Virus record (IMG/VR): IMGVR_UViG_3300044491_001207
Span: 1-44,504 of that record
Direction: 5' to 3' (one strand)
DNA from: a virus
DNA length: 44,504 bases
This document shows, one piece after another, positions 1 to 44,504 of the stretch. How positions within the stretch are numbered: the first letter of the stretch is position 1; each line of letters opens with the position of its first letter. The position numbers and the translations under genes are program-made. The notes beneath the pieces are model-generated. The model was not told the origin of the DNA. It did not search any database and was given only the letters and a program-made list of their open reading frames with translations.

Positions 1-337
1 TACCATAAAACATTGAGATTTGGTTATCTTTTGGATGAGTTGCTCTCCATTTAGTTTGCCAGGTGTCAGCAAACATGTCTGCAAAGTATCTGGGTTTTTC
101 ATAAGTTATCTTCTTGGGTTTCCAGTTCTCATCAATCCAGTCTTTGACGCTAACATCTGGCCAAGTTCCCTGACCAACATCAGTTCTAAACTGAGATCCA
201 ACAAGATCATCATCAAACCACATATGAGCAAAAACATCTACGTCAGGGAGACCTAGACGAAAGTATTGTTTATGATTTTCATAACATTCTTGATAACTTC
301 TGGGTCTTCCAGAATAGCAAAGTGCAATCTTAGTCAT
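1..337 (-). CDS. Partial hypothetical protein of the sugar island (3' end outside window)
   Basis: The frame opens with ATG at 337 and runs off the left edge with no stop, so about 112 residues are visible. It begins MTKIALCYSGRPRSYQECYE and contains the acidic stretch FDDDLVG and the tryptophan-rich KDWIDENWKPKK. An N-terminus of the form 'KIALCYSGRPRSY' is seen on glycosyltransferase-like phage and bacterial proteins, but no catalytic motif is in view, so function is not assigned. The start overlaps the stop of the upstream GDPD-like gene by 8 bases, as at the other junctions of this operon. Confidence 0.75.
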   Translation of the reverse strand, partial: MTKIALCYSGRPRSYQECYENHKQYFRLGLPDVDVFAHMWFDDDLVGSQFRTDVGQGTWPDVSVKDWIDENWKPKKITYEKPRYFADMFADTWQTKWRATHPKDNQISMFYG

Positions 338-782
338 TTAGCATATATGGATAATCTGTACAGATGCCGTATGGCACTTCGTCTTTAATATGTGTTTTAA
401 AACTATCTACCATCTCCCAATCAAGAAGTGGAATAATGGTCTTATCATCAAAGGTTTGCTCTGTGTCATGTAACCAGATCTTTCCATTTGATGTATATGA
501 ATATGGATCACCAGTGTGACAAAAGGATTGAAATATTTCACAAGTCTTTGCTGCTTCTACATTTTTACAATGCAACCAAAGGTTATCTTGTCTCTTAAAG
601 AACCAATTCCAAGTTACTTTATATTGTGGTTCATCATGACCCAGCCAGAACTCACCATCAATATCCCATACATCAATCTCCACATCATATCCATTACCAA
701 GGGCACAGTCAATGTAACTAGGAGCATTCTCTCTACCAGGAACTCGTCCCCGAACATTACCTCTGTGAGATATAATTCTCAT
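330..782 (-). CDS. Short glycerophosphodiester phosphodiesterase-like protein
   Basis: A 150-residue protein with the N-terminal GDPD signature: HRG at residues 6-8, REN at 17-19, EIDV at 35-38 and GHD at 48-50. These are the positions of the catalytic histidines and the metal-binding Glu/Asp in the family, which hydrolyses glycerophosphodiesters to glycerol-3-phosphate and an alcohol. The usual family length is around 240 residues, so this is a compact form, and the second half is hard to align by eye. The stop overlaps the next gene by 8 bases and the start overlaps the HAD gene by 4 bases (ATGA). In this island it may act on phosphodiester-linked envelope components; that is inference. Confidence 0.72.
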   Translation of the reverse strand: MRIISHRGNVRGRVPGRENAPSYIDCALGNGYDVEIDVWDIDGEFWLGHDEPQYKVTWNWFFKRQDNLWLHCKNVEAAKTCEIFQSFCHTGDPYSYTSNGKIWLHDTEQTFDDKTIIPLLDWEMVDSFKTHIKDEVPYGICTDYPYMLND

Positions 783-1090
783 ACTTCCTCAATACGCAAT
801 GATTTATCCTCAATGAATAGATCATAAAATGGTTTATCAACACGGAGTTCATGATACTTACATCCCCAATCTGACAGTTGTTGTTGAGTCAAATTAGTCC
901 AATCAATCTGCTTTCTACTTCCCCTTGCTGTCCAATACACAATTGTATTTCCTTGGTCATACAATTGATTAATCTTATCAATGTTATTTTGAATTGGTTT
1001 TGCTTTGGTGTAATCGTGAGTTGTTCCAAAATCTGTAGATGATTCCCGATTACAAATCGTTTCATCAATGTCAACATAAATTACTTTCAT
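779..1090 (-). CDS. HAD-superfamily phosphatase, capsule-biosynthesis type
   Basis: A 103-residue protein beginning MKVIYVDIDETICN. The DxDxT motif I (D7, D9, T11) gives the nucleophile and acid/base aspartates of HAD phosphatases. Motif II is probably the Thr of VYWTARG, and the C-terminal DLFIEDKS supplies motif IV acidic residues. The size and pattern match the small cap-less phosphatases in bacterial capsule loci. A paralogue with the same organisation lies at 4741-5094. The start overlaps the class II aldolase stop by 4 bases, implying translational coupling. The substrate is unknown; a sugar phosphate is the natural guess from context. Confidence 0.8.
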   Translation of the reverse strand: MKVIYVDIDETICNRESSTDFGTTHDYTKAKPIQNNIDKINQLYDQGNTIVYWTARGSRKQIDWTNLTQQQLSDWGCKYHELRVDKPFYDLFIEDKSLRIEEV

Positions 1091-1803
1091 TGATACATTT
1101 TTCTCCTGCGTGCTTCACTGGGACACTTATCAATTTCACTGACCTGTTCTTCTGTAAGAAAGTTTGTTTGTCCAAGAATTTTGGCACCAACAAAAATCTC
1201 AGCAGATTTTTCGCACATCATAGTTGATGCAACACATTCTTTAGCAGATGCAGATGCTACAATTATACCATGATTTTGTAGCAATATCAATTTAGGGAAG
1301 TACCCTTCCTCTTCTATAAATGCAAGAATACTTTTCTTCATTTCTTCAAGTAAAGGTTTACCTGGCATTGCATAAGGAACAACACAAGACTTTGCGCCAT
1401 TTCTTACCACTTGATCAGGAAATAATCTATGTTCAGCAAATGACCAGATTTGTTCAGAGCATGCCACTTGCATAGTTTTAAGTGGATGGGTATGTGCTAT
1501 AAATTTGATATCATCAAATTCCCTTAAGATCCATGCATGAAATCCAGTTTCAATACTTGGTTTTGGTCCAAGTGAATCAAAAGGAACCCCATTCAGTTTG
1601 CAAGCAACGAGTTGATCTTTCTCTAAAGTGTCTAAGGAAGTTCCACTTGCCTTGATATAGAAAAGGGTTTGATATTCGTCTTCTGCTTTAGCTGACACAT
1701 TTCCCTCACCGCAAATTGCGTAAGGTCCAAGTGCATGTGCTAGTTCTAAGAGATTAACCATTCCGTTAATTTTTTGGATAGTGTATTTAGATCTACTTCC
1801 CAT
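1087..1803 (-). CDS. Class II aldolase/adducin-family protein
   Basis: A 238-residue protein with the family's zinc-site pattern: HTHP around residues 104-107 and QNHGI around 176-180, plus the N-terminal GEGNVSAK phosphate-binding segment (32-39). Family members cleave or epimerise sugar phosphates (L-fuculose-1-P aldolase, L-ribulose-5-P 4-epimerase, rhamnulose-1-P aldolase) with a divalent metal. The start at 1803 overlaps the upstream gene by 58 bases. An internal ATG at 1761 (residue 15, MVNLLELAHALGP) reduces this to 16 bases and keeps the whole fold, so it may be the true start. The substrate cannot be read from sequence. Confidence 0.82.
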   Translation of the reverse strand: MGSRSKYTIQKINGMVNLLELAHALGPYAICGEGNVSAKAEDEYQTLFYIKASGTSLDTLEKDQLVACKLNGVPFDSLGPKPSIETGFHAWILREFDDIKFIAHTHPLKTMQVACSEQIWSFAEHRLFPDQVVRNGAKSCVVPYAMPGKPLLEEMKKSILAFIEEEGYFPKLILLQNHGIIVASASAKECVASTMMCEKSAEIFVGAKILGQTNFLTEEQVSEIDKCPSEARRRKMYQ

Positions 1804-2855
1804 GGTGAATTCATACCACCAGAGATTGATAATGATCCTACGTCATCAACTGTCGCTTCTTTCTCATCAGTAAAACTGGTGTGATCAAAGTGAGTTAGTT
1901 GAGTGTGTTCCATAGCATGTTTTAGTCTATCATTAACATCAAAAAATAATGGACTGTTAATTGATAGAACTTTAGTCTCTGGAGGACAGAATAAGACGTT
2001 AGCCATTCCACCACCAATCGGACCAGCAACATACTTTGCTGAACTAAAGATACCAATCTTTTCTTTCATTGTCAAGTTTTCACAGAATATTTCTTCAAAT
2101 CCATGTAAACTAAATGTCTGCATCATCTGGTCTTCATTCATACATCTACGTCGTTCAGTGTAGTTTGTACCAATGTTATCAAGATTATTATGTGTCCATG
2201 TTCTACGTGAAATGTAGACCCTCTCAGGTCCCTCATATTCGCCAGTAAGTCTATTGATTATATCAAACGTAAATCTATGAGGTGGTTTCTCTGACAGACC
2301 TCCATGGGTCAAGGAAGACCCAACCAGAACGTAGTTATAGATGACATCCTGTCTTAGAAAAATGACATCATCTCTAGTTATACCAAGCAGTTCTAATGTT
2401 TCCCAGACAAAAGGATATAAGTCATCTTTACCTTCAGCAGGACTTACAAGCAACTTTAAATCTGGATGAATTTTCTTACCATCAAAATAAGTATAGAGAT
2501 ATGGGAGAGTGTCATAAACGAAGTGAAAGTAATTTGCCATATTGTAGGCAAAGTAAAAGACTGGGATATCACAACATGACCACGATGAGCACAACTCCAT
2601 GTCATACTTCATTGTTTCTTCATATACAGTTCCTCTACCTAAAGACATAAACTTCTCAATTGTTGGTAAACGAAGTTTCTTATCTTTGTGAGAATACATC
2701 AACGGCATTGGATAATGCGTTGAGTATCCAGTAAATTGTACTGAAGAGAAATAAGCACACTCAAGAACTCGGCCGTTCTCATCCTCAGGGCAGAGTGTTT
2801 TAGTTTTTCCTTCGTTCCAATATTTAATGGGTAAGGTAATCTTTTCTGTAGTCAT
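1746..2855 (-). CDS. GT61-family (DUF563) glycosyltransferase
   Basis: A 369-residue protein. The C-terminal half has the hallmark GT61/DUF563 run: a VYISRRTW segment, an arginine-rich loop (RRRCMNEDQ), an SSAKYVAGPIGGGMANVLF core and a PPETKVL turn. This family includes capsular polysaccharide transferases and eukaryotic xylosyl/GlcNAc transferases. The N-terminal half is the divergent acceptor-side domain. The start at 2855 overlaps the stop of the nucleotidyltransferase gene at 2824 by 32 bases. The product probably adds a sugar to an envelope glycan using a donor made by neighbouring enzymes (inferred from context). Confidence 0.8.
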   Translation of the reverse strand: MTTEKITLPIKYWNEGKTKTLCPEDENGRVLECAYFSSVQFTGYSTHYPMPLMYSHKDKKLRLPTIEKFMSLGRGTVYEETMKYDMELCSSWSCCDIPVFYFAYNMANYFHFVYDTLPYLYTYFDGKKIHPDLKLLVSPAEGKDDLYPFVWETLELLGITRDDVIFLRQDVIYNYVLVGSSLTHGGLSEKPPHRFTFDIINRLTGEYEGPERVYISRRTWTHNNLDNIGTNYTERRRCMNEDQMMQTFSLHGFEEIFCENLTMKEKIGIFSSAKYVAGPIGGGMANVLFCPPETKVLSINSPLFFDVNDRLKHAMEHTQLTHFDHTSFTDEKEATVDDVGSLSISGGMNSPWEVDLNTLSKKLTEWLIS

Positions 2856-4389
2856 AAGGATGCCAATTTACTGTATTGAAGAAATTTTGCCAGTAGCGAT
2901 ACGTTTTTAAATCGTCAGGTGTTCCCCAACAAATGTAATGATCAACCTCAAAGTTCTTAACATTATATCCAAGATCAATTGCTTCATTTAAAATACTGTC
3001 AACATAAAACTCACCATTAGTTCTAATGTCTTTCTCGTAAGTTTGCTTTAAGGAGTTTAGATATACATCCTTATTGCGGAAGAACATCGTACCAACAACA
3101 GCATACTCATCTACAGGATTATCTCCATTAAATTTTTTAACAGAAACACCCTTGACATCATCACCATCTACATCTAACCAAGAATACATATCAGGATTAC
3201 GATGTGAAGTATAATTATTTCTATAACTCCAAACGACAATATCGGTTTGAGGATCCTCAATTAAATCTGCAAACTTATCAGAGTCATACAATACACCATT
3301 GTCACATGCAGACAAGAGAACTGATGTGTCATCATCAATCTCATTCATAATCTTTTCAGTCGTGCAAGCTTGTCCGTTAAGAACATCATCAATCCATACG
3401 ACATGAGCATATTCTTCCAAAGGAAGCATACTCATATGAGAGTTTAAACAAGCATAGATTGTCTTATCCGTCTTTGGTAAACAATATTCTGCCTGATCAA
3501 CCATGTAGTTGTCATTAACTACAAGAAATGGTTTAGGGATAGAAAATCCTTCTGTTCTAAATCTACTACCTGCACCTGCCATAGGAAGAGCAGTTACACA
3601 GTTTTTAATCTTCAGTGGTTTATTACCTTTAAGCACTGCCTTATAGTAATTTGACCACTGCAGATACATGTTCATATCTAATGGTGTTCCCCACTGAAGC
3701 ATCACAGGAATTTCATACACAAGATTTGGAAGATCATCTTTAATCAAAAGATTATGAACTAAACTTACATAATATTCTCCATTGATATTGATGTCTTCAT
3801 CAATCAACTGTTGGAAATATTTTTTGATATAACTTCCTTTCTTAAAATAATATGTTCCGGTAGAGGCAAACTCTGACATCTTATCAGCAGTAAATGGTTG
3901 CTTCTCCCTAATCTCTACTATTTGATTACCCTCTCCTGTTTTACAGAAAGCATAGTTGTCACTACCAAGCATGTGAGGATGAAATCCAGTATAGCAGACT
4001 ACACATCCATCACAATTAGTTTGTGTAACAAACTCCTCAAAATCATTATAATCCCAATGCATTGAGAAGTCGCAGTAATTAACTACGACAGGTTCATCAT
4101 CATCAATATACTTGGTTGCTTGCAGTACACTATGAACTGGACCTTTCTTATGAGAAGGAATCGTGATGATTATAGAGTCTTCTACAAGACTGTGTAGAAT
4201 TTCAACTACATCAGTTTCTTTTGCATGCTTATAGTTAATAATAAAAACAAACTCACTGTCTTTAGGATAAAGATCAATGATATGTTCAATAACTTTCTTT
4301 CCATCAATCTCAATAAGATGCTTTGGTGTTTCATATCCGGCAGAAGTAAATCTACTACTCTGACCTGACATTGGGATAATAACTTTCAT
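2824..4389 (-). CDS. Tandem-duplicated sugar-nucleotidyltransferase
   Basis: A 521-residue protein made of two nucleotidyltransferase (GT-A-like) domains in one chain. Repeat 1 starts VIIPMSGQSSRF (residues 3-14) with PKHLIEIDG at 22-30. Repeat 2 starts TALPMAGAGSRF (266-277) with PKPFLVV at 285-291. Both repeats close with the same landmarks: NGEYYV (203-208) against NGEFYV (458-463), and QWGTPLDM (232-239) against CWGTPDDL (488-494). The G-x-x-S-R and P-K motifs bind the NTP triphosphate and sugar phosphate in the RmlA/GalU superfamily. Single-domain enzymes are about 240-300 residues, so this is a full internal duplication. A strong AAGGAG ribosome site lies just upstream, inside the cupin gene's end. 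Confidence 0.85.
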   Translation of the reverse strand: MKVIIPMSGQSSRFTSAGYETPKHLIEIDGKKVIEHIIDLYPKDSEFVFIINYKHAKETDVVEILHSLVEDSIIITIPSHKKGPVHSVLQATKYIDDDEPVVVNYCDFSMHWDYNDFEEFVTQTNCDGCVVCYTGFHPHMLGSDNYAFCKTGEGNQIVEIREKQPFTADKMSEFASTGTYYFKKGSYIKKYFQQLIDEDININGEYYVSLVHNLLIKDDLPNLVYEIPVMLQWGTPLDMNMYLQWSNYYKAVLKGNKPLKIKNCVTALPMAGAGSRFRTEGFSIPKPFLVVNDNYMVDQAEYCLPKTDKTIYACLNSHMSMLPLEEYAHVVWIDDVLNGQACTTEKIMNEIDDDTSVLLSACDNGVLYDSDKFADLIEDPQTDIVVWSYRNNYTSHRNPDMYSWLDVDGDDVKGVSVKKFNGDNPVDEYAVVGTMFFRNKDVYLNSLKQTYEKDIRTNGEFYVDSILNEAIDLGYNVKNFEVDHYICWGTPDDLKTYRYWQNFFNTVNWHPYDYRKDYLTH

Positions 4390-4390
4390 A

Positions 4391-4744
4391 TCAATCTCCT
4401 TTTATTACTCTGTAACTATCTTCATCAAAATGTTGTGTAGAAAATTCAAATAATTCAGATGGCTCAATAGCAATCATTTGATGTTTGAGTCCACGATAAA
4501 TGTGAAACTTATCACCAGGTTCAAGTATAACATCCTTTGCCTCTGCCAGGTCGTCACTATCACCATAATATAAAAGTATTCTACCAGATTGTAGGTAGAA
4601 TGTTTCGTCTTTTACTTTATGATAATGCCATGAGCATCTCTTCCCTTCATTAAAAAATAAGAGTTTTCCACAATACTCTTCAGTATTAACAATCCATTTT
4701 TCATGTCCCCAACCTTTAGGGACATGTTTTATTTCTGGTGTCAT
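4391..4744 (-). CDS. Cupin-domain protein, mannose-6-phosphate-isomerase-like
   Basis: A 117-residue single cupin. Motif 1 is SWHYHKVKDETFYLQSG, with metal-ligand candidates H40, H42 and E47. Motif 2 is EPGDKFHIYRGLKHQM, with H88 as the fourth ligand. The N-terminal GWGHEKW is typical of cupins related to the C-terminal domain of GDP-mannose pyrophosphorylase/phosphomannose isomerase. It probably isomerises or epimerises a sugar or sugar phosphate. It sits between the HAD phosphatase (4-base overlap at its start) and the duplicated nucleotidyltransferase (one base apart), consistent with a sugar-activation step. Confidence 0.82.
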   Translation of the reverse strand: MTPEIKHVPKGWGHEKWIVNTEEYCGKLLFFNEGKRCSWHYHKVKDETFYLQSGRILLYYGDSDDLAEAKDVILEPGDKFHIYRGLKHQMIAIEPSELFEFSTQHFDEDSYRVIKGD

Positions 4745-5094
4745 TTCTTATCGCTAAAGAATACATGATCTGGCCATGCTTTATCATCAATGAACATATC
4801 TGCGTGTGGTTTACCCATGATTAATTCATGATACTTACATCCCCACGTACTCAATTGTTCTTTAGTGAGTGGGTATAGTAATTTATGCGCGATCTCCCGT
4901 GCCTCTTCGTAAGGTTTATCACTAGATCTTCCCATTGCTCTAGCAGTAAAGTAGATGATGTAATTACCTTCATCATACAGATCATTAATTATATCAATCC
5001 TATCTCTCTTTGGAGTAGCATTTTCGTACTGCAGATTCCCAGATCCTTTACCAGGAGTACAGATAGTTCCGTCAATATCAATCACATATCTCAT
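4741..5094 (-). CDS. HAD-superfamily phosphatase (second paralogue)
   Basis: A 117-residue protein beginning MRYVIDIDGTICTP, with motif I D6 and D8. It also has YFTARAMGRSS (motif II region) and a C-terminal MFIDDKAW acidic motif. I start it at 5094 rather than the longer frame to 5127, because an AGAGGGA ribosome-binding sequence lies a few bases upstream of this ATG and the fold begins here. The segment GCKYHELIMGKPHADMFIDD closely parallels GCKYHELRVDKPFYDLFIED of the gene at 779-1090, so the two are paralogues. Next to HldE-like genes, a GmhB-type sugar bisphosphate phosphatase role is attractive but unproven. Confidence 0.82.
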   Translation of the reverse strand: MRYVIDIDGTICTPGKGSGNLQYENATPKRDRIDIINDLYDEGNYIIYFTARAMGRSSDKPYEEAREIAHKLLYPLTKEQLSTWGCKYHELIMGKPHADMFIDDKAWPDHVFFSDKK

Positions 5095-5836
5095 AAATGT
5101 CCCTCTCTTGTAGTACGTAAGTTCCAAAATGCGTTACAGCAATTGCTGCTGCTTTATTGGCATATGGTATAGCAACATCTATTTTACCATATCTTAGGTA
5201 AAAGTAAACTAGTGCGGATAAAAATGTGTCGCCAGCACCACAAACATCAAAGACACTTACTCCAACTGCTGGATAATTCTTACCTTGATAATCAACTCCC
5301 TGTGCTCCCTTGGTGACAATTAGATTAGAAGAATTTTTTAATTTATTATCCAGTTTAGAATATTCGTCATCATTAATTTTTATGTATGCATGATCAACTG
5401 GTAGATTTGTCTTCTTACTGTCAATAAAGACAGGTCCATCAAACCACTCAACCAATTCAAACAACTTCTTAGATGTTATAAATCCTTTGTCATAATCAGA
5501 GATAACTAAAGCATCAAATTTTTCTTGAGGTAGATCATTTCCTAAAGGACTTACATCATCTTCACTATCAACTCTTAGGATTTGTTGATTATATCTCTTA
5601 TCAATATATCTACATTTTACTATTGGTTCTTTTTGAGTGAGCATTGTCACTTCCATATTAAATGCAGAAAGGTTTTCTTTGACATTCAGTGCCATCCCTT
5701 TCTGCTTTTCTACGTACTCATACTTCAAAATGGGTACAGGAGCTTCTGGATTCAGACGCTCACATACACCATACACATATTCGTCGGTACAACTATCTCC
5801 GATCAATAATATCTTGAATTGTTTTTGTTGTTGCAT
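5078..5836 (-). CDS. PfkB-family sugar kinase, HldE N-domain (RfaE1)-like
   Basis: A 252-residue ribokinase-fold protein. The N-terminus (ILLIGDSCTDEYVYG, then NPEAPVPILK at 29-38) matches the start of the heptose-7-phosphate kinase domain of HldE. The C-terminal GAGDTF at 200-205 is the anion-hole and catalytic-Asp (D203) motif of PfkB kinases, and IVTKGAQG (173-180) is the ATP-binding strand. HldE kinase phosphorylates D-glycero-D-manno-heptose-7-P at C1. It is somewhat shorter than the usual domain of about 310 residues. It overlaps the nucleotidyltransferase gene by 44 bases and the HAD gene by 17. Confidence 0.83.
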   Translation of the reverse strand: MQQQKQFKILLIGDSCTDEYVYGVCERLNPEAPVPILKYEYVEKQKGMALNVKENLSAFNMEVTMLTQKEPIVKCRYIDKRYNQQILRVDSEDDVSPLGNDLPQEKFDALVISDYDKGFITSKKLFELVEWFDGPVFIDSKKTNLPVDHAYIKINDDEYSKLDNKLKNSSNLIVTKGAQGVDYQGKNYPAVGVSVFDVCGAGDTFLSALVYFYLRYGKIDVAIPYANKAAAIAVTHFGTYVLQERDIYEICD

Positions 5837-6197
5837 ACTCTTCTATTCTATCAAAGAACCTCAGCTCAGCAGCGTACATTGAACCAATGACTGACTTATT
5901 TTTCCAGTCAGATCCTACAACCATTATATCAGGTTTTACTGTTTTTATACAGCGTTCCAACTCTTCATCACTATCAAAGATTACAACATAATCAACTGCT
6001 TTTAGATTCTGGAGCATGTATGCTCTATCACCTACATTATTTACTGGTCTAGTTAAACCTTTCTTTTCCTGAACTCTACGGTCACTGTCTATACCAACAG
6101 TCAAAAAGTCTCCCAAAGACTTGGCATAATTAAGAAGTTGAACGTGTCCTGGATGCAGGATGTCAAACGTTCCATTAACGAAGATGTGTGTAGACAT
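5793..6197 (-). CDS. Nucleotidyltransferase, HldE C-domain (RfaE2)/TagD-like
   Basis: A 134-residue cytidylyltransferase-fold protein. NGTFDILHPGHVQLL carries the HxGH nucleotide-binding motif (HPGH), RPVNNVGDRAYML the conserved Arg and Asp, and YATTKTIQDI the C-terminal (I/Y)xTTK motif. The order of these and the spacing resemble the ADP-transferring half of HldE more than glycerol-3-phosphate cytidylyltransferase, although the nucleotide cannot be decided by eye. In bacteria this domain is usually fused behind the kinase. Here it is separate and lies 5' of the kinase, overlapping it by 44 bases. Overlap with the epimerase upstream is 23 bases. Confidence 0.84.
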   Translation of the reverse strand: MSTHIFVNGTFDILHPGHVQLLNYAKSLGDFLTVGIDSDRRVQEKKGLTRPVNNVGDRAYMLQNLKAVDYVVIFDSDEELERCIKTVKPDIMVVGSDWKNKSVIGSMYAAELRFFDRIEEYATTKTIQDIIDRR

Positions 6198-6993
6198 ATT
6201 CTAAAGATTTTTGCAATCCATCAAGTTTTAGATTAAGTTTGGAAAGTTCTGCGCCGCTGGCACAATATGCGGTATTGTATCCTTCCTCTAAAATACTAAT
6301 TGGAACTTTATAATCAGAGAGATTATTAATCATTATAGCAACATCTAAGAGAGACGTAGTTGGTTCATAGACAAGGTTGAGTTCTTTGGGAAGATTTAAA
6401 CGATCCTCTCCACTCTTGAGATAAAAATCAATGACCTTATATACATCAAGAATACCAAAGAGATCCATAAATCTATCTTTAAATATTACAATCTGCTTAT
6501 TATCAATATAGTTTTTTATATTTGCAGTAGTAAACATATCCTCTGGAGCATGAGCACCGAACATATTAAAAAATCTTAAATTATATACATGATTATACTG
6601 ACGACAACGATGAGTAATCATATATTTTGAGAGTCCATAATAGTCAGTAGGAACTCTATCTCCAAAAGATTTCTCTTCTACTTTAAAAATATCTCCCTCA
6701 CGACCATACGCAGCACCACTACAAATGTTGATCATTGGAATCTTTTGTGCTGCCAAATTCTCAAACATTAAAATGTTATTATGAAGATCCTCTGGAATGT
6801 CTATGCGAGTACGACGACCACCACGGATAGCAGCATGAATTATAAAGTCAGGATTTCTATTCCGAAAGAAAGATTCTACAGTATCAGGATTTGAATAATC
6901 AATATTAGAATAGTGTACAGTATGTTCTTTTTCTAGAAGAGGAATTATTTCCTTCCCTAGATTACCACGCTGACCAGTAAATAAAATGTTCAT
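6175..6993 (-). CDS. NAD-dependent epimerase/dehydratase (extended SDR)
   Basis: A 272-residue extended short-chain dehydrogenase. The Rossmann start is ILFTGQRGNLGKEI (GxxGxxG). IHAAIRGG is the strand 4 segment, NICSGAAYG holds the catalytic Ser, and YYGLSKYM contains the YxxxK pair. The protein is shorter than RmlB/GalE-type enzymes and has a divergent C-terminal substrate domain, so the sugar nucleotide is unknown. The start overlaps the transketolase C-part gene by 4 bases (ATGA). It probably works on the activated sugar produced by the adjacent kinase and transferase genes. Confidence 0.82.
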   Translation of the reverse strand: MNILFTGQRGNLGKEIIPLLEKEHTVHYSNIDYSNPDTVESFFRNRNPDFIIHAAIRGGRRTRIDIPEDLHNNILMFENLAAQKIPMINICSGAAYGREGDIFKVEEKSFGDRVPTDYYGLSKYMITHRCRQYNHVYNLRFFNMFGAHAPEDMFTTANIKNYIDNKQIVIFKDRFMDLFGILDVYKVIDFYLKSGEDRLNLPKELNLVYEPTTSLLDVAIMINNLSDYKVPISILEEGYNTAYCASGAELSKLNLKLDGLQKSLEYVYTHLR

Positions 6994-7460
6994 CTACGAA
7001 GATTAATGTAGGATGGTTTTCCTGAATACAAGAACTTTTCAATGTCAACATCTTCCTTTGTCTGTGGCCAGAATGCCTCAATGCCAGGAAGTGCCTCCAA
7101 TACCTTTGTGTCCTCACAAGCATAGTGAGAGAACCCACAAGGTCCATAGTCATCATCACGACCACTACCAACCAGTTTAACAGGGATCTGTTCGTGGTGC
7201 AAGTAATTCCTAATAAACTCAAACGGACGATATAGTACAAATGGTGTGATCGAATAGCATACAGGAATCTTACCTTCCATAGCAAGACCGGCACCCATAC
7301 CAATCATCAATTGCTCAGCAGCACCTGGATTGATTACACGGTCGGGATAATCTTCTCTTAGATGATCAAATACCCTATATCCAACATCACCAACCAGTAG
7401 AAAGATGTCCTCATTCTTTCTCATCTCCTCAGTCAGGAGTTCTTGAAATCTACGTCTCAT
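6990..7460 (-). CDS. Transketolase pyrimidine-binding subunit (split C-part)
   Basis: A 156-residue protein matching only the middle (Pyr) domain of transketolase. NPGAAEQLMIGMGAGLA carries the thiamine-activating Glu, CYSITPFVLYRPFEFIRN follows, and GFSHYACED is the family's conserved substrate-loop segment. The usual third C-terminal domain (about 120-150 residues) is absent. The N-terminal ThDP domain is encoded by the gene immediately upstream, overlapping by 4 bases, so the two should be made together as a heteromer. Split transketolases exist in secondary-metabolite and polysaccharide loci. The activity would be ketol transfer between sugar phosphates, for example to give sedoheptulose-7-P; substrate inferred. 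Confidence 0.85.
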   Translation of the reverse strand: MRRRFQELLTEEMRKNEDIFLLVGDVGYRVFDHLREDYPDRVINPGAAEQLMIGMGAGLAMEGKIPVCYSITPFVLYRPFEFIRNYLHHEQIPVKLVGSGRDDDYGPCGFSHYACEDTKVLEALPGIEAFWPQTKEDVDIEKFLYSGKPSYINLRR

Positions 7461-8074
7461 AGCGATGCAATTGCCTCCTTATATTGTTCCTCAGTAAAGT
7501 TAGTGTAGTGAGCATGAAGACCTTCTAGACCAAAATGCTCTACGGTAGTCTTGTGGAACTTTGCACTAGGACAGAATACTTTCACACGGTTCTCTAGCGT
7601 AGTCAAATCTACGGGGTCATATGCTGCCCATCCATTAGCATTTACATGAACCGTGATATTCTGCATACCACTATCACTAATATATCTCAGTGCTTCCCAT
7701 ACAGAGCCTTCATTACTCTCACCATCAGAGATCATCACATGAACGTGACGGTTTGGATTACCGACAGCACGTCCTACTGCAACACAGATACCCATACCCA
7801 GACTACCAGTAGAGCAGTGAATATGATCCAATTCGTTACGCTTTGGGTGCTCACCATACTTGTCAAGTAGTTCCTGAGCGTCCAGTCCATAGTATTCCTC
7901 AAGAATTACATAGAGTGCTACGACAGCGTGACCATTGGACAGGATGAAGATATCATCTTCTTTCTTATTTTTATAAATGTCATCAATGATATGCAGACAT
8001 GAAAAATAACTCCCAAGATGGTGAAGTTTATTCTCATAACAAATATCAAGGAGTCTACGATAAAGTTTGTTCAT
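7457..8074 (-). CDS. Transketolase ThDP-binding subunit (split N-part)
   Basis: A protein of 205 residues that corresponds to the transketolase N-terminal domain. SNGHAVVALY is the SKGHA-like substrate loop, STGSLGMG follows, and VMISDGESNEGSVWEA is the Mg/thiamine-diphosphate motif (GDG-like then N). VHVNANGWAAYDPVD is the following strand. I use the ATG at 8074, which makes a TGATG junction with the FkbM gene; a longer frame starts at 8092. It is truncated relative to the usual domain of about 280-330 residues. It needs the partner encoded at 6990-7460 for an active site at the PP/Pyr interface. Confidence 0.85.
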   Translation of the reverse strand: MNKLYRRLLDICYENKLHHLGSYFSCLHIIDDIYKNKKEDDIFILSNGHAVVALYVILEEYYGLDAQELLDKYGEHPKRNELDHIHCSTGSLGMGICVAVGRAVGNPNRHVHVMISDGESNEGSVWEALRYISDSGMQNITVHVNANGWAAYDPVDLTTLENRVKVFCPSAKFHKTTVEHFGLEGLHAHYTNFTEEQYKEAIASL

Positions 8075-8781
8075 CAATAAACGAGCATACAATCTGCTTG
8101 AAGTTTGTCAACACTCTTTCCAAAACTTTTCAGTTTATCAGAGATTTTGTTGAAGTTCTCTGCCATCATACCACGTTCCTCAAAATCATGCACCTCCACA
8201 TACATACCATCAATCTTGGTCAGTGCTTCTTCAAATGATTCCTCAAAGATAATTTCATTCTCAAATCCTTCAATGTCCATCTTGACAAATCCAACCCGAT
8301 CAATATCCAGAGAGTCAATAATACTATTGAGGGTCTTTGTTTTTACCTTAACAGTCTTACCGCTATGAGGATCTGTTCTATGGGAGATAAAAGAATTCAT
8401 CGTAGAATTGCGTTCATGAATATTAAACTCTGCCTCACCATCCTTTGTACCAACAGCAAGATTAAGAGCCTCAATGTTTTTAATCCCTGCAATACCAACC
8501 AGTTCGTTTAGAAGAGCAAAGTGAGATGGAGTTGGTTCTACAGAGAATACTTTTTCACAAATAGGTGCAGCAAACATAGAAAACAATCCGACGTTTGCAC
8601 CCAAGTCAATCATATTGAGATCTTCATTTTCTTTTAGAAACCAATAAAAGTCAGTATCAAACTGCTTTAGAATATGAACCACGCAAGAGTGTTCTGCGAA
8701 TGCATGATTTTTATAATTCTCTGATGACGAAAGATCGATTTTATTGCCAGCGATATCAGAAAACGAAAGAAGGTCTGTCAT
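8074..8781 (-). CDS. FkbM-family SAM-dependent methyltransferase
   Basis: A 235-residue class I methyltransferase. MIDLGANVGLFSMFA is the SAM-binding glycine loop, VFSVEPTPSHF the acidic end of strand 2, and VGFVKMDIEGFEN the FkbM-type strand 4/5 motif (D-I-E-G-x-E). FkbM enzymes usually O-methylate sugars or polyketides, and in phage islands they probably cap glycans. The start overlaps the glycosyltransferase gene by 4 bases. A second FkbM gene with different surroundings lies at 12189-12926. Confidence 0.86.
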   Translation of the reverse strand: MTDLLSFSDIAGNKIDLSSSENYKNHAFAEHSCVVHILKQFDTDFYWFLKENEDLNMIDLGANVGLFSMFAAPICEKVFSVEPTPSHFALLNELVGIAGIKNIEALNLAVGTKDGEAEFNIHERNSTMNSFISHRTDPHSGKTVKVKTKTLNSIIDSLDIDRVGFVKMDIEGFENEIIFEESFEEALTKIDGMYVEVHDFEERGMMAENFNKISDKLKSFGKSVDKLQADCMLVY

Positions 8782-9629
8782 GATGTTACTTTGTTAATGT
8801 ATTGTAAGGGTTCTTCAGCGATCACGGTCTTCATCCACTCACGAAGACCACCGTGTTCTTTATTTAGTTTTGCTGCTGCAGATCCTCCTGCCTGGTGCAT
8901 GACTTTGATGCACATTGGATCTCCAGTCTTAGGGTCATTAAGGTAGAGTGCATCATCTTTCACATAGATATCAGACCAACTCTCCCAGTGATTATTATTC
9001 TCTCCCCAGGTATTACAAAGTCCATAGGAAACTCCTGTTCCCATAGCATCAATAATTTTTGTTGTATATTTACCACAATGGAAGATTTGATTCAAGGTGT
9101 CCTGCTCATCACCAATGCCATGAGCATATGGATTCACCTCATCTTTAATCCTCTTTGCCTCTCTATTCAATTCATGCCAGTCATACCAGAACTGCTTATT
9201 GTTTGAGGCAATCAGACCAGCATTGATAAACTTCTGAACTGGAATTTTCTCTCCATTACCAAAGGGTGGCAAGTGATGAATGGTAATACCAGGATGAGAA
9301 CTTGCCTTATCCAATGAGTTATTATTACGAACTCCGATAATATCCTCATCACTCTCAAAGAGTTCAGTCATAGGACCAGTTACAACACAGTCGCCATCAA
9401 TATGGACAACCATATCATAGTCATCAATATAAGGCATACAACTAGGCGGCATCATCCATACGTTATTCAACCAAGGGTCTTTTACCTTTGCAACATCAGT
9501 CATCTTTGAATCAAATACAAAGAAATCTACATCTGGATGAAAATACTTGAATGAATTTCTAAGTTCATCTAATCCAATATAATCAATATAGTCATCTGTA
9601 CACCAAGTTGTTACAGCAATTTTTTTCAT
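8778..9629 (-). CDS. GT-A-like glycosyltransferase (putative)
   Basis: A 283-residue protein. The best motif is DMVVHIDGDCVVTGPMTELF, a D-x-D type metal/nucleotide-sugar site preceded by hydrophobic strands, like GT8/GT-A enzymes that fetch a sugar donor. A conserved-looking GDEQDTLNQIF and a terminal HQAGGSAAAKL segment resemble the acceptor and metal-histidine region of the same fold. No family assignment beyond GT-A is secure. Both ends overlap neighbours by 4 bases. Confidence 0.62.
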   Translation of the reverse strand: MKKIAVTTWCTDDYIDYIGLDELRNSFKYFHPDVDFFVFDSKMTDVAKVKDPWLNNVWMMPPSCMPYIDDYDMVVHIDGDCVVTGPMTELFESDEDIIGVRNNNSLDKASSHPGITIHHLPPFGNGEKIPVQKFINAGLIASNNKQFWYDWHELNREAKRIKDEVNPYAHGIGDEQDTLNQIFHCGKYTTKIIDAMGTGVSYGLCNTWGENNNHWESWSDIYVKDDALYLNDPKTGDPMCIKVMHQAGGSAAAKLNKEHGGLREWMKTVIAEEPLQYINKVTS

Positions 9630-10114
9630 TTGTCTCCCATGGCCATAAATGAGTTGTTTAAATCAATACCAGATACAAAAATATTTTCATATCCACGTTC
9701 AAACATGTAAGCCTCAATAATTTTAGGAGTAAGTACATGCTTATGCTTTCTATTATTCCAAGGTCTCCAATAGACCTGACTAAAGTCGGGCAGATATAGA
9801 AACAAGGTTCCATCATCCTTAAGATGATCATACCAACAATCCATAGTCGCAACCCAATCAGGTACGTGCTCTAGGCAATGACTAGAAAAAATGTAATCTA
9901 CTTGAACTGGTGGTAGATTATCAGCATCCCATGGATCATCAAAGTCAAGATCAATAGGTGTGGCACCAGGAAATGCCCACTCTGGTTTCATACAACCAAT
10001 ATCATATCCAACTCCACTACAAACATGTTTTGCAAAAGGAATTGCAAATTGAGATGCATTTCCTTCAGTTTGAAACTTTGGATACCAGTTTTTCTTATAC
10101 TCTACTACTTGCAT
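9626..10114 (-). CDS. SAM-dependent methyltransferase, type 11-like
   Basis: A 162-residue compact class I methyltransferase. GVGYDIGCMKPE is the SAM-binding loop, ATPIDLDFDDP the acidic residue after strand 2, and FSSHCLEHVPDW the strand-4 S-x-x-x-LEH signature of methyltransferase 11. GTLFLYLPDFS is strand 5. The product is small, with no substrate-binding add-on domain visible. It overlaps the gene upstream by 10 bases and the one downstream by 4. It may methylate a sugar nucleotide or glycan of this island. Confidence 0.78.
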   Translation of the reverse strand: MQVVEYKKNWYPKFQTEGNASQFAIPFAKHVCSGVGYDIGCMKPEWAFPGATPIDLDFDDPWDADNLPPVQVDYIFSSHCLEHVPDWVATMDCWYDHLKDDGTLFLYLPDFSQVYWRPWNNRKHKHVLTPKIIEAYMFERGYENIFVSGIDLNNSFMAMGDK

Positions 10115-10809
10115 ATCAATGTATGTGGGGTGCTGAATAAGTAATCAATCTCAGTCATATTCTTTTCATTATGTGCAACAACAACATAATTTTCATAAGA
10201 AGTGTCTAAGACATCAATAATATAGTTGAGTGATGTGTTGATTGTATAAACACTCTTTGCCTTCTCAAAAACTTTACACCAATCAAACAAAGTATATCCG
10301 TCAATGTATTGTAGTTCTACAGAAGGTAAGTTGTAATTTTCTGGACGCATCAGTTCACAATTCCTTCCTTCATTATAAAGGTTATTGATAAACACGAACT
10401 CAGAGTCATCCTTGAGACCAAGTACATTATAATACAGATCGTCTTCTTTAGCAAAGTCACGATCAAATTTAAACCAATCCTTCCAATCAGAGTAATCAAG
10501 TCCCAACATAGAATATTTTGAACTCATAATCTTACCATCATTATGAGTCATATCAGCAGTTGCCATACTGATAAATGCTGCATTGTCCTCTACAACAGCA
10601 CCTGCACCATGTTCATAGATTTCTTTCATTGGAAAGTCATCTGTTGTCATGGGAAACCAGATATCTTTAATATAGTTTTGAATCCATTGAATATCAGGTT
10701 TCAGGGGCCAGACAACATCATACCCCTTCATCATCATTACCCTAGCAATCTTTTGACAAAAGAAAACATCACCAATTCCTGCAGGTTGTTTAATTAAACA
10801 GGGTCTCAT
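10105..10809 (-). CDS. GT9/heptosyltransferase-like protein (putative)
   Basis: A 234-residue protein whose N-terminus (CLIKQPAGIGDVFFCQKIA) resembles the glycine-rich start of ADP-heptose:LPS heptosyltransferases (GT9, G-x-G-D-x-x), followed by GYDVVWPLKPD. A C-terminal segment (FEKAKSVYTINTSLNYIIDVL) has the shape of the family's donor-binding loop. The length is below typical GT9 (about 320), so it is divergent or partial. It overlaps the neighbouring methyltransferase genes by 4 and 10 bases. If the assignment is right, it fits the heptose-type enzymes at 5078-6197. Confidence 0.55.
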   Translation of the reverse strand: MRPCLIKQPAGIGDVFFCQKIARVMMMKGYDVVWPLKPDIQWIQNYIKDIWFPMTTDDFPMKEIYEHGAGAVVEDNAAFISMATADMTHNDGKIMSSKYSMLGLDYSDWKDWFKFDRDFAKEDDLYYNVLGLKDDSEFVFINNLYNEGRNCELMRPENYNLPSVELQYIDGYTLFDWCKVFEKAKSVYTINTSLNYIIDVLDTSYENYVVVAHNEKNMTEIDYLFSTPHTLICK

Positions 10810-11345
10810 ACGTATGCTACAAGGATATAATCATCAACCGGATTGATAGACTTATAATAGGTGAACTGATAGTCAGGGTTGATACCACGAATCTTATCCA
10901 TCAGTTGATCTTCTCTGCCAGAGAAATAGATGGGAATGTCGTCAATAACAATTGTATGATCCTTGATAGGGTGATCTTTAATCATATCAAGTTCTTCCAT
11001 AGTTGGTACACCACCACCCTCAGCGTGTGCATCCAACCAGAAGATAGCCTTCTGATCAACCTTCTTAAGAATTTCTTTTACACAATCTCTAGAGTCACCC
11101 AACCAAAGATTAACATTATCATCATCCTTAAATTTCTCCAGACAAATATTATATCTTTCCTCAGACAATTCGCAACTGAAGATCTCTTCAAAACCAAGAT
11201 CAACTGCATATTTAACAGCATCTCCCATATAGGTTCCAGTTTCAACAAAGTGCTTACAATCTTTGCCGATACCAAAGTCCTTAAAGATATAATAGAAAGA
11301 ATGAATTCCTTCCTTAAGTGCCTTCTCAAATACTTCTTTAGTCAT
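10806..11345 (-). CDS. Class I methyltransferase-like protein
   Basis: A 179-residue protein. KHFVETGTYMGDAVKYAVD is a SAM-type glycine motif (E-T-G-T-Y-x-G) and EIFSCELSEERYN the strand-2 acidic end. NLWLGDSRD and AIFWLDAHAEGGG (D-x-H) are strand 4/5 elements, and HTIVIDDIPIYF follows. This arrangement is common in phage and cyanobacterial methyltransferase-fold proteins of the macrocin O-methyltransferase type. Its substrate is unknown. It overlaps the downstream gene by 4 bases and the upstream gene by 8. Confidence 0.68.
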   Translation of the reverse strand: MTKEVFEKALKEGIHSFYYIFKDFGIGKDCKHFVETGTYMGDAVKYAVDLGFEEIFSCELSEERYNICLEKFKDDDNVNLWLGDSRDCVKEILKKVDQKAIFWLDAHAEGGGVPTMEELDMIKDHPIKDHTIVIDDIPIYFSGREDQLMDKIRGINPDYQFTYYKSINPVDDYILVAYV

Positions 11346-12192
11346 TTTGTTCTCCGTTAAAATAATTTTCCCAAATGAAGTCTTCCAATACTTCCATCTT
11401 TAATGCTCGCTCAAAGTTGTCTTTGACTGCATCCATTTTATCATTATAAAGTTCTTCAGTCAAAGACTCAATATCAAATCCATCCTCTAGGATAATCATA
11501 CCATCAGTGTTAAACCATTTTCCAACAGAAGAAGTGCCATGATAAATTGGAATTGTTCCTGTTAAGAAGCAATCCAAAAGTTTTTCACTGAAATATTCAT
11601 TGTTGTTTTCAATGGCAACTGAGAACATATAATCAGCAAGTGCTTCTTCCTTATATTCAATCTCATTAAATCCACGACCAAATAAAGGAGCATACTCTTT
11701 TAACTGATCAAGCATATGTAGTCTCTGTTGATGACCAGGAAGATGAGACTTGTTTGATGCCAGAATAGAAATCAACTTGTTCTTGGGATAGATTTGAGGT
11801 TTACGGATCCAAGATCCGTTTCCAGGAACCCAACAAATTCTTTCATGAAGATCACATAGTTCTTCACTCCAAGTAAAAATTTTATCATATTCATTCATAT
11901 AGGTATCAAGATTATTCTTGATCTCCTGAATGAGAGGTTCAACTATCCAACAACATTCTAGAATGATACCATATTTTTTCTTACTAGAAGTGTCCTGCAG
12001 GCCTGCAGGAATAAATCTATCAATATAGAAAGTCTCATCATCTACTGTAAGACTATCAAAAGTTTGCTGCTGCCTCCCCTCACCTTCATGAACCCATTTA
12101 ATATACTTTGATTCTTTTCCATGAGTTGTATATCCTTTGTTTCCATTTGTTAGATGGATAAAGGTGTCATTCAACAATTTAAAATTTTTCAT
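11338..12192 (-). CDS. GT10-like glycosyltransferase (putative fucosyltransferase fold)
   Basis: A 284-residue protein. The segment YFSEKLLDCFLTGTIPIYHG is the strongest clue. It matches the donor-binding core of family 10 fucosyltransferases (usual form: T-E-K-x-x-x-A-x-x-x-G-x-x-P-V-Y). The tail (LEDFIWENYF) has the helical character of GT10 C-termini. The sugar actually moved is unknown; the RmlB- and GME-like enzymes upstream could supply deoxy or epimerised donors. It overlaps the FkbM gene upstream by 4 bases. Confidence 0.68.
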   Translation of the reverse strand: MKNFKLLNDTFIHLTNGNKGYTTHGKESKYIKWVHEGEGRQQQTFDSLTVDDETFYIDRFIPAGLQDTSSKKKYGIILECCWIVEPLIQEIKNNLDTYMNEYDKIFTWSEELCDLHERICWVPGNGSWIRKPQIYPKNKLISILASNKSHLPGHQQRLHMLDQLKEYAPLFGRGFNEIEYKEEALADYMFSVAIENNNEYFSEKLLDCFLTGTIPIYHGTSSVGKWFNTDGMIILEDGFDIESLTEELYNDKMDAVKDNFERALKMEVLEDFIWENYFNGEQND

Positions 12193-12926
12193 TTCAGCAA
12201 ATACTTTTCTTTATCAAATGGTTTCAATTCTCTGTCACTTCTCAAGAAAATAGAATCACCCCACCCCTCTTGTTGATAAGAGTCTGACATTTCAGCAAGT
12301 TTAAATCCCCTTTCAGTCAACCATTGTGAGATAAATTCATGAGGAGCACCTGTATTGTTTCTATCATTGAGAGAAGTCTCAATAAAAATCATATTGATGT
12401 ACTTGAGATGATCCTCAAATCCTTTCAGGATCTCAAGTTCCGCTCCCTCTGCATCAATGTTCAAGAAATCATACTGATCCATATCAATATTATTTTCTTC
12501 AATCAAAGTAGATAGTTTCTTAGTTACAACAGTAGCATAACTACCACCCGCAAGTTTTCTTGACAGATGATCAGAATATGCTACTGGGTTTAAAGTTGAG
12601 CAATCATTGGCAAGAAAGAATTGTTTTTCTAATCCATCCTCACTATAGACACATTCATTAAAAGAAAGGTATCCGCACCTGTCAGCAACTGGTTTTGACA
12701 TAGTATCAAAGACAAATTTATTTGCCTCAACGCCAATAACTTTATTTCCAACTAATTTGCTATAGCAGTAATGCTCCACAAAGTCCCAAAGACCAACATG
12801 AATAATACCTTTGACATCAACGTTTAGTCTTTCAAAACTACCAACATAATTTATATTATCATGAAGAGGATGTGGATGAAATCCAGTCTCCTTATCATAA
12901 GAAGCGTAAGGTCCTAATTTACTCAT
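12189..12926 (-). CDS. FkbM-family methyltransferase (second copy)
   Basis: A protein of about 245 residues. GIIHVGLWDFVEHYC replaces the canonical glycine loop, KVIGVEANKFVF is the strand-2 region, and YDFLNIDAEGAELEILKGF is the FkbM D-A-E-G-x-E motif. I chose the ATG at 12926 because it forms a perfect ATGA overlap with the epimerase stop. The longer frame to 12983 would overlap by 61 bases and adds no fold element. The sequence is clearly diverged from the FkbM at 8074-8781. The glycine loop departs from the usual G-x-G form. Confidence 0.82.
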   Translation of the reverse strand: MSKLGPYASYDKETGFHPHPLHDNINYVGSFERLNVDVKGIIHVGLWDFVEHYCYSKLVGNKVIGVEANKFVFDTMSKPVADRCGYLSFNECVYSEDGLEKQFFLANDCSTLNPVAYSDHLSRKLAGGSYATVVTKKLSTLIEENNIDMDQYDFLNIDAEGAELEILKGFEDHLKYINMIFIETSLNDRNNTGAPHEFISQWLTERGFKLAEMSDSYQQEGWGDSIFLRSDRELKPFDKEKYLLK

Positions 12927-14038
12927 ACTGAATGATGAAATGGAGTATATGGTTCTGAACTTTGAATTTGAGATTGAATCCAATAATAGGTGTAACGAAT
13001 ACCTTCCTTAAGAGTCATTTGATAATCCCAATCCAACTTTTCACGAATCAAATCATTGTTAGAGTTACGACCACGAACACCTAAAGGTCCATCAATATGA
13101 ATTTTAGAAACTTCTTTTTCTGCAACTTCAGCCGCAATATCTACAAGTTGATTAATAGTAACCATCTCTTCAGAACCAATATTAACAGGACCCATAAAGT
13201 CACTGTCCATCATTCTTCTAGTTGCTTCAATGCATTCGTCAACGAACAAGAAGGAACGAGTTTGTAACCCATCTCCCCACACCTCGATTGCTCCACCTGA
13301 CTCCGGGAGGTAAGCGACTTTACGGCAGATTGCAGCTGGTGCCTTCTCTCTTCCACCGTCCCAGGTGCCCTCTGGCCCAAAAATATTGTGATACCTAGCA
13401 ACCCGAACAGGGATGCCATGGTTACGATTGTAAGCAAAGTAGAGACGCTCACTGAAAAGTTTCTCCCATCCATACTCGGAGTCTGGTTCTGCTGGGTACG
13501 CATCATTTTCCCTCAGTCCAGGATTGTTTGTTTCTTCTTGAGCATACTCAGGATACATGCATGCTGATCCAGAGTAGAAAATTTTAGTGGGTTGATCTAA
13601 AGAAGGACGAACACATGCAGTTCCATTCTCTTCACCGTCAAAGGTTTCATTCAGTTTACGAACTTCCTCAAGAACATTTAAGTTAATAGATACGGAGTTG
13701 TGCATAATGTCTGCATCATTCTCACCAGTGAATACAAATCCTGCTCCACCCATATCAGCAGCAAACTGATAGATCTCATCAAAAGGACGGATACAGCGAT
13801 AAGGAACAGAGTTATAAAAATTACCTTGTTCACCTTTGAACTGGATGACACGACGCACGAAAGTTACATCACGCAAGTCTCCTTGCACAAACTCATTTGC
13901 TTCTGTGTTAGAGAACTCAGGATACTTGAGATCCACACCACGCACCCAATAACCTTCAGAGCGTAGACGTTTGACCATATGACTTCCAATGAAACCACCA
14001 GCACCAAGCACCAGTGCTGTCTTCTTATATTCAGACAT
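12923..14038 (-). CDS. GDP-mannose 3,5-epimerase-like extended SDR
   Basis: A 371-residue protein matching the plant GDP-mannose 3,5-epimerase pattern over most of its length. LVLGAGGFIGSHM (9-21) binds NAD, AADMGGAGF (93-101) follows, and YSGSACMYPE (155-164) includes the catalytic Cys at 160. EYGWEKL (188-194) has the Y189/K193 pair and GGREKAPAAICRK (228-240) the second catalytic Lys at 232. GDGLQTRSFLFVDEC and GVRGRNSNN come later. The enzyme interconverts GDP-D-mannose and GDP-L-galactose (or L-gulose) in vitamin C and polysaccharide pathways. The start is separated from the RmlB stop by 33 bases. Confidence 0.88.
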   Translation of the reverse strand: MSEYKKTALVLGAGGFIGSHMVKRLRSEGYWVRGVDLKYPEFSNTEANEFVQGDLRDVTFVRRVIQFKGEQGNFYNSVPYRCIRPFDEIYQFAADMGGAGFVFTGENDADIMHNSVSINLNVLEEVRKLNETFDGEENGTACVRPSLDQPTKIFYSGSACMYPEYAQEETNNPGLRENDAYPAEPDSEYGWEKLFSERLYFAYNRNHGIPVRVARYHNIFGPEGTWDGGREKAPAAICRKVAYLPESGGAIEVWGDGLQTRSFLFVDECIEATRRMMDSDFMGPVNIGSEEMVTINQLVDIAAEVAEKEVSKIHIDGPLGVRGRNSNNDLIREKLDWDYQMTLKEGIRYTYYWIQSQIQSSEPYTPFHHSV

Positions 14039-14071
14039 TATGTAAAAAGTTTCTTCTTATATATGATACGA

Positions 14072-15013
14072 TTATTTTGACAGATTGTCAATATACCACT
14101 GAACAGTATCTCCAAGTCCATCACTAAAATTAATAGATGGAGTCCAACCTGTTGCAGATGTTAGTTTTGAAAAGTCTGTTCCATATCTTTTATCCTGGCC
14201 GGGTCTGTCATATGAAACACCAATCAACTCATGAGATTTGTCAAGTAGGTCAAGAATCATTTTAGTTACTTCAATGTTTTGCAACTCACATCCTGCTCCT
14301 ACATTAAATTTATCATTCAATACTTTCCTTTCCTCAATAGACCAAATTGCACTGCAGTGATCCATTACATGAATCCAGTCCCGAATTTGTTCCCCACCAT
14401 CATACATATAAGTTACTTTATCTTCCATGGCGTTCTTAATTACTTTAGGAATAAGTTTCTCAAAGTGCTGACCCCTACCATAATTATTAGAGGATCCTGT
14501 AATCACATACGGTAGTCCATACGTGTTATGCCAACTAGTCACAAAATGTTCTGCTGATGCTTTAGTTGCAGAGTAAGGATTTCTAGGATTGTATGGTGTG
14601 TCTTCTCTAAAAAGAGAATCATCATATTCAAGAGAACCATAAACTTCATCAGTAGAAATATGGTGAAACTTTTCTACTTGTACCTTGAGGCTAGCATTAA
14701 GAAGATTAATTGTCCCATTAATGTTTGTAGAAATGAAAGGATTAGAATTAGATATTGATTTATCAACATGACTTTCAGCAGCAAAGTGAAAGACTTTCTT
14801 TGGTTTATGCTTATCAAAAATATAATTTACATGTTTCTCATTAACAATATCACACCAAACAAATTCAATTTGGGGACACTGAGGAATATTCTTTTCGTTT
14901 GATGCATATGTCAAACTATCAAGAACAATAACTTTATCATCTGTAACACCACGCAAAAACTCAAGGAAGTTACTTCCAATAAATCCTGCACCACCAGTAA
15001 CGATAATAGACAT
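14072..15013 (-). CDS. rfbB: dTDP-glucose 4,6-dehydratase-like protein (RmlB/RfbB)
   Basis: A 313-residue extended SDR. TGGAGFIGSNFLEF is the NAD motif and AAESHVDKSI follows. STDEVYGSL contains the catalytic Thr/Asp/Glu triad typical of RmlB, and YSATKASAEHF has the YxxxK. SSNNYGRGQ, EQIRDWIHVMDH and YDRPGQDKRYG are further RmlB signatures. The reaction is dTDP-glucose to dTDP-4-keto-6-deoxyglucose, the first step to rhamnose and other 6-deoxysugars. No RmlA, RmlC or RmlD of standard type is recognisable beside it, so the product may use host enzymes or the island's other transferases. This is the first gene of the island after a terminator hairpin. Confidence 0.9.
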   Translation of the reverse strand: MSIIVTGGAGFIGSNFLEFLRGVTDDKVIVLDSLTYASNEKNIPQCPQIEFVWCDIVNEKHVNYIFDKHKPKKVFHFAAESHVDKSISNSNPFISTNINGTINLLNASLKVQVEKFHHISTDEVYGSLEYDDSLFREDTPYNPRNPYSATKASAEHFVTSWHNTYGLPYVITGSSNNYGRGQHFEKLIPKVIKNAMEDKVTYMYDGGEQIRDWIHVMDHCSAIWSIEERKVLNDKFNVGAGCELQNIEVTKMILDLLDKSHELIGVSYDRPGQDKRYGTDFSKLTSATGWTPSINFSDGLGDTVQWYIDNLSK

Positions 15014-15034
15014 ATACTTTTTTTAAATGATACT

Positions 15035-15063
15035 AAAAAAGACCCTTAATGTCAAGGGTCTTT
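15035..15063 (-). terminator. Rho-independent terminator between 15108 gene and RmlB gene
   Basis: A 10-bp inverted repeat (AAAGACCCTT, 6-base loop, AAGGGTCTTT) at 15038-15063. On the minus strand it is followed by a run of six T (plus-strand A run 15035-15040). It lies directly between the small gene at 15108-15299 and the RmlB gene, so it separates the tRNA/small-gene block from the sugar island. Confidence 0.8.
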
Positions 15064-15081
15064 GGGTCGCCATGCACGCCA

Positions 15082-15100
15082 CTTGCTTTTAGGAAGCAAG
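15082..15100 (-). other. Second 3' hairpin after the small coiled-coil gene
   Basis: A 7-bp inverted repeat (CTTGCTT and AAGCAAG with a 5-base loop) just past the stop codon of the gene at 15108-15299. There is no T run behind it on the minus strand, so it is not a full terminator by itself. It may protect the transcript end formed at the terminator 20 bases further on. Confidence 0.5.
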
Positions 15101-15107
15101 AAACCAA

Positions 15108-15299
15108 TTAGCTCCAGAGTTGGTTGATTCTGGTCTCCATCTCTATAAACCTTGCATCAACTTCTTGTTGTGCTTTATCGCTTGCTTCAAGCGCAGCAAC
15201 TTTTGCCTCTAGTACCTGAAGTCTTGCCTCAACCTCAACATCATATTTTGACATTGATGCACCAGATGCAGATTTTCCTGCTTTTCCTTGAGTTGACAT
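15108..15299 (-). CDS. Small coiled-coil hypothetical protein
   Basis: A 63-residue protein. The N-terminal third is Ser/Gly/Lys-rich and flexible. Residues from about 18 to 62 have heptad spacing of Leu/Val/Ala (VEARLQVLEAKVAALEAS, then FIEMETRINQLW) and should form a coiled coil. No known domain is recognised. It is isolated: a terminator lies directly 3' and 73 bases separate it from the gene upstream. No clear ribosome site is visible in front of the ATG. Confidence 0.65.
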   Translation of the reverse strand: MSTQGKAGKSASGASMSKYDVEVEARLQVLEAKVAALEASDKAQQEVDARFIEMETRINQLWS

Positions 15300-15372
15300 A
15301 ATAGTAAAAATTAACTCTTTGATTATTTAGTTTTTAGAAGGGTCTTATGACTCCACCACTCAGTTTTACGAA

Positions 15373-15654
15373 CTAAGAAACGCGAGATACCGAGTCTCTT
15401 GTATAACAAGGTATACCATCTGGATCTAACCATTTAGGATATTCTGGGTCTTCAATAGCAAGAAGCATTTGATCACCATTGTCAAACAAATAAACATCAG
15501 AGTATTTTTTAGTATACTCATTTGCTTTTTGCATACGAAAGTCTGGTTTACCATTCAGTTGAATGTAACCTCTTTGAACGAACCGATAGGGAAATCGTTC
15601 GTGGATTACAATAGTCTTAGTAGACTCAACTGACTTAGGATCTAAATCATTCAT
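15373..15654 (-). CDS. Hypothetical protein
   Basis: A 93-residue soluble protein with no recognised motif. It is rich in aromatic and charged residues (ERFPYRFVQRGYIQLNG, YPKWLDPDGIPCYTRD). It overlaps the upstream small gene by 4 bases (ATGA), so the two are probably co-translated from the promoter at 15886-15915. Confidence 0.65.
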   Translation of the reverse strand: MNDLDPKSVESTKTIVIHERFPYRFVQRGYIQLNGKPDFRMQKANEYTKKYSDVYLFDNGDQMLLAIEDPEYPKWLDPDGIPCYTRDSVSRVS

Positions 15655-15863
15655 GCTTCTACCGTTTCAAGATCAATTGCGACTTGCTCGATCAAAATAT
15701 CATAATCATCAAGAGGGTCACCAGAAAAAACTAATCCATTGTTCTCATAATAACGACGAACCTTTTTGAGAAGTTTCGGATTCTTCACATCCAGGAAGAA
15801 ATCTCCATTTACAGCACCGCGAAGGGTTTGAATGTCTTTCTTGAACTTTGTAGTCAGTGTCAT
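15651..15863 (-). CDS. Hypothetical protein, first gene after a sigma70-type promoter
   Basis: A 70-residue mixed-charge protein beginning MTLTTKFKKDIQTLRG and ending in an acidic tail (DDYDILIEQVAIDLETVEA). No domain is recognised. Its start codon lies about 22 bases 3' of a near-consensus promoter, which supports expression early in infection using host RNA polymerase. Confidence 0.65.
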   Translation of the reverse strand: MTLTTKFKKDIQTLRGAVNGDFFLDVKNPKLLKKVRRYYENNGLVFSGDPLDDYDILIEQVAIDLETVEA

Positions 15864-15885
15864 TGTTTTGAATGTTGACCTTAGT

Positions 15886-15915
15886 ATTATAAGGGTTTGA
15901 CAGGGTTTCTGTCAA
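15886..15915 (-). promoter_or_regulatory. Sigma70-type promoter
   Basis: On the minus strand: TTGACA (15915-15910), 18 bases, TATAAT (15891-15886). Both hexamers are perfect consensus. It lies between the tRNA gene and the gene at 15651-15863, so it would drive that gene and 15373-15654. The transcript would end at the hairpin at 15035-15063. Confidence 0.75.
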
Positions 15916-15917
15916 GT

Positions 15918-15934
15918 GCTTCCTGTGAGGAAGC
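15918..15934 (-). terminator. Hairpin 3' of the CAU tRNA
   Basis: A perfect 7-bp stem GCTTCCT/AGGAAGC with a 3-base loop, starting three bases after the tRNA's discriminator base. It abuts the -35 box of the promoter at 15886-15915. There is no T run, so it may be a processing or protection structure rather than a strong terminator. Confidence 0.5.
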
Positions 15935-15936
15935 CA

Positions 15937-16010
15937 TGCAGGTTGAGGGAATTGAACCCACCTTAGCCGCTTTATGAGAACGGAGCATTCAACCAGATTG
16001 CTAAACCTGC
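15937..16010 (-). tRNA. tRNA with CAU anticodon (Met, or Ile2 if lysidine-modified)
   Basis: A 74-base cloverleaf on the minus strand. The acceptor stem is GCAGGTT/AACCTGC with discriminator A. The D arm closes with GCA/TGC, and the anticodon stem CCGTT/AGCGG holds the loop CTCATAA (anticodon CAT). The T loop is TTCAATT with a stem containing one T-T mismatch. No CCA is encoded. The G1-C72 pair argues against an initiator tRNA. Elongator Met and AUA-reading Ile cannot be separated from the anticodon alone. Confidence 0.85.
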
Positions 16011-16065
16011 TCGGTTAGGAACTCTTCCCAACTACCTCCAAAGTGTAGCATATTGTGGCAGTCCC

Positions 16066-16239
16066 TCAGGATCCTTCGTTGTTCTGTTCGGTGTATATTC
16101 GTATGAGTTCATCATCTGCAGGCATCATCACTGCTCTCTCGCCGTTTTTATTTTCAACCCCTATTGATTCACCATTCTCCACTTTATCCATAAGTTCTTC
16201 CCAGTTCTCTTGCCAGTATTCCACTGAATAAAATTCCAT
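16066..16239 (-). CDS. Small Phd/YefM antitoxin-like protein
   Basis: A 57-residue gene. It begins MEFYSVEYWQENWEELMDKV and continues NGESIGVENKNGERAVMMPADDEL. This has the shape of the Phd/YefM fold: an N-terminal strand, a helix with the W-x-x-L-x-D-x-V pattern, then a -G-E-x-x-x-V-x-x-x-x-G-x-x-A-V-M-x-P hairpin. Phd proteins bind operators and neutralise Doc or RelE-type toxins. No toxin gene is adjacent: PurC lies upstream and the tRNA downstream. It may act on host toxins or be a pure DNA-binding regulator. The assignment is by pattern only. Confidence 0.65.
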   Translation of the reverse strand: MEFYSVEYWQENWEELMDKVENGESIGVENKNGERAVMMPADDELIRIYTEQNNEGS

Positions 16240-16259
16240 AGTTGTTTTATGTATAAACT

Positions 16260-16949
16260 TTATAAAAACGATTGCAACTTATCTAAGATAACCTGATATG
16301 CTGGTACTATATCACCCTCATCCATTCTAAACAAGTCCTTGTCATATCTTTTCATATCATTCTTACCCCATAACCTCATTGAATCGGGCGAAATCTCATC
16401 TGCAAGATATAGATCACCATGAGCATCAATGCCAAACTCAATCTTAAAGTCAATCAAATCAAATCCAATGAGGTTGAAGATATTAATTAGATAATCATTA
16501 ATCAATAATGTTTGTTCTTTGAGAGGAGTAGGGTCATATCCCATTAGCTTTACCCTATCCCAAGTAAGCAATGGATCATGTTTTGAATCATCCTTTAGAA
16601 AAAACTCAACAATAGCAGGAATAATTGGTTGACCCTCCTTAATTGTAGTGGTCCTTACAATAGAACCTGCTGCTCGGTTTCTACAGATTACTTCCAAAGG
16701 AATAATGTCAACTTTCTTACAAAGCATTTTATTGGGTCCAATTTGCCTATTGTAATGAGTTTTGATGCCGAGAAATTCTAGTTTATCAAAAAGAATAGAA
16801 GATATTTGGCAACATAAAGATCCCTTACCTGCTGGGTAATCTTCTTTCTCGCCATTACCGGCAGTTACTTTATCATGATACTCAATCAAAACTTCTTCGG
16901 GATTTTCAGTATCAAATACAGTTTTGACTTTTCCCTCCACAATCTTCAT
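16260..16949 (-). CDS. purC: SAICAR synthetase (PurC)
   Basis: A 229-residue protein with the SAICAR synthetase pattern. It starts KIVEGKVKTVFDTENPEEV (ATP-binding), then CRNRAAGSIVRR-like CRNRAAGSIVRT and LLTWDRVKLMG. It ends with the family signature LIDFKIEFG and DEISPDSMRLW. It joins CAIR and aspartate with ATP in purine synthesis. PurC is a known cyanophage auxiliary metabolic gene thought to feed nucleotide supply for phage DNA. It has its own sigma70-type promoter at 16974-17002, so it is expected to be early. Confidence 0.93.
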   Translation of the reverse strand: MKIVEGKVKTVFDTENPEEVLIEYHDKVTAGNGEKEDYPAGKGSLCCQISSILFDKLEFLGIKTHYNRQIGPNKMLCKKVDIIPLEVICRNRAAGSIVRTTTIKEGQPIIPAIVEFFLKDDSKHDPLLTWDRVKLMGYDPTPLKEQTLLINDYLINIFNLIGFDLIDFKIEFGIDAHGDLYLADEISPDSMRLWGKNDMKRYDKDLFRMDEGDIVPAYQVILDKLQSFL

Positions 16950-16973
16950 AATGGATATTATACGATATTTTTA

Positions 16974-17002
16974 ATTATAGCACTATGGGTTTCTAGGGTC
17001 AA
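16974..17002 (-). promoter_or_regulatory. Sigma70-type promoter of purC
   Basis: On the minus strand: TTGACC (17002-16997), 17 bases, TATAAT (16979-16974), ending 25 bases before the PurC start codon. It overlaps the 3' end of the upstream small gene. A second TATAAT-like block closer to the gene (around 16958-16963) has no matching -35 box. Confidence 0.75.
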
Positions 17003-17144
17003 TACCCAGATTTTCAAGATATCTTATCCACCAGTCTGGATCTTTTCTTTTCCACATAGGAACTGGTAATCCATGAAGCGAATAGTATTCGCTAATCGCT
17101 TCATCGATAATCTGTGCGATCTGTAAATTCTTCTTCCTCTTCAT
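16983..17144 (-). CDS. Small hypothetical protein (start uncertain)
   Basis: About 53 residues from the ATG at 17144: MKRKKNLQIAQIIDEAISEY then a Trp/Pro-rich end (PVPMWKRKDPDWWIRYLENLG). The same frame is open further upstream to 17234, with other ATGs at 17207 and 17156. I prefer the short form because the frame at 17101-17310 also looks real, and this keeps the overlap at 44 bases. No domain is recognised. Confidence 0.5.
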   Translation of the reverse strand: MKRKKNLQIAQIIDEAISEYYSLHGLPVPMWKRKDPDWWIRYLENLGIDPRNP

Positions 17145-17310
17145 CAACGTCTGCATATGGGTTTTCCACATATGGTCCGTGAGGTTTTCTGGATTCTGAT
17201 CTGACATACTTTTGTTCGTTATTGACTGCTGCAACCCACAAACTAAGTTTCATTATAATCCATATTATTCCTATCGGTAAAAAACATGCAAATATGATTA
17301 GTGGTTTCAT
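17101..17310 (-). CDS. Small single-pass membrane protein
   Basis: A 69-residue protein. Residues 3-29 (PLIIFACFLPIGIIWIIMKL and beyond) form one hydrophobic membrane segment. The rest is polar with a strongly acidic run (DVDEEEEEF) near the end. The N-terminus is likely outside or in the periplasm with the acidic tail cytoplasmic, although topology is a guess. The start overlaps the gene upstream by 4 bases. Confidence 0.6.
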   Translation of the reverse strand: MKPLIIFACFLPIGIIWIIMKLSLWVAAVNNEQKYVRSESRKPHGPYVENPYADVDEEEEEFTDRTDYR

Positions 17311-17573
17311 GTTGGTAATACTTGGAAGACTTCCTCCTTCACTCTATCTATAACTTCATGAAGAATGTTTACGTCAATTCCCATGAAGGGAGGGATCATT
17401 CCAATAACACGAAAAAATCCATCAACAAAAAGTGCCAAAAATGTAATACCTAGAAACATACTAATGATTGACGCATTACGATTGTGTTGACGAATTGCGT
17501 TGTCAATCATTTCCTGACACTCTTTTTTTGTTACGTAATGTACAGGTTTTATTTCATTCATCCTGTGAGGCAT
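17307..17573 (-). CDS. Small membrane protein, hypothetical
   Basis: An 88-residue protein. A soluble N-terminus (about residues 5-33, KPVHYVTKKECQEMIDNAI) is followed by one or two closely spaced hydrophobic stretches (ASIISMFLGITFLALFVDGF, then VIGMIPPFMGI) and an amphipathic tail. Translation may begin at the internal ATG at 17561 (residue 5). It overlaps the next membrane-protein gene by 4 bases, so the pair may act together at the membrane. Function is unknown. Confidence 0.6.
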   Translation of the reverse strand: MPHRMNEIKPVHYVTKKECQEMIDNAIRQHNRNASIISMFLGITFLALFVDGFFRVIGMIPPFMGIDVNILHEVIDRVKEEVFQVLPT

Positions 17574-17709
17574 TTGAAATATTATTCAGAGGGTCTGGTT
17601 CTCCCCGAACTATAGCACAAGCTCGCTTATAGTAATAGTTATCGGTAGTGCCGTTTGTTTCAAATGTTTCTTTGACCTTTAACCAATTTTGATAATCGTC
17701 AGGATGCAT
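17554..17709 (-). CDS. Small hypothetical protein
   Basis: About 51 residues from the ATG at 17709: MHPDDYQNWLKVKETFETNG, continuing to YYYKRACAIVRGEPDPL. The frame is open up to a TTG at 17748, which would overlap the zinc-ribbon gene by 14 bases. I choose the ATG. No domain is recognised. The stop overlaps the next gene's start region. Confidence 0.5.
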   Translation of the reverse strand: MHPDDYQNWLKVKETFETNGTTDNYYYKRACAIVRGEPDPLNNISNASQDE

Positions 17710-17734
17710 AATGGTAGAAAGAATGCCTACATTA

Positions 17735-17983
17735 CTATTTAACTTCAAAGTTTAGTCTACGAACTTTTCTTCTACGTCTCTCTTCCTGATAAAGAAGTTC
17801 TTGAGTAGAGAAATGACTATCAATCTTTCTCTCTACATTGTTAGTTACCATTACAACTTTATCTAAATCTTTAGCACCGATTTTGTCGTCCACAATACTC
17901 ATTTGATTGGGACAACCACAGAACTGAACTTTGCTAGTGCTTGTTAGTTCTTTTCTACACTCTTTGCATCTGATAGTAATCAT
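17735..17983 (-). CDS. Small zinc-ribbon-like protein
   Basis: An 82-residue protein. The N-terminus has CKEC (residues 6-9) and CGC (22-24), enough for one zinc-binding knuckle pair. The C-terminus is basic (RRRRKVRRLNF), suggesting nucleic-acid contact. The middle (IGAKDLDKVVMVTNNVERK) has no motif. The binding role is inference only. Confidence 0.62.
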   Translation of the reverse strand: MITIRCKECRKELTSTSKVQFCGCPNQMSIVDDKIGAKDLDKVVMVTNNVERKIDSHFSTQELLYQEERRRRKVRRLNFEVK

Positions 17984-18005
17984 TAGTCATACATTGAATT
18001 CGACA

Positions 18006-18077
18006 TGGGCGAAGAGGGGATCGAACCCCCGACAACTTGAATGTAAATCAAGTGTTCTACCGCTGAACTATTCGCCC
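18006..18077 (-). tRNA. tRNA-Val (UAC anticodon)
   Basis: A 72-base cloverleaf on the minus strand. The acceptor is GGGCGAA/TTCGCCC with discriminator A. The D arm includes AGTTCAGCGGTAGAAC, and the anticodon stem CTTGA/TCAAG holds loop TTTACAT (anticodon TAC, codon GTA). The T arm is CGGGGGTTCGATCCCCT. No CCA is encoded. Its first 10 bases are also the last codons and stop of the CDS at 18068-18256. Confidence 0.93.
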
Positions 18078-18256
18078 AACTCCTTCTTCGTTTTGAAATA
18101 GAGTTTATAATATGGTTTTTTCATCTTGTCAAGGATTTTCATATCCTCTTCAAAACCCATATACTTACAAAGTTGATAGGAACCTTCCAACTCACTAATC
18201 AATCTTAGAATGTTAGCAGGATGCCTCTCAAGTCCTCCAAAATCATACTTTGACAT
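18068..18256 (-). CDS. Small hypothetical protein ending inside a tRNA gene
   Basis: A 62-residue protein, helical and charged: MSKYDFGGLERHPANILRLI, then CKYMGFEEDMKILDKMKKPY. No motif is recognised. Its last residues (LGE) and TAG stop use the first 10 bases of the downstream tRNA-Val, so processing of the tRNA would cut the end off the mRNA. It is flanked upstream by tRNA-Gly. Confidence 0.65.
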   Translation of the reverse strand: MSKYDFGGLERHPANILRLISELEGSYQLCKYMGFEEDMKILDKMKKPYYKLYFKTKKELGE

Positions 18257-18273
18257 AATAATAAATTGGAGAA

Positions 18274-18344
18274 AGCGGAATACCAGAATCGAACTGGTGA
18301 CGAAAGGTTGGAAACCTTTAGTTTTGCCTCTAAACTAATTCCGC
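18274..18344 (-). tRNA. tRNA-Gly (UCC anticodon)
   Basis: A 71-base cloverleaf on the minus strand. The acceptor is GCGGAAT/ATTCCGC with discriminator T. The D arm includes AGTTTAGAGGCAAAACT, and the anticodon stem AAAGG/CCTTT holds loop TTTCCAA (anticodon TCC, codon GGA). The T arm is CACCAGTTCGATTCTGGT. No CCA is encoded. It lies 4 bases from tRNA-Arg. Confidence 0.93.
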
Positions 18345-18348
18345 AAAG

Positions 18349-18422
18349 CGGGTCAGGAGGGACTCGAACCCCCGACCAACGCATTAGAAGTGCGTGGCTC
18401 TAATCCACTGAGCTACTGACCC
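18349..18422 (-). tRNA. tRNA-Arg (UCU anticodon)
   Basis: A 74-base cloverleaf on the minus strand. The acceptor is GGGTCAG/CTGACCC with discriminator G. The D arm includes AGCTCAGTGGATTAGAGC, and the anticodon stem ACGCA/TGCGT holds loop CTTCTAA (anticodon TCT, codon AGA). The T arm is CGGGGGTTCGAGTCCCT. AGA is a codon that AT-rich phages use heavily, consistent with a supplementing tRNA. Confidence 0.94.
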
Positions 18423-18464
18423 TTGGTGGTAGTTCCTATCGCCGCTAACCCTGAACTACCAAGG
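18421..18464 (-). repeat. Long inverted repeat in front of tRNA-Arg
   Basis: The plus strand reads CCTTGGTGGTAGTTC at 18421-18435 and GAACTACCAAGG at 18453-18464. They can pair as a stem of about 12 bp with a small bulge and a 17-base loop. It sits between the stop of the gene at 18468 and the tRNA 5' end. It could be a transcript-processing signal, a degenerate tRNA remnant or a weak terminator; no T run follows. Confidence 0.5.
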
Positions 18465-18467
18465 GGG

Positions 18468-18692
18468 TTACCGCAGTTGATTACGACCATCAACGTAATT
18501 ATCATACTCGTCTTCAGAGATTTCGTCAAGTGATAAAATTTCTAAGTCGGGTTCTGGATCAAACCATTCGTCAAACTCTGCCATAATTGCAAATGAATCC
18601 CAAATTCTATCTACACCTTGCCTATTATATTCTTTAATTTTATCTGATGCCCATTGTCGTGTTGCAAGCACGATTTCTTCAGTCTCCATCAT
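18468..18692 (-). CDS. Small acidic hypothetical protein
   Basis: A protein of about 74 residues from the ATG at 18692 (MMETEEIVLATRQWASDKIK), with an acidic C-terminus (EFDEWFDPEPDLEILSLDE). The frame stays open to 18908. That upstream part is low-quality sequence lying across the GIY-YIG-like gene, so the true start is near its stop (14-base overlap). No domain is recognised. Confidence 0.6.
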   Translation of the reverse strand: MMETEEIVLATRQWASDKIKEYNRQGVDRIWDSFAIMAEFDEWFDPEPDLEILSLDEISEDEYDNYVDGRNQLR

Positions 18693-19122
18693 AGTAATCT
18701 TTTCGGAAGTATCTGCTGAGGATGTTGCTATTGTAGTAGGCAGGTCCTCCTGTGTCAAGTGATTCGGTAAGGACTCCGTGGACAAAGAGTTGTCTTGTTT
18801 CTTCAAAGTTTGTTTTGCCACCTGTTTTATGTAAAGACAAGATAGTTCTACTAAAGTTTTGTCTACCCAATCGTTCAATGTCTTCTTTAAGTTCTGGACA
18901 AGACCCATAATATTTTCTCCAATCAGATTCTTGTTTTACTTTGCGCTTCTTTCCTTTTGGTGTTCGGAATGACCAAAAATACTTTCGCCCAATGTATTGT
19001 CGTTGGTTTGTGAGATTGGTAATGTTATAAACAAAACCAAAGTTGTCCCGAATAAGGCTACCATCAAAGGGAGTGCCCAAATAGATCCAGGGGTTTTCAT
19101 AATCAGTATCTATATTCTTCAA
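18679..19122 (-). CDS. GIY-YIG-like endonuclease-fold protein
   Basis: A 147-residue protein. GFVYNITNLTNQRQYIGRKY contains the family's two signature blocks (here FVY and YIG) with the following conserved Arg. KTNFEETRQLFVHGV supplies the metal-binding Glu position and YYNSNILSRYF a conserved Asn. GIY-YIG proteins include T4 Seg homing endonucleases and repair nucleases. A stand-alone form next to tRNAs and nrdB is a typical homing-type setting, although the protein could also serve recombination or host-DNA breakdown. Confidence 0.65.
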   Translation of the reverse strand: MKNIDTDYENPWIYLGTPFDGSLIRDNFGFVYNITNLTNQRQYIGRKYFWSFRTPKGKKRKVKQESDWRKYYGSCPELKEDIERLGRQNFSRTILSLHKTGGKTNFEETRQLFVHGVLTESLDTGGPAYYNSNILSRYFRKDYYDGD

Positions 19123-19264
19123 TGATGTTCAATACCTTGTCGAGATATTTATGTGCCATATCTCGATCTCCTTGCCACACTGTGGCAGGTTCTTCGTATA
19201 CTTCATTTTTTAATTTGAGTACACGATTTTTCAATTCATCTTTTTTGATTTGATTCTTAGGCAT
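19103..19264 (-). CDS. Small basic hypothetical protein
   Basis: A 53-residue gene found by reading between NrdB and the GIY-YIG-like gene. It starts MPKNQIKKDELKNRVLKLKN and ends KYLDKVLNIIEEYRY. It is helical and lysine-rich at the front, with no known domain. It overlaps the next gene by 20 bases. The start codon is inside a hairpin at 19263-19287. Confidence 0.6.
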   Translation of the reverse strand: MPKNQIKKDELKNRVLKLKNEVYEEPATVWQGDRDMAHKYLDKVLNIIEEYRY

Positions 19265-19287
19265 AGGGGAACCTCATGTCCCCCTAT
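19263..19287 (-). promoter_or_regulatory. Hairpin covering the start codon of the 19103 gene
   Basis: An inverted repeat ATAGGGG/CCCCTAT with an 11-base loop, 12 bases past the NrdB stop. On the mRNA the second arm ends at the ATG of the small gene, and its ribosome site (GAGG) lies in the loop. This could tune translation of that gene or mark the end of the nrdB transcript; there is no T run. Confidence 0.5.
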
Positions 19288-19298
19288 TTAAGCACGCT

Positions 19299-20489
19299 TC
19301 AGAGTTGGAAACCACTGAATGTGTCCTTTTTCACATCTTGCTTGATTCCACCAACCACATAGGACTCCACCTCAGTCTCCTGTGGTGCCACCTGAAGACC
19401 CTTAGAAGAGATCCAGTGCTGTGTCCAGGGCAATGGATTAGCAGACGCTGCAATATCATATTGCGGTCTCAGTCCAATTGCTTTCAGGCGACGATTAGCA
19501 ACCCACTCAACATATTGCTGAAGAAGTTTATCGTTAAGACCAATCATTGAACCATCTTGGAACAAATAATCTGCCCAACGCTTCTCTTCGTTCACAGCAC
19601 GATCAAATGCTTTATAAGTCCACTCCTCTTCTTCCTTCATGATTTGTTTCATTTCAGGATCATCACCTGCCTTCCACTTATTCAGAATATTTTGAGTGAT
19701 TGCTAAATGTTGGTTCTCGTCTCTAGCAATAAGGGAGATAATTTTTGCTGAACCTTCCATGAGTTTAAGTTCACCAAAAGCAAAGCTACAAGCAAAAGAA
19801 ACATAAAACCGTATACCTTCCAGGATGTTGACATTAGCAATCGCCCTATAAAGTTTTCTCTTAACGTCTTTAATTTCCCACTGTGAAGATGGTGACTCAC
19901 GAAAATCTTCTTGCCACATGTTTCCAGTGCCCCAATTTTGAGCACTGTTGATGAAGTCATCATATGCTCCTGTGACGCTGCTAGCACGTTCTAGAATACG
20001 ATTGTCAGTAACAATCTTATCAAAGACCTCTGAAGGGTCTGCATAGACGTTCTTGATGATGTATGTGTATGAACGACTATGGATCATTTCCATAAATCCC
20101 CAGACTTCCATACATGCTTCCAGTTCAGGTAAGGAACAATAAGGAATGAATGCCATACCAGGACCACGCCCTTGAATAGAGTCAAGCATAATTTGATACT
20201 TCAGGTTAGAAGTATAGATATGCTTTTGTTCTGGACGGAGTAATTGATAGTCACCACGATCCTTCTGCAAAGAAACCTCTTCAGGTCTCCAGAAGTATCC
20301 TAATTGTTGTGTGGTAAGTTTATCAAATACAGGATATTTGTATGAATCATATCTCTGGACACCCAGAGGTTTACCGAAAAACATCGGTTGCTTTTTAGTA
20401 TTAACTTGTTCAGTGTTAAAGACTGTCATGCCTTTAACTTTAGTTTTCACATCTTCCACTGATGACACCTTAAACTGCACAGGATTCAC
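19299..20489 (-). CDS. nrdB: Class Ia ribonucleotide reductase small subunit (NrdB)
   Basis: A 396-residue protein closely following bacterial and T4 NrdB. LDSIQGRGPGMAFIP leads to WGFMEMIHSRSYTYI, which has iron ligands E134 and H137 and the radical tyrosine Y141. ARDENQHL supplies the later Glu/His ligands. NrdB makes the diiron-tyrosyl radical that drives reduction of ribonucleotides to deoxyribonucleotides by NrdA. Its start overlaps the end of nrdA by 20 bases, so the subunits are translated together. It supplies dNTPs for phage DNA synthesis. Confidence 0.95.
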   Translation of the reverse strand: MNPVQFKVSSVEDVKTKVKGMTVFNTEQVNTKKQPMFFGKPLGVQRYDSYKYPVFDKLTTQQLGYFWRPEEVSLQKDRGDYQLLRPEQKHIYTSNLKYQIMLDSIQGRGPGMAFIPYCSLPELEACMEVWGFMEMIHSRSYTYIIKNVYADPSEVFDKIVTDNRILERASSVTGAYDDFINSAQNWGTGNMWQEDFRESPSSQWEIKDVKRKLYRAIANVNILEGIRFYVSFACSFAFGELKLMEGSAKIISLIARDENQHLAITQNILNKWKAGDDPEMKQIMKEEEEWTYKAFDRAVNEEKRWADYLFQDGSMIGLNDKLLQQYVEWVANRRLKAIGLRPQYDIAASANPLPWTQHWISSKGLQVAPQETEVESYVVGGIKQDVKKDTFSGFQL

Positions 20490-22770
20490 ACTCTCCCTCC
20501 TCGGATTGTTCTAATTCGTTTAACAGATTATCTAAATTTGATTTTGTTTCTTCCACCATCTCGTCATTTTTCATATCATGAGTATTTTGATAGTAGGAGG
20601 TTTTCCAACCGTACTTATATGTAGTTAAAAAATCTTGTGCCATCACAGAAACTGGAACTTCATTGTCAGGATAGTTCTCTGGATTATAACTCCAGTTACC
20701 AGAAATTGCTTGATCAAAGAACTTTTGCATCACGGCAACAACGTTAATGTAACCACGATTGGATTGCATGTCCCAGAGAAGGGTGTAGTTATTTTTCAGA
20801 GTTCCATATTGTGGAACAATCTGCTTAAGAGGTCCCTTCTTTGATTTTTTAATGGACAAGTAGTCTCTAGGTGGTTCAATTCCATTTGTTGCGTTTGACA
20901 CAACGGAACTACTCTCTGAAGGCATCTGTGCGGACAATGTTGAGTGCCGTAGGCCGAACTCATTGATAGATGCCCTAAGACCCTCCCAATCATGCTGATA
21001 CTCCTGAGTGCTAATTTCATCTACATCGTTCTTATATGTATCAATCGGCAAAATTCCATCTGCATACTTAGTGCGACCAAAGTCAGCACACCATCCTTTC
21101 TCTTTGGCAATTTGATTAGAAGACTTCAAGAGATAATATTGAAAGGACTCAGATAGTCCATGAACTGCATCCCATGCTTCCTGAGAGTCATACTTATAAC
21201 CCAGTTTGGCAAGGTAATGTGCTAGTCCAATAAACCCAACTCCAAGAGACCTACGTGCCTTTGTAGCGCGTTCTGCAGCGGCAATAGGGTAATCCTGGTA
21301 GTCAATCAATTCCTCAAGCCCACGAACAGAGAGATCACACAGATCCTCTAATTCTTCATCTTTAGAAACCTTACCAATATTTACAGCAGAGAGAATGCAT
21401 AAAGCAATCTCCGCACACTCATCATCAATATGCTGAAGTGGATATGTGGGTAAAGTAATTTCCTGACACAGATTACTCATCTCAATCTTATCTTTAAAAG
21501 AGGAGTGAGTATTGCAATGGTCGATATTCATGATATAGATACGACCAGTCTCTGCTCTCTCTTTGAGCAAATTAAGAATTAGTTCTTGTGCCCCGATAGT
21601 CTTTCTTGGAACAGCATCATTGAGTTCATGCATCCGATATAGAGTGTCAAAGTCATCAGTACCAAAAGCATCATACAGACCTGGTACGTCATGCGGTGAG
21701 AACAGGCTAATCTCTCCATTCTCAATGAAACGTTCGTAGAAAAGTTTTGAAATTTGGATTGAGTAGTCAAGTTTGCGTACCCGATTGTCTTCTGTACCTT
21801 TATTGTTTTTGAGAACAATAATGTCCTCTATTTCTTGGTGCCAGATAGGAAAGTGAACTGTAGCAGAACCACCTCTGATGCCGTTTTGTGTGCAGCATCG
21901 TACAGTTGATTCAAACTTTTTAAGGAAGGGGACAACACCTGTGTGTTGTACCTCTCCGCCTCTGATTTTAGAGTTGATCCCACGGATTCTGCCTGCGTTA
22001 ATACCGATACCAGCCCTCTGTGCGACGTACCTACCAATAGCCATATCGCTGCTAAAGATACTATCGAGGGTGTCATCAACATCAACGAGAACACAAGATG
22101 CAAATTGACGCAAGGGTGTCCTGACGCCTGCCATGATTGGCGTTGGGATGTTGAGTTTGTGCTTGCTGATTGCGTCATAATACCTTTTGACGTAAGACAT
22201 CCGTGTATCTTTAGGATATTCACGGAAGATGGTAAGCGCGATCATGATATACATGAACTGAGGAGTTTCATAAACTCCTCCACCACTCCTGTCTTGTACT
22301 AGGTATTTATCCACAACCTGCCTTAGACCAGCATATGTGAATAAGAAATCACGATCATGATCAATGAAAGTATTTGCCTTAACAATCTCTTCCTTAGAAT
22401 ACTTTGCAAAGATGTCTTTATCATAAACATCATTAGAAGTACAATCCAAAATATGAGATTCCAGATTAGGAAGTTCTTTCATCTTACCGTAAAGACTTTT
22501 ACGAAGAGAGAATAAAAGAAGACGTGCAGCAACGAATTGATAGTTAGGATGGTCCAAATCAATTAAGTCACTCGCAGACTTAATCAAAATCTCTTGGATT
22601 TCTCCAGTAGTAATTCCATCGTAAAACTGAATACCAGATTTCATCTCAACTTGACTCGCAGACACCCCTGCAAGACCAGTACATGCCTCCTCAACCATAA
22701 GGTGCATCTTATCCAGGTCTAGAGACTCAATACGTCCATCTCTTTTTTTAACTTTTGTGCCGTTGCTCAT
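20470..22770 (-). CDS. nrdA: Class Ia ribonucleotide reductase large subunit (NrdA)
   Basis: A 766-residue protein. The N-terminal ATP-cone runs over about the first 90 residues (KKRDGRIESLDLDKM). The barrel holds FASCVLVDVDDT, the NLCQEITLPTYPL catalytic Cys/Glu segment and SLGVGFIGLAHYL. The end is CESCAV, the shuttle cysteine pair. I start at the ATG at 22770, which makes an ATGA overlap with the primase stop and has GGA upstream; the frame extends only to a TTG at 22782. NrdA reduces NDPs using the radical from NrdB. Confidence 0.95.
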   Translation of the reverse strand: MSNGTKVKKRDGRIESLDLDKMHLMVEEACTGLAGVSASQVEMKSGIQFYDGITTGEIQEILIKSASDLIDLDHPNYQFVAARLLLFSLRKSLYGKMKELPNLESHILDCTSNDVYDKDIFAKYSKEEIVKANTFIDHDRDFLFTYAGLRQVVDKYLVQDRSGGGVYETPQFMYIMIALTIFREYPKDTRMSYVKRYYDAISKHKLNIPTPIMAGVRTPLRQFASCVLVDVDDTLDSIFSSDMAIGRYVAQRAGIGINAGRIRGINSKIRGGEVQHTGVVPFLKKFESTVRCCTQNGIRGGSATVHFPIWHQEIEDIIVLKNNKGTEDNRVRKLDYSIQISKLFYERFIENGEISLFSPHDVPGLYDAFGTDDFDTLYRMHELNDAVPRKTIGAQELILNLLKERAETGRIYIMNIDHCNTHSSFKDKIEMSNLCQEITLPTYPLQHIDDECAEIALCILSAVNIGKVSKDEELEDLCDLSVRGLEELIDYQDYPIAAAERATKARRSLGVGFIGLAHYLAKLGYKYDSQEAWDAVHGLSESFQYYLLKSSNQIAKEKGWCADFGRTKYADGILPIDTYKNDVDEISTQEYQHDWEGLRASINEFGLRHSTLSAQMPSESSSVVSNATNGIEPPRDYLSIKKSKKGPLKQIVPQYGTLKNNYTLLWDMQSNRGYINVVAVMQKFFDQAISGNWSYNPENYPDNEVPVSVMAQDFLTTYKYGWKTSYYQNTHDMKNDEMVEETKSNLDNLLNELEQSEEGECESCAV

Positions 22771-23735
22771 ATTTTTTTCCAAGTGTTAAACTTAAGTTTT
22801 GCTTCTAAACCAGAATACGTATTTGATTCTATCACGGACTGCACATCCAGTCCAGACATCACCATATCATTTATATCTTTATCATCTATACCATTTGGCC
22901 AGATGACTACGGAGTCGCCATTATCGATTGTGCGTCCGATACGGGCGACGATTTCACTGTTCCTTGGTTCGTTATCATAGATCCAAACAGGATTGCTGAC
23001 CCCCCAACGATCAACATCAGCATCAGCTCCGCACATAGCAATCGAGTTGCTAATGAACGTGCTGTCAAAAGGTCCCTCTGTAATATAGACTGGAGCATCT
23101 TTTCTGATGTTATCAAGTCCATAGATTTTTGGCGAGTCATCATTAATCATTACCGTGATGTATTTAATCGGGTTAGGATTTATAGATCTACCTTGAAACC
23201 CAATAAGATTTTTTTCATAATATAGAGGAATTATAATTCTCTCCTCTTCATATCTTATATCATCAAACGTATGCTTGATGCTGTTTACAAACTCTTTGAA
23301 ATGTTCTGCATAATAAAAGTTTTCTGGATTTAGTTTTCTTGCAGTCAGGTATCCTGCGGATCTAGGACTTTGAGATGCTTTTGGGAGATCAATTTTCTTA
23401 TTAAACTTAGGTGCTTCAAATTTAAAGACAGGTTCTTCAGTTACAAAATTTCTTCCAGTATGACCACTCTTAAACTTCTCCATACTATATTGTTTATGGA
23501 TGACGGGATCAATTTCCTTTAAAAAATTATTGAACGACATTGAAGCACCACAGTTGTGACACTTGAAGTTTGTATTTGCCTTTACGGCATAAAGATATCC
23601 TCGCGTCTTACTCTTATTCTTTTTAGAATCCCCACAGATAGGGCACCTGAAATTATACAGGTTTGATTTTACTCTCTTAAATTTTTGAAGGCGTGAAGAT
23701 ACGAGTCCAATAAATTTGGAATCAATGTGATCCAT
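22767..23735 (-). CDS. 61: DNA primase, T4 gp61-like
   Basis: A protein of about 322 residues. A zinc-ribbon in the N-terminus (CPICGDSKKNKSK, then FKCHNCG) binds template. A Toprim-like core follows (PVYITEGPFDSTFI with the catalytic Glu, then GADADVDRWG and VWIYDNEPRN). gp61 synthesises RNA primers for lagging strands with helicase gp41, which is present at 31449-32825. I use ATG 23735; a longer frame begins with TTG at 23747. It overlaps the upstream coiled-coil gene by 14 bases. Confidence 0.88.
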   Translation of the reverse strand: MDHIDSKFIGLVSSRLQKFKRVKSNLYNFRCPICGDSKKNKSKTRGYLYAVKANTNFKCHNCGASMSFNNFLKEIDPVIHKQYSMEKFKSGHTGRNFVTEEPVFKFEAPKFNKKIDLPKASQSPRSAGYLTARKLNPENFYYAEHFKEFVNSIKHTFDDIRYEEERIIIPLYYEKNLIGFQGRSINPNPIKYITVMINDDSPKIYGLDNIRKDAPVYITEGPFDSTFISNSIAMCGADADVDRWGVSNPVWIYDNEPRNSEIVARIGRTIDNGDSVVIWPNGIDDKDINDMVMSGLDVQSVIESNTYSGLEAKLKFNTWKKI

Positions 23736-24123
23736 GCACAAAGGCAACTACTGGTGATACTATAGCACTTTCTGTAGAGGATATCAAGGGTCTGAGAGTT
23801 TTAATTGCTTGAGGATTAGTTAGAATTAGAATTCCTCCCAGTGCTCCGATGCCAATCCAAAGTTTCCGTTCCAATAATGATAGTCGTTTAGTAACGCTGT
23901 CATGATCGCTGTCCATTTTATCACGTAGTTTGTCGATCTTATCAAACAACACTGCGTCGATCTCTTCTTGTTTCGTGATTCTTTCCTCATGAACCGCAAG
24001 CATTCTACTCACGTTATTATTTACCTCTGCAATTTTTTCAATTGCAGAATCCAACCTTGAGACCAGTGCCTCAAAGTTTTGAAGTCTCTCCTCTAAAACT
24101 GCCACCTTAACTTGCTCAGCCAT
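23722..24123 (-). CDS. Coiled-coil protein with one membrane segment
   Basis: A 133-residue protein. Residues 1 to about 85 form a long heptad-rich helix (VAVLEERLQNFEALVSRLDS, then IDAVLFDKIDKLRDKM). One hydrophobic segment follows at about 88-104 (LWIGIGALGGILILTN) and a short tail. The layout resembles small phage inner-membrane proteins, some of which are spanins or superinfection-immunity factors, but no specific family is visible. It overlaps the genes on both sides. Confidence 0.62.
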   Translation of the reverse strand: MAEQVKVAVLEERLQNFEALVSRLDSAIEKIAEVNNNVSRMLAVHEERITKQEEIDAVLFDKIDKLRDKMDSDHDSVTKRLSLLERKLWIGIGALGGILILTNPQAIKTLRPLISSTESAIVSPVVAFVHGSH

Positions 24124-24313
24124 CTTTAGGTGTCCAGAGTTTCCTTATACCTTTCTGGTAGATATACTTTTTCCTTTTTCTTCTCACTGGAGGATCGTCA
24201 CCAGACTCTACTGTACCAGCAATGTTTCCGCTACCAACATTATTGGTAGGAGGTGCTACCTGTTCGCGAAGACGAATCAAGTTTATTATCTTGTCAAGAG
24301 TCTTCTTTTCCAT
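24116..24313 (-). CDS. Small basic hypothetical protein
   Basis: A 65-residue protein starting MEKKTLDKIINLIRLREQ, with a Gly/Ser-rich linker and a basic end (RRKRKKYIYQKGIRKLW). No domain is recognised. It overlaps its upstream neighbour by 20 bases and the downstream coiled-coil gene by 8. Confidence 0.58.
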   Translation of the reverse strand: MEKKTLDKIINLIRLREQVAPPTNNVGSGNIAGTVESGDDPPVRRKRKKYIYQKGIRKLWTPKDG

Positions 24314-24686
24314 TGTAGATTTTATAGAGTTCGGATAAACAGTAGATATCTACTTGAACATCATGAATATAAGTCTTAGGATGTTCCGGCAGTTTCCCTA
24401 AAAAAATAATAAAACTTTTCATACAAGACCAAAGTTCCCGTTCTATCTTAAAGAACAGCATTGGTGTTGTTGCTTCACCAAATATATTATACAAAATAAT
24501 AAAGTGATTTAAGAGAAGATGAGTCTTAAGTTGACCCGTATTTTTATATCGTTTAAGTAAACGTTTAATATACTTGAAGTGATTTAAATCACGATCAAAG
24601 TCTTCTCTTGTGACAGCTTGGGGATTTTGATAATTTTTAATGGCGAATAACAAAAAGTTATCTTCATTCAATTCATTGAAAATCAT
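24294..24686 (-). CDS. Conserved hypothetical cyanophage protein
   Basis: A 130-residue helical protein: MIFNELNEDNFLLFAIKNY, then LNHFKYIKRLLKRYKNTG and LLLNHFIILYNIFG. Its position between virion-type genes and primase is as I recall from T4-like cyanophages, but I have no functional clue. The next gene upstream ends 17 bases before it. Confidence 0.65.
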   Translation of the reverse strand: MIFNELNEDNFLLFAIKNYQNPQAVTREDFDRDLNHFKYIKRLLKRYKNTGQLKTHLLLNHFIILYNIFGEATTPMLFFKIERELWSCMKSFIIFLGKLPEHPKTYIHDVQVDIYCLSELYKIYNGKEDS

Positions 24687-24702
24687 ATATCATTACATAC
24701 CG

Positions 24703-25257
24703 TTACTTTTGATCAGGGAACTTAGGTACATTGCCAGTAGAAATACCGGACATTGCAACTAGAATTTCCTTCTTAACTCTTAACTGACCCTCACAGTCTC
24801 TATAAGTTTGGATACCAACCCAACCTACTCCAGTCTCAAAAGCAGTTCCTGCTGCTTCTTGTGATCCAGAAGTAGAAATACCATAGACGAATCTATCAGT
24901 AGTTCCTCCAACACCAGTGTTTTGACTGTATGCGGAGTTGAGGATAGTAGACTTGGGACACTCAGAAACTGTAAATGATGTGTTGCCAATAGCACCACCA
25001 GTTAAGTTTACAGTTGATCCAATAGTCAATGAAGTTGTACTTGCAACACCAACGACTACAGCATCCCCAAAATACGTAGAGATACCACCAAATCCATCAC
25101 CATTTCTTACACCAAATCTAATAATACTACCTGTGCCAGCATACCCGGCAGTTCCAAAAGTAGTACCGGTTCCTTGAACTTCCAGGGTAGCGTAGTTCAA
25201 AGACACCGTGGCTCCCGATTGAACGGAGAGATTATCGTTATTGCCCCAGAGTGCCAT
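24703..25257 (-). CDS. Putative virion structural protein
   Basis: A 184-residue protein rich in Gly, Thr, Ser and Val, with the strand-turn character of head or tail fibre-type proteins. It opens MALWGNNDNLSVQSGATVSL, a start I associate with cyanophage structural proteins. Its middle has repeated VVVGVASTTSLTIGSTVNLT-like strands. A T4 late promoter sequence TATAAATA lies at 25291-25298, about 34 bases before the start. No exact structural role is recognised. Confidence 0.68.
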   Translation of the reverse strand: MALWGNNDNLSVQSGATVSLNYATLEVQGTGTTFGTAGYAGTGSIIRFGVRNGDGFGGISTYFGDAVVVGVASTTSLTIGSTVNLTGGAIGNTSFTVSECPKSTILNSAYSQNTGVGGTTDRFVYGISTSGSQEAAGTAFETGVGWVGIQTYRDCEGQLRVKKEILVAMSGISTGNVPKFPDQK

Positions 25258-25290
25258 GTGCTCTTCTCTATAAATTTATTTGCTATAAGA

Positions 25291-25298
25291 TATTTATA
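25291..25298 (-). promoter_or_regulatory. T4-type late promoter TATAAATA
   Basis: An exact TATAAATA on the minus strand in the gap in front of the structural gene at 24703-25257, 34 bases before its start codon. T4-like phages use this box with gp55 sigma and gp33. Its presence classes the gene as late. Confidence 0.7.
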
Positions 25299-25321
25299 AA
25301 AAAGAAGACCTCATAGATTTA

Positions 25322-25531
25322 TCATTCTGATGCATCTTCTTTGGCTTTAATTGCCTTCGTAACAACTTCTAAAAGTTGATCATCCATATCAGTCTTGGTC
25401 AGCTTAACTGCCTTAGAAAGAATAACAAGACAGATCTCAACCATCTTCTCACCCAGTTCTTCATTTTCAGGAATGTTTGCGACGGCATCTTTAACAATCT
25501 TTGCTGCTAGTGGAAGTAAAAAAGTAAGCAT
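25322..25531 (-). CDS. Small hypothetical protein with hydrophobic N-terminus
   Basis: A 69-residue protein beginning MLTFLLPLAAKIVKDAVANI, then helical and acidic (ENEELGEKMVEICLVILSKAV). The hydrophobic part is short (about 10 residues), so a true membrane span is doubtful. A GAGGT ribosome site is placed well before the ATG. Function is unknown. Confidence 0.58.
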   Translation of the reverse strand: MLTFLLPLAAKIVKDAVANIPENEELGEKMVEICLVILSKAVKLTKTDMDDQLLEVVTKAIKAKEDASE

Positions 25532-25552
25532 AGTAAACCTCAGTTGTTAATA

Positions 25553-25759
25553 CTATATATTCTCTAAAAATTCTTTTAATGATTTTTTCTTTTTCTCAGG
25601 TAACTTTTTATGCTTAGTAGAAGCAAAGTCTTTCGCATCACTCTTCTTCATTGATGCTGCTGCCTTAGCAACCTCAGGTGAAGGGTTGGTCATGTCACCT
25701 TTTTTGGTGGCATAAACCATACCCATAAACCTTTGCTGTGCCTTAGATACTGCTGGCAT
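25553..25759 (-). CDS. DUF3008-family small basic protein
   Basis: A 68-residue lysine-rich protein. The start MPAVSKAQQRFMGMVYATKK and the end DAKDFASTKHKKLPEKKKK follow the DUF3008 pattern (A-V-S-K-x-Q-Q-x-x-M-G-M and F-A-x-T-K-H-K-x-L-P). The family is found in phages and bacteria with no known role. It lies one base after the large basic protein, which carries similar Lys/Ala-rich composition, suggesting association with the same virion component. Confidence 0.75.
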   Translation of the reverse strand: MPAVSKAQQRFMGMVYATKKGDMTNPSPEVAKAAASMKKSDAKDFASTKHKKLPEKKKKSLKEFLENI

Positions 25760-25760
25760 A

Positions 25761-28085
25761 TCAAGTCGCTTTCTTTCTGCGATTCATCTCCTTCGTCACT
25801 CTCTTCATCATAAATTGATTAGAAGGAAGACTCTGATCACTACCACTTACTTGCTTATGCAATGCTGCTAGTTTCTCATCAGACTGTTTGGCCATCTTGG
25901 CATCTTCTTTAATTGCACCCTGGCCATGCTTGGCGCGAATGCTTGCCTTTACTTTCTCAAGTGCAGACATACCATCATACTTTGGTTTTTTCTTACCAAA
26001 TGTATTTGGTGTGTTACTAACTGGTTTGTTGTAACGTTGGTTGCCACCAAGTCCACCACGTTCCATGCGACGATCTCTTAGAGAATCTTCGGTTGCTTCA
26101 CCCATTGCTTTCGCGGGTGGCTCAGTCTTTTTTGCTTTGTTCAAACTCTGTTGTCTTTTCTGAGCAATCATTCTATCAACCATTGCTTTCTTCTTTTGAA
26201 GTTGCAATTCTTGAGGAGTCATTGATGCCTCTTCTTTTCTCAGGTTTGCTTTCCGCATCTTCAAGTATGCCCTGTCCTTGGAACCCATACGGGCTTGACC
26301 TTGTGGTTTCTTAGAACCACCAGCGGGATTAGAACCAGTGTTCTTTGCTCTGTATGAGTAGTTTGCACCGCTGCCCTTAGAGTCACCAGAGACCATCTTA
26401 CCAGCCATGGAACGACCGTCCTGATACTCCTTCTCAGATTGTCCGTGTCTACCTTTATGAAGTTCGTCAATCTGCTCAAGTTCTTCTTTGGTTAAAGCTG
26501 CAGCACGTTTGCGGGCTTTGTTACCCTTACCTCTCGCATCATCAGCACCATACTTACTATAACCACCTTTCAACTGACGTTCATGTGCTGCTTTTGATTT
26601 GTCTGCAACACCTTTAGAATAACGTGATCCACCAAATTCTTTTTGATCACTATCTGCTTTTGCACGGGTCTTCTTAAGAATTTGAGCCTTAGCAGAAGTA
26701 TCAGATTTTTCTGGACCAACATTATACTTCTTACGAAGTTGATCACCCCTACTCATGGGTTTTGCTGGTTCTTCTTTCTTCTTACCAAGAAGTCTCTTTA
26801 CTGCAGAACGTAAACCCTCATCTAAAGATTGATACTCCTCATACATATCATCCCAGGTAAGATCAGAGCAGTCATACCCTTCAGTAATAAGGAAATCAAC
26901 ATACTCTTCAACCTCAACTTCTTCATTCTTAGCACCAGACTTATGACGGACAGTTCCTTTCTCGTCAGTATAGGTTTCTTTCTCCTTTCTGGCAGTTACA
27001 TAACCTACACCAGGAACTACACCAGTTTTACCTGCTGCTCTTGCTGCGTTTCTGTCTGCTGCTCTTTGTGCTGCTCTCTTACGATTGCGATCATAAGAAC
27101 TCATTGCTTCATCAACAGTCTCTTCACTCATACGGTCAACAACTTTCTGTGCCATTTTTTTGACACCACGCTTAGTAGAGACCTTTGCTCTCTGGACAGC
27201 AGGAGTTGCCTTCATCTTAAGGTTTCTTGCTTTGTTATATCCCTTGACTGCCATCTTACCAAGAAAACCCTTTGCTTTCTGCTTCAGTTTATCTCTGGTT
27301 CTTTCACGCTTAGGTGCTTCGGTGTCATGACCCATAGTCACAGTTGCCTCAATAAGAGCCTGCTCAATTGCTGACTCTATATCATCCTCAGAATATCCTT
27401 CTTCAATCAGTTCATCATATACTTCTTCAACAACACCATCAAGTTCAGTAACCTCAATTTCTTCTAAAAGAGTTCCACCCATCTCTTCAATTGCCTCACC
27501 CAGTTTAGGATTAATATTAATTTTATTTTTTATATTTTTTTCTTTAATGGGTTTTTCACTTTCATCATTACCCACGACCTCAGAGAGATCGTTCCTCCAA
27601 TCAGAGAATGCCTCCTTTATTTTCTTTTTAGACATTGCCTTACCAATTGCCTTGCGGCGATTCATCAAATACTTATCAGTGCCATCTTTCTTACCGTCAT
27701 TATTGACATCACTATCTTCCTTACCCACAGGATCAAGTGCTTCTTTAGTCATACCAACAATAATTTTATTATTTTTGGTTTTCTTATCCATATAGGAAAT
27801 GCTTTGCTTTTGTTGATCAGCATAACCTTTTCCCTTTGAAGGGGCAAGACGTGTATCACCTGCTTTTCTATCAGTAGCAGCTGCCTTTCTCATTTCAGTA
27901 TCTTGTCCTCGTACCTCTTCAAAATGAGGATTCTTCATTTGAGGACCCTTAGCAAGATCCTTACGTGCCTTCTCATTATTTGCCTGACGCTTCTTCATAT
28001 CTGGTTCCAGATATGTATCATCTTTCTTTTCAGCAATTTGATTCAAATAAATTTTAGAGAGATCATTCAAATGAATTCCAGACAT
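25761..28085 (-). CDS. Large basic putative internal virion protein with protease-like sites
   Basis: A 774-residue, highly charged, low-complexity protein rich in Lys, Arg, Ala and Glu. There are four matches to the T4 gp21 prohead protease rule (L or I, any, E, then A or G): IKE/A at 156-159, LIE/A at 245-248, ITE/G at 400-403 and LDE/G at 421-424. A sequence of the D-x-D-x-N-x-D-G type is at 124-131, like an EF-hand or dockerin calcium loop. Basic helices ([19 protein letters not shown]) could bind DNA. It follows the capsid-targeted nucleotidyltransferase gene by 10 bases. No enzyme domain is recognised. Confidence 0.7.
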
Positions 28086-28095
28086 GGTAATTTTA

Positions 28096-29322
28096 CTACT
28101 TCTTTTTCTTATATTTATTTATTAAATTCTTAATACCAAGAGTTCCCGTCATTCTCATTGTATACTCACGATGTGAATCTGTTCCCACTTCTCTCTGAGA
28201 TCCAGGAACACCAGATGGTCCTGGATAATTTACAACTGCTTCCATCACATCATGAATCCAGGATTTAAACATATAGTTCTCTTTTGTTAAACAAATAAGA
28301 TGATTAGTCCCTCTACGAATAATCTCTCCAATCAATCCTGTGTTTAAGTTCTCTACAATATCACCAATTTTAAAAATATTCTCACTTACATATTGGTCAC
28401 GTAGTCCTCTAGGATCACACTTAGGTGCAATTTCCCACATCTCTGCAACTTCTTTCTTTTTCTTCTTCGCACCCATACCTTGACGGACAGCATTAAAGAG
28501 TGCTGTAGTATCACCGTCATCCAATTCTTTTGGAGTGCCGCGACGGAAAGAATCAAAGTCATCATCAACAACTGCCTTTCTCATCTTAGATGCTGACATA
28601 CCTTCTACACCCTCAGCATCTGCATCTCTTACACCAGCAGAGATAACACGAATCAAATCAAAGTCATACAACTCACCATTATATTTTTGTGCTAGGTTTT
28701 CAAATTCAGCCTGACGATCAGATCCAACAACAATATTCACGTTACGATATCCTTGCTCACTTGCAGTGGTAAGGACATTAAAGATAGATCTCATTTCATC
28801 ATCATTAACAATATTCTCTGAATAATCAGGGAACATTTTCTTCATAAAGGAAATCTTCATATCAGCATCCAGTGGATTTTTCTTAGGATCCTGAGAACGT
28901 GAGGGATATATTTTCAAGTCTGCGCCACCAGCTGCTTTCTTAGCTGCAGCAAGTAACTTACCATGTCCTACAGTAGGAGGATTAAATCTACCAAATGCCG
29001 TAGTCAGAGTTTCTGTAGGTTCACCAGAAGTTTGATCTGCCTCACCTGCTTTTGCTCTCTCCGCACCAGTCTCTTGAGGTGTATCCTTCTTAGTCTTTGT
29101 CTCAGGTTTTGCTGGTGCTGCTTTTCTTTTTGCAGTTGGTCCATCTTGTTCTTTTGGTTTCTTCTTATCTACAAACTTTAACTTGCCATCTTCAGTCGTC
29201 GCAACAAACTTACCACGGGAATCTAACCAACCGCCGTGTCCATCACTCTTGAGGTTCATTTTATTCGCCTGCATACTTGCCTGCGATTGTGCCTCATTCA
29301 GGAACTGAAAGAAACTTTTCAT
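28096..29322 (-). CDS. Nucleotidyltransferase with N-terminal capsid-targeting-like peptide
   Basis: A 408-residue protein. Residues 1-11, [11 protein letters not shown], match the form of the T4 internal-protein targeting peptide, cut after LNE (L8-E10) by gp21 protease. A linker rich in Lys/Pro/Glu spans about 50-105. A nucleotidyltransferase fold follows: [14 protein letters not shown] at 110-123 (HxGH), NIVVGSDRQ (196-203) and [10 protein letters not shown] (241-250). The C-terminal third (about 300-408) has [16 protein letters not shown] and MFKSWIHDV segments of an unknown small domain. The nucleotide and acceptor are unknown. Start supported by an AAGGAAAT ribosome site. Confidence 0.8.
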
Positions 29323-29352
29323 TGATATTAATATTTCCTTATACTATATTTA

Positions 29353-30513
29353 TCATTTCTTTTTATAGTCACACATTATATGCGACGGATATAATCCAGA
29401 TTGCTTATTCCTCAAATTAAACATGAATTTATAAACTGAACTTTCCATATGAATATCAAGTCTCTTTCCCTTTCCTTGAGACCCACCATACATTAATTTG
29501 ACCGATCCACTTATCGTAGATGCTTTTTTCATATATGCTTGATCCATTTCATACATCTTCACTCCACCAGATGTTCCACCATGAACCATCCAATATCCAT
29601 AACCAATAGCATATTGAAGTAAATCTTGTATGGCTGATTTGTCACACTTACTTGTCACATCAACAGTTGGCATCTTTGTCTTATGTGGATACTCATTAAA
29701 TGTTTTAGCATAAGTGATTGGATCAATTCCAAACATTCTGAATATCTCTTTTCCGATTGGATTACTATATCCTTCAAAATATTTTTTATAATCATCTACA
29801 GCAAATATTCTGCCGACACCAGAGTTAATAAAGGTCAAAGTATTTCCGTACTTGAGGGATAGATATATCTCTTCCTTTCTTGGTCCCCAATAAGTCGTTA
29901 TATCCGTAACTGTGCTACCAATATCTTTTGATTTTGATCCACCAGCAGTTACATACAATCCACCACTTCCACCAGCTAAAGGTCTTGGTTGATTTTTCCC
30001 ACCAACTGCTTCAACGTTAGAGTAACCAATCTTTACTTCTTCACCTATTAATTCTATTAATTTTTGTGCTTCTTTTTTATAAGTCGTAGGTTTACATTCA
30101 CAAGCAAGTTCACACCTTAAACTTTCATAGAAATCATTCTCAAATTTAATACCAAGATTTATTTTCTTACCACCAGTTTGACCACCAAACTCTTCCGTCT
30201 TTACCATCTCGGTGATGGGAACAGTCTTTACCTGATTGGTGTTTACAAATTTACCAACAAATAAAATTTTATCTCTATTATTACTTCTTCCGATTATAGA
30301 TCGGAGTCTTGCAAGAAGTTCATCATATCTATCTTTCTCATCACTCTCAAAAGGGTGCTCTTCATCATCCATTACTAGTATAAGAGCATGCGGTTTGAAT
30401 TGACCATCTTTATGCAAAAAAGTATCCATCAAACCATTCATATGAAGGAATTTTTTTACAAGAGTTATTTCCCTATCACCCTTTGCAATTTGAGATTTTG
30501 ACAGTTCTGCCAT
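29353..30513 (-). CDS. Hypothetical protein, possible PD-(D/E)XK nuclease fold
   Basis: A 386-residue soluble protein. The region IGSTVTDITTYWG then EEIYLSLKYGNTLTF has an Asp followed about 18 residues later by an S-x-K, which fits a restriction-type nuclease core. FENDFYESL upstream could supply an active-site Glu. The N-terminus (ALILVMDDEEHPFESDEKD) is acidic. No sequence family is recognised with certainty. The stop is 30 bases before the capsid-targeted gene, and an imperfect late box (GATAAATA) lies in the gap. Confidence 0.55.
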   Translation of the reverse strand: MAELSKSQIAKGDREITLVKKFLHMNGLMDTFLHKDGQFKPHALILVMDDEEHPFESDEKDRYDELLARLRSIIGRSNNRDKILFVGKFVNTNQVKTVPITEMVKTEEFGGQTGGKKINLGIKFENDFYESLRCELACECKPTTYKKEAQKLIELIGEEVKIGYSNVEAVGGKNQPRPLAGGSGGLYVTAGGSKSKDIGSTVTDITTYWGPRKEEIYLSLKYGNTLTFINSGVGRIFAVDDYKKYFEGYSNPIGKEIFRMFGIDPITYAKTFNEYPHKTKMPTVDVTSKCDKSAIQDLLQYAIGYGYWMVHGGTSGGVKMYEMDQAYMKKASTISGSVKLMYGGSQGKGKRLDIHMESSVYKFMFNLRNKQSGLYPSHIMCDYKKK

Positions 30514-30540
30514 TATTCTTTTTTTTAAATATTTATGGAG

Positions 30541-30732
30541 TTATAATCCCTTTAGAGCATCCTTTTCATTTTGATAAGGAACTATTTCACCAGTCTTGAG
30601 TTTCCATGCATACTCCAGTTCAGGTAGTAACCATTCATGAGCTGGAGCACATGCTTTCCAATTGACTGGTTGGATGCACCCCATCACAACTACAGTCCAG
30701 GATGCTGCAATGTAGTTAGTGATGGTTAGCAT
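30541..30732 (-). CDS. Small hypothetical protein with hydrophobic N-terminus
   Basis: A 63-residue protein. Residues 7-19 (YIAASWTVVVMGC) are hydrophobic and end in Cys, roughly like a lipoprotein signal but without a charged start, so export is doubtful. The rest (CAPAHEWLLPELEYAWKLKTG) is Trp-rich. It overlaps the MazG stop by one base. Confidence 0.55.
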   Translation of the reverse strand: MLTITNYIAASWTVVVMGCIQPVNWKACAPAHEWLLPELEYAWKLKTGEIVPYQNEKDALKGL

Positions 30733-31142
30733 TAAACGTCGCCTTCTTTCCTATTCTCAGAGTTATGGACATCGAACTCACCACCAGGATAGCGTGCTTT
30801 CAGTTTCTCTACATTCATTTCAATCACCTCATCAAATGTGGTGTCCAGTGCCATACATGCCTGTGCCAGATACCAACAGATATCACCCAGTTCACGTTTC
30901 ATATGAAAGACATTATCTTCGTTGTAAGGTTTGCCTTGCAAGAAGATTTTCTTCACGACTTCAGTAAACTCACCTGCTTCTGCAGATAATCCAAGAGCAG
31001 CAGTCATAAGTTGTGGAACATTACAATCATGACTAACCTCAAGTTCACTGAGACGTGCTGCAAGAATAGGCCAATCAAGACTAGGATCACTAGTGACTCC
31101 TTTTACAAATTCAAGGTATTTTTCGGTATCAACTTTAGTCAT
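30732..31142 (-). CDS. mazG: MazG-like nucleotide pyrophosphohydrolase
   Basis: A 136-residue all-alpha MazG protein. LSAEAGEFTEVVKKIF gives the E-x-x-E helix and KRELGDICWYLAQAC the E-x-x-D helix that bind Mg and the NTP. MazG hydrolyses NTPs or dNTPs to monophosphates. In cyanophages it has been proposed to act on ppGpp or on high-GC host nucleotides, shifting host physiology. The start overlaps its upstream neighbour by 8 bases, and the stop overlaps the downstream gene by one. Confidence 0.9.
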   Translation of the reverse strand: MTKVDTEKYLEFVKGVTSDPSLDWPILAARLSELEVSHDCNVPQLMTAALGLSAEAGEFTEVVKKIFLQGKPYNEDNVFHMKRELGDICWYLAQACMALDTTFDEVIEMNVEKLKARYPGGEFDVHNSENRKEGDV

Positions 31143-31452
31143 GAAAATCAGGGATAAATGGTTCTTGACAATCTGGGGGGAGTTGTTGTATAGGAAGTTT
31201 TTGTCCTTCTACTTCAATGTATTCCACTTCTTCCCAACTACCGCCGACACCACCGTCCATATTGACAACGATATCTTTAGTTGGGAGTTTGGGTCTTTCT
31301 AAAAGTTTGACATCAACTGTTTCGTAAATTGGTTTAAATTGGTAATAGTGTCCATCACCTCTTGTTCCAATAAGATTGACGGCATCTTTAATAGAACCAC
31401 AATCAGCAATCTTTTTACCGGTTGGATCAAATACAGAGTAGTATCCGTTCAA
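31135..31452 (-). CDS. Hypothetical protein
   Basis: A 105-residue soluble protein: MNGYYSVFDPTGKKIADCGS, a Gly/Arg turn (GTRGDGHYYQF) and a Pro-rich end (LPPDCQEPFIPDF). No known domain. It overlaps gp41 and MazG by 4 and 8 bases, placing it firmly in the replication operon. Confidence 0.65.
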   Translation of the reverse strand: MNGYYSVFDPTGKKIADCGSIKDAVNLIGTRGDGHYYQFKPIYETVDVKLLERPKLPTKDIVVNMDGGVGGSWEEVEYIEVEGQKLPIQQLPPDCQEPFIPDFHD

Positions 31453-32825
31453 AACTTAAACCCCTCAAATGATTTCTTTGGTTTTTGTTCCTCATTATTA
31501 TACTCTCCATCTTGTCCACTGTCAAGAATATCATCCTGTGCAGACTGCTCACAATCATACAAACGCATCTTGGCACGATCAATACCAACTACAAAACGCT
31601 TGAATACAGTAGGATCATTATATCTATTCTTCAATTGCTTCACCATAATTTGTCCGAGTCCTTCGAGGTCATCTGTAGAAATAAGGGCAAACATAAGATC
31701 AGCAGTAGCAGGCAACCCAAAGGACTCACTTGTATCAGTAAGCTCCACATCAGAGCTACCATAACCAGAACGAGTGGTCTGCGTGGCAGAAACGATAGGG
31801 ACGTTTGCTTCACAAGCCAATCCTCTAAGTTCTTCAGCAATTGCTTTGACAACAGTATATGAATTGACATTGCTACCTGCGCGATACCTTTCGGAAGCAC
31901 ATATATTAAGGTAATCAATGAAAATAATATCAGGTCTAAATGATTTCTTAAGTGCAAGTTCATTAAGAAGTGATCTAAAGTGTCCTGCATGAGCAGTCGC
32001 TGTTGGATACTCTTTAATAATTAGGGAACCTTGAGTTTTTTGAGAAAGCTTTGTCACCCTTTCCTCAAACATCACCTTAGGTAGATCTGTTAGTTCCTGA
32101 ATAGGGACATTGAGGAGATTAGCATCAATTCTCTCCGCAATTTTTTCTTCAGCCATCTCAGCCGTGATGTATAAGACGTTTTTTCCGCTGAGGAGCGCGG
32201 AAGATGCGACATGGCACATGAACAAAGATTTACCGACACCAGTGCCAGCAAGAGCAATGTTAAGTGTCTTATTCGGGAGACCGCCTTTCGTAATCTTGTT
32301 AAAATATTCAAGATCGAATGGGATGAGATCTTCCTTGCGATGGTATGATTCATATCTTGCCTCATAATCAAGTAAGTAATCGTGCCCAACATGGGCGTCA
32401 AAAGAAACTGATAATGCGTTAGAAAGAATTGATGGAATAGCATCCCTATCTTTTTCTTTATCCTTACCATCTGCAAGTGCAATGGATTCCATCAATGCCA
32501 AATAAATGGCACGATCACGACACCATTTCTCAGTGGTATCTACCAACCAATCATAATCTGTAGGGGCATCATCAAGATAACTAATGAGTTTTGTAATCTC
32601 AGTGAAAGTTGTATCATTAATATCTTGTCGTTTCTCTACTTCTATGCAGAGAACTTCTTTTGTTGCAGGTTGGTTGTACTGCTGAACAAATTTATCAATC
32701 TCCTCAAAGACAATTCTTTGATTGGGATCTTCATAATAATCGGGTTTAATAAACGGAATTACCTTACGAAGATATTCCTCATTATAAAGAAGATTTCTTA
32801 GAATTAGGATTTCAACTTTGTCCAT
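31449..32825 (-). CDS. 41: Replicative DNA helicase, T4 gp41-like
   Basis: A protein of about 458 residues with the DnaB/gp41 layout: an N-terminal helical domain and a RecA-like C-terminal domain. Walker A is ALAGTGVGKSLFM and Walker B IIFIDYLNI. The Q-loop/H4 segment is IVSATQTTRSG and the arginine-finger region follows ISTDDLEGLGQ. It unwinds DNA 5'-3' with primase gp61. I use ATG 32825; the longer frame begins with a TTG. The start overlaps the oxygenase-like gene by 14 bases. Confidence 0.92.
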   Translation of the reverse strand: MDKVEILILRNLLYNEEYLRKVIPFIKPDYYEDPNQRIVFEEIDKFVQQYNQPATKEVLCIEVEKRQDINDTTFTEITKLISYLDDAPTDYDWLVDTTEKWCRDRAIYLALMESIALADGKDKEKDRDAIPSILSNALSVSFDAHVGHDYLLDYEARYESYHRKEDLIPFDLEYFNKITKGGLPNKTLNIALAGTGVGKSLFMCHVASSALLSGKNVLYITAEMAEEKIAERIDANLLNVPIQELTDLPKVMFEERVTKLSQKTQGSLIIKEYPTATAHAGHFRSLLNELALKKSFRPDIIFIDYLNICASERYRAGSNVNSYTVVKAIAEELRGLACEANVPIVSATQTTRSGYGSSDVELTDTSESFGLPATADLMFALISTDDLEGLGQIMVKQLKNRYNDPTVFKRFVVGIDRAKMRLYDCEQSAQDDILDSGQDGEYNNEEQKPKKSFEGFKF

Positions 32826-33354
32826 GTGGTATATCAAATACGAAGGTTATACGTGTTTCATCACCGATATTAACGGTTCCATGAGGTAGTTTGTTATTGA
32901 ACCAAAGAAGAGTTCCTGGTTCAACAATGACAGTTTCTTTGCCACAGAAATATTGATACCTTCCAAGTATTGAAAGGTGATATCTGTTTCTGCTCAGATA
33001 GTATGTTCCTTCATCAATATGTGCTCCAACCATACCATCTATAGGAAGTGAAAGAAATCCGCATCTGTGAATGTCTGCATTCTTGAATTGCTTGCGTATG
33101 ATCTTTCGGATCTCACTATGATGTGCGTGGGCTGGTGTTTTGATGTTGATCTCAGAGTCTCCCACAAAGTCATCTTTGTGTTTGACACCACCTATTATAA
33201 GTTGAAGTGCGCTAACTGGCAAGTCTGCAAATCCCCTATCAACTAAGGACTGGGAGTCCTTCAGATTTTTCTGATGATCCCAGTCCTGAGGATATTTCTT
33301 TAGTTGTTGAATGACTTTAGATACGTTGATTCCAGTTTTTAGAATCTTGATCAT
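32812..33354 (-). CDS. 2-oxoglutarate/Fe(II) dioxygenase, aspartyl-hydroxylase-like
   Basis: A 180-residue double-stranded-beta-helix protein. The HxD of the iron site is H112-x-D114 (VGAHIDEG), the distal His is H159 (NKLPHGTVN) and Arg168 lies in DETRITFVFD for 2-oxoglutarate. RYHLSILG sits between them. This matches the aspartyl/asparaginyl beta-hydroxylase group (Asp_Arg_Hydrox). The target may be a protein residue or nucleic acid; not decidable here. It overlaps UvsX and gp41 genes by 4 and 14 bases. Confidence 0.82.
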   Translation of the reverse strand: MIKILKTGINVSKVIQQLKKYPQDWDHQKNLKDSQSLVDRGFADLPVSALQLIIGGVKHKDDFVGDSEINIKTPAHAHHSEIRKIIRKQFKNADIHRCGFLSLPIDGMVGAHIDEGTYYLSRNRYHLSILGRYQYFCGKETVIVEPGTLLWFNNKLPHGTVNIGDETRITFVFDIPHGQS

Positions 33355-34355
33355 GACCCGTAACTAAACTCCTCTCTGGCAATCTCATCCAGTTTTTCCA
33401 TCACTTCGGGAGTGAAGTATTGTTCTGGGTCTTTGTAGATTGCTTTGGCATAGACTTTCTTACCATCTATCTCATAACGTCCGGCAACGTTCTTCCAAAG
33501 TCCGCCAATCTCACCGAGTTCAAGAAGACCATAATATCGATCAAGACCACGCTCATCGTAATAAAGACGCACCGTAACATCTTTGTTCTCCTTACTCAAA
33601 CGCGACTTTGCTGTCTTAGCTTTAATAAGATTTCCAATGACTTCTGTTCCATCTTTTTCTTTCTTTTTGCTAAGATAAATGATCGTAGACGCTGCATATT
33701 TGAGGCCGCTGCCTCCGCCCATTTCTTTGGTGGGAACGTAGGATCCGATGACATCATAGGTATGATTGGTGACGATTAATGGAATGTTTGCTTGACCAAG
33801 TTTGAGGGTAAGCATACGGAATGCCCCCTTGACAAGTTGAGATTTGGTCATATCCCTAACTTGCTTATCGTCTAGAGCATCACGAATCTCCTTCTCGGTA
33901 GAAAGCATACCAAGAGAGTCTAACACAAACATACAGGGTTTGCGTTCTTCTTCAGATTTTTTTAGGTATATGTCTACTGCCTGCAGTGCCTTCTGTCTAA
34001 ACTGTTCAATTGTAACAACATTGATGACAACCAATCGTTCTAAGTCAATGCCACGGCTTTTAAGAAGAGACTTATTAACTGCTGCTTCAGTGTCAAAGTA
34101 CAAACAGTAACTACCAGGATTACTATCCAAAAAATTCTTAACCACAGCGAGACTAAAGAAAGTCTTGCCAGTAGAAGACTCACCAGCAATGGCAGTAATC
34201 TTATTCCCAGAACAACCACCAAATATACTACCTGATATGAGTCCGTTAAAAATGTACGAACCTGTGTCCACGTAAGTTTCTGTGTCGTCAATGTCTGATG
34301 CGAGTTGGGTATAGTCATCTCCAATCTCTTTTACTATTTCTTTTAAAAAATCCAT
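33351..34355 (-). CDS. uvsX: UvsX recombinase (RecA-like)
   Basis: A 334-residue recombinase. Walker A is AGESSTGKTF (58-67) and Walker B PCMFVLDSLGML. NIPLIVTNHTYDVIG is the L1/Q-loop region and MGGGSGLKYAAS follows. UvsX coats single-stranded DNA and drives recombination-dependent replication and repair in T4-like phages. It is somewhat shorter than T4's, mostly at the C-terminus. It overlaps the dioxygenase gene by 4 bases and follows a 39-codon gene by 3 bases. Confidence 0.94.
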   Translation of the reverse strand: MDFLKEIVKEIGDDYTQLASDIDDTETYVDTGSYIFNGLISGSIFGGCSGNKITAIAGESSTGKTFFSLAVVKNFLDSNPGSYCLYFDTEAAVNKSLLKSRGIDLERLVVINVVTIEQFRQKALQAVDIYLKKSEEERKPCMFVLDSLGMLSTEKEIRDALDDKQVRDMTKSQLVKGAFRMLTLKLGQANIPLIVTNHTYDVIGSYVPTKEMGGGSGLKYAASTIIYLSKKKEKDGTEVIGNLIKAKTAKSRLSKENKDVTVRLYYDERGLDRYYGLLELGEIGGLWKNVAGRYEIDGKKVYAKAIYKDPEQYFTPEVMEKLDEIAREEFSYGS

Positions 34356-34358
34356 AAG

Positions 34359-34478
34359 TCATTCAAAAATATAATTAGAATTTTGAGATTTAAATATCTC
34401 TACTTGATCTTTAGTTTTAAAAAACTTAAATAGTTTTGAGTTTGCAAACTCTTTAATATAGTAATTTACTTTAATCAT
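34359..34478 (-). CDS. 39-residue micro-ORF between gp43 cluster and uvsX
   Basis: Found by translating the gap. ATG 34478 overlaps the upstream stop (TAATG) and the stop is 3 bases before the UvsX start. The product begins MIKVNYYIKEFANSKLFKFF and ends SQNSNYIFE, basic and aromatic with no domain. The tight spacing on both sides is the main support that it is a real gene. Confidence 0.6.
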   Translation of the reverse strand: MIKVNYYIKEFANSKLFKFFKTKDQVEIFKSQNSNYIFE

Positions 34479-34645
34479 TAGATAACAAATCCAAATTCTT
34501 CGCGGGCTACTTTTTTATATGTATCAGGGTGAGTTTCCCTAATCTTTTTAATCGTATTAATTTTTTGGTAGAGTGCAGCATCTCCACCAAGTCTCAATGC
34601 ACTAACAATAGTATTGAGTTCTTTGTCGTTAATAGGTAGTTCCAT
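34478..34645 (-). CDS. Small hypothetical protein downstream of DNA polymerase
   Basis: A 55-residue helical protein: MELPINDKELNTIVSALRLG, then YQKINTIKKIRETHPDTYKK. I use ATG 34645, which overlaps the polymerase stop as TAATG. The longer frame to 34690 lies inside gene 43. It appears to be a regular cyanophage gene at this place, but its function is unknown to me. Confidence 0.68.
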   Translation of the reverse strand: MELPINDKELNTIVSALRLGGDAALYQKINTIKKIRETHPDTYKKVAREEFGFVI

Positions 34646-37140
34646 TAGGAGAAAAATAATTCCAAGTTTACAGTTTTTTCGACATTCCATCCAATAGCAT
34701 CAAGAATTGCTTTCAGTGGTTCAACAAAGGACTTTTCAAATTGTAAGTCATAGTCTATGTACCTGTCAAGGTTAAGTTCTTTAGGAAACTCTTGAATGAA
34801 CGATATCACATTCTCGTGAATGATATTTGGTTTTTTGAGGTAACAAAATTTAATTTTCTCACCATTTTTAATGAGAGAATACTTGTTATCTAACTTATTC
34901 TGTTTAATGTAATGGTTAAAGAGAAGTGCTCCCCGACAGTGGATAGGAGTTCCTTTAATGTATATGCTAGAAGAAGATTTATACTTTACTACATCAGAAA
35001 CAGATCTTGGAAATGAAATTTGTTCTGGAGGTAAACTTTTAAACTCTTTCCTAGACCTATCAATAAAATTGATAACTTCTTCTTCAGTTCCACTCATCAT
35101 CAACTTCAATGCATCTTTAATCATCTTCCTACATGGTGCAGGAGTAGATGATTTAACTGCTTCAATACCCATCATTTTTAGTTTAGGTTCAGAGTATTGA
35201 ACTCCTTCACTATTCCATACGTTGAGGATATATCGCTTCTTCGCAGTCCAAATACCACGGTCAGCAATATTCTCCCTCTTCATTTGCATTTTCTGGTCAT
35301 ACGCCGATACATACTCCGCCAGGTTCTGGTAACACTGATCGATGTACGATTCAAACTTATCTTCACAGATTTTGTCAAGTAATCCCACAATCGCAACCTT
35401 GTCGCCAGACTTAGAAGCAAAAAATTTATCAACAAGAGGTCCAAGGTTAAGATAAATTGAATCTGTGTCAGATGCAATTACGTAGTCCTCGTCAGTTGTA
35501 GACAACAGTTTATTTAGATACTGGTTCATCTTACCCTCAATCCAACGGATAGAGACTTGACCAGAAAGCGTAATCGCCTCCGCATTGGCCAGTTTATAGT
35601 ACCTAAAATACTGATTACCGATAGCACCATAAGCAGAGTTGAGTGAGATCTTCTTAGCCATCTGGATATTATTGCACCGTGCAATCTCTTTCTCCAGTGC
35701 CTTAGTAGGTGTCTTCTCATATTCTTGCTTTGCCTGAATCATTCGTTTCTTAAAGATTACACGGTCTCCATACATCTTCTCCATCAGTTCTGGTAAGAAT
35801 CCACGAACATCTTTACGGTACATTGCACCATTAGCACATACCGCATTGTTCTTGTACAACTCAAAGTTTATTTCTTCATTAAGGATTCGATCAACCGTAA
35901 CCGTGGGATGACGTTCCTCAAGGAGTGTCTCTGGGGAGATATTGTACTGCATGATAAGATGAGGGTAGAGAGAGTTAAGGTCAAAAGACACAACCCAATC
36001 ATACTTTCCAGGAAGCGGTTCCTTGACATATGCACCTGCGTACTTTTCGTTCTTATCAGAGCGAATCTTCGGGGGAATAACAATGTCACGTTTTTTAAGA
36101 TAATTGTAGATTATATTGTCCCACATGCGGACCTGATAAAACACGTCAGCATAGTTGACCTTGGCATCATAAGCCATAGTCAATGCAAGTTCAATAAGTT
36201 TCATCTTGTCTTCCAAACGGTCAACAAGTTCTACGTCAACGATGTTATATTCAATAAACTTCTGCCACCCTTTAGTATAGAAATCTTTAAAGGTGTCAAA
36301 CTCAGAGTGGTCAAGTTTTTTCTGACCTAACTCCACCTCAGCTATGTAGTCCAGGCGATAGGACTCTTGTGCTTTATACGTAAATTTCTTATACAAATCT
36401 AGGTAATCAAGTTGAGTCAGTCCACCAACATCAAATACAATTTGCTTTCTACCCTGCACATAAATTTCACCCTCTGTTACAAGTCCCCAATTAGAAAAAC
36501 GTTTCATCAATTTTTCTCCAAGCACTCTATTCAGACGCTTGCAAATGTATGGGATGTCGAACATTTGAATGTTCCAACCAGTCACAACATCAGGAACATC
36601 CTGCATCCAATAACTAATAAAATGATTTAGAAGTTCTTGTTCTGTAGGACAATGATGATAGGTTACATTCTTCTGTTTATTAAGAAAGGGTCTCTGCCCC
36701 CAAGTAACAATTTCTTTGGTGGTGTAGTCCTGAATTGTTATTGCAAGAATTTCCTCTGATGCAGATTCTACATCAGGAAATCCATATTCTGCAGTAGTCT
36801 CAATATCAAGAGTTACCAGTTTGATTTGGTTAATATCAAACTTAATTTCTTTCTCTGGATACTTTTCAGAAATATATTGGTAAATGTATCTGTCATTACC
36901 ATAGATAGCAAATCCATCTACTTCATCATACTTCTTATAAAAGTCACGACAATCACGGACACTTCCAGGTTTGATGGGTTCTACTGCTTCTCCACTTAAT
37001 GTTCTATACTTAGTATCTTTTTTTGATTTAACAAATAGAGTGGGGAAAAATTCATCACGATATTCATATCTTCTTCCATTCTCCACACCACGAACCAAAA
37101 CTTGGTTCCCAATCAATTGAACATTAGTGTAAAACTTCAT
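34645..37140 (-). CDS. 43: DNA polymerase, T4 gp43-like (family B)
   Basis: An 831-residue family B polymerase. Exonuclease motif I is LVTLDIETTAEYGF. Polymerase motif A is SFDLNSLYPHLIMQYN, motif B KKISLNSAYGAIGNQY and motif C IASDTDSIYLNL. The C-terminus (NVEKTVNLELFFS) ends in a hydrophobic tail like the clamp-binding peptide of T4 gp43. It is somewhat shorter than T4's 898 residues. It begins with an ATGA overlap on the small gene upstream. Confidence 0.96.
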   Translation of the reverse strand: MKFYTNVQLIGNQVLVRGVENGRRYEYRDEFFPTLFVKSKKDTKYRTLSGEAVEPIKPGSVRDCRDFYKKYDEVDGFAIYGNDRYIYQYISEKYPEKEIKFDINQIKLVTLDIETTAEYGFPDVESASEEILAITIQDYTTKEIVTWGQRPFLNKQKNVTYHHCPTEQELLNHFISYWMQDVPDVVTGWNIQMFDIPYICKRLNRVLGEKLMKRFSNWGLVTEGEIYVQGRKQIVFDVGGLTQLDYLDLYKKFTYKAQESYRLDYIAEVELGQKKLDHSEFDTFKDFYTKGWQKFIEYNIVDVELVDRLEDKMKLIELALTMAYDAKVNYADVFYQVRMWDNIIYNYLKKRDIVIPPKIRSDKNEKYAGAYVKEPLPGKYDWVVSFDLNSLYPHLIMQYNISPETLLEERHPTVTVDRILNEEINFELYKNNAVCANGAMYRKDVRGFLPELMEKMYGDRVIFKKRMIQAKQEYEKTPTKALEKEIARCNNIQMAKKISLNSAYGAIGNQYFRYYKLANAEAITLSGQVSIRWIEGKMNQYLNKLLSTTDEDYVIASDTDSIYLNLGPLVDKFFASKSGDKVAIVGLLDKICEDKFESYIDQCYQNLAEYVSAYDQKMQMKRENIADRGIWTAKKRYILNVWNSEGVQYSEPKLKMMGIEAVKSSTPAPCRKMIKDALKLMMSGTEEEVINFIDRSRKEFKSLPPEQISFPRSVSDVVKYKSSSSIYIKGTPIHCRGALLFNHYIKQNKLDNKYSLIKNGEKIKFCYLKKPNIIHENVISFIQEFPKELNLDRYIDYDLQFEKSFVEPLKAILDAIGWNVEKTVNLELFFS

Positions 37141-37370
37141 TCATCCTCATCATTAAAAAATGAACCATACTGACCACTGCTGCCAGATTCTCTATTATCT
37201 AACATATCCATGATTTCGTCAAACTTTTTAGTCTGATCCATACTCATGAGAATTTCTGATAGTTGTTTTACAACCAGTGGTTTTTCATTTACTGCAGCAG
37301 ATTTGATTGCAGCACGAATATGTGACTCTGCATCACATAAGTGGTCAAGGGTTTGTTTAGATAATGCCAT
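37137..37370 (-). CDS. Small hypothetical protein upstream of DNA polymerase
   Basis: A 77-residue helical protein: MALSKQTLDHLCDAESHIRA, then MDQTKKFDEIMDMLDNRES and a Gly/Ser, acidic tail (FFNDEDE). The acidic C-terminus could mimic nucleic acid, but that is speculation. Tightly coupled to gene 43 (4-base overlap) and to the gene upstream (one base). Confidence 0.65.
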   Translation of the reverse strand: MALSKQTLDHLCDAESHIRAAIKSAAVNEKPLVVKQLSEILMSMDQTKKFDEIMDMLDNRESGSSGQYGSFFNDEDE

Positions 37371-37657
37371 TAAATTTGACCTTTGTAACTGTCAAGAATT
37401 TGTTGTGTTGGTTCAGTAAGAGTTAGAATTTTATCAGAGCTCAGCATAAAAGTATCATCAGGAGTAAATCCGTCTAACCAACGAGTTAGAAATAACTTAC
37501 CACCCTCTCCTAAAATTACCTCATATGGTTTAACCAATTTACAGTCAGGTTCGCCAATATCAGCACCTACTTCCTCAATCTGCGAGATTAATTTTGACTG
37601 GTTTGTCAGCACTATCAATTTGATCGTCTGCACTTGCTTCGTTTCTTGTTGTTCCAT
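37370..37657 (-). CDS. Paralogue 2 of a small beta-rich replication-cluster protein
   Basis: A 95-residue protein. From residue 11 (TIKLIVLTNQSKLISQIEE) it parallels the start of the upstream gene's product (TIKLMLLKSGEDIIADVSE). Later WLDGFTPDDTF and LTEPTQQILDSY mirror PWMPLAVEETI and MVDPVIKLKQMY, so the two are paralogues. The first 10 residues (MEQQETKQVQ) extend it across the 3' end of that gene, giving an 83-base overlap in another frame. The homology at residue 11 shows this region is truly translated. Function is unknown. Confidence 0.68.
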   Translation of the reverse strand: MEQQETKQVQTIKLIVLTNQSKLISQIEEVGADIGEPDCKLVKPYEVILGEGGKLFLTRWLDGFTPDDTFMLSSDKILTLTEPTQQILDSYKGQI

Positions 37658-37985
37658 CTTTCTTGTAGTTTACAATATCAGTAATGTACATTTGCTTGAG
37701 TTTGATCACGGGATCAACCATTGTAATAATCCAGTCCGCAACAACGGGAATAGTTTCCTCTACAGCAAGGGGCATCCAAGGGAAAAGAGAAACTTCATAT
37801 CCTGCTTTCTTTCTTGGACCTTCACTTTGTTCTGTGAGTAGTTCTGGTTGGCGCATTTTTACAATGCAAGGTTTGTTTAGAAAATATCCAACAACCCTTT
37901 TATCATCATCTTCGCCAACAGTCATTTCACTAACATCGGCAATGATGTCTTCACCAGACTTTAACAACATTAATTTAATGGTCAT
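37575..37985 (-). CDS. Paralogue 1 of a small beta-rich replication-cluster protein
   Basis: A 136-residue protein, the first gene after the promoter at 38008-38035. MTIKLMLLKSGEDIIADVSE begins a strand-rich domain with FLNKPCIVKM, SLFPWMPLAVEET and IITMVDPVIKLKQM. A polar tail (TTRNEASADDQIDSADKP) follows and overlaps the next gene. The short beta pattern hints at an Sm/SH3-like barrel, but this is weak. The position at the head of the polymerase operon suggests a replication-linked or regulatory job. Confidence 0.7.
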   Translation of the reverse strand: MTIKLMLLKSGEDIIADVSEMTVGEDDDKRVVGYFLNKPCIVKMRQPELLTEQSEGPRKKAGYEVSLFPWMPLAVEETIPVVADWIITMVDPVIKLKQMYITDIVNYKKDGTTRNEASADDQIDSADKPVKINLAD

Positions 37986-38007
37986 TGTTCAGTTCTTACC
38001 TCTAAGT

Positions 38008-38035
38008 ATTATAGCATAAAAAAGAGGGGTTGCAA
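38008..38035 (-). promoter_or_regulatory. Sigma70-type promoter of the polymerase operon
   Basis: On the minus strand: TTGCAA (38035-38030), 16 bases, TATAAT (38013-38008), then 22 bases to the start codon of the gene at 37575-37985. The -35 box lies in the stem region of the hsp20 terminator and the T run forms part of the spacer. Confidence 0.65.
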
Positions 38036-38058
38036 CTGGATTTTGCCAGTTTCCCCTC
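38018..38058 (-). terminator. Rho-independent terminator of hsp20
   Basis: The stem is GAGGGG/CCCCTC (38053-38058 with 38024-38029) and an inner pairing ACTGG/CCAGT extends it. Six T on the minus strand (38023-38018) follow. It lies 26 bases after the hsp20 stop and directly overlaps the next promoter. Confidence 0.82.
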
Positions 38059-38083
38059 CGTCTGCGACGACGATATACTTTAT

Positions 38084-38518
38084 TTAGAACCAGACTTTTT
38101 TATTATGATGCTCTGGTACAATTCTACCTAAGGTAATGTTTAACAACCCATCCTCAAATTCAACTGATCTAACTTCCGTCTCATCACTGAGGGTCCAAGA
38201 TCTGGTGAAAGATCGTTGAGCCACTCCTCTATGGACATAATTTGTTCCGGTTTCTTTATCTTCTTTTTGTCCTTCGACAAAAAGTTTTCCGTCCTGTGTG
38301 TAGACATTAACTTCTGCTTTTCTAAATCCTGCAAGTGCAAGTTCTAGTCTTGATTCTACGTTGCTAACCGTGACTAGATTATATGGGGGATAATTCGACG
38401 TTGTTTCGTGAAGGTCGAACACCCTATTTAGGTACTCATTCATACCAATACTGTTCTTAGAGATCTTATCCAAGAGCTCAGGAAGATCTGACGCAGTAAA
38501 GCGTGTGAGATTAGTCAT
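38084..38518 (-). CDS. hsp20: Small heat-shock protein (Hsp20/alpha-crystallin)
   Basis: A 144-residue chaperone. The N-terminal arm (MTNLTRFTASDLPELLDKIS) is followed by an alpha-crystallin domain: YPPYNLVTVSNVESRLELAL, VYTQDGKLFVEGQ, VAQRSFTRSWTLSDE and DGLLNITLGRIVPE (the I-x-V type tail region). I choose ATG 38518, because AAGGAGA sits just upstream; the frame is open to 38593 but crosses the late promoter. Hsp20 is a near-universal T4-like cyanophage gene and probably assists head or scaffold folding. It forms a one-gene unit. Confidence 0.92.
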   Translation of the reverse strand: MTNLTRFTASDLPELLDKISKNSIGMNEYLNRVFDLHETTSNYPPYNLVTVSNVESRLELALAGFRKAEVNVYTQDGKLFVEGQKEDKETGTNYVHRGVAQRSFTRSWTLSDETEVRSVEFEDGLLNITLGRIVPEHHNKKVWF

Positions 38519-38576
38519 TGTACTTCTCCTTATTAAAGCGAGATTTGATTGTGTGGACCCCGAAGGCATCCAGATA

Positions 38577-38584
38577 TATTTATA
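38577..38584 (-). promoter_or_regulatory. T4-type late promoter TATAAATA of hsp20
   Basis: An exact TATAAATA on the minus strand, about 58 bases before the hsp20 start codon, with a strong AAGGAGA ribosome site between (38525-38531). It sits after the terminator of the replication block, so it restarts transcription for late expression only. Confidence 0.75.
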
Positions 38585-38594
38585 ACATAACACG

Positions 38595-38628
38595 AAAAAA
38601 GGAGATACAGTAATAACCGTATCTCCTT
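38595..38628 (-). terminator. Rho-independent terminator of the clamp/RegA operon
   Basis: A perfect 10-bp stem AAGGAGATAC/GTATCTCCTT with a 10-base loop, followed on the minus strand by six T (38600-38595). It ends the gp45-RegA transcription unit. A second, smaller hairpin (GAGACC/GGTCTC) at 38651-38670 lies between it and the RegA stop. Confidence 0.85.
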
Positions 38629-38650
38629 ATGAGGGTTTCCGACTTTCGTA

Positions 38651-38670
38651 GAGACCGCACGAAAGGTCTC
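38651..38670 (-). other. Hairpin 3' of regA
   Basis: A 6-bp inverted repeat GAGACC/GGTCTC with an 8-base loop, four bases past the RegA stop codon and just ahead of the terminator at 38595-38628. It lacks a T run and is probably an mRNA-end stabiliser. Confidence 0.45.
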
Positions 38671-38674
38671 AGGT

Positions 38675-39118
38675 TTATTTAGTTACTTCTTCCTGGGGTT
38701 TGGTCTTCTTACCAATATTATATTTGGTCTCCAAAATCCAATCCTGCTTTTCCTTATAGGCAAGAACTTTGATTTGATTAAGAGGTGCAATATCAGAAAC
38801 TGAATCTTCTTTTACGACTGAAATAAGTCCCCAATCAGCAAGTAATCGAGTGATTCTATTTCGACGTTGTACATCGTTTAATGTCAGGTTAGCATGTTTG
38901 CCATCCAGAGCAAACAATTCCTTAAAGTGTACAATAAAATATCTTCCCTGCTTATGAAGAATATGGCAGGATTGATAAAGTTTTTTTTCTTTCCGTGATG
39001 CAACACCAATGCGTGTCAGTGTTTCACGGACTTTGAGAAAATCATCTGGTTCGTTAAGCATAACCTCTACCATTTGGTCTTGCGACCATTCAACAGTAGG
39101 TTCCACTGTAGAAGTCAT
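38675..39118 (-). CDS. regA: RegA translational repressor
   Basis: A 147-residue protein that follows T4 RegA closely: EPDDFLKVRETLTRIGVAS, LYQSCHILHKQGRYFIVHFK, ALDGKHANLT, LLADWGLISVV and KQDWILETKYNIG. RegA binds start regions of many early mRNAs, including its own and clamp genes, and shuts off translation. It is longer than T4's 122 residues because of an N-terminal extension (about residues 1-16; a second Met at 16 may be the start) and a polar C-terminal tail. It overlaps gp62 by 4 bases. Confidence 0.93.
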   Translation of the reverse strand: MTSTVEPTVEWSQDQMVEVMLNEPDDFLKVRETLTRIGVASRKEKKLYQSCHILHKQGRYFIVHFKELFALDGKHANLTLNDVQRRNRITRLLADWGLISVVKEDSVSDIAPLNQIKVLAYKEKQDWILETKYNIGKKTKPQEEVTK

Positions 39119-39483
39119 TTTGGGCCTCCAATATCAAGTCGTTGTTTAATAAAATTAATCTGTTCTTTAGTCAGAATTTTTAGAGCTTGTGATGCCTTCT
39201 CATTACTATAACCATAGTATTGTTTGACACATTCCAGATCCGTGACTTTATCCTTACGGAGCCAGGGAGAAAATCTCTTCTTTTTCCTCAGACTATTTAG
39301 ATAAAAAGAATATTGCATGTCTTTATCCAGGTGAGAATTTTTATTCATCTCATTAGCAAACATGACACAATCCAGATGCCCTGATAAACAACGATTGATA
39401 ATATATGGAGGATAATCTTTCGTGTGTTCTGTCAGGTCTTCTTTATTAAAATTAATTGAGTTGAGCCAATCTTTAAGTTCCAT
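39115..39483 (-). CDS. 62: Clamp-loader small subunit, gp62-like
   Basis: A 122-residue helical protein. IINRCLSGHLDCVMFANEMN and YSFYLNSLRKKKRFSPWLRK are recognisable gp62 segments, and the KILTKEQINFIKQRLDIGG end is also typical. It is shorter than T4's 187 residues, as usual in cyanophages. It forms the clamp loader with four gp44 subunits and loads gp45. It lies between the DruA-like gene (one base shared) and RegA. Confidence 0.85.
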   Translation of the reverse strand: MELKDWLNSINFNKEDLTEHTKDYPPYIINRCLSGHLDCVMFANEMNKNSHLDKDMQYSFYLNSLRKKKRFSPWLRKDKVTDLECVKQYYGYSNEKASQALKILTKEQINFIKQRLDIGGPK

Positions 39484-40541
39484 TATCTAATAATCTCCAA
39501 ATCTGCACCAGGTTCCCAAATTTCAAGTTGTGTTCTTACTCTCTCTTGAGATTGCAACTTCTCATATCTCTTAGTTGCTTTCTTCTTCCACCAAGTGATT
39601 GCTTCCTCACTAGTGTGCTCAAACTTACCAAAGTAATATCTCTTCTTCTCAGTCAATGTCTTTGCATGTTCAATACAATCATTAAACTGTTTGAGTTTTT
39701 CTTCATCTTTAAGAGAATTGCGGATGATGGAAATCATCTTGGTTTGAATTTTGAGTTTCTTAGATGACTTATCTGCAGAGATCAAACGTTCTCCACCGTT
39801 GCGTTCGTTAAACCACCAGAAGAAATTGCGGAACTCATCATCATGGAAGAGTGGAAGGAAGTTGCTCTCAGTGTCTCCTATATGCCTCAAGAAGGGTTTC
39901 AAACCATCATACATAGATACACCCTTGGTGGTTCCGTAGAGAGAGGTAGTCTCAAAATATTTAAGATCTGTTCCATACTTCCCATCAAACTGTTGCTTGA
40001 GTTCCTTAGAACATGCTAAGAGAGCAAGTAGTTTTCCACCCAAGTAATTAAACCCGAAAGGTTGAGTAGGAACAATATTGAACCCCATGACAAAATGAGC
40101 ATTAATATCAGAGAGTGGAAGGACTTTACCAAAGTAATTGTTTCTTGGTTTACTATTGATAGTAGGAGATCCAAACCTCACAACACCAACAACTTTATTA
40201 GTAGTTGTTTCTTCAACAATCCACTTATGTGTTCTACCCGGTATTGCTTCCTCAATAGGATTTGATGCTGTTAAGTTAAGAGTTTCTGAATACAACCACT
40301 GATTGTATCTTGATGATGTTTTAGGATCAGTATCTACAACATGAACTTCAAAATTCATGTCATTTGGATGCATATTAAATGCATCAAAGAATTCAGATTC
40401 TGCACCAAACAATGATCCAGGCCTATCTCCAATGCGATCTTTTTTTACAAAACGAAGGTAATCATCAATACGATTAAACTGAGTATAGTAATTGATAAAT
40501 TTATCTGCAGCCCAAACCGCATCACTCTCAGATAGAATCAT
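39483..40541 (-). CDS. DruA-like protein (DUF4338 family)
   Basis: A 352-residue protein. The core resembles DUF4338: VVGVVRFGSP (117-126), FNYLGGKLLALLACSKEL (164-181), QQFDGKYG (183-190) and YFETTSLYGTTKGVSMYDGL (195-214). The family defines DruA of the Druantia anti-phage system, whose activity is unknown to me. About 110 residues of extra basic, helical C-terminus (KKRYYFGKFEHTSEEAITWW) follow. It sits inside the clamp/clamp-loader operon between a membrane protein and gp62. Confidence 0.75.
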   Translation of the reverse strand: MILSESDAVWAADKFINYYTQFNRIDDYLRFVKKDRIGDRPGSLFGAESEFFDAFNMHPNDMNFEVHVVDTDPKTSSRYNQWLYSETLNLTASNPIEEAIPGRTHKWIVEETTTNKVVGVVRFGSPTINSKPRNNYFGKVLPLSDINAHFVMGFNIVPTQPFGFNYLGGKLLALLACSKELKQQFDGKYGTDLKYFETTSLYGTTKGVSMYDGLKPFLRHIGDTESNFLPLFHDDEFRNFFWWFNERNGGERLISADKSSKKLKIQTKMISIIRNSLKDEEKLKQFNDCIEHAKTLTEKKRYYFGKFEHTSEEAITWWKKKATKRYEKLQSQERVRTQLEIWEPGADLEIIR

Positions 40542-40729
40542 AGGTAGTTAGGTTCATCCGCACGAAGAAGAACACCCTCAACATTATTCAGTAATTGTTG
40601 CATATCATTATGCAACATACGATACCCAGTGCCGACATACAATTGTCCAAGGACAACCGATACTGTAGCAGTTCCCCAAAAAATGTAGTACCACTTAGAT
40701 TTTACTTGTGATTTAATCTTGGTTTTCAT
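40538..40729 (-). CDS. Small single-pass membrane protein
   Basis: A 63-residue protein: a basic start (MKTKIKSQVKSKW), one membrane segment (YYIFWGTATVSVVLGQLYVG, about 14-33), then a polar tail (MQQLLNNVEGVLLRADE). By the positive-inside rule the N-terminus is cytoplasmic. It overlaps the DruA-like gene by 4 bases and the gene upstream by 17. Confidence 0.65.
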   Translation of the reverse strand: MKTKIKSQVKSKWYYIFWGTATVSVVLGQLYVGTGYRMLHNDMQQLLNNVEGVLLRADEPNYL

Positions 40730-40895
40730 AATGTTTAATCAATCGTTCTGCTTGTTTTTTGTCAATACCACAAGGGGCATTCTTAAGGCATCTAATGATA
40801 ACATCATCATCGCACATAAGAGGTTTGATTGTAAACCCCCACTTATCAACTTCACCTTCTATAGGTGCTTCACATGGGTCAAATTCGTGTGGCAT
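40713..40895 (-). CDS. Small hypothetical protein
   Basis: A 60-residue soluble protein: MPHEFDPCEAPIEGEVDKWG, then CDDDVIIRCLKNAPCGIDKK. Three or four cysteines (8, 28, 36, 42) could bind a metal, but no known zinc motif is clear. One-base junction with PurS upstream. Confidence 0.58.
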   Translation of the reverse strand: MPHEFDPCEAPIEGEVDKWGFTIKPLMCDDDVIIRCLKNAPCGIDKKQAERLIKHYENQD

Positions 40896-41170
40896 TATTC
40901 AATACCTTTGGGAAAACTATCAATCTCAGTCAATTCATAATCCCAGTCTTCCATAACTGTGTTGGCAAGGAATCTATCAGAGAGCATTTCAAGTTCCTTC
41001 TCAGCATACTCTCTAGTCTCTGCTTCCAACCAAACATCAACTACCTTACCCAATCTAAGTTTCTTGATATCCAACTCGGACAATCTCTTACAGGCATCTC
41101 TCACAGCATTACCAGGAGAGTCATCAACCTGTGACCTCAGACGGATGAATACTAGTGCTTTAAACTTCAT
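40895..41170 (-). CDS. purS: PurS-like subunit of FGAM synthase
   Basis: A 91-residue protein with the PurS pattern: a strand-rich start (FKALVFIRLRSQVDDSPGNAV), LGKVVDVWLEA, the helix REYAEKELEMLSDRF and LANTVMEDWDYELTEI near the end (usual form L-A-N-P-V-I-E-D-Y). PurS couples the glutaminase PurQ to PurL for the fourth purine-synthesis step. It overlaps gp44 by 4 bases, so it is made with the clamp loader. No PurQ or PurL is in the window; host or distant phage partners are needed. Confidence 0.78.
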   Translation of the reverse strand: MKFKALVFIRLRSQVDDSPGNAVRDACKRLSELDIKKLRLGKVVDVWLEAETREYAEKELEMLSDRFLANTVMEDWDYELTEIDSFPKGIE

Positions 41171-42111
41171 TTGAATTCACACTCCACCATAATTTCAGTC
41201 AGACAAGCAAGCATATTTATTTCCTGATCCGCCACAAATGCCATTTGATACTGATACTTAGCAAGAACAAGCACAGCAGCAGGAATACTATTCGGAACCA
41301 AGGAATCATAACAAGCATCGTAAATACGACGCAATAAGACAGCAGTATCATTGTCCAGGTTATTGACAACCCATTTACGTACTTCGGGAAAATCTTTTTC
41401 CTTAAGTTTCTTAACCAAGTCATTTACTTTTACATCACTAAAAGTTGCAAGAATACCTGAATCAATACTACCAGAAGAAGAATACCTTTGACACTCATTT
41501 AGAACACGTCTCCAATCAGGGAAATGTTTGTTAATGAGTTCTACCAGGACCTTGTTATCATATTTAACACCTTCTGTATCCAAGATTTGTTGGATACGTT
41601 TAAAGAAGAGGGCTGCGATGGCAGGTTTGTTTTTACCTCCAATTCCGAATTCGATAACCGTTGTGCGGGAATGAAGTGGTTCGAGAATTTTGTTTTTGAA
41701 GTTGCAGGTAAAGATGAATCTGCAGTTGCCACTAAACTCCTCAATAAACGCCCGTAGGAGGAGTTGTACATCATTGGTTGTGTTATCTGCCTCATCAATG
41801 ATGATGACTTTGTGTTTTGCAGTTGAAGAAAGCGAGACGGTCGAAGCGAAATTCTTCGCAGTATTTCTGACGGTATCGAGGAATCGTCCTTCATCGGATC
41901 CGTTGATGACATAATAGTCTGCTCCTAGTTGGTTGCACAGTGCTTTTGCTACCGTAGTTTTACCGCAACCTGCAGGACCTGCAAGAAGCATATTAGGTAT
42001 CTCACCTTTATCTAGGAAGTCTTGAAAAGTCTTCTTAATACTTGGTGGTAAAATACATTCTTCAATTGTTTTAGGTCGATACTTTTCAACCCAGAGAAAT
42101 TCATCACGCAT
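41167..42111 (-). CDS. 44: Clamp-loader ATPase subunit, gp44-like
   Basis: A 314-residue AAA+ protein. Walker A is AGPAGCGKTTVAK, Walker B IIIDEADN and sensor 1 FTCNFKNKIL, followed by EPLHSRTTVIEF with the SRC-like arginine (SRT). A helical collar domain fills the C-terminal third. With gp62 it opens and loads the gp45 clamp using ATP. It overlaps the AbrB-like gene by 8 bases. Confidence 0.94.
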   Translation of the reverse strand: MRDEFLWVEKYRPKTIEECILPPSIKKTFQDFLDKGEIPNMLLAGPAGCGKTTVAKALCNQLGADYYVINGSDEGRFLDTVRNTAKNFASTVSLSSTAKHKVIIIDEADNTTNDVQLLLRAFIEEFSGNCRFIFTCNFKNKILEPLHSRTTVIEFGIGGKNKPAIAALFFKRIQQILDTEGVKYDNKVLVELINKHFPDWRRVLNECQRYSSSGSIDSGILATFSDVKVNDLVKKLKEKDFPEVRKWVVNNLDNDTAVLLRRIYDACYDSLVPNSIPAAVLVLAKYQYQMAFVADQEINMLACLTEIMVECEFK

Positions 42112-42253
42112 GTTCTTTTTTCACCAAAATAAACGAACCATCATCATTAGGGATCCATTCTAGCACATCCCCTTCCATCCAACCAGTTTCTTTCATTAGT
42201 TCATCGGGGAAGGTTAGAATCCCATCATCATCAACTGTCAAAGTAGTCTTCAT
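42104..42253 (-). CDS. Small AbrB/MazE-like DNA-binding protein
   Basis: A 49-residue protein, found in the gap between gp44 and the gene at 42253. It reads MKTTLTVDDDGILTFPDELM then GDVLEWIPNDDGSFILVKK. The swapped-hairpin pattern (x-V-D-x-D-G-x-x-x-x-P-x-E-L, then G-D-x-L-E-W) is that of AbrB/SpoVT/MazE. ATG 42256 is an equally good start and makes an ATGA overlap. No toxin is adjacent. It may regulate transcription or act as an orphan antitoxin. Confidence 0.72.
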   Translation of the reverse strand: MKTTLTVDDDGILTFPDELMKETGWMEGDVLEWIPNDDGSFILVKKEHA

Positions 42254-42780
42254 CATACCCACTCAGGTTTACGATCAGGGATGCGAAGATAATTATCACA
42301 TACCCATGGTTTAGATGCAATATACATCTTATATTTGTCAAAGATGGATATTGAAGTATCATACTTGAACTCATCAGGTCCCGCAAAGACAAAGGGTGTT
42401 GGACCTTTACCACTGCGACCTTGTGGGTCTGCTGTAGGAAGTATCTCTTTTGCTGCTAGGAGAGTTTTCTGGCAGGTATGGACCTTACCATAACGAGCAG
42501 TGTACTCATCGCACATAGCAAGTCCATGAGCAAGCAACCACTGCCAGTTAGTCACAAACTCATTTGCCCACTTGGTGCAGGGATGATTACGAAAGGCACC
42601 CTTCTCAGTAGCATAGGGAGTACCGTCTGCTCTGGGAAGAGTGCCGAAGTTATGACCCCATTTGTCAGAGCATACAATAGCAAGCATCTGACAGGTCTCT
42701 AGGGGCATCTTGACGATGTGCTTGTCAGGGAGAACCCTGGCAGACTCCCAAGGACTGGGAGAGGTCACAAAGATATTCAT
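42253..42780 (-). CDS. Conserved hypothetical protein
   Basis: A 175-residue protein. Strongly patterned segments include LPDKHIVKMPLETCQMLA, NHPCTKWANEFVTNWQWLLA and HGLAMCDEYTARYGKVH. Similar sequences occur in bacteria and phages, and the many conserved His, Cys, Trp and Glu suggest an enzyme, but I know no function. It overlaps gp45 by 4 bases, so expression is tied to the replisome. Confidence 0.72.
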   Translation of the reverse strand: MNIFVTSPSPWESARVLPDKHIVKMPLETCQMLAIVCSDKWGHNFGTLPRADGTPYATEKGAFRNHPCTKWANEFVTNWQWLLAHGLAMCDEYTARYGKVHTCQKTLLAAKEILPTADPQGRSGKGPTPFVFAGPDEFKYDTSISIFDKYKMYIASKPWVCDNYLRIPDRKPEWV

Positions 42781-43442
42781 CCGAATGTTGAATCAGGTTC
42801 CAGAGCAATATAATAGGTCAGATCGTGGTTCTTAGAGGTAAATCGTGACAAAAGTTTTTGTGACACAACGACTTCATAAGTTCCAGGAAGAACTTTGATA
42901 TTCTCAACTTTAAAATTAAATGAGAATGTAGAGTCTGTCTCACCAACGACTACAGCATAGTCATTAGATGTGTCGTTCTTCTTATCACGGACAACAAGTT
43001 TTACAACACCATTCTCACCAACGGCAGAAAGATCTGGCAGTTGATATACAGCAGATGCTTTGAGTAACTGTGCTAATTGATCTGTACTCAATTCGAAAGA
43101 TACATCTTCACTAGGAAGTTTGATTTCTTTTTCAGGGGGAGTTACAATAACATTAGGATCTGCAAAGAAATACTTTGAACGAGACTTCCCTTCACGGATC
43201 ATCACATATCCATTATTGGCAAAGTCAAGCTCAGGACTAGAATGAAGAGACAAACCATTAAGGAATTGATTAAGATCATAGATCCCAAAGTCTTGCATAA
43301 ACTCTTCAGTTACAGTTGCTTCAGCAAGAATGTTTTTCATCACACTAATAGTGCGAAGTTTGTTTCCTTCTTTGAAAAGGATTGATTGATTGATTGAAGA
43401 GAAATTCTTCAGGACTGAAATGGTTTTGTCGGACAGTTTCAT
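42777..43442 (-). CDS. 45: Sliding clamp, gp45-like
   Basis: A protein of about 221 residues beginning MKLSDKTISVLKNFSSINQS, which matches the T4 gp45 start. IYDLNQFLNGLSL is another clear gp45 element. The rest is the repeated clamp fold ending EPDSTFG. An ATG at 43463 (MKLKPTTMKLSDKT) is closely coupled to the upstream stop (TGAGATG) and might be used instead. gp45 tethers gp43 to DNA and activates late transcription with gp33/gp55. Confidence 0.93.
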   Translation of the reverse strand: MKLSDKTISVLKNFSSINQSILFKEGNKLRTISVMKNILAEATVTEEFMQDFGIYDLNQFLNGLSLHSSPELDFANNGYVMIREGKSRSKYFFADPNVIVTPPEKEIKLPSEDVSFELSTDQLAQLLKASAVYQLPDLSAVGENGVVKLVVRDKKNDTSNDYAVVVGETDSTFSFNFKVENIKVLPGTYEVVVSQKLLSRFTSKNHDLTYYIALEPDSTFG

Positions 43443-43464
43443 AGTTGTAGGTTTCAGTTTCATC

Positions 43465-43932
43465 TCACTGAGGATAGGTTTCACGTTTTGCATTTTTATC
43501 ATTAAAATGCATTAGAAGGACAGCATAGTGCAGAATCTTCATAATGTCACGACGAGCAGTGCCTTTCTTATCGTATCGTGATGCATACTTGAGGATGTTG
43601 CTGCGACAGAATGCCTCACCATCACCACAAGCTTCAATAAGATCAAGAGTTTGAATCTTATCATCACCAGCAGAATAATGCTGATCATACGTTCTAGTGA
43701 TATAATCCTTCAGTTCTTTAATAATTACATCTTCACTGTACTTTTGTCTAGTGTTAGTTGAAGGTTTGATGGAAGTAGGCAAATCAAGAGAGATATTATC
43801 TTGTCCACCGATAACAATAGTATCTGAAGATGCAGCACTTGGATTACCAACAATACTGAATCCGTCTTCTTCCCAATAATTTTGATTGGACATATTTAAT
43901 TCGTCAAATAGAAAGGACCATGAGTTAGTCAT
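43465..43932 (-). CDS. DUF3310-like protein
   Basis: A 155-residue protein. The C-terminal domain has QHYSAGDDKIQTLDLIEAC, FCRSNILKYASRYDKKG and DIMKILHYAVLLMHF. These correspond to the DUF3310 pattern (H-Y, D-x-I-E, N-x-x-K-Y-x-x-R, K-G, D-x-x-K-x-x-x-Y). Residues 1 to about 75 are a Ser/Asn-rich linker with FDELNMSNQNYWEED. DUF3310 occurs in many phages, often near replication genes, with no firm function. Confidence 0.72.
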   Translation of the reverse strand: MTNSWSFLFDELNMSNQNYWEEDGFSIVGNPSAASSDTIVIGGQDNISLDLPTSIKPSTNTRQKYSEDVIIKELKDYITRTYDQHYSAGDDKIQTLDLIEACGDGEAFCRSNILKYASRYDKKGTARRDIMKILHYAVLLMHFNDKNAKRETYPQ

Positions 43933-43938
43933 ATTATA

Positions 43939-44504
43939 TCAAAATGGAATCTCCGTGTCAATTACCACGTTTTTGTCAGTGGGCATCTGAAAATCTGCAT
44001 CAACCTTATCATAGAGTTCAAGGAATGCTTGCTTGGTTTCATCATCAAAACGATTTACACAAACTTGAATTGCCTTTGCCTTATCATTGAAGATACTGTA
44101 GGCACGAACAATATGAACTAAACGACGAGTACTAATGATTTCTTCAATACCACCATCATAGAATGTCTTGCGGATGATGTCTGCCCAATCACAGAGACGC
44201 TTGCAGAAGTCTTTATCACTACAGAGTGCCATGAGAATCTTCTGTTCTACTGCAGAGGCAGGATAAGACTGCTCAAAGGTTACAGGGAATCGTTCAAGGA
44301 AGGCTTCGTTAAGCACGTTAGTTCCAATAAATCGTCCATCGTCTGAACCTTTACCTTTAGTGTTTGCGGTTGCGAATACGTTGAAACCTGCACTGGGACG
44401 GACAAACTGTCCAATCTTTTTAAGGAAGACTCCATTTCCTTCAAGGATAGACTGGAGACAGAGAATTTTATTAGAGGCAAGGTCGATCTCGTCAAGGAGC
44501 AGGA
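43939..44504 (-). CDS. cobS: CobS-like AAA+ ATPase (5' end outside window)
   Basis: 188 residues are visible to the right edge. The frame has no stop up to 44504. It starts in Walker B (LLLDEIDLASNKILC), followed by ATANTKGKGSDDGRF (sensor 1/loop) and TNVLNEAFLERFPVTF (arginine-finger region), and ends DTEIPF. This is the MoxR/CobS layout. CobS is the ATPase of aerobic cobaltochelatase in cobalamin synthesis. It is a cyanophage core gene, although its phage role is unproven. The Walker A part is outside. Confidence 0.88.
   Translation of the reverse strand, partial: LLLDEIDLASNKILCLQSILEGNGVFLKKIGQFVRPSAGFNVFATANTKGKGSDDGRFIGTNVLNEAFLERFPVTFEQSYPASAVEQKILMALCSDKDFCKRLCDWADIIRKTFYDGGIEEIISTRRLVHIVRAYSIFNDKAKAIQVCVNRFDDETKQAFLELYDKVDADFQMPTDKNVVIDTEIPF

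Follow-up and report, generated by a model that had tools for sequence, protein, structure and literature searches.

The nucleotidyltransferase gene at 28096..29322 on the minus strand of a 44.5-kb fragment of a marine cyanophage begins with a ten-residue leader like that of the phage T4 internal head proteins, and packaging of its product through a T4-type capsid-targeting leader (CTS) is well supported. This conclusion, which bears out the core of the original prediction, follows from the conservation of the leader positions, a late-promoter-like box private to the gene, orthologues in the virion proteomes of at least four cyanophages, the recurrence of the leader as a module on unrelated proteins, and two small proteins in which it is joined to the arm of the major capsid protein, gp23. 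As a whole, we consider it probable that the enzyme is a late internal head protein that is packaged through this CTS, cut at E10 and injected, and that it would act as an NAD-type nucleotidyltransferase early in the host.

The window is the whole stretch of DNA analysed, positions 1 to 44,504 of IMG/VR virus record IMGVR_UViG_3300044491_001207. A T4-like replication cluster (gp43 DNA polymerase, UvsX, gp41 helicase, MazG and gp61 primase) occupies the minus strand of its right-hand half, and the phage nearest to this half is Synechococcus phage S-SM2 (~82% DNA identity across 74% of it). The gene is genuine and corresponds to T4 gene cluster 190 (T4-GC190), the 'cytitidyltransferase', a core gene in T4-like cyanophages: it matches PHROG 395 cytidyltransferase (E=5.6e-104), its protein is 81.5% identical to SSM2_161 of S-SM2 and 72% to the S-SCSM1 orthologue, and related sequences occur in 560 phage records, for the most part from cyanophages. 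The features of the locus are as follows.

25553..25759 (-): ORF68, 84% identical to S-SCSM1 ORF93, a virion protein
25761..28085 (-): ORF774, very basic (pI 9.65), parts related to S-SCSM1 ORF92 and ORF89, both annotated virion proteins
28096..29322 (-): leader-bearing nucleotidyltransferase gene, T4-GC190 'cytitidyltransferase' (ORF of 408 aa, ATG start, pI 9.0)
28116-28122: ATAAATA box of ORF774
28243..28410 (-): small C-terminal beta domain, residues 305-360 (model and relatives)
28471..29016 (-): nucleotidyltransferase domain, residues 103-284 (PF01467, 21.2 bits against a cut-off of 21; Foldseek matches to NadD, CoaD and NMNAT structures)
28579..28596 (-): SASKMR, second nucleotide-binding motif, residues 243-248 (R248 invariant)
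28963..28974 (-): TVGH (T/HxGH motif), residues 117-120
29017..29292 (-): residues 11-102, a small N-terminal region to about 53 and a variable disordered linker at 54-102 (AlphaFold pLDDT <50)
29290..29295 (-): predicted prohead-protease cut E10/A11, L-N-E then A (T4 gp21 motif, E10/A11 conservation, leader/gp23 junction proteins)
29293..29322 (-): capsid-targeting leader, codons 1-10 (translation, T4 comparison, 88-sequence conservation; predicted helix 4-10)
29347..29353 (-): ATAAATA late-promoter-like box, 31 bases upstream of the ATG (letters checked; box at related loci)
29353..30513 (-): ORF386, upstream neighbour of the enzyme gene, with its own ATAAATA box at 30530-30536

Two further genes of the window lie apart from this locus. 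A second, unrelated cytidylyltransferase-like gene (5793-6197, minus strand) sits in a sugar/LPS-type cassette beside a PfkB kinase, epimerases and transketolase halves, and a gene at 39483-40541 (minus strand), within the phage replication cluster, matches the DruA (Druantia) Pfam model (E=6e-10).

The enzyme N-terminus aligns without gaps to T4 MKTYQEFIAEA, with M1, K2, F7, E10 and A11 identical and conservative changes at S/T3, F/Y4 and L/I8. The likeness to a T4 internal protein noted in the original prediction therefore stands, but the protein was misnamed: MKTYQEFIAE/A is the start of IPII and IPIII, whereas IPI starts MKTFKEFTSTTTPVSTITE/A (longer stretch, MKTFKEFTSTTTPVSTITEA). In T4, the first ten residues of IPIII suffice for packaging, targeting rests chiefly on residues 4 and 7, and processing rests on residues 8 and 10 within the gp21 motif L/I-X-E (reviewed in PMC9026906). 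The cyanophage leader agrees position by position with these mutagenesis sites. Among 88 family sequences gathered without using the leader as a criterion, F, L or Y stands at position 4 in 88/88, F7 is present in 88/88, and the gp21 motif positions hold L/I8 in 88/88, E10 in 88/88 and A11 in 87/88; codons at the conserved positions vary synonymously, and positions 3, 5, 9 and 12 are free to change. By sequence, then, the leader reads as a T4-type CTS: it has about ten N-terminal residues, targeting residues at 4 and 7, and a small residue directly after the L/I-X-E of positions 8-10. It is kept in GenBank relatives of ~42-50% identity, in P-RSM6 although the linker there is rebuilt, and in two relatives (L160 and L253) that join it straight to the catalytic domain, the region of residues 11-102 being absent. 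Relatives of the enzyme that have no leader occur in 121Q and MIJ3 and, as a 187-aa version, in the T4-like cyanophages S-RSM4 and S-CAM4; packaging is therefore not universal. In S-RSM4, with its leaderless enzyme, the separate gene for the C-terminal domain (S-RSM4_62, L091:2028-2282) starts MKDFKKLREEA, possibly a degenerate leader. A secretion signal was considered for the N-terminus and rejected from reasoning and the structural model, as the leader has no long hydrophobic core and acidic E10 comes straight after a two-turn helix.

Cleavage between E10 and A11 is likely from the motif and its conservation; in S-SCSM1 ORF91 the predicted cut would turn the N-terminal EAAESGASVQAK into the mature start AAESGASVQAK. 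A small protein of S-SM2, SSM2_108 (L083:41376-41804), reads MKTLKQFLKE, then TPTNSVGNGGYTSAGGQTVAGYD, and the S-SM2 major capsid protein reads ...MIAE, then QPTNAVGNGGYTSSGGQTVAGFD. The leader of SSM2_108 ends at the predicted cut of gp23, a position transferred to S-SM2 by analogy with T4, and the mature gp23 arm comes directly after it (BLAST E=3e-13). A second protein joining the leader to the gp23 arm is L274 (E=2e-07); both small proteins consist of the CTS leader and a duplicate of the mature gp23 N-terminal arm. Neither gp21 nor gp23 was found within the 44.5-kb window, a fragment of the replication region; a gp21-type prohead protease is annotated in the relatives S-SM2 and S-SCSM1. 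ORF65 (window 24116-24313, minus strand), a small, basic protein (pI 10.2) encoded near the enzyme cluster, carries PPTNNVGSGN, which is similar to the capsid-protein arm motif PTNxVGxG.

The setting of the gene suggests late expression. A T4-type late box, [ACT]TAAATA at about -30, precedes the gene at 57/57 sampled related loci, compared with a shuffle expectation of 13%. In the window it lies upstream of the enzyme gene, both flanking neighbours and ORF184, and no such box was found upstream of the replication genes tested (mazG, gp41, uvsX, gp43 and gp61). Because of this difference, the enzyme gene probably belongs to the late class although the cluster around it is early/middle.

Virion location of the enzyme family is already published, with a first report in 2010. 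Mass spectrometry of virions has detected orthologues in S-SM1 (PMC3037559), S-SCSM1 (ORF91; PMC9602691, record MK867354.2), S-CREM2 (PMC10665884) and S-SZBM1, where the emPAI of 0.26 comes close to the 0.30 of the prohead protease (PMC9146016). ORFs 89 to 93, a run surrounding the enzyme, are labelled virion proteins in the S-SCSM1 record. ORF386 of the window corresponds in position to ORF90 of this run, with no homology detected between the two. For the leader-bearing proteins SSM2_065, SSM2_108 and SCSM1_30, no virion evidence was found, and SCSM1_30 does not bear the virion-protein mark in the S-SCSM1 record.

The cargo belongs to the HxGH/cytidylyltransferase-like superfamily (PF01467 class), which upholds the nucleotidyltransferase identity first assigned to it: the Pfam score is just above the cut-off, T/HxGH and S-x-S-x-x-R motifs are present, and Foldseek returns the corresponding Rossmann-type folds. 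The AlphaFold model runs from a helix at 4-10 through the small N-terminal region and disordered linker to a confident catalytic domain and the C-terminal beta domain, which is a separate gene in S-RSM4 and S-CAM4 and, in L260 and L290, is the only domain that follows the leader. The motif reported earlier as HxGH at 117-120 in fact reads TVGH, a histidine occupying the first position in the P-SSM2 and P-RSM6 orthologues (HAGH); H120 and R248 are invariant in a 30-member alignment of relatives. The fold, from which a prediction of the acceptor had been suggested, is of a NaMN/NMN- or phosphopantetheine-adenylyltransferase-like class, and no family-level assignment passes. None of the NCBIfam equivalog models for NadD, NadR or FAD synthetase passes (TIGR00482 scores 14.0 bits against a cut-off of 112.45), which leaves both 'NMNAT' and 'cytidyltransferase' unproven as names. 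Searches of Pfam, NCBIfam and PDB sequences for the exact substrate gave superfamily-level matches only; with the short form L253 as query, phmmer found nothing but chance matches in the PDB, mostly to Hsp70.

The proposed genome search for further leader proteins was productive. A regular expression for the leader spacing matches 1/876 possible starts in the window, 4/3,788 in the complete S-SM2 genome (three of them annotated genes) and 4/3,429 in that of S-SCSM1 (two annotated genes). A single match by itself would be weak evidence; conservation across the family and recurrence on unrelated genes are not products of chance. A looser pattern scanned in 14 complete phage records gave 23 matches against 3 for the reversed pattern, and 19 of the 23 begin genes, including T4 IPII, IPIII and gp61.1. 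The last (L243:1167-1331, 54 aa) starts with the CTS-like MKTFKEFIKE, and its gene, as is that of the cyanophage enzyme, is close to gp61. In IMG/VR, the stricter pattern has at least 117 matches; among the 117 listed, 113 start ORFs of >40 aa and the remaining 4 are cut by contig ends, with 54 belonging to the enzyme family and 63 to other proteins. With position 10 unconstrained, gene starts made up 77 of the 84 new matches listed and 50 had E10; a codon-shuffled control, run over the whole collection, yielded 34 stretches, 31 of them distinct (8 gene-like, 4 with E10).

Pfam assigned the other cargoes to lytic-transglycosylase barrels (4), GNAT acetyltransferases (3), glucosaminidases (2), a lysozyme (1), a phospholipase-A2-like domain, DUF6267 and a zeta-toxin-type kinase with a nucleotidase-like part. 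Outside the enzyme family, leader proteins have a median pI of 9.9, whereas the other ORFs of their contigs have one of 6.3 (p about 1e-27); a late box is present in 47% of the former and 19% of the latter (p about 2e-11). These p-values are optimistic because the leader proteins are not all independent. In T4 internal proteins, lysines contact the packaged DNA (PMC3012670). Peptidase_S77 occurs in 7/10 leader contigs of >100 kb and in 0/3 long control contigs, a link to a gp21-type protease that is only suggestive because 2/14 shorter controls also have it. By these sequence comparisons, the leader is a module heading unrelated, mostly basic proteins in T4-like contigs. On balance we lean towards a broader reading, in which it would be a transferable cargo tag, in wide use among T4-like phages of the sea and of fresh water, that loads a set of unrelated enzymes for immediate host delivery: nucleotidyltransferases, GNAT acetyltransferases, an ART-like protein, a P-loop kinase/phosphatase, a DUF6267 ligase-like protein, peptidoglycan hydrolases and a phospholipase-A2-like protein. 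Among individual cases, L288:897-1478 has the leader followed by an ADP-ribosyltransferase-like sequence, its ART-PolyVal match being weak and below the cut-off, and the leader also begins a DUF6267 protein at L155:947-2098. In S-SM1, P-RSM6, S-RSM4 and S-CAM4 the enzyme gene adjoins that of a ligase-like KWDGAPA protein, so the two may work together.

We propose that the enzyme would be made late, as an internal head protein, its leader helix docking via the aromatic residues 4 and 7 into the prohead scaffold core. A gp21-type protease would then cut after L-N-E, leaving a roughly 44-kDa basic enzyme amid the packaged DNA. By analogy, delivery into the host is plausible: the mature enzyme would probably be ejected with the DNA and could be active as an adenylyl-/nucleotidyltransferase ahead of phage gene expression, its most plausible product being an NAD-type dinucleotide cofactor that might aid takeover or offset NAD-consuming defence. 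This NAD-related role is a best guess, based on the fold class and on published phage NAD counter-defence (PMC9503650; PMC12028318). A phosphopantetheine-type adenylyltransferase, or a modifier of macromolecules, would also be compatible with packaging, and a product other than NAD is a real if lesser possibility. Foldseek places CoaD (PPAT) alongside NadD, and the failure of every equivalog model fits such a product too; set against this, an NMNAT entry of the PDB has the same GxFNPPT signature, albeit at E=0.32 only, and nothing points to any other acceptor. The TxGH variant is typical of PPAT, which also counts for a non-NAD product.

The protein might instead be packaged through the leader for a structural job, in DNA condensation or core assembly, its catalytic domain being secondary or useless after injection. 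The adjoining genes encode very basic, low-complexity proteins with virion relatives in S-SCSM1, leader proteins are basic as a class, and some leader-bearing relatives have no G of the GH (L144 KFNPPSKEH, L189 RFNPPSKNH), yet the invariance of H120 and R248 and a catalytic domain that is the best-modelled part of the protein make this unlikely. Less probable still, and in our judgement very improbable, is an ordinary cytoplasmic nucleotide/NAD enzyme of the infected cell, carried over into virion preparations, with an N-terminus conserved for an unrelated reason. The authors of the S-CREM2 and S-SCSM1 proteomes raised contamination or carry-over of the enzyme in CsCl-purified phage (PMC10665884, PMC9602691), and the leaderless relatives would fit a cytoplasmic enzyme; opposing it are the late-promoter box, the neighbouring virion proteins, the match of positions 4, 7, 8 and 10 to T4 mutagenesis in a leader that T4 internal proteins share, and the leader/gp23 junction proteins.

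Since 2010 this metabolic enzyme has appeared in proteomes of cyanophage virions, with no way to tell true cargo from carry-over; a T4-type leader supplies a packaging mechanism, predicts A11 as the exact mature N-terminus and lends itself to a mutational test. The leader can also serve as a sequence handle, pulling many uncharacterized, mostly basic or enzymatic proteins from environmental contigs of one of the ocean's commonest phage groups as candidate injected effectors, and, if the cargo-tag reading is true, a leader search would list the injected effectors of environmental phages straight from sequence. A literature text search for MKTFKQF, MKTYQEF and MKTFKEF found none in the searchable papers, most subscription papers lying outside that set, and targeted searches found CTS work for T4 and giant phages only. 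In these papers we found no earlier report, outside T4 relatives and giant phages, of the leader as the explanation of virion presence or of its spread to other cargoes.

Among known systems, the T4-GC190 'cytitidyltransferase'/NMNAT of the S-SM1, S-SCSM1, S-SZBM1 and S-CREM2 proteomes is of the same family as the window enzyme; the accessible parts of these papers give virion presence and NAD speculation, with no mention of a targeting leader or protease site. The phage NAD+ reconstitution enzymes (NadV/NadM/NadR, NARP2) are alike in including a HIGH-superfamily adenylyltransferase, and a NARP2 homologue is reported in virions of a Vibrio phage (PMC12028318); they differ in that the window enzyme has no equivalog-level match, and no NadV partner was found among the window ORFs scanned. 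With T4 IPII and IPIII the enzyme shares the ten-residue N-terminal leader and its spacing (aromatic 4, F7, I/L8, E10 then A11), but those are small proteins whose cleavage is proven, whereas the cyanophage cargo is a 44-kDa HxGH-class enzyme whose cleavage is predicted. T4 Alt, an ADP-ribosyltransferase, is a different enzyme, which uses the NAD that the cyanophage enzyme might make and which also has a C-terminal cut. The two are nevertheless alike as head-carried enzymes acting at once in the host (PMC9503650, PMC9026906), with NAD as a further link if our guess at the substrate is right.
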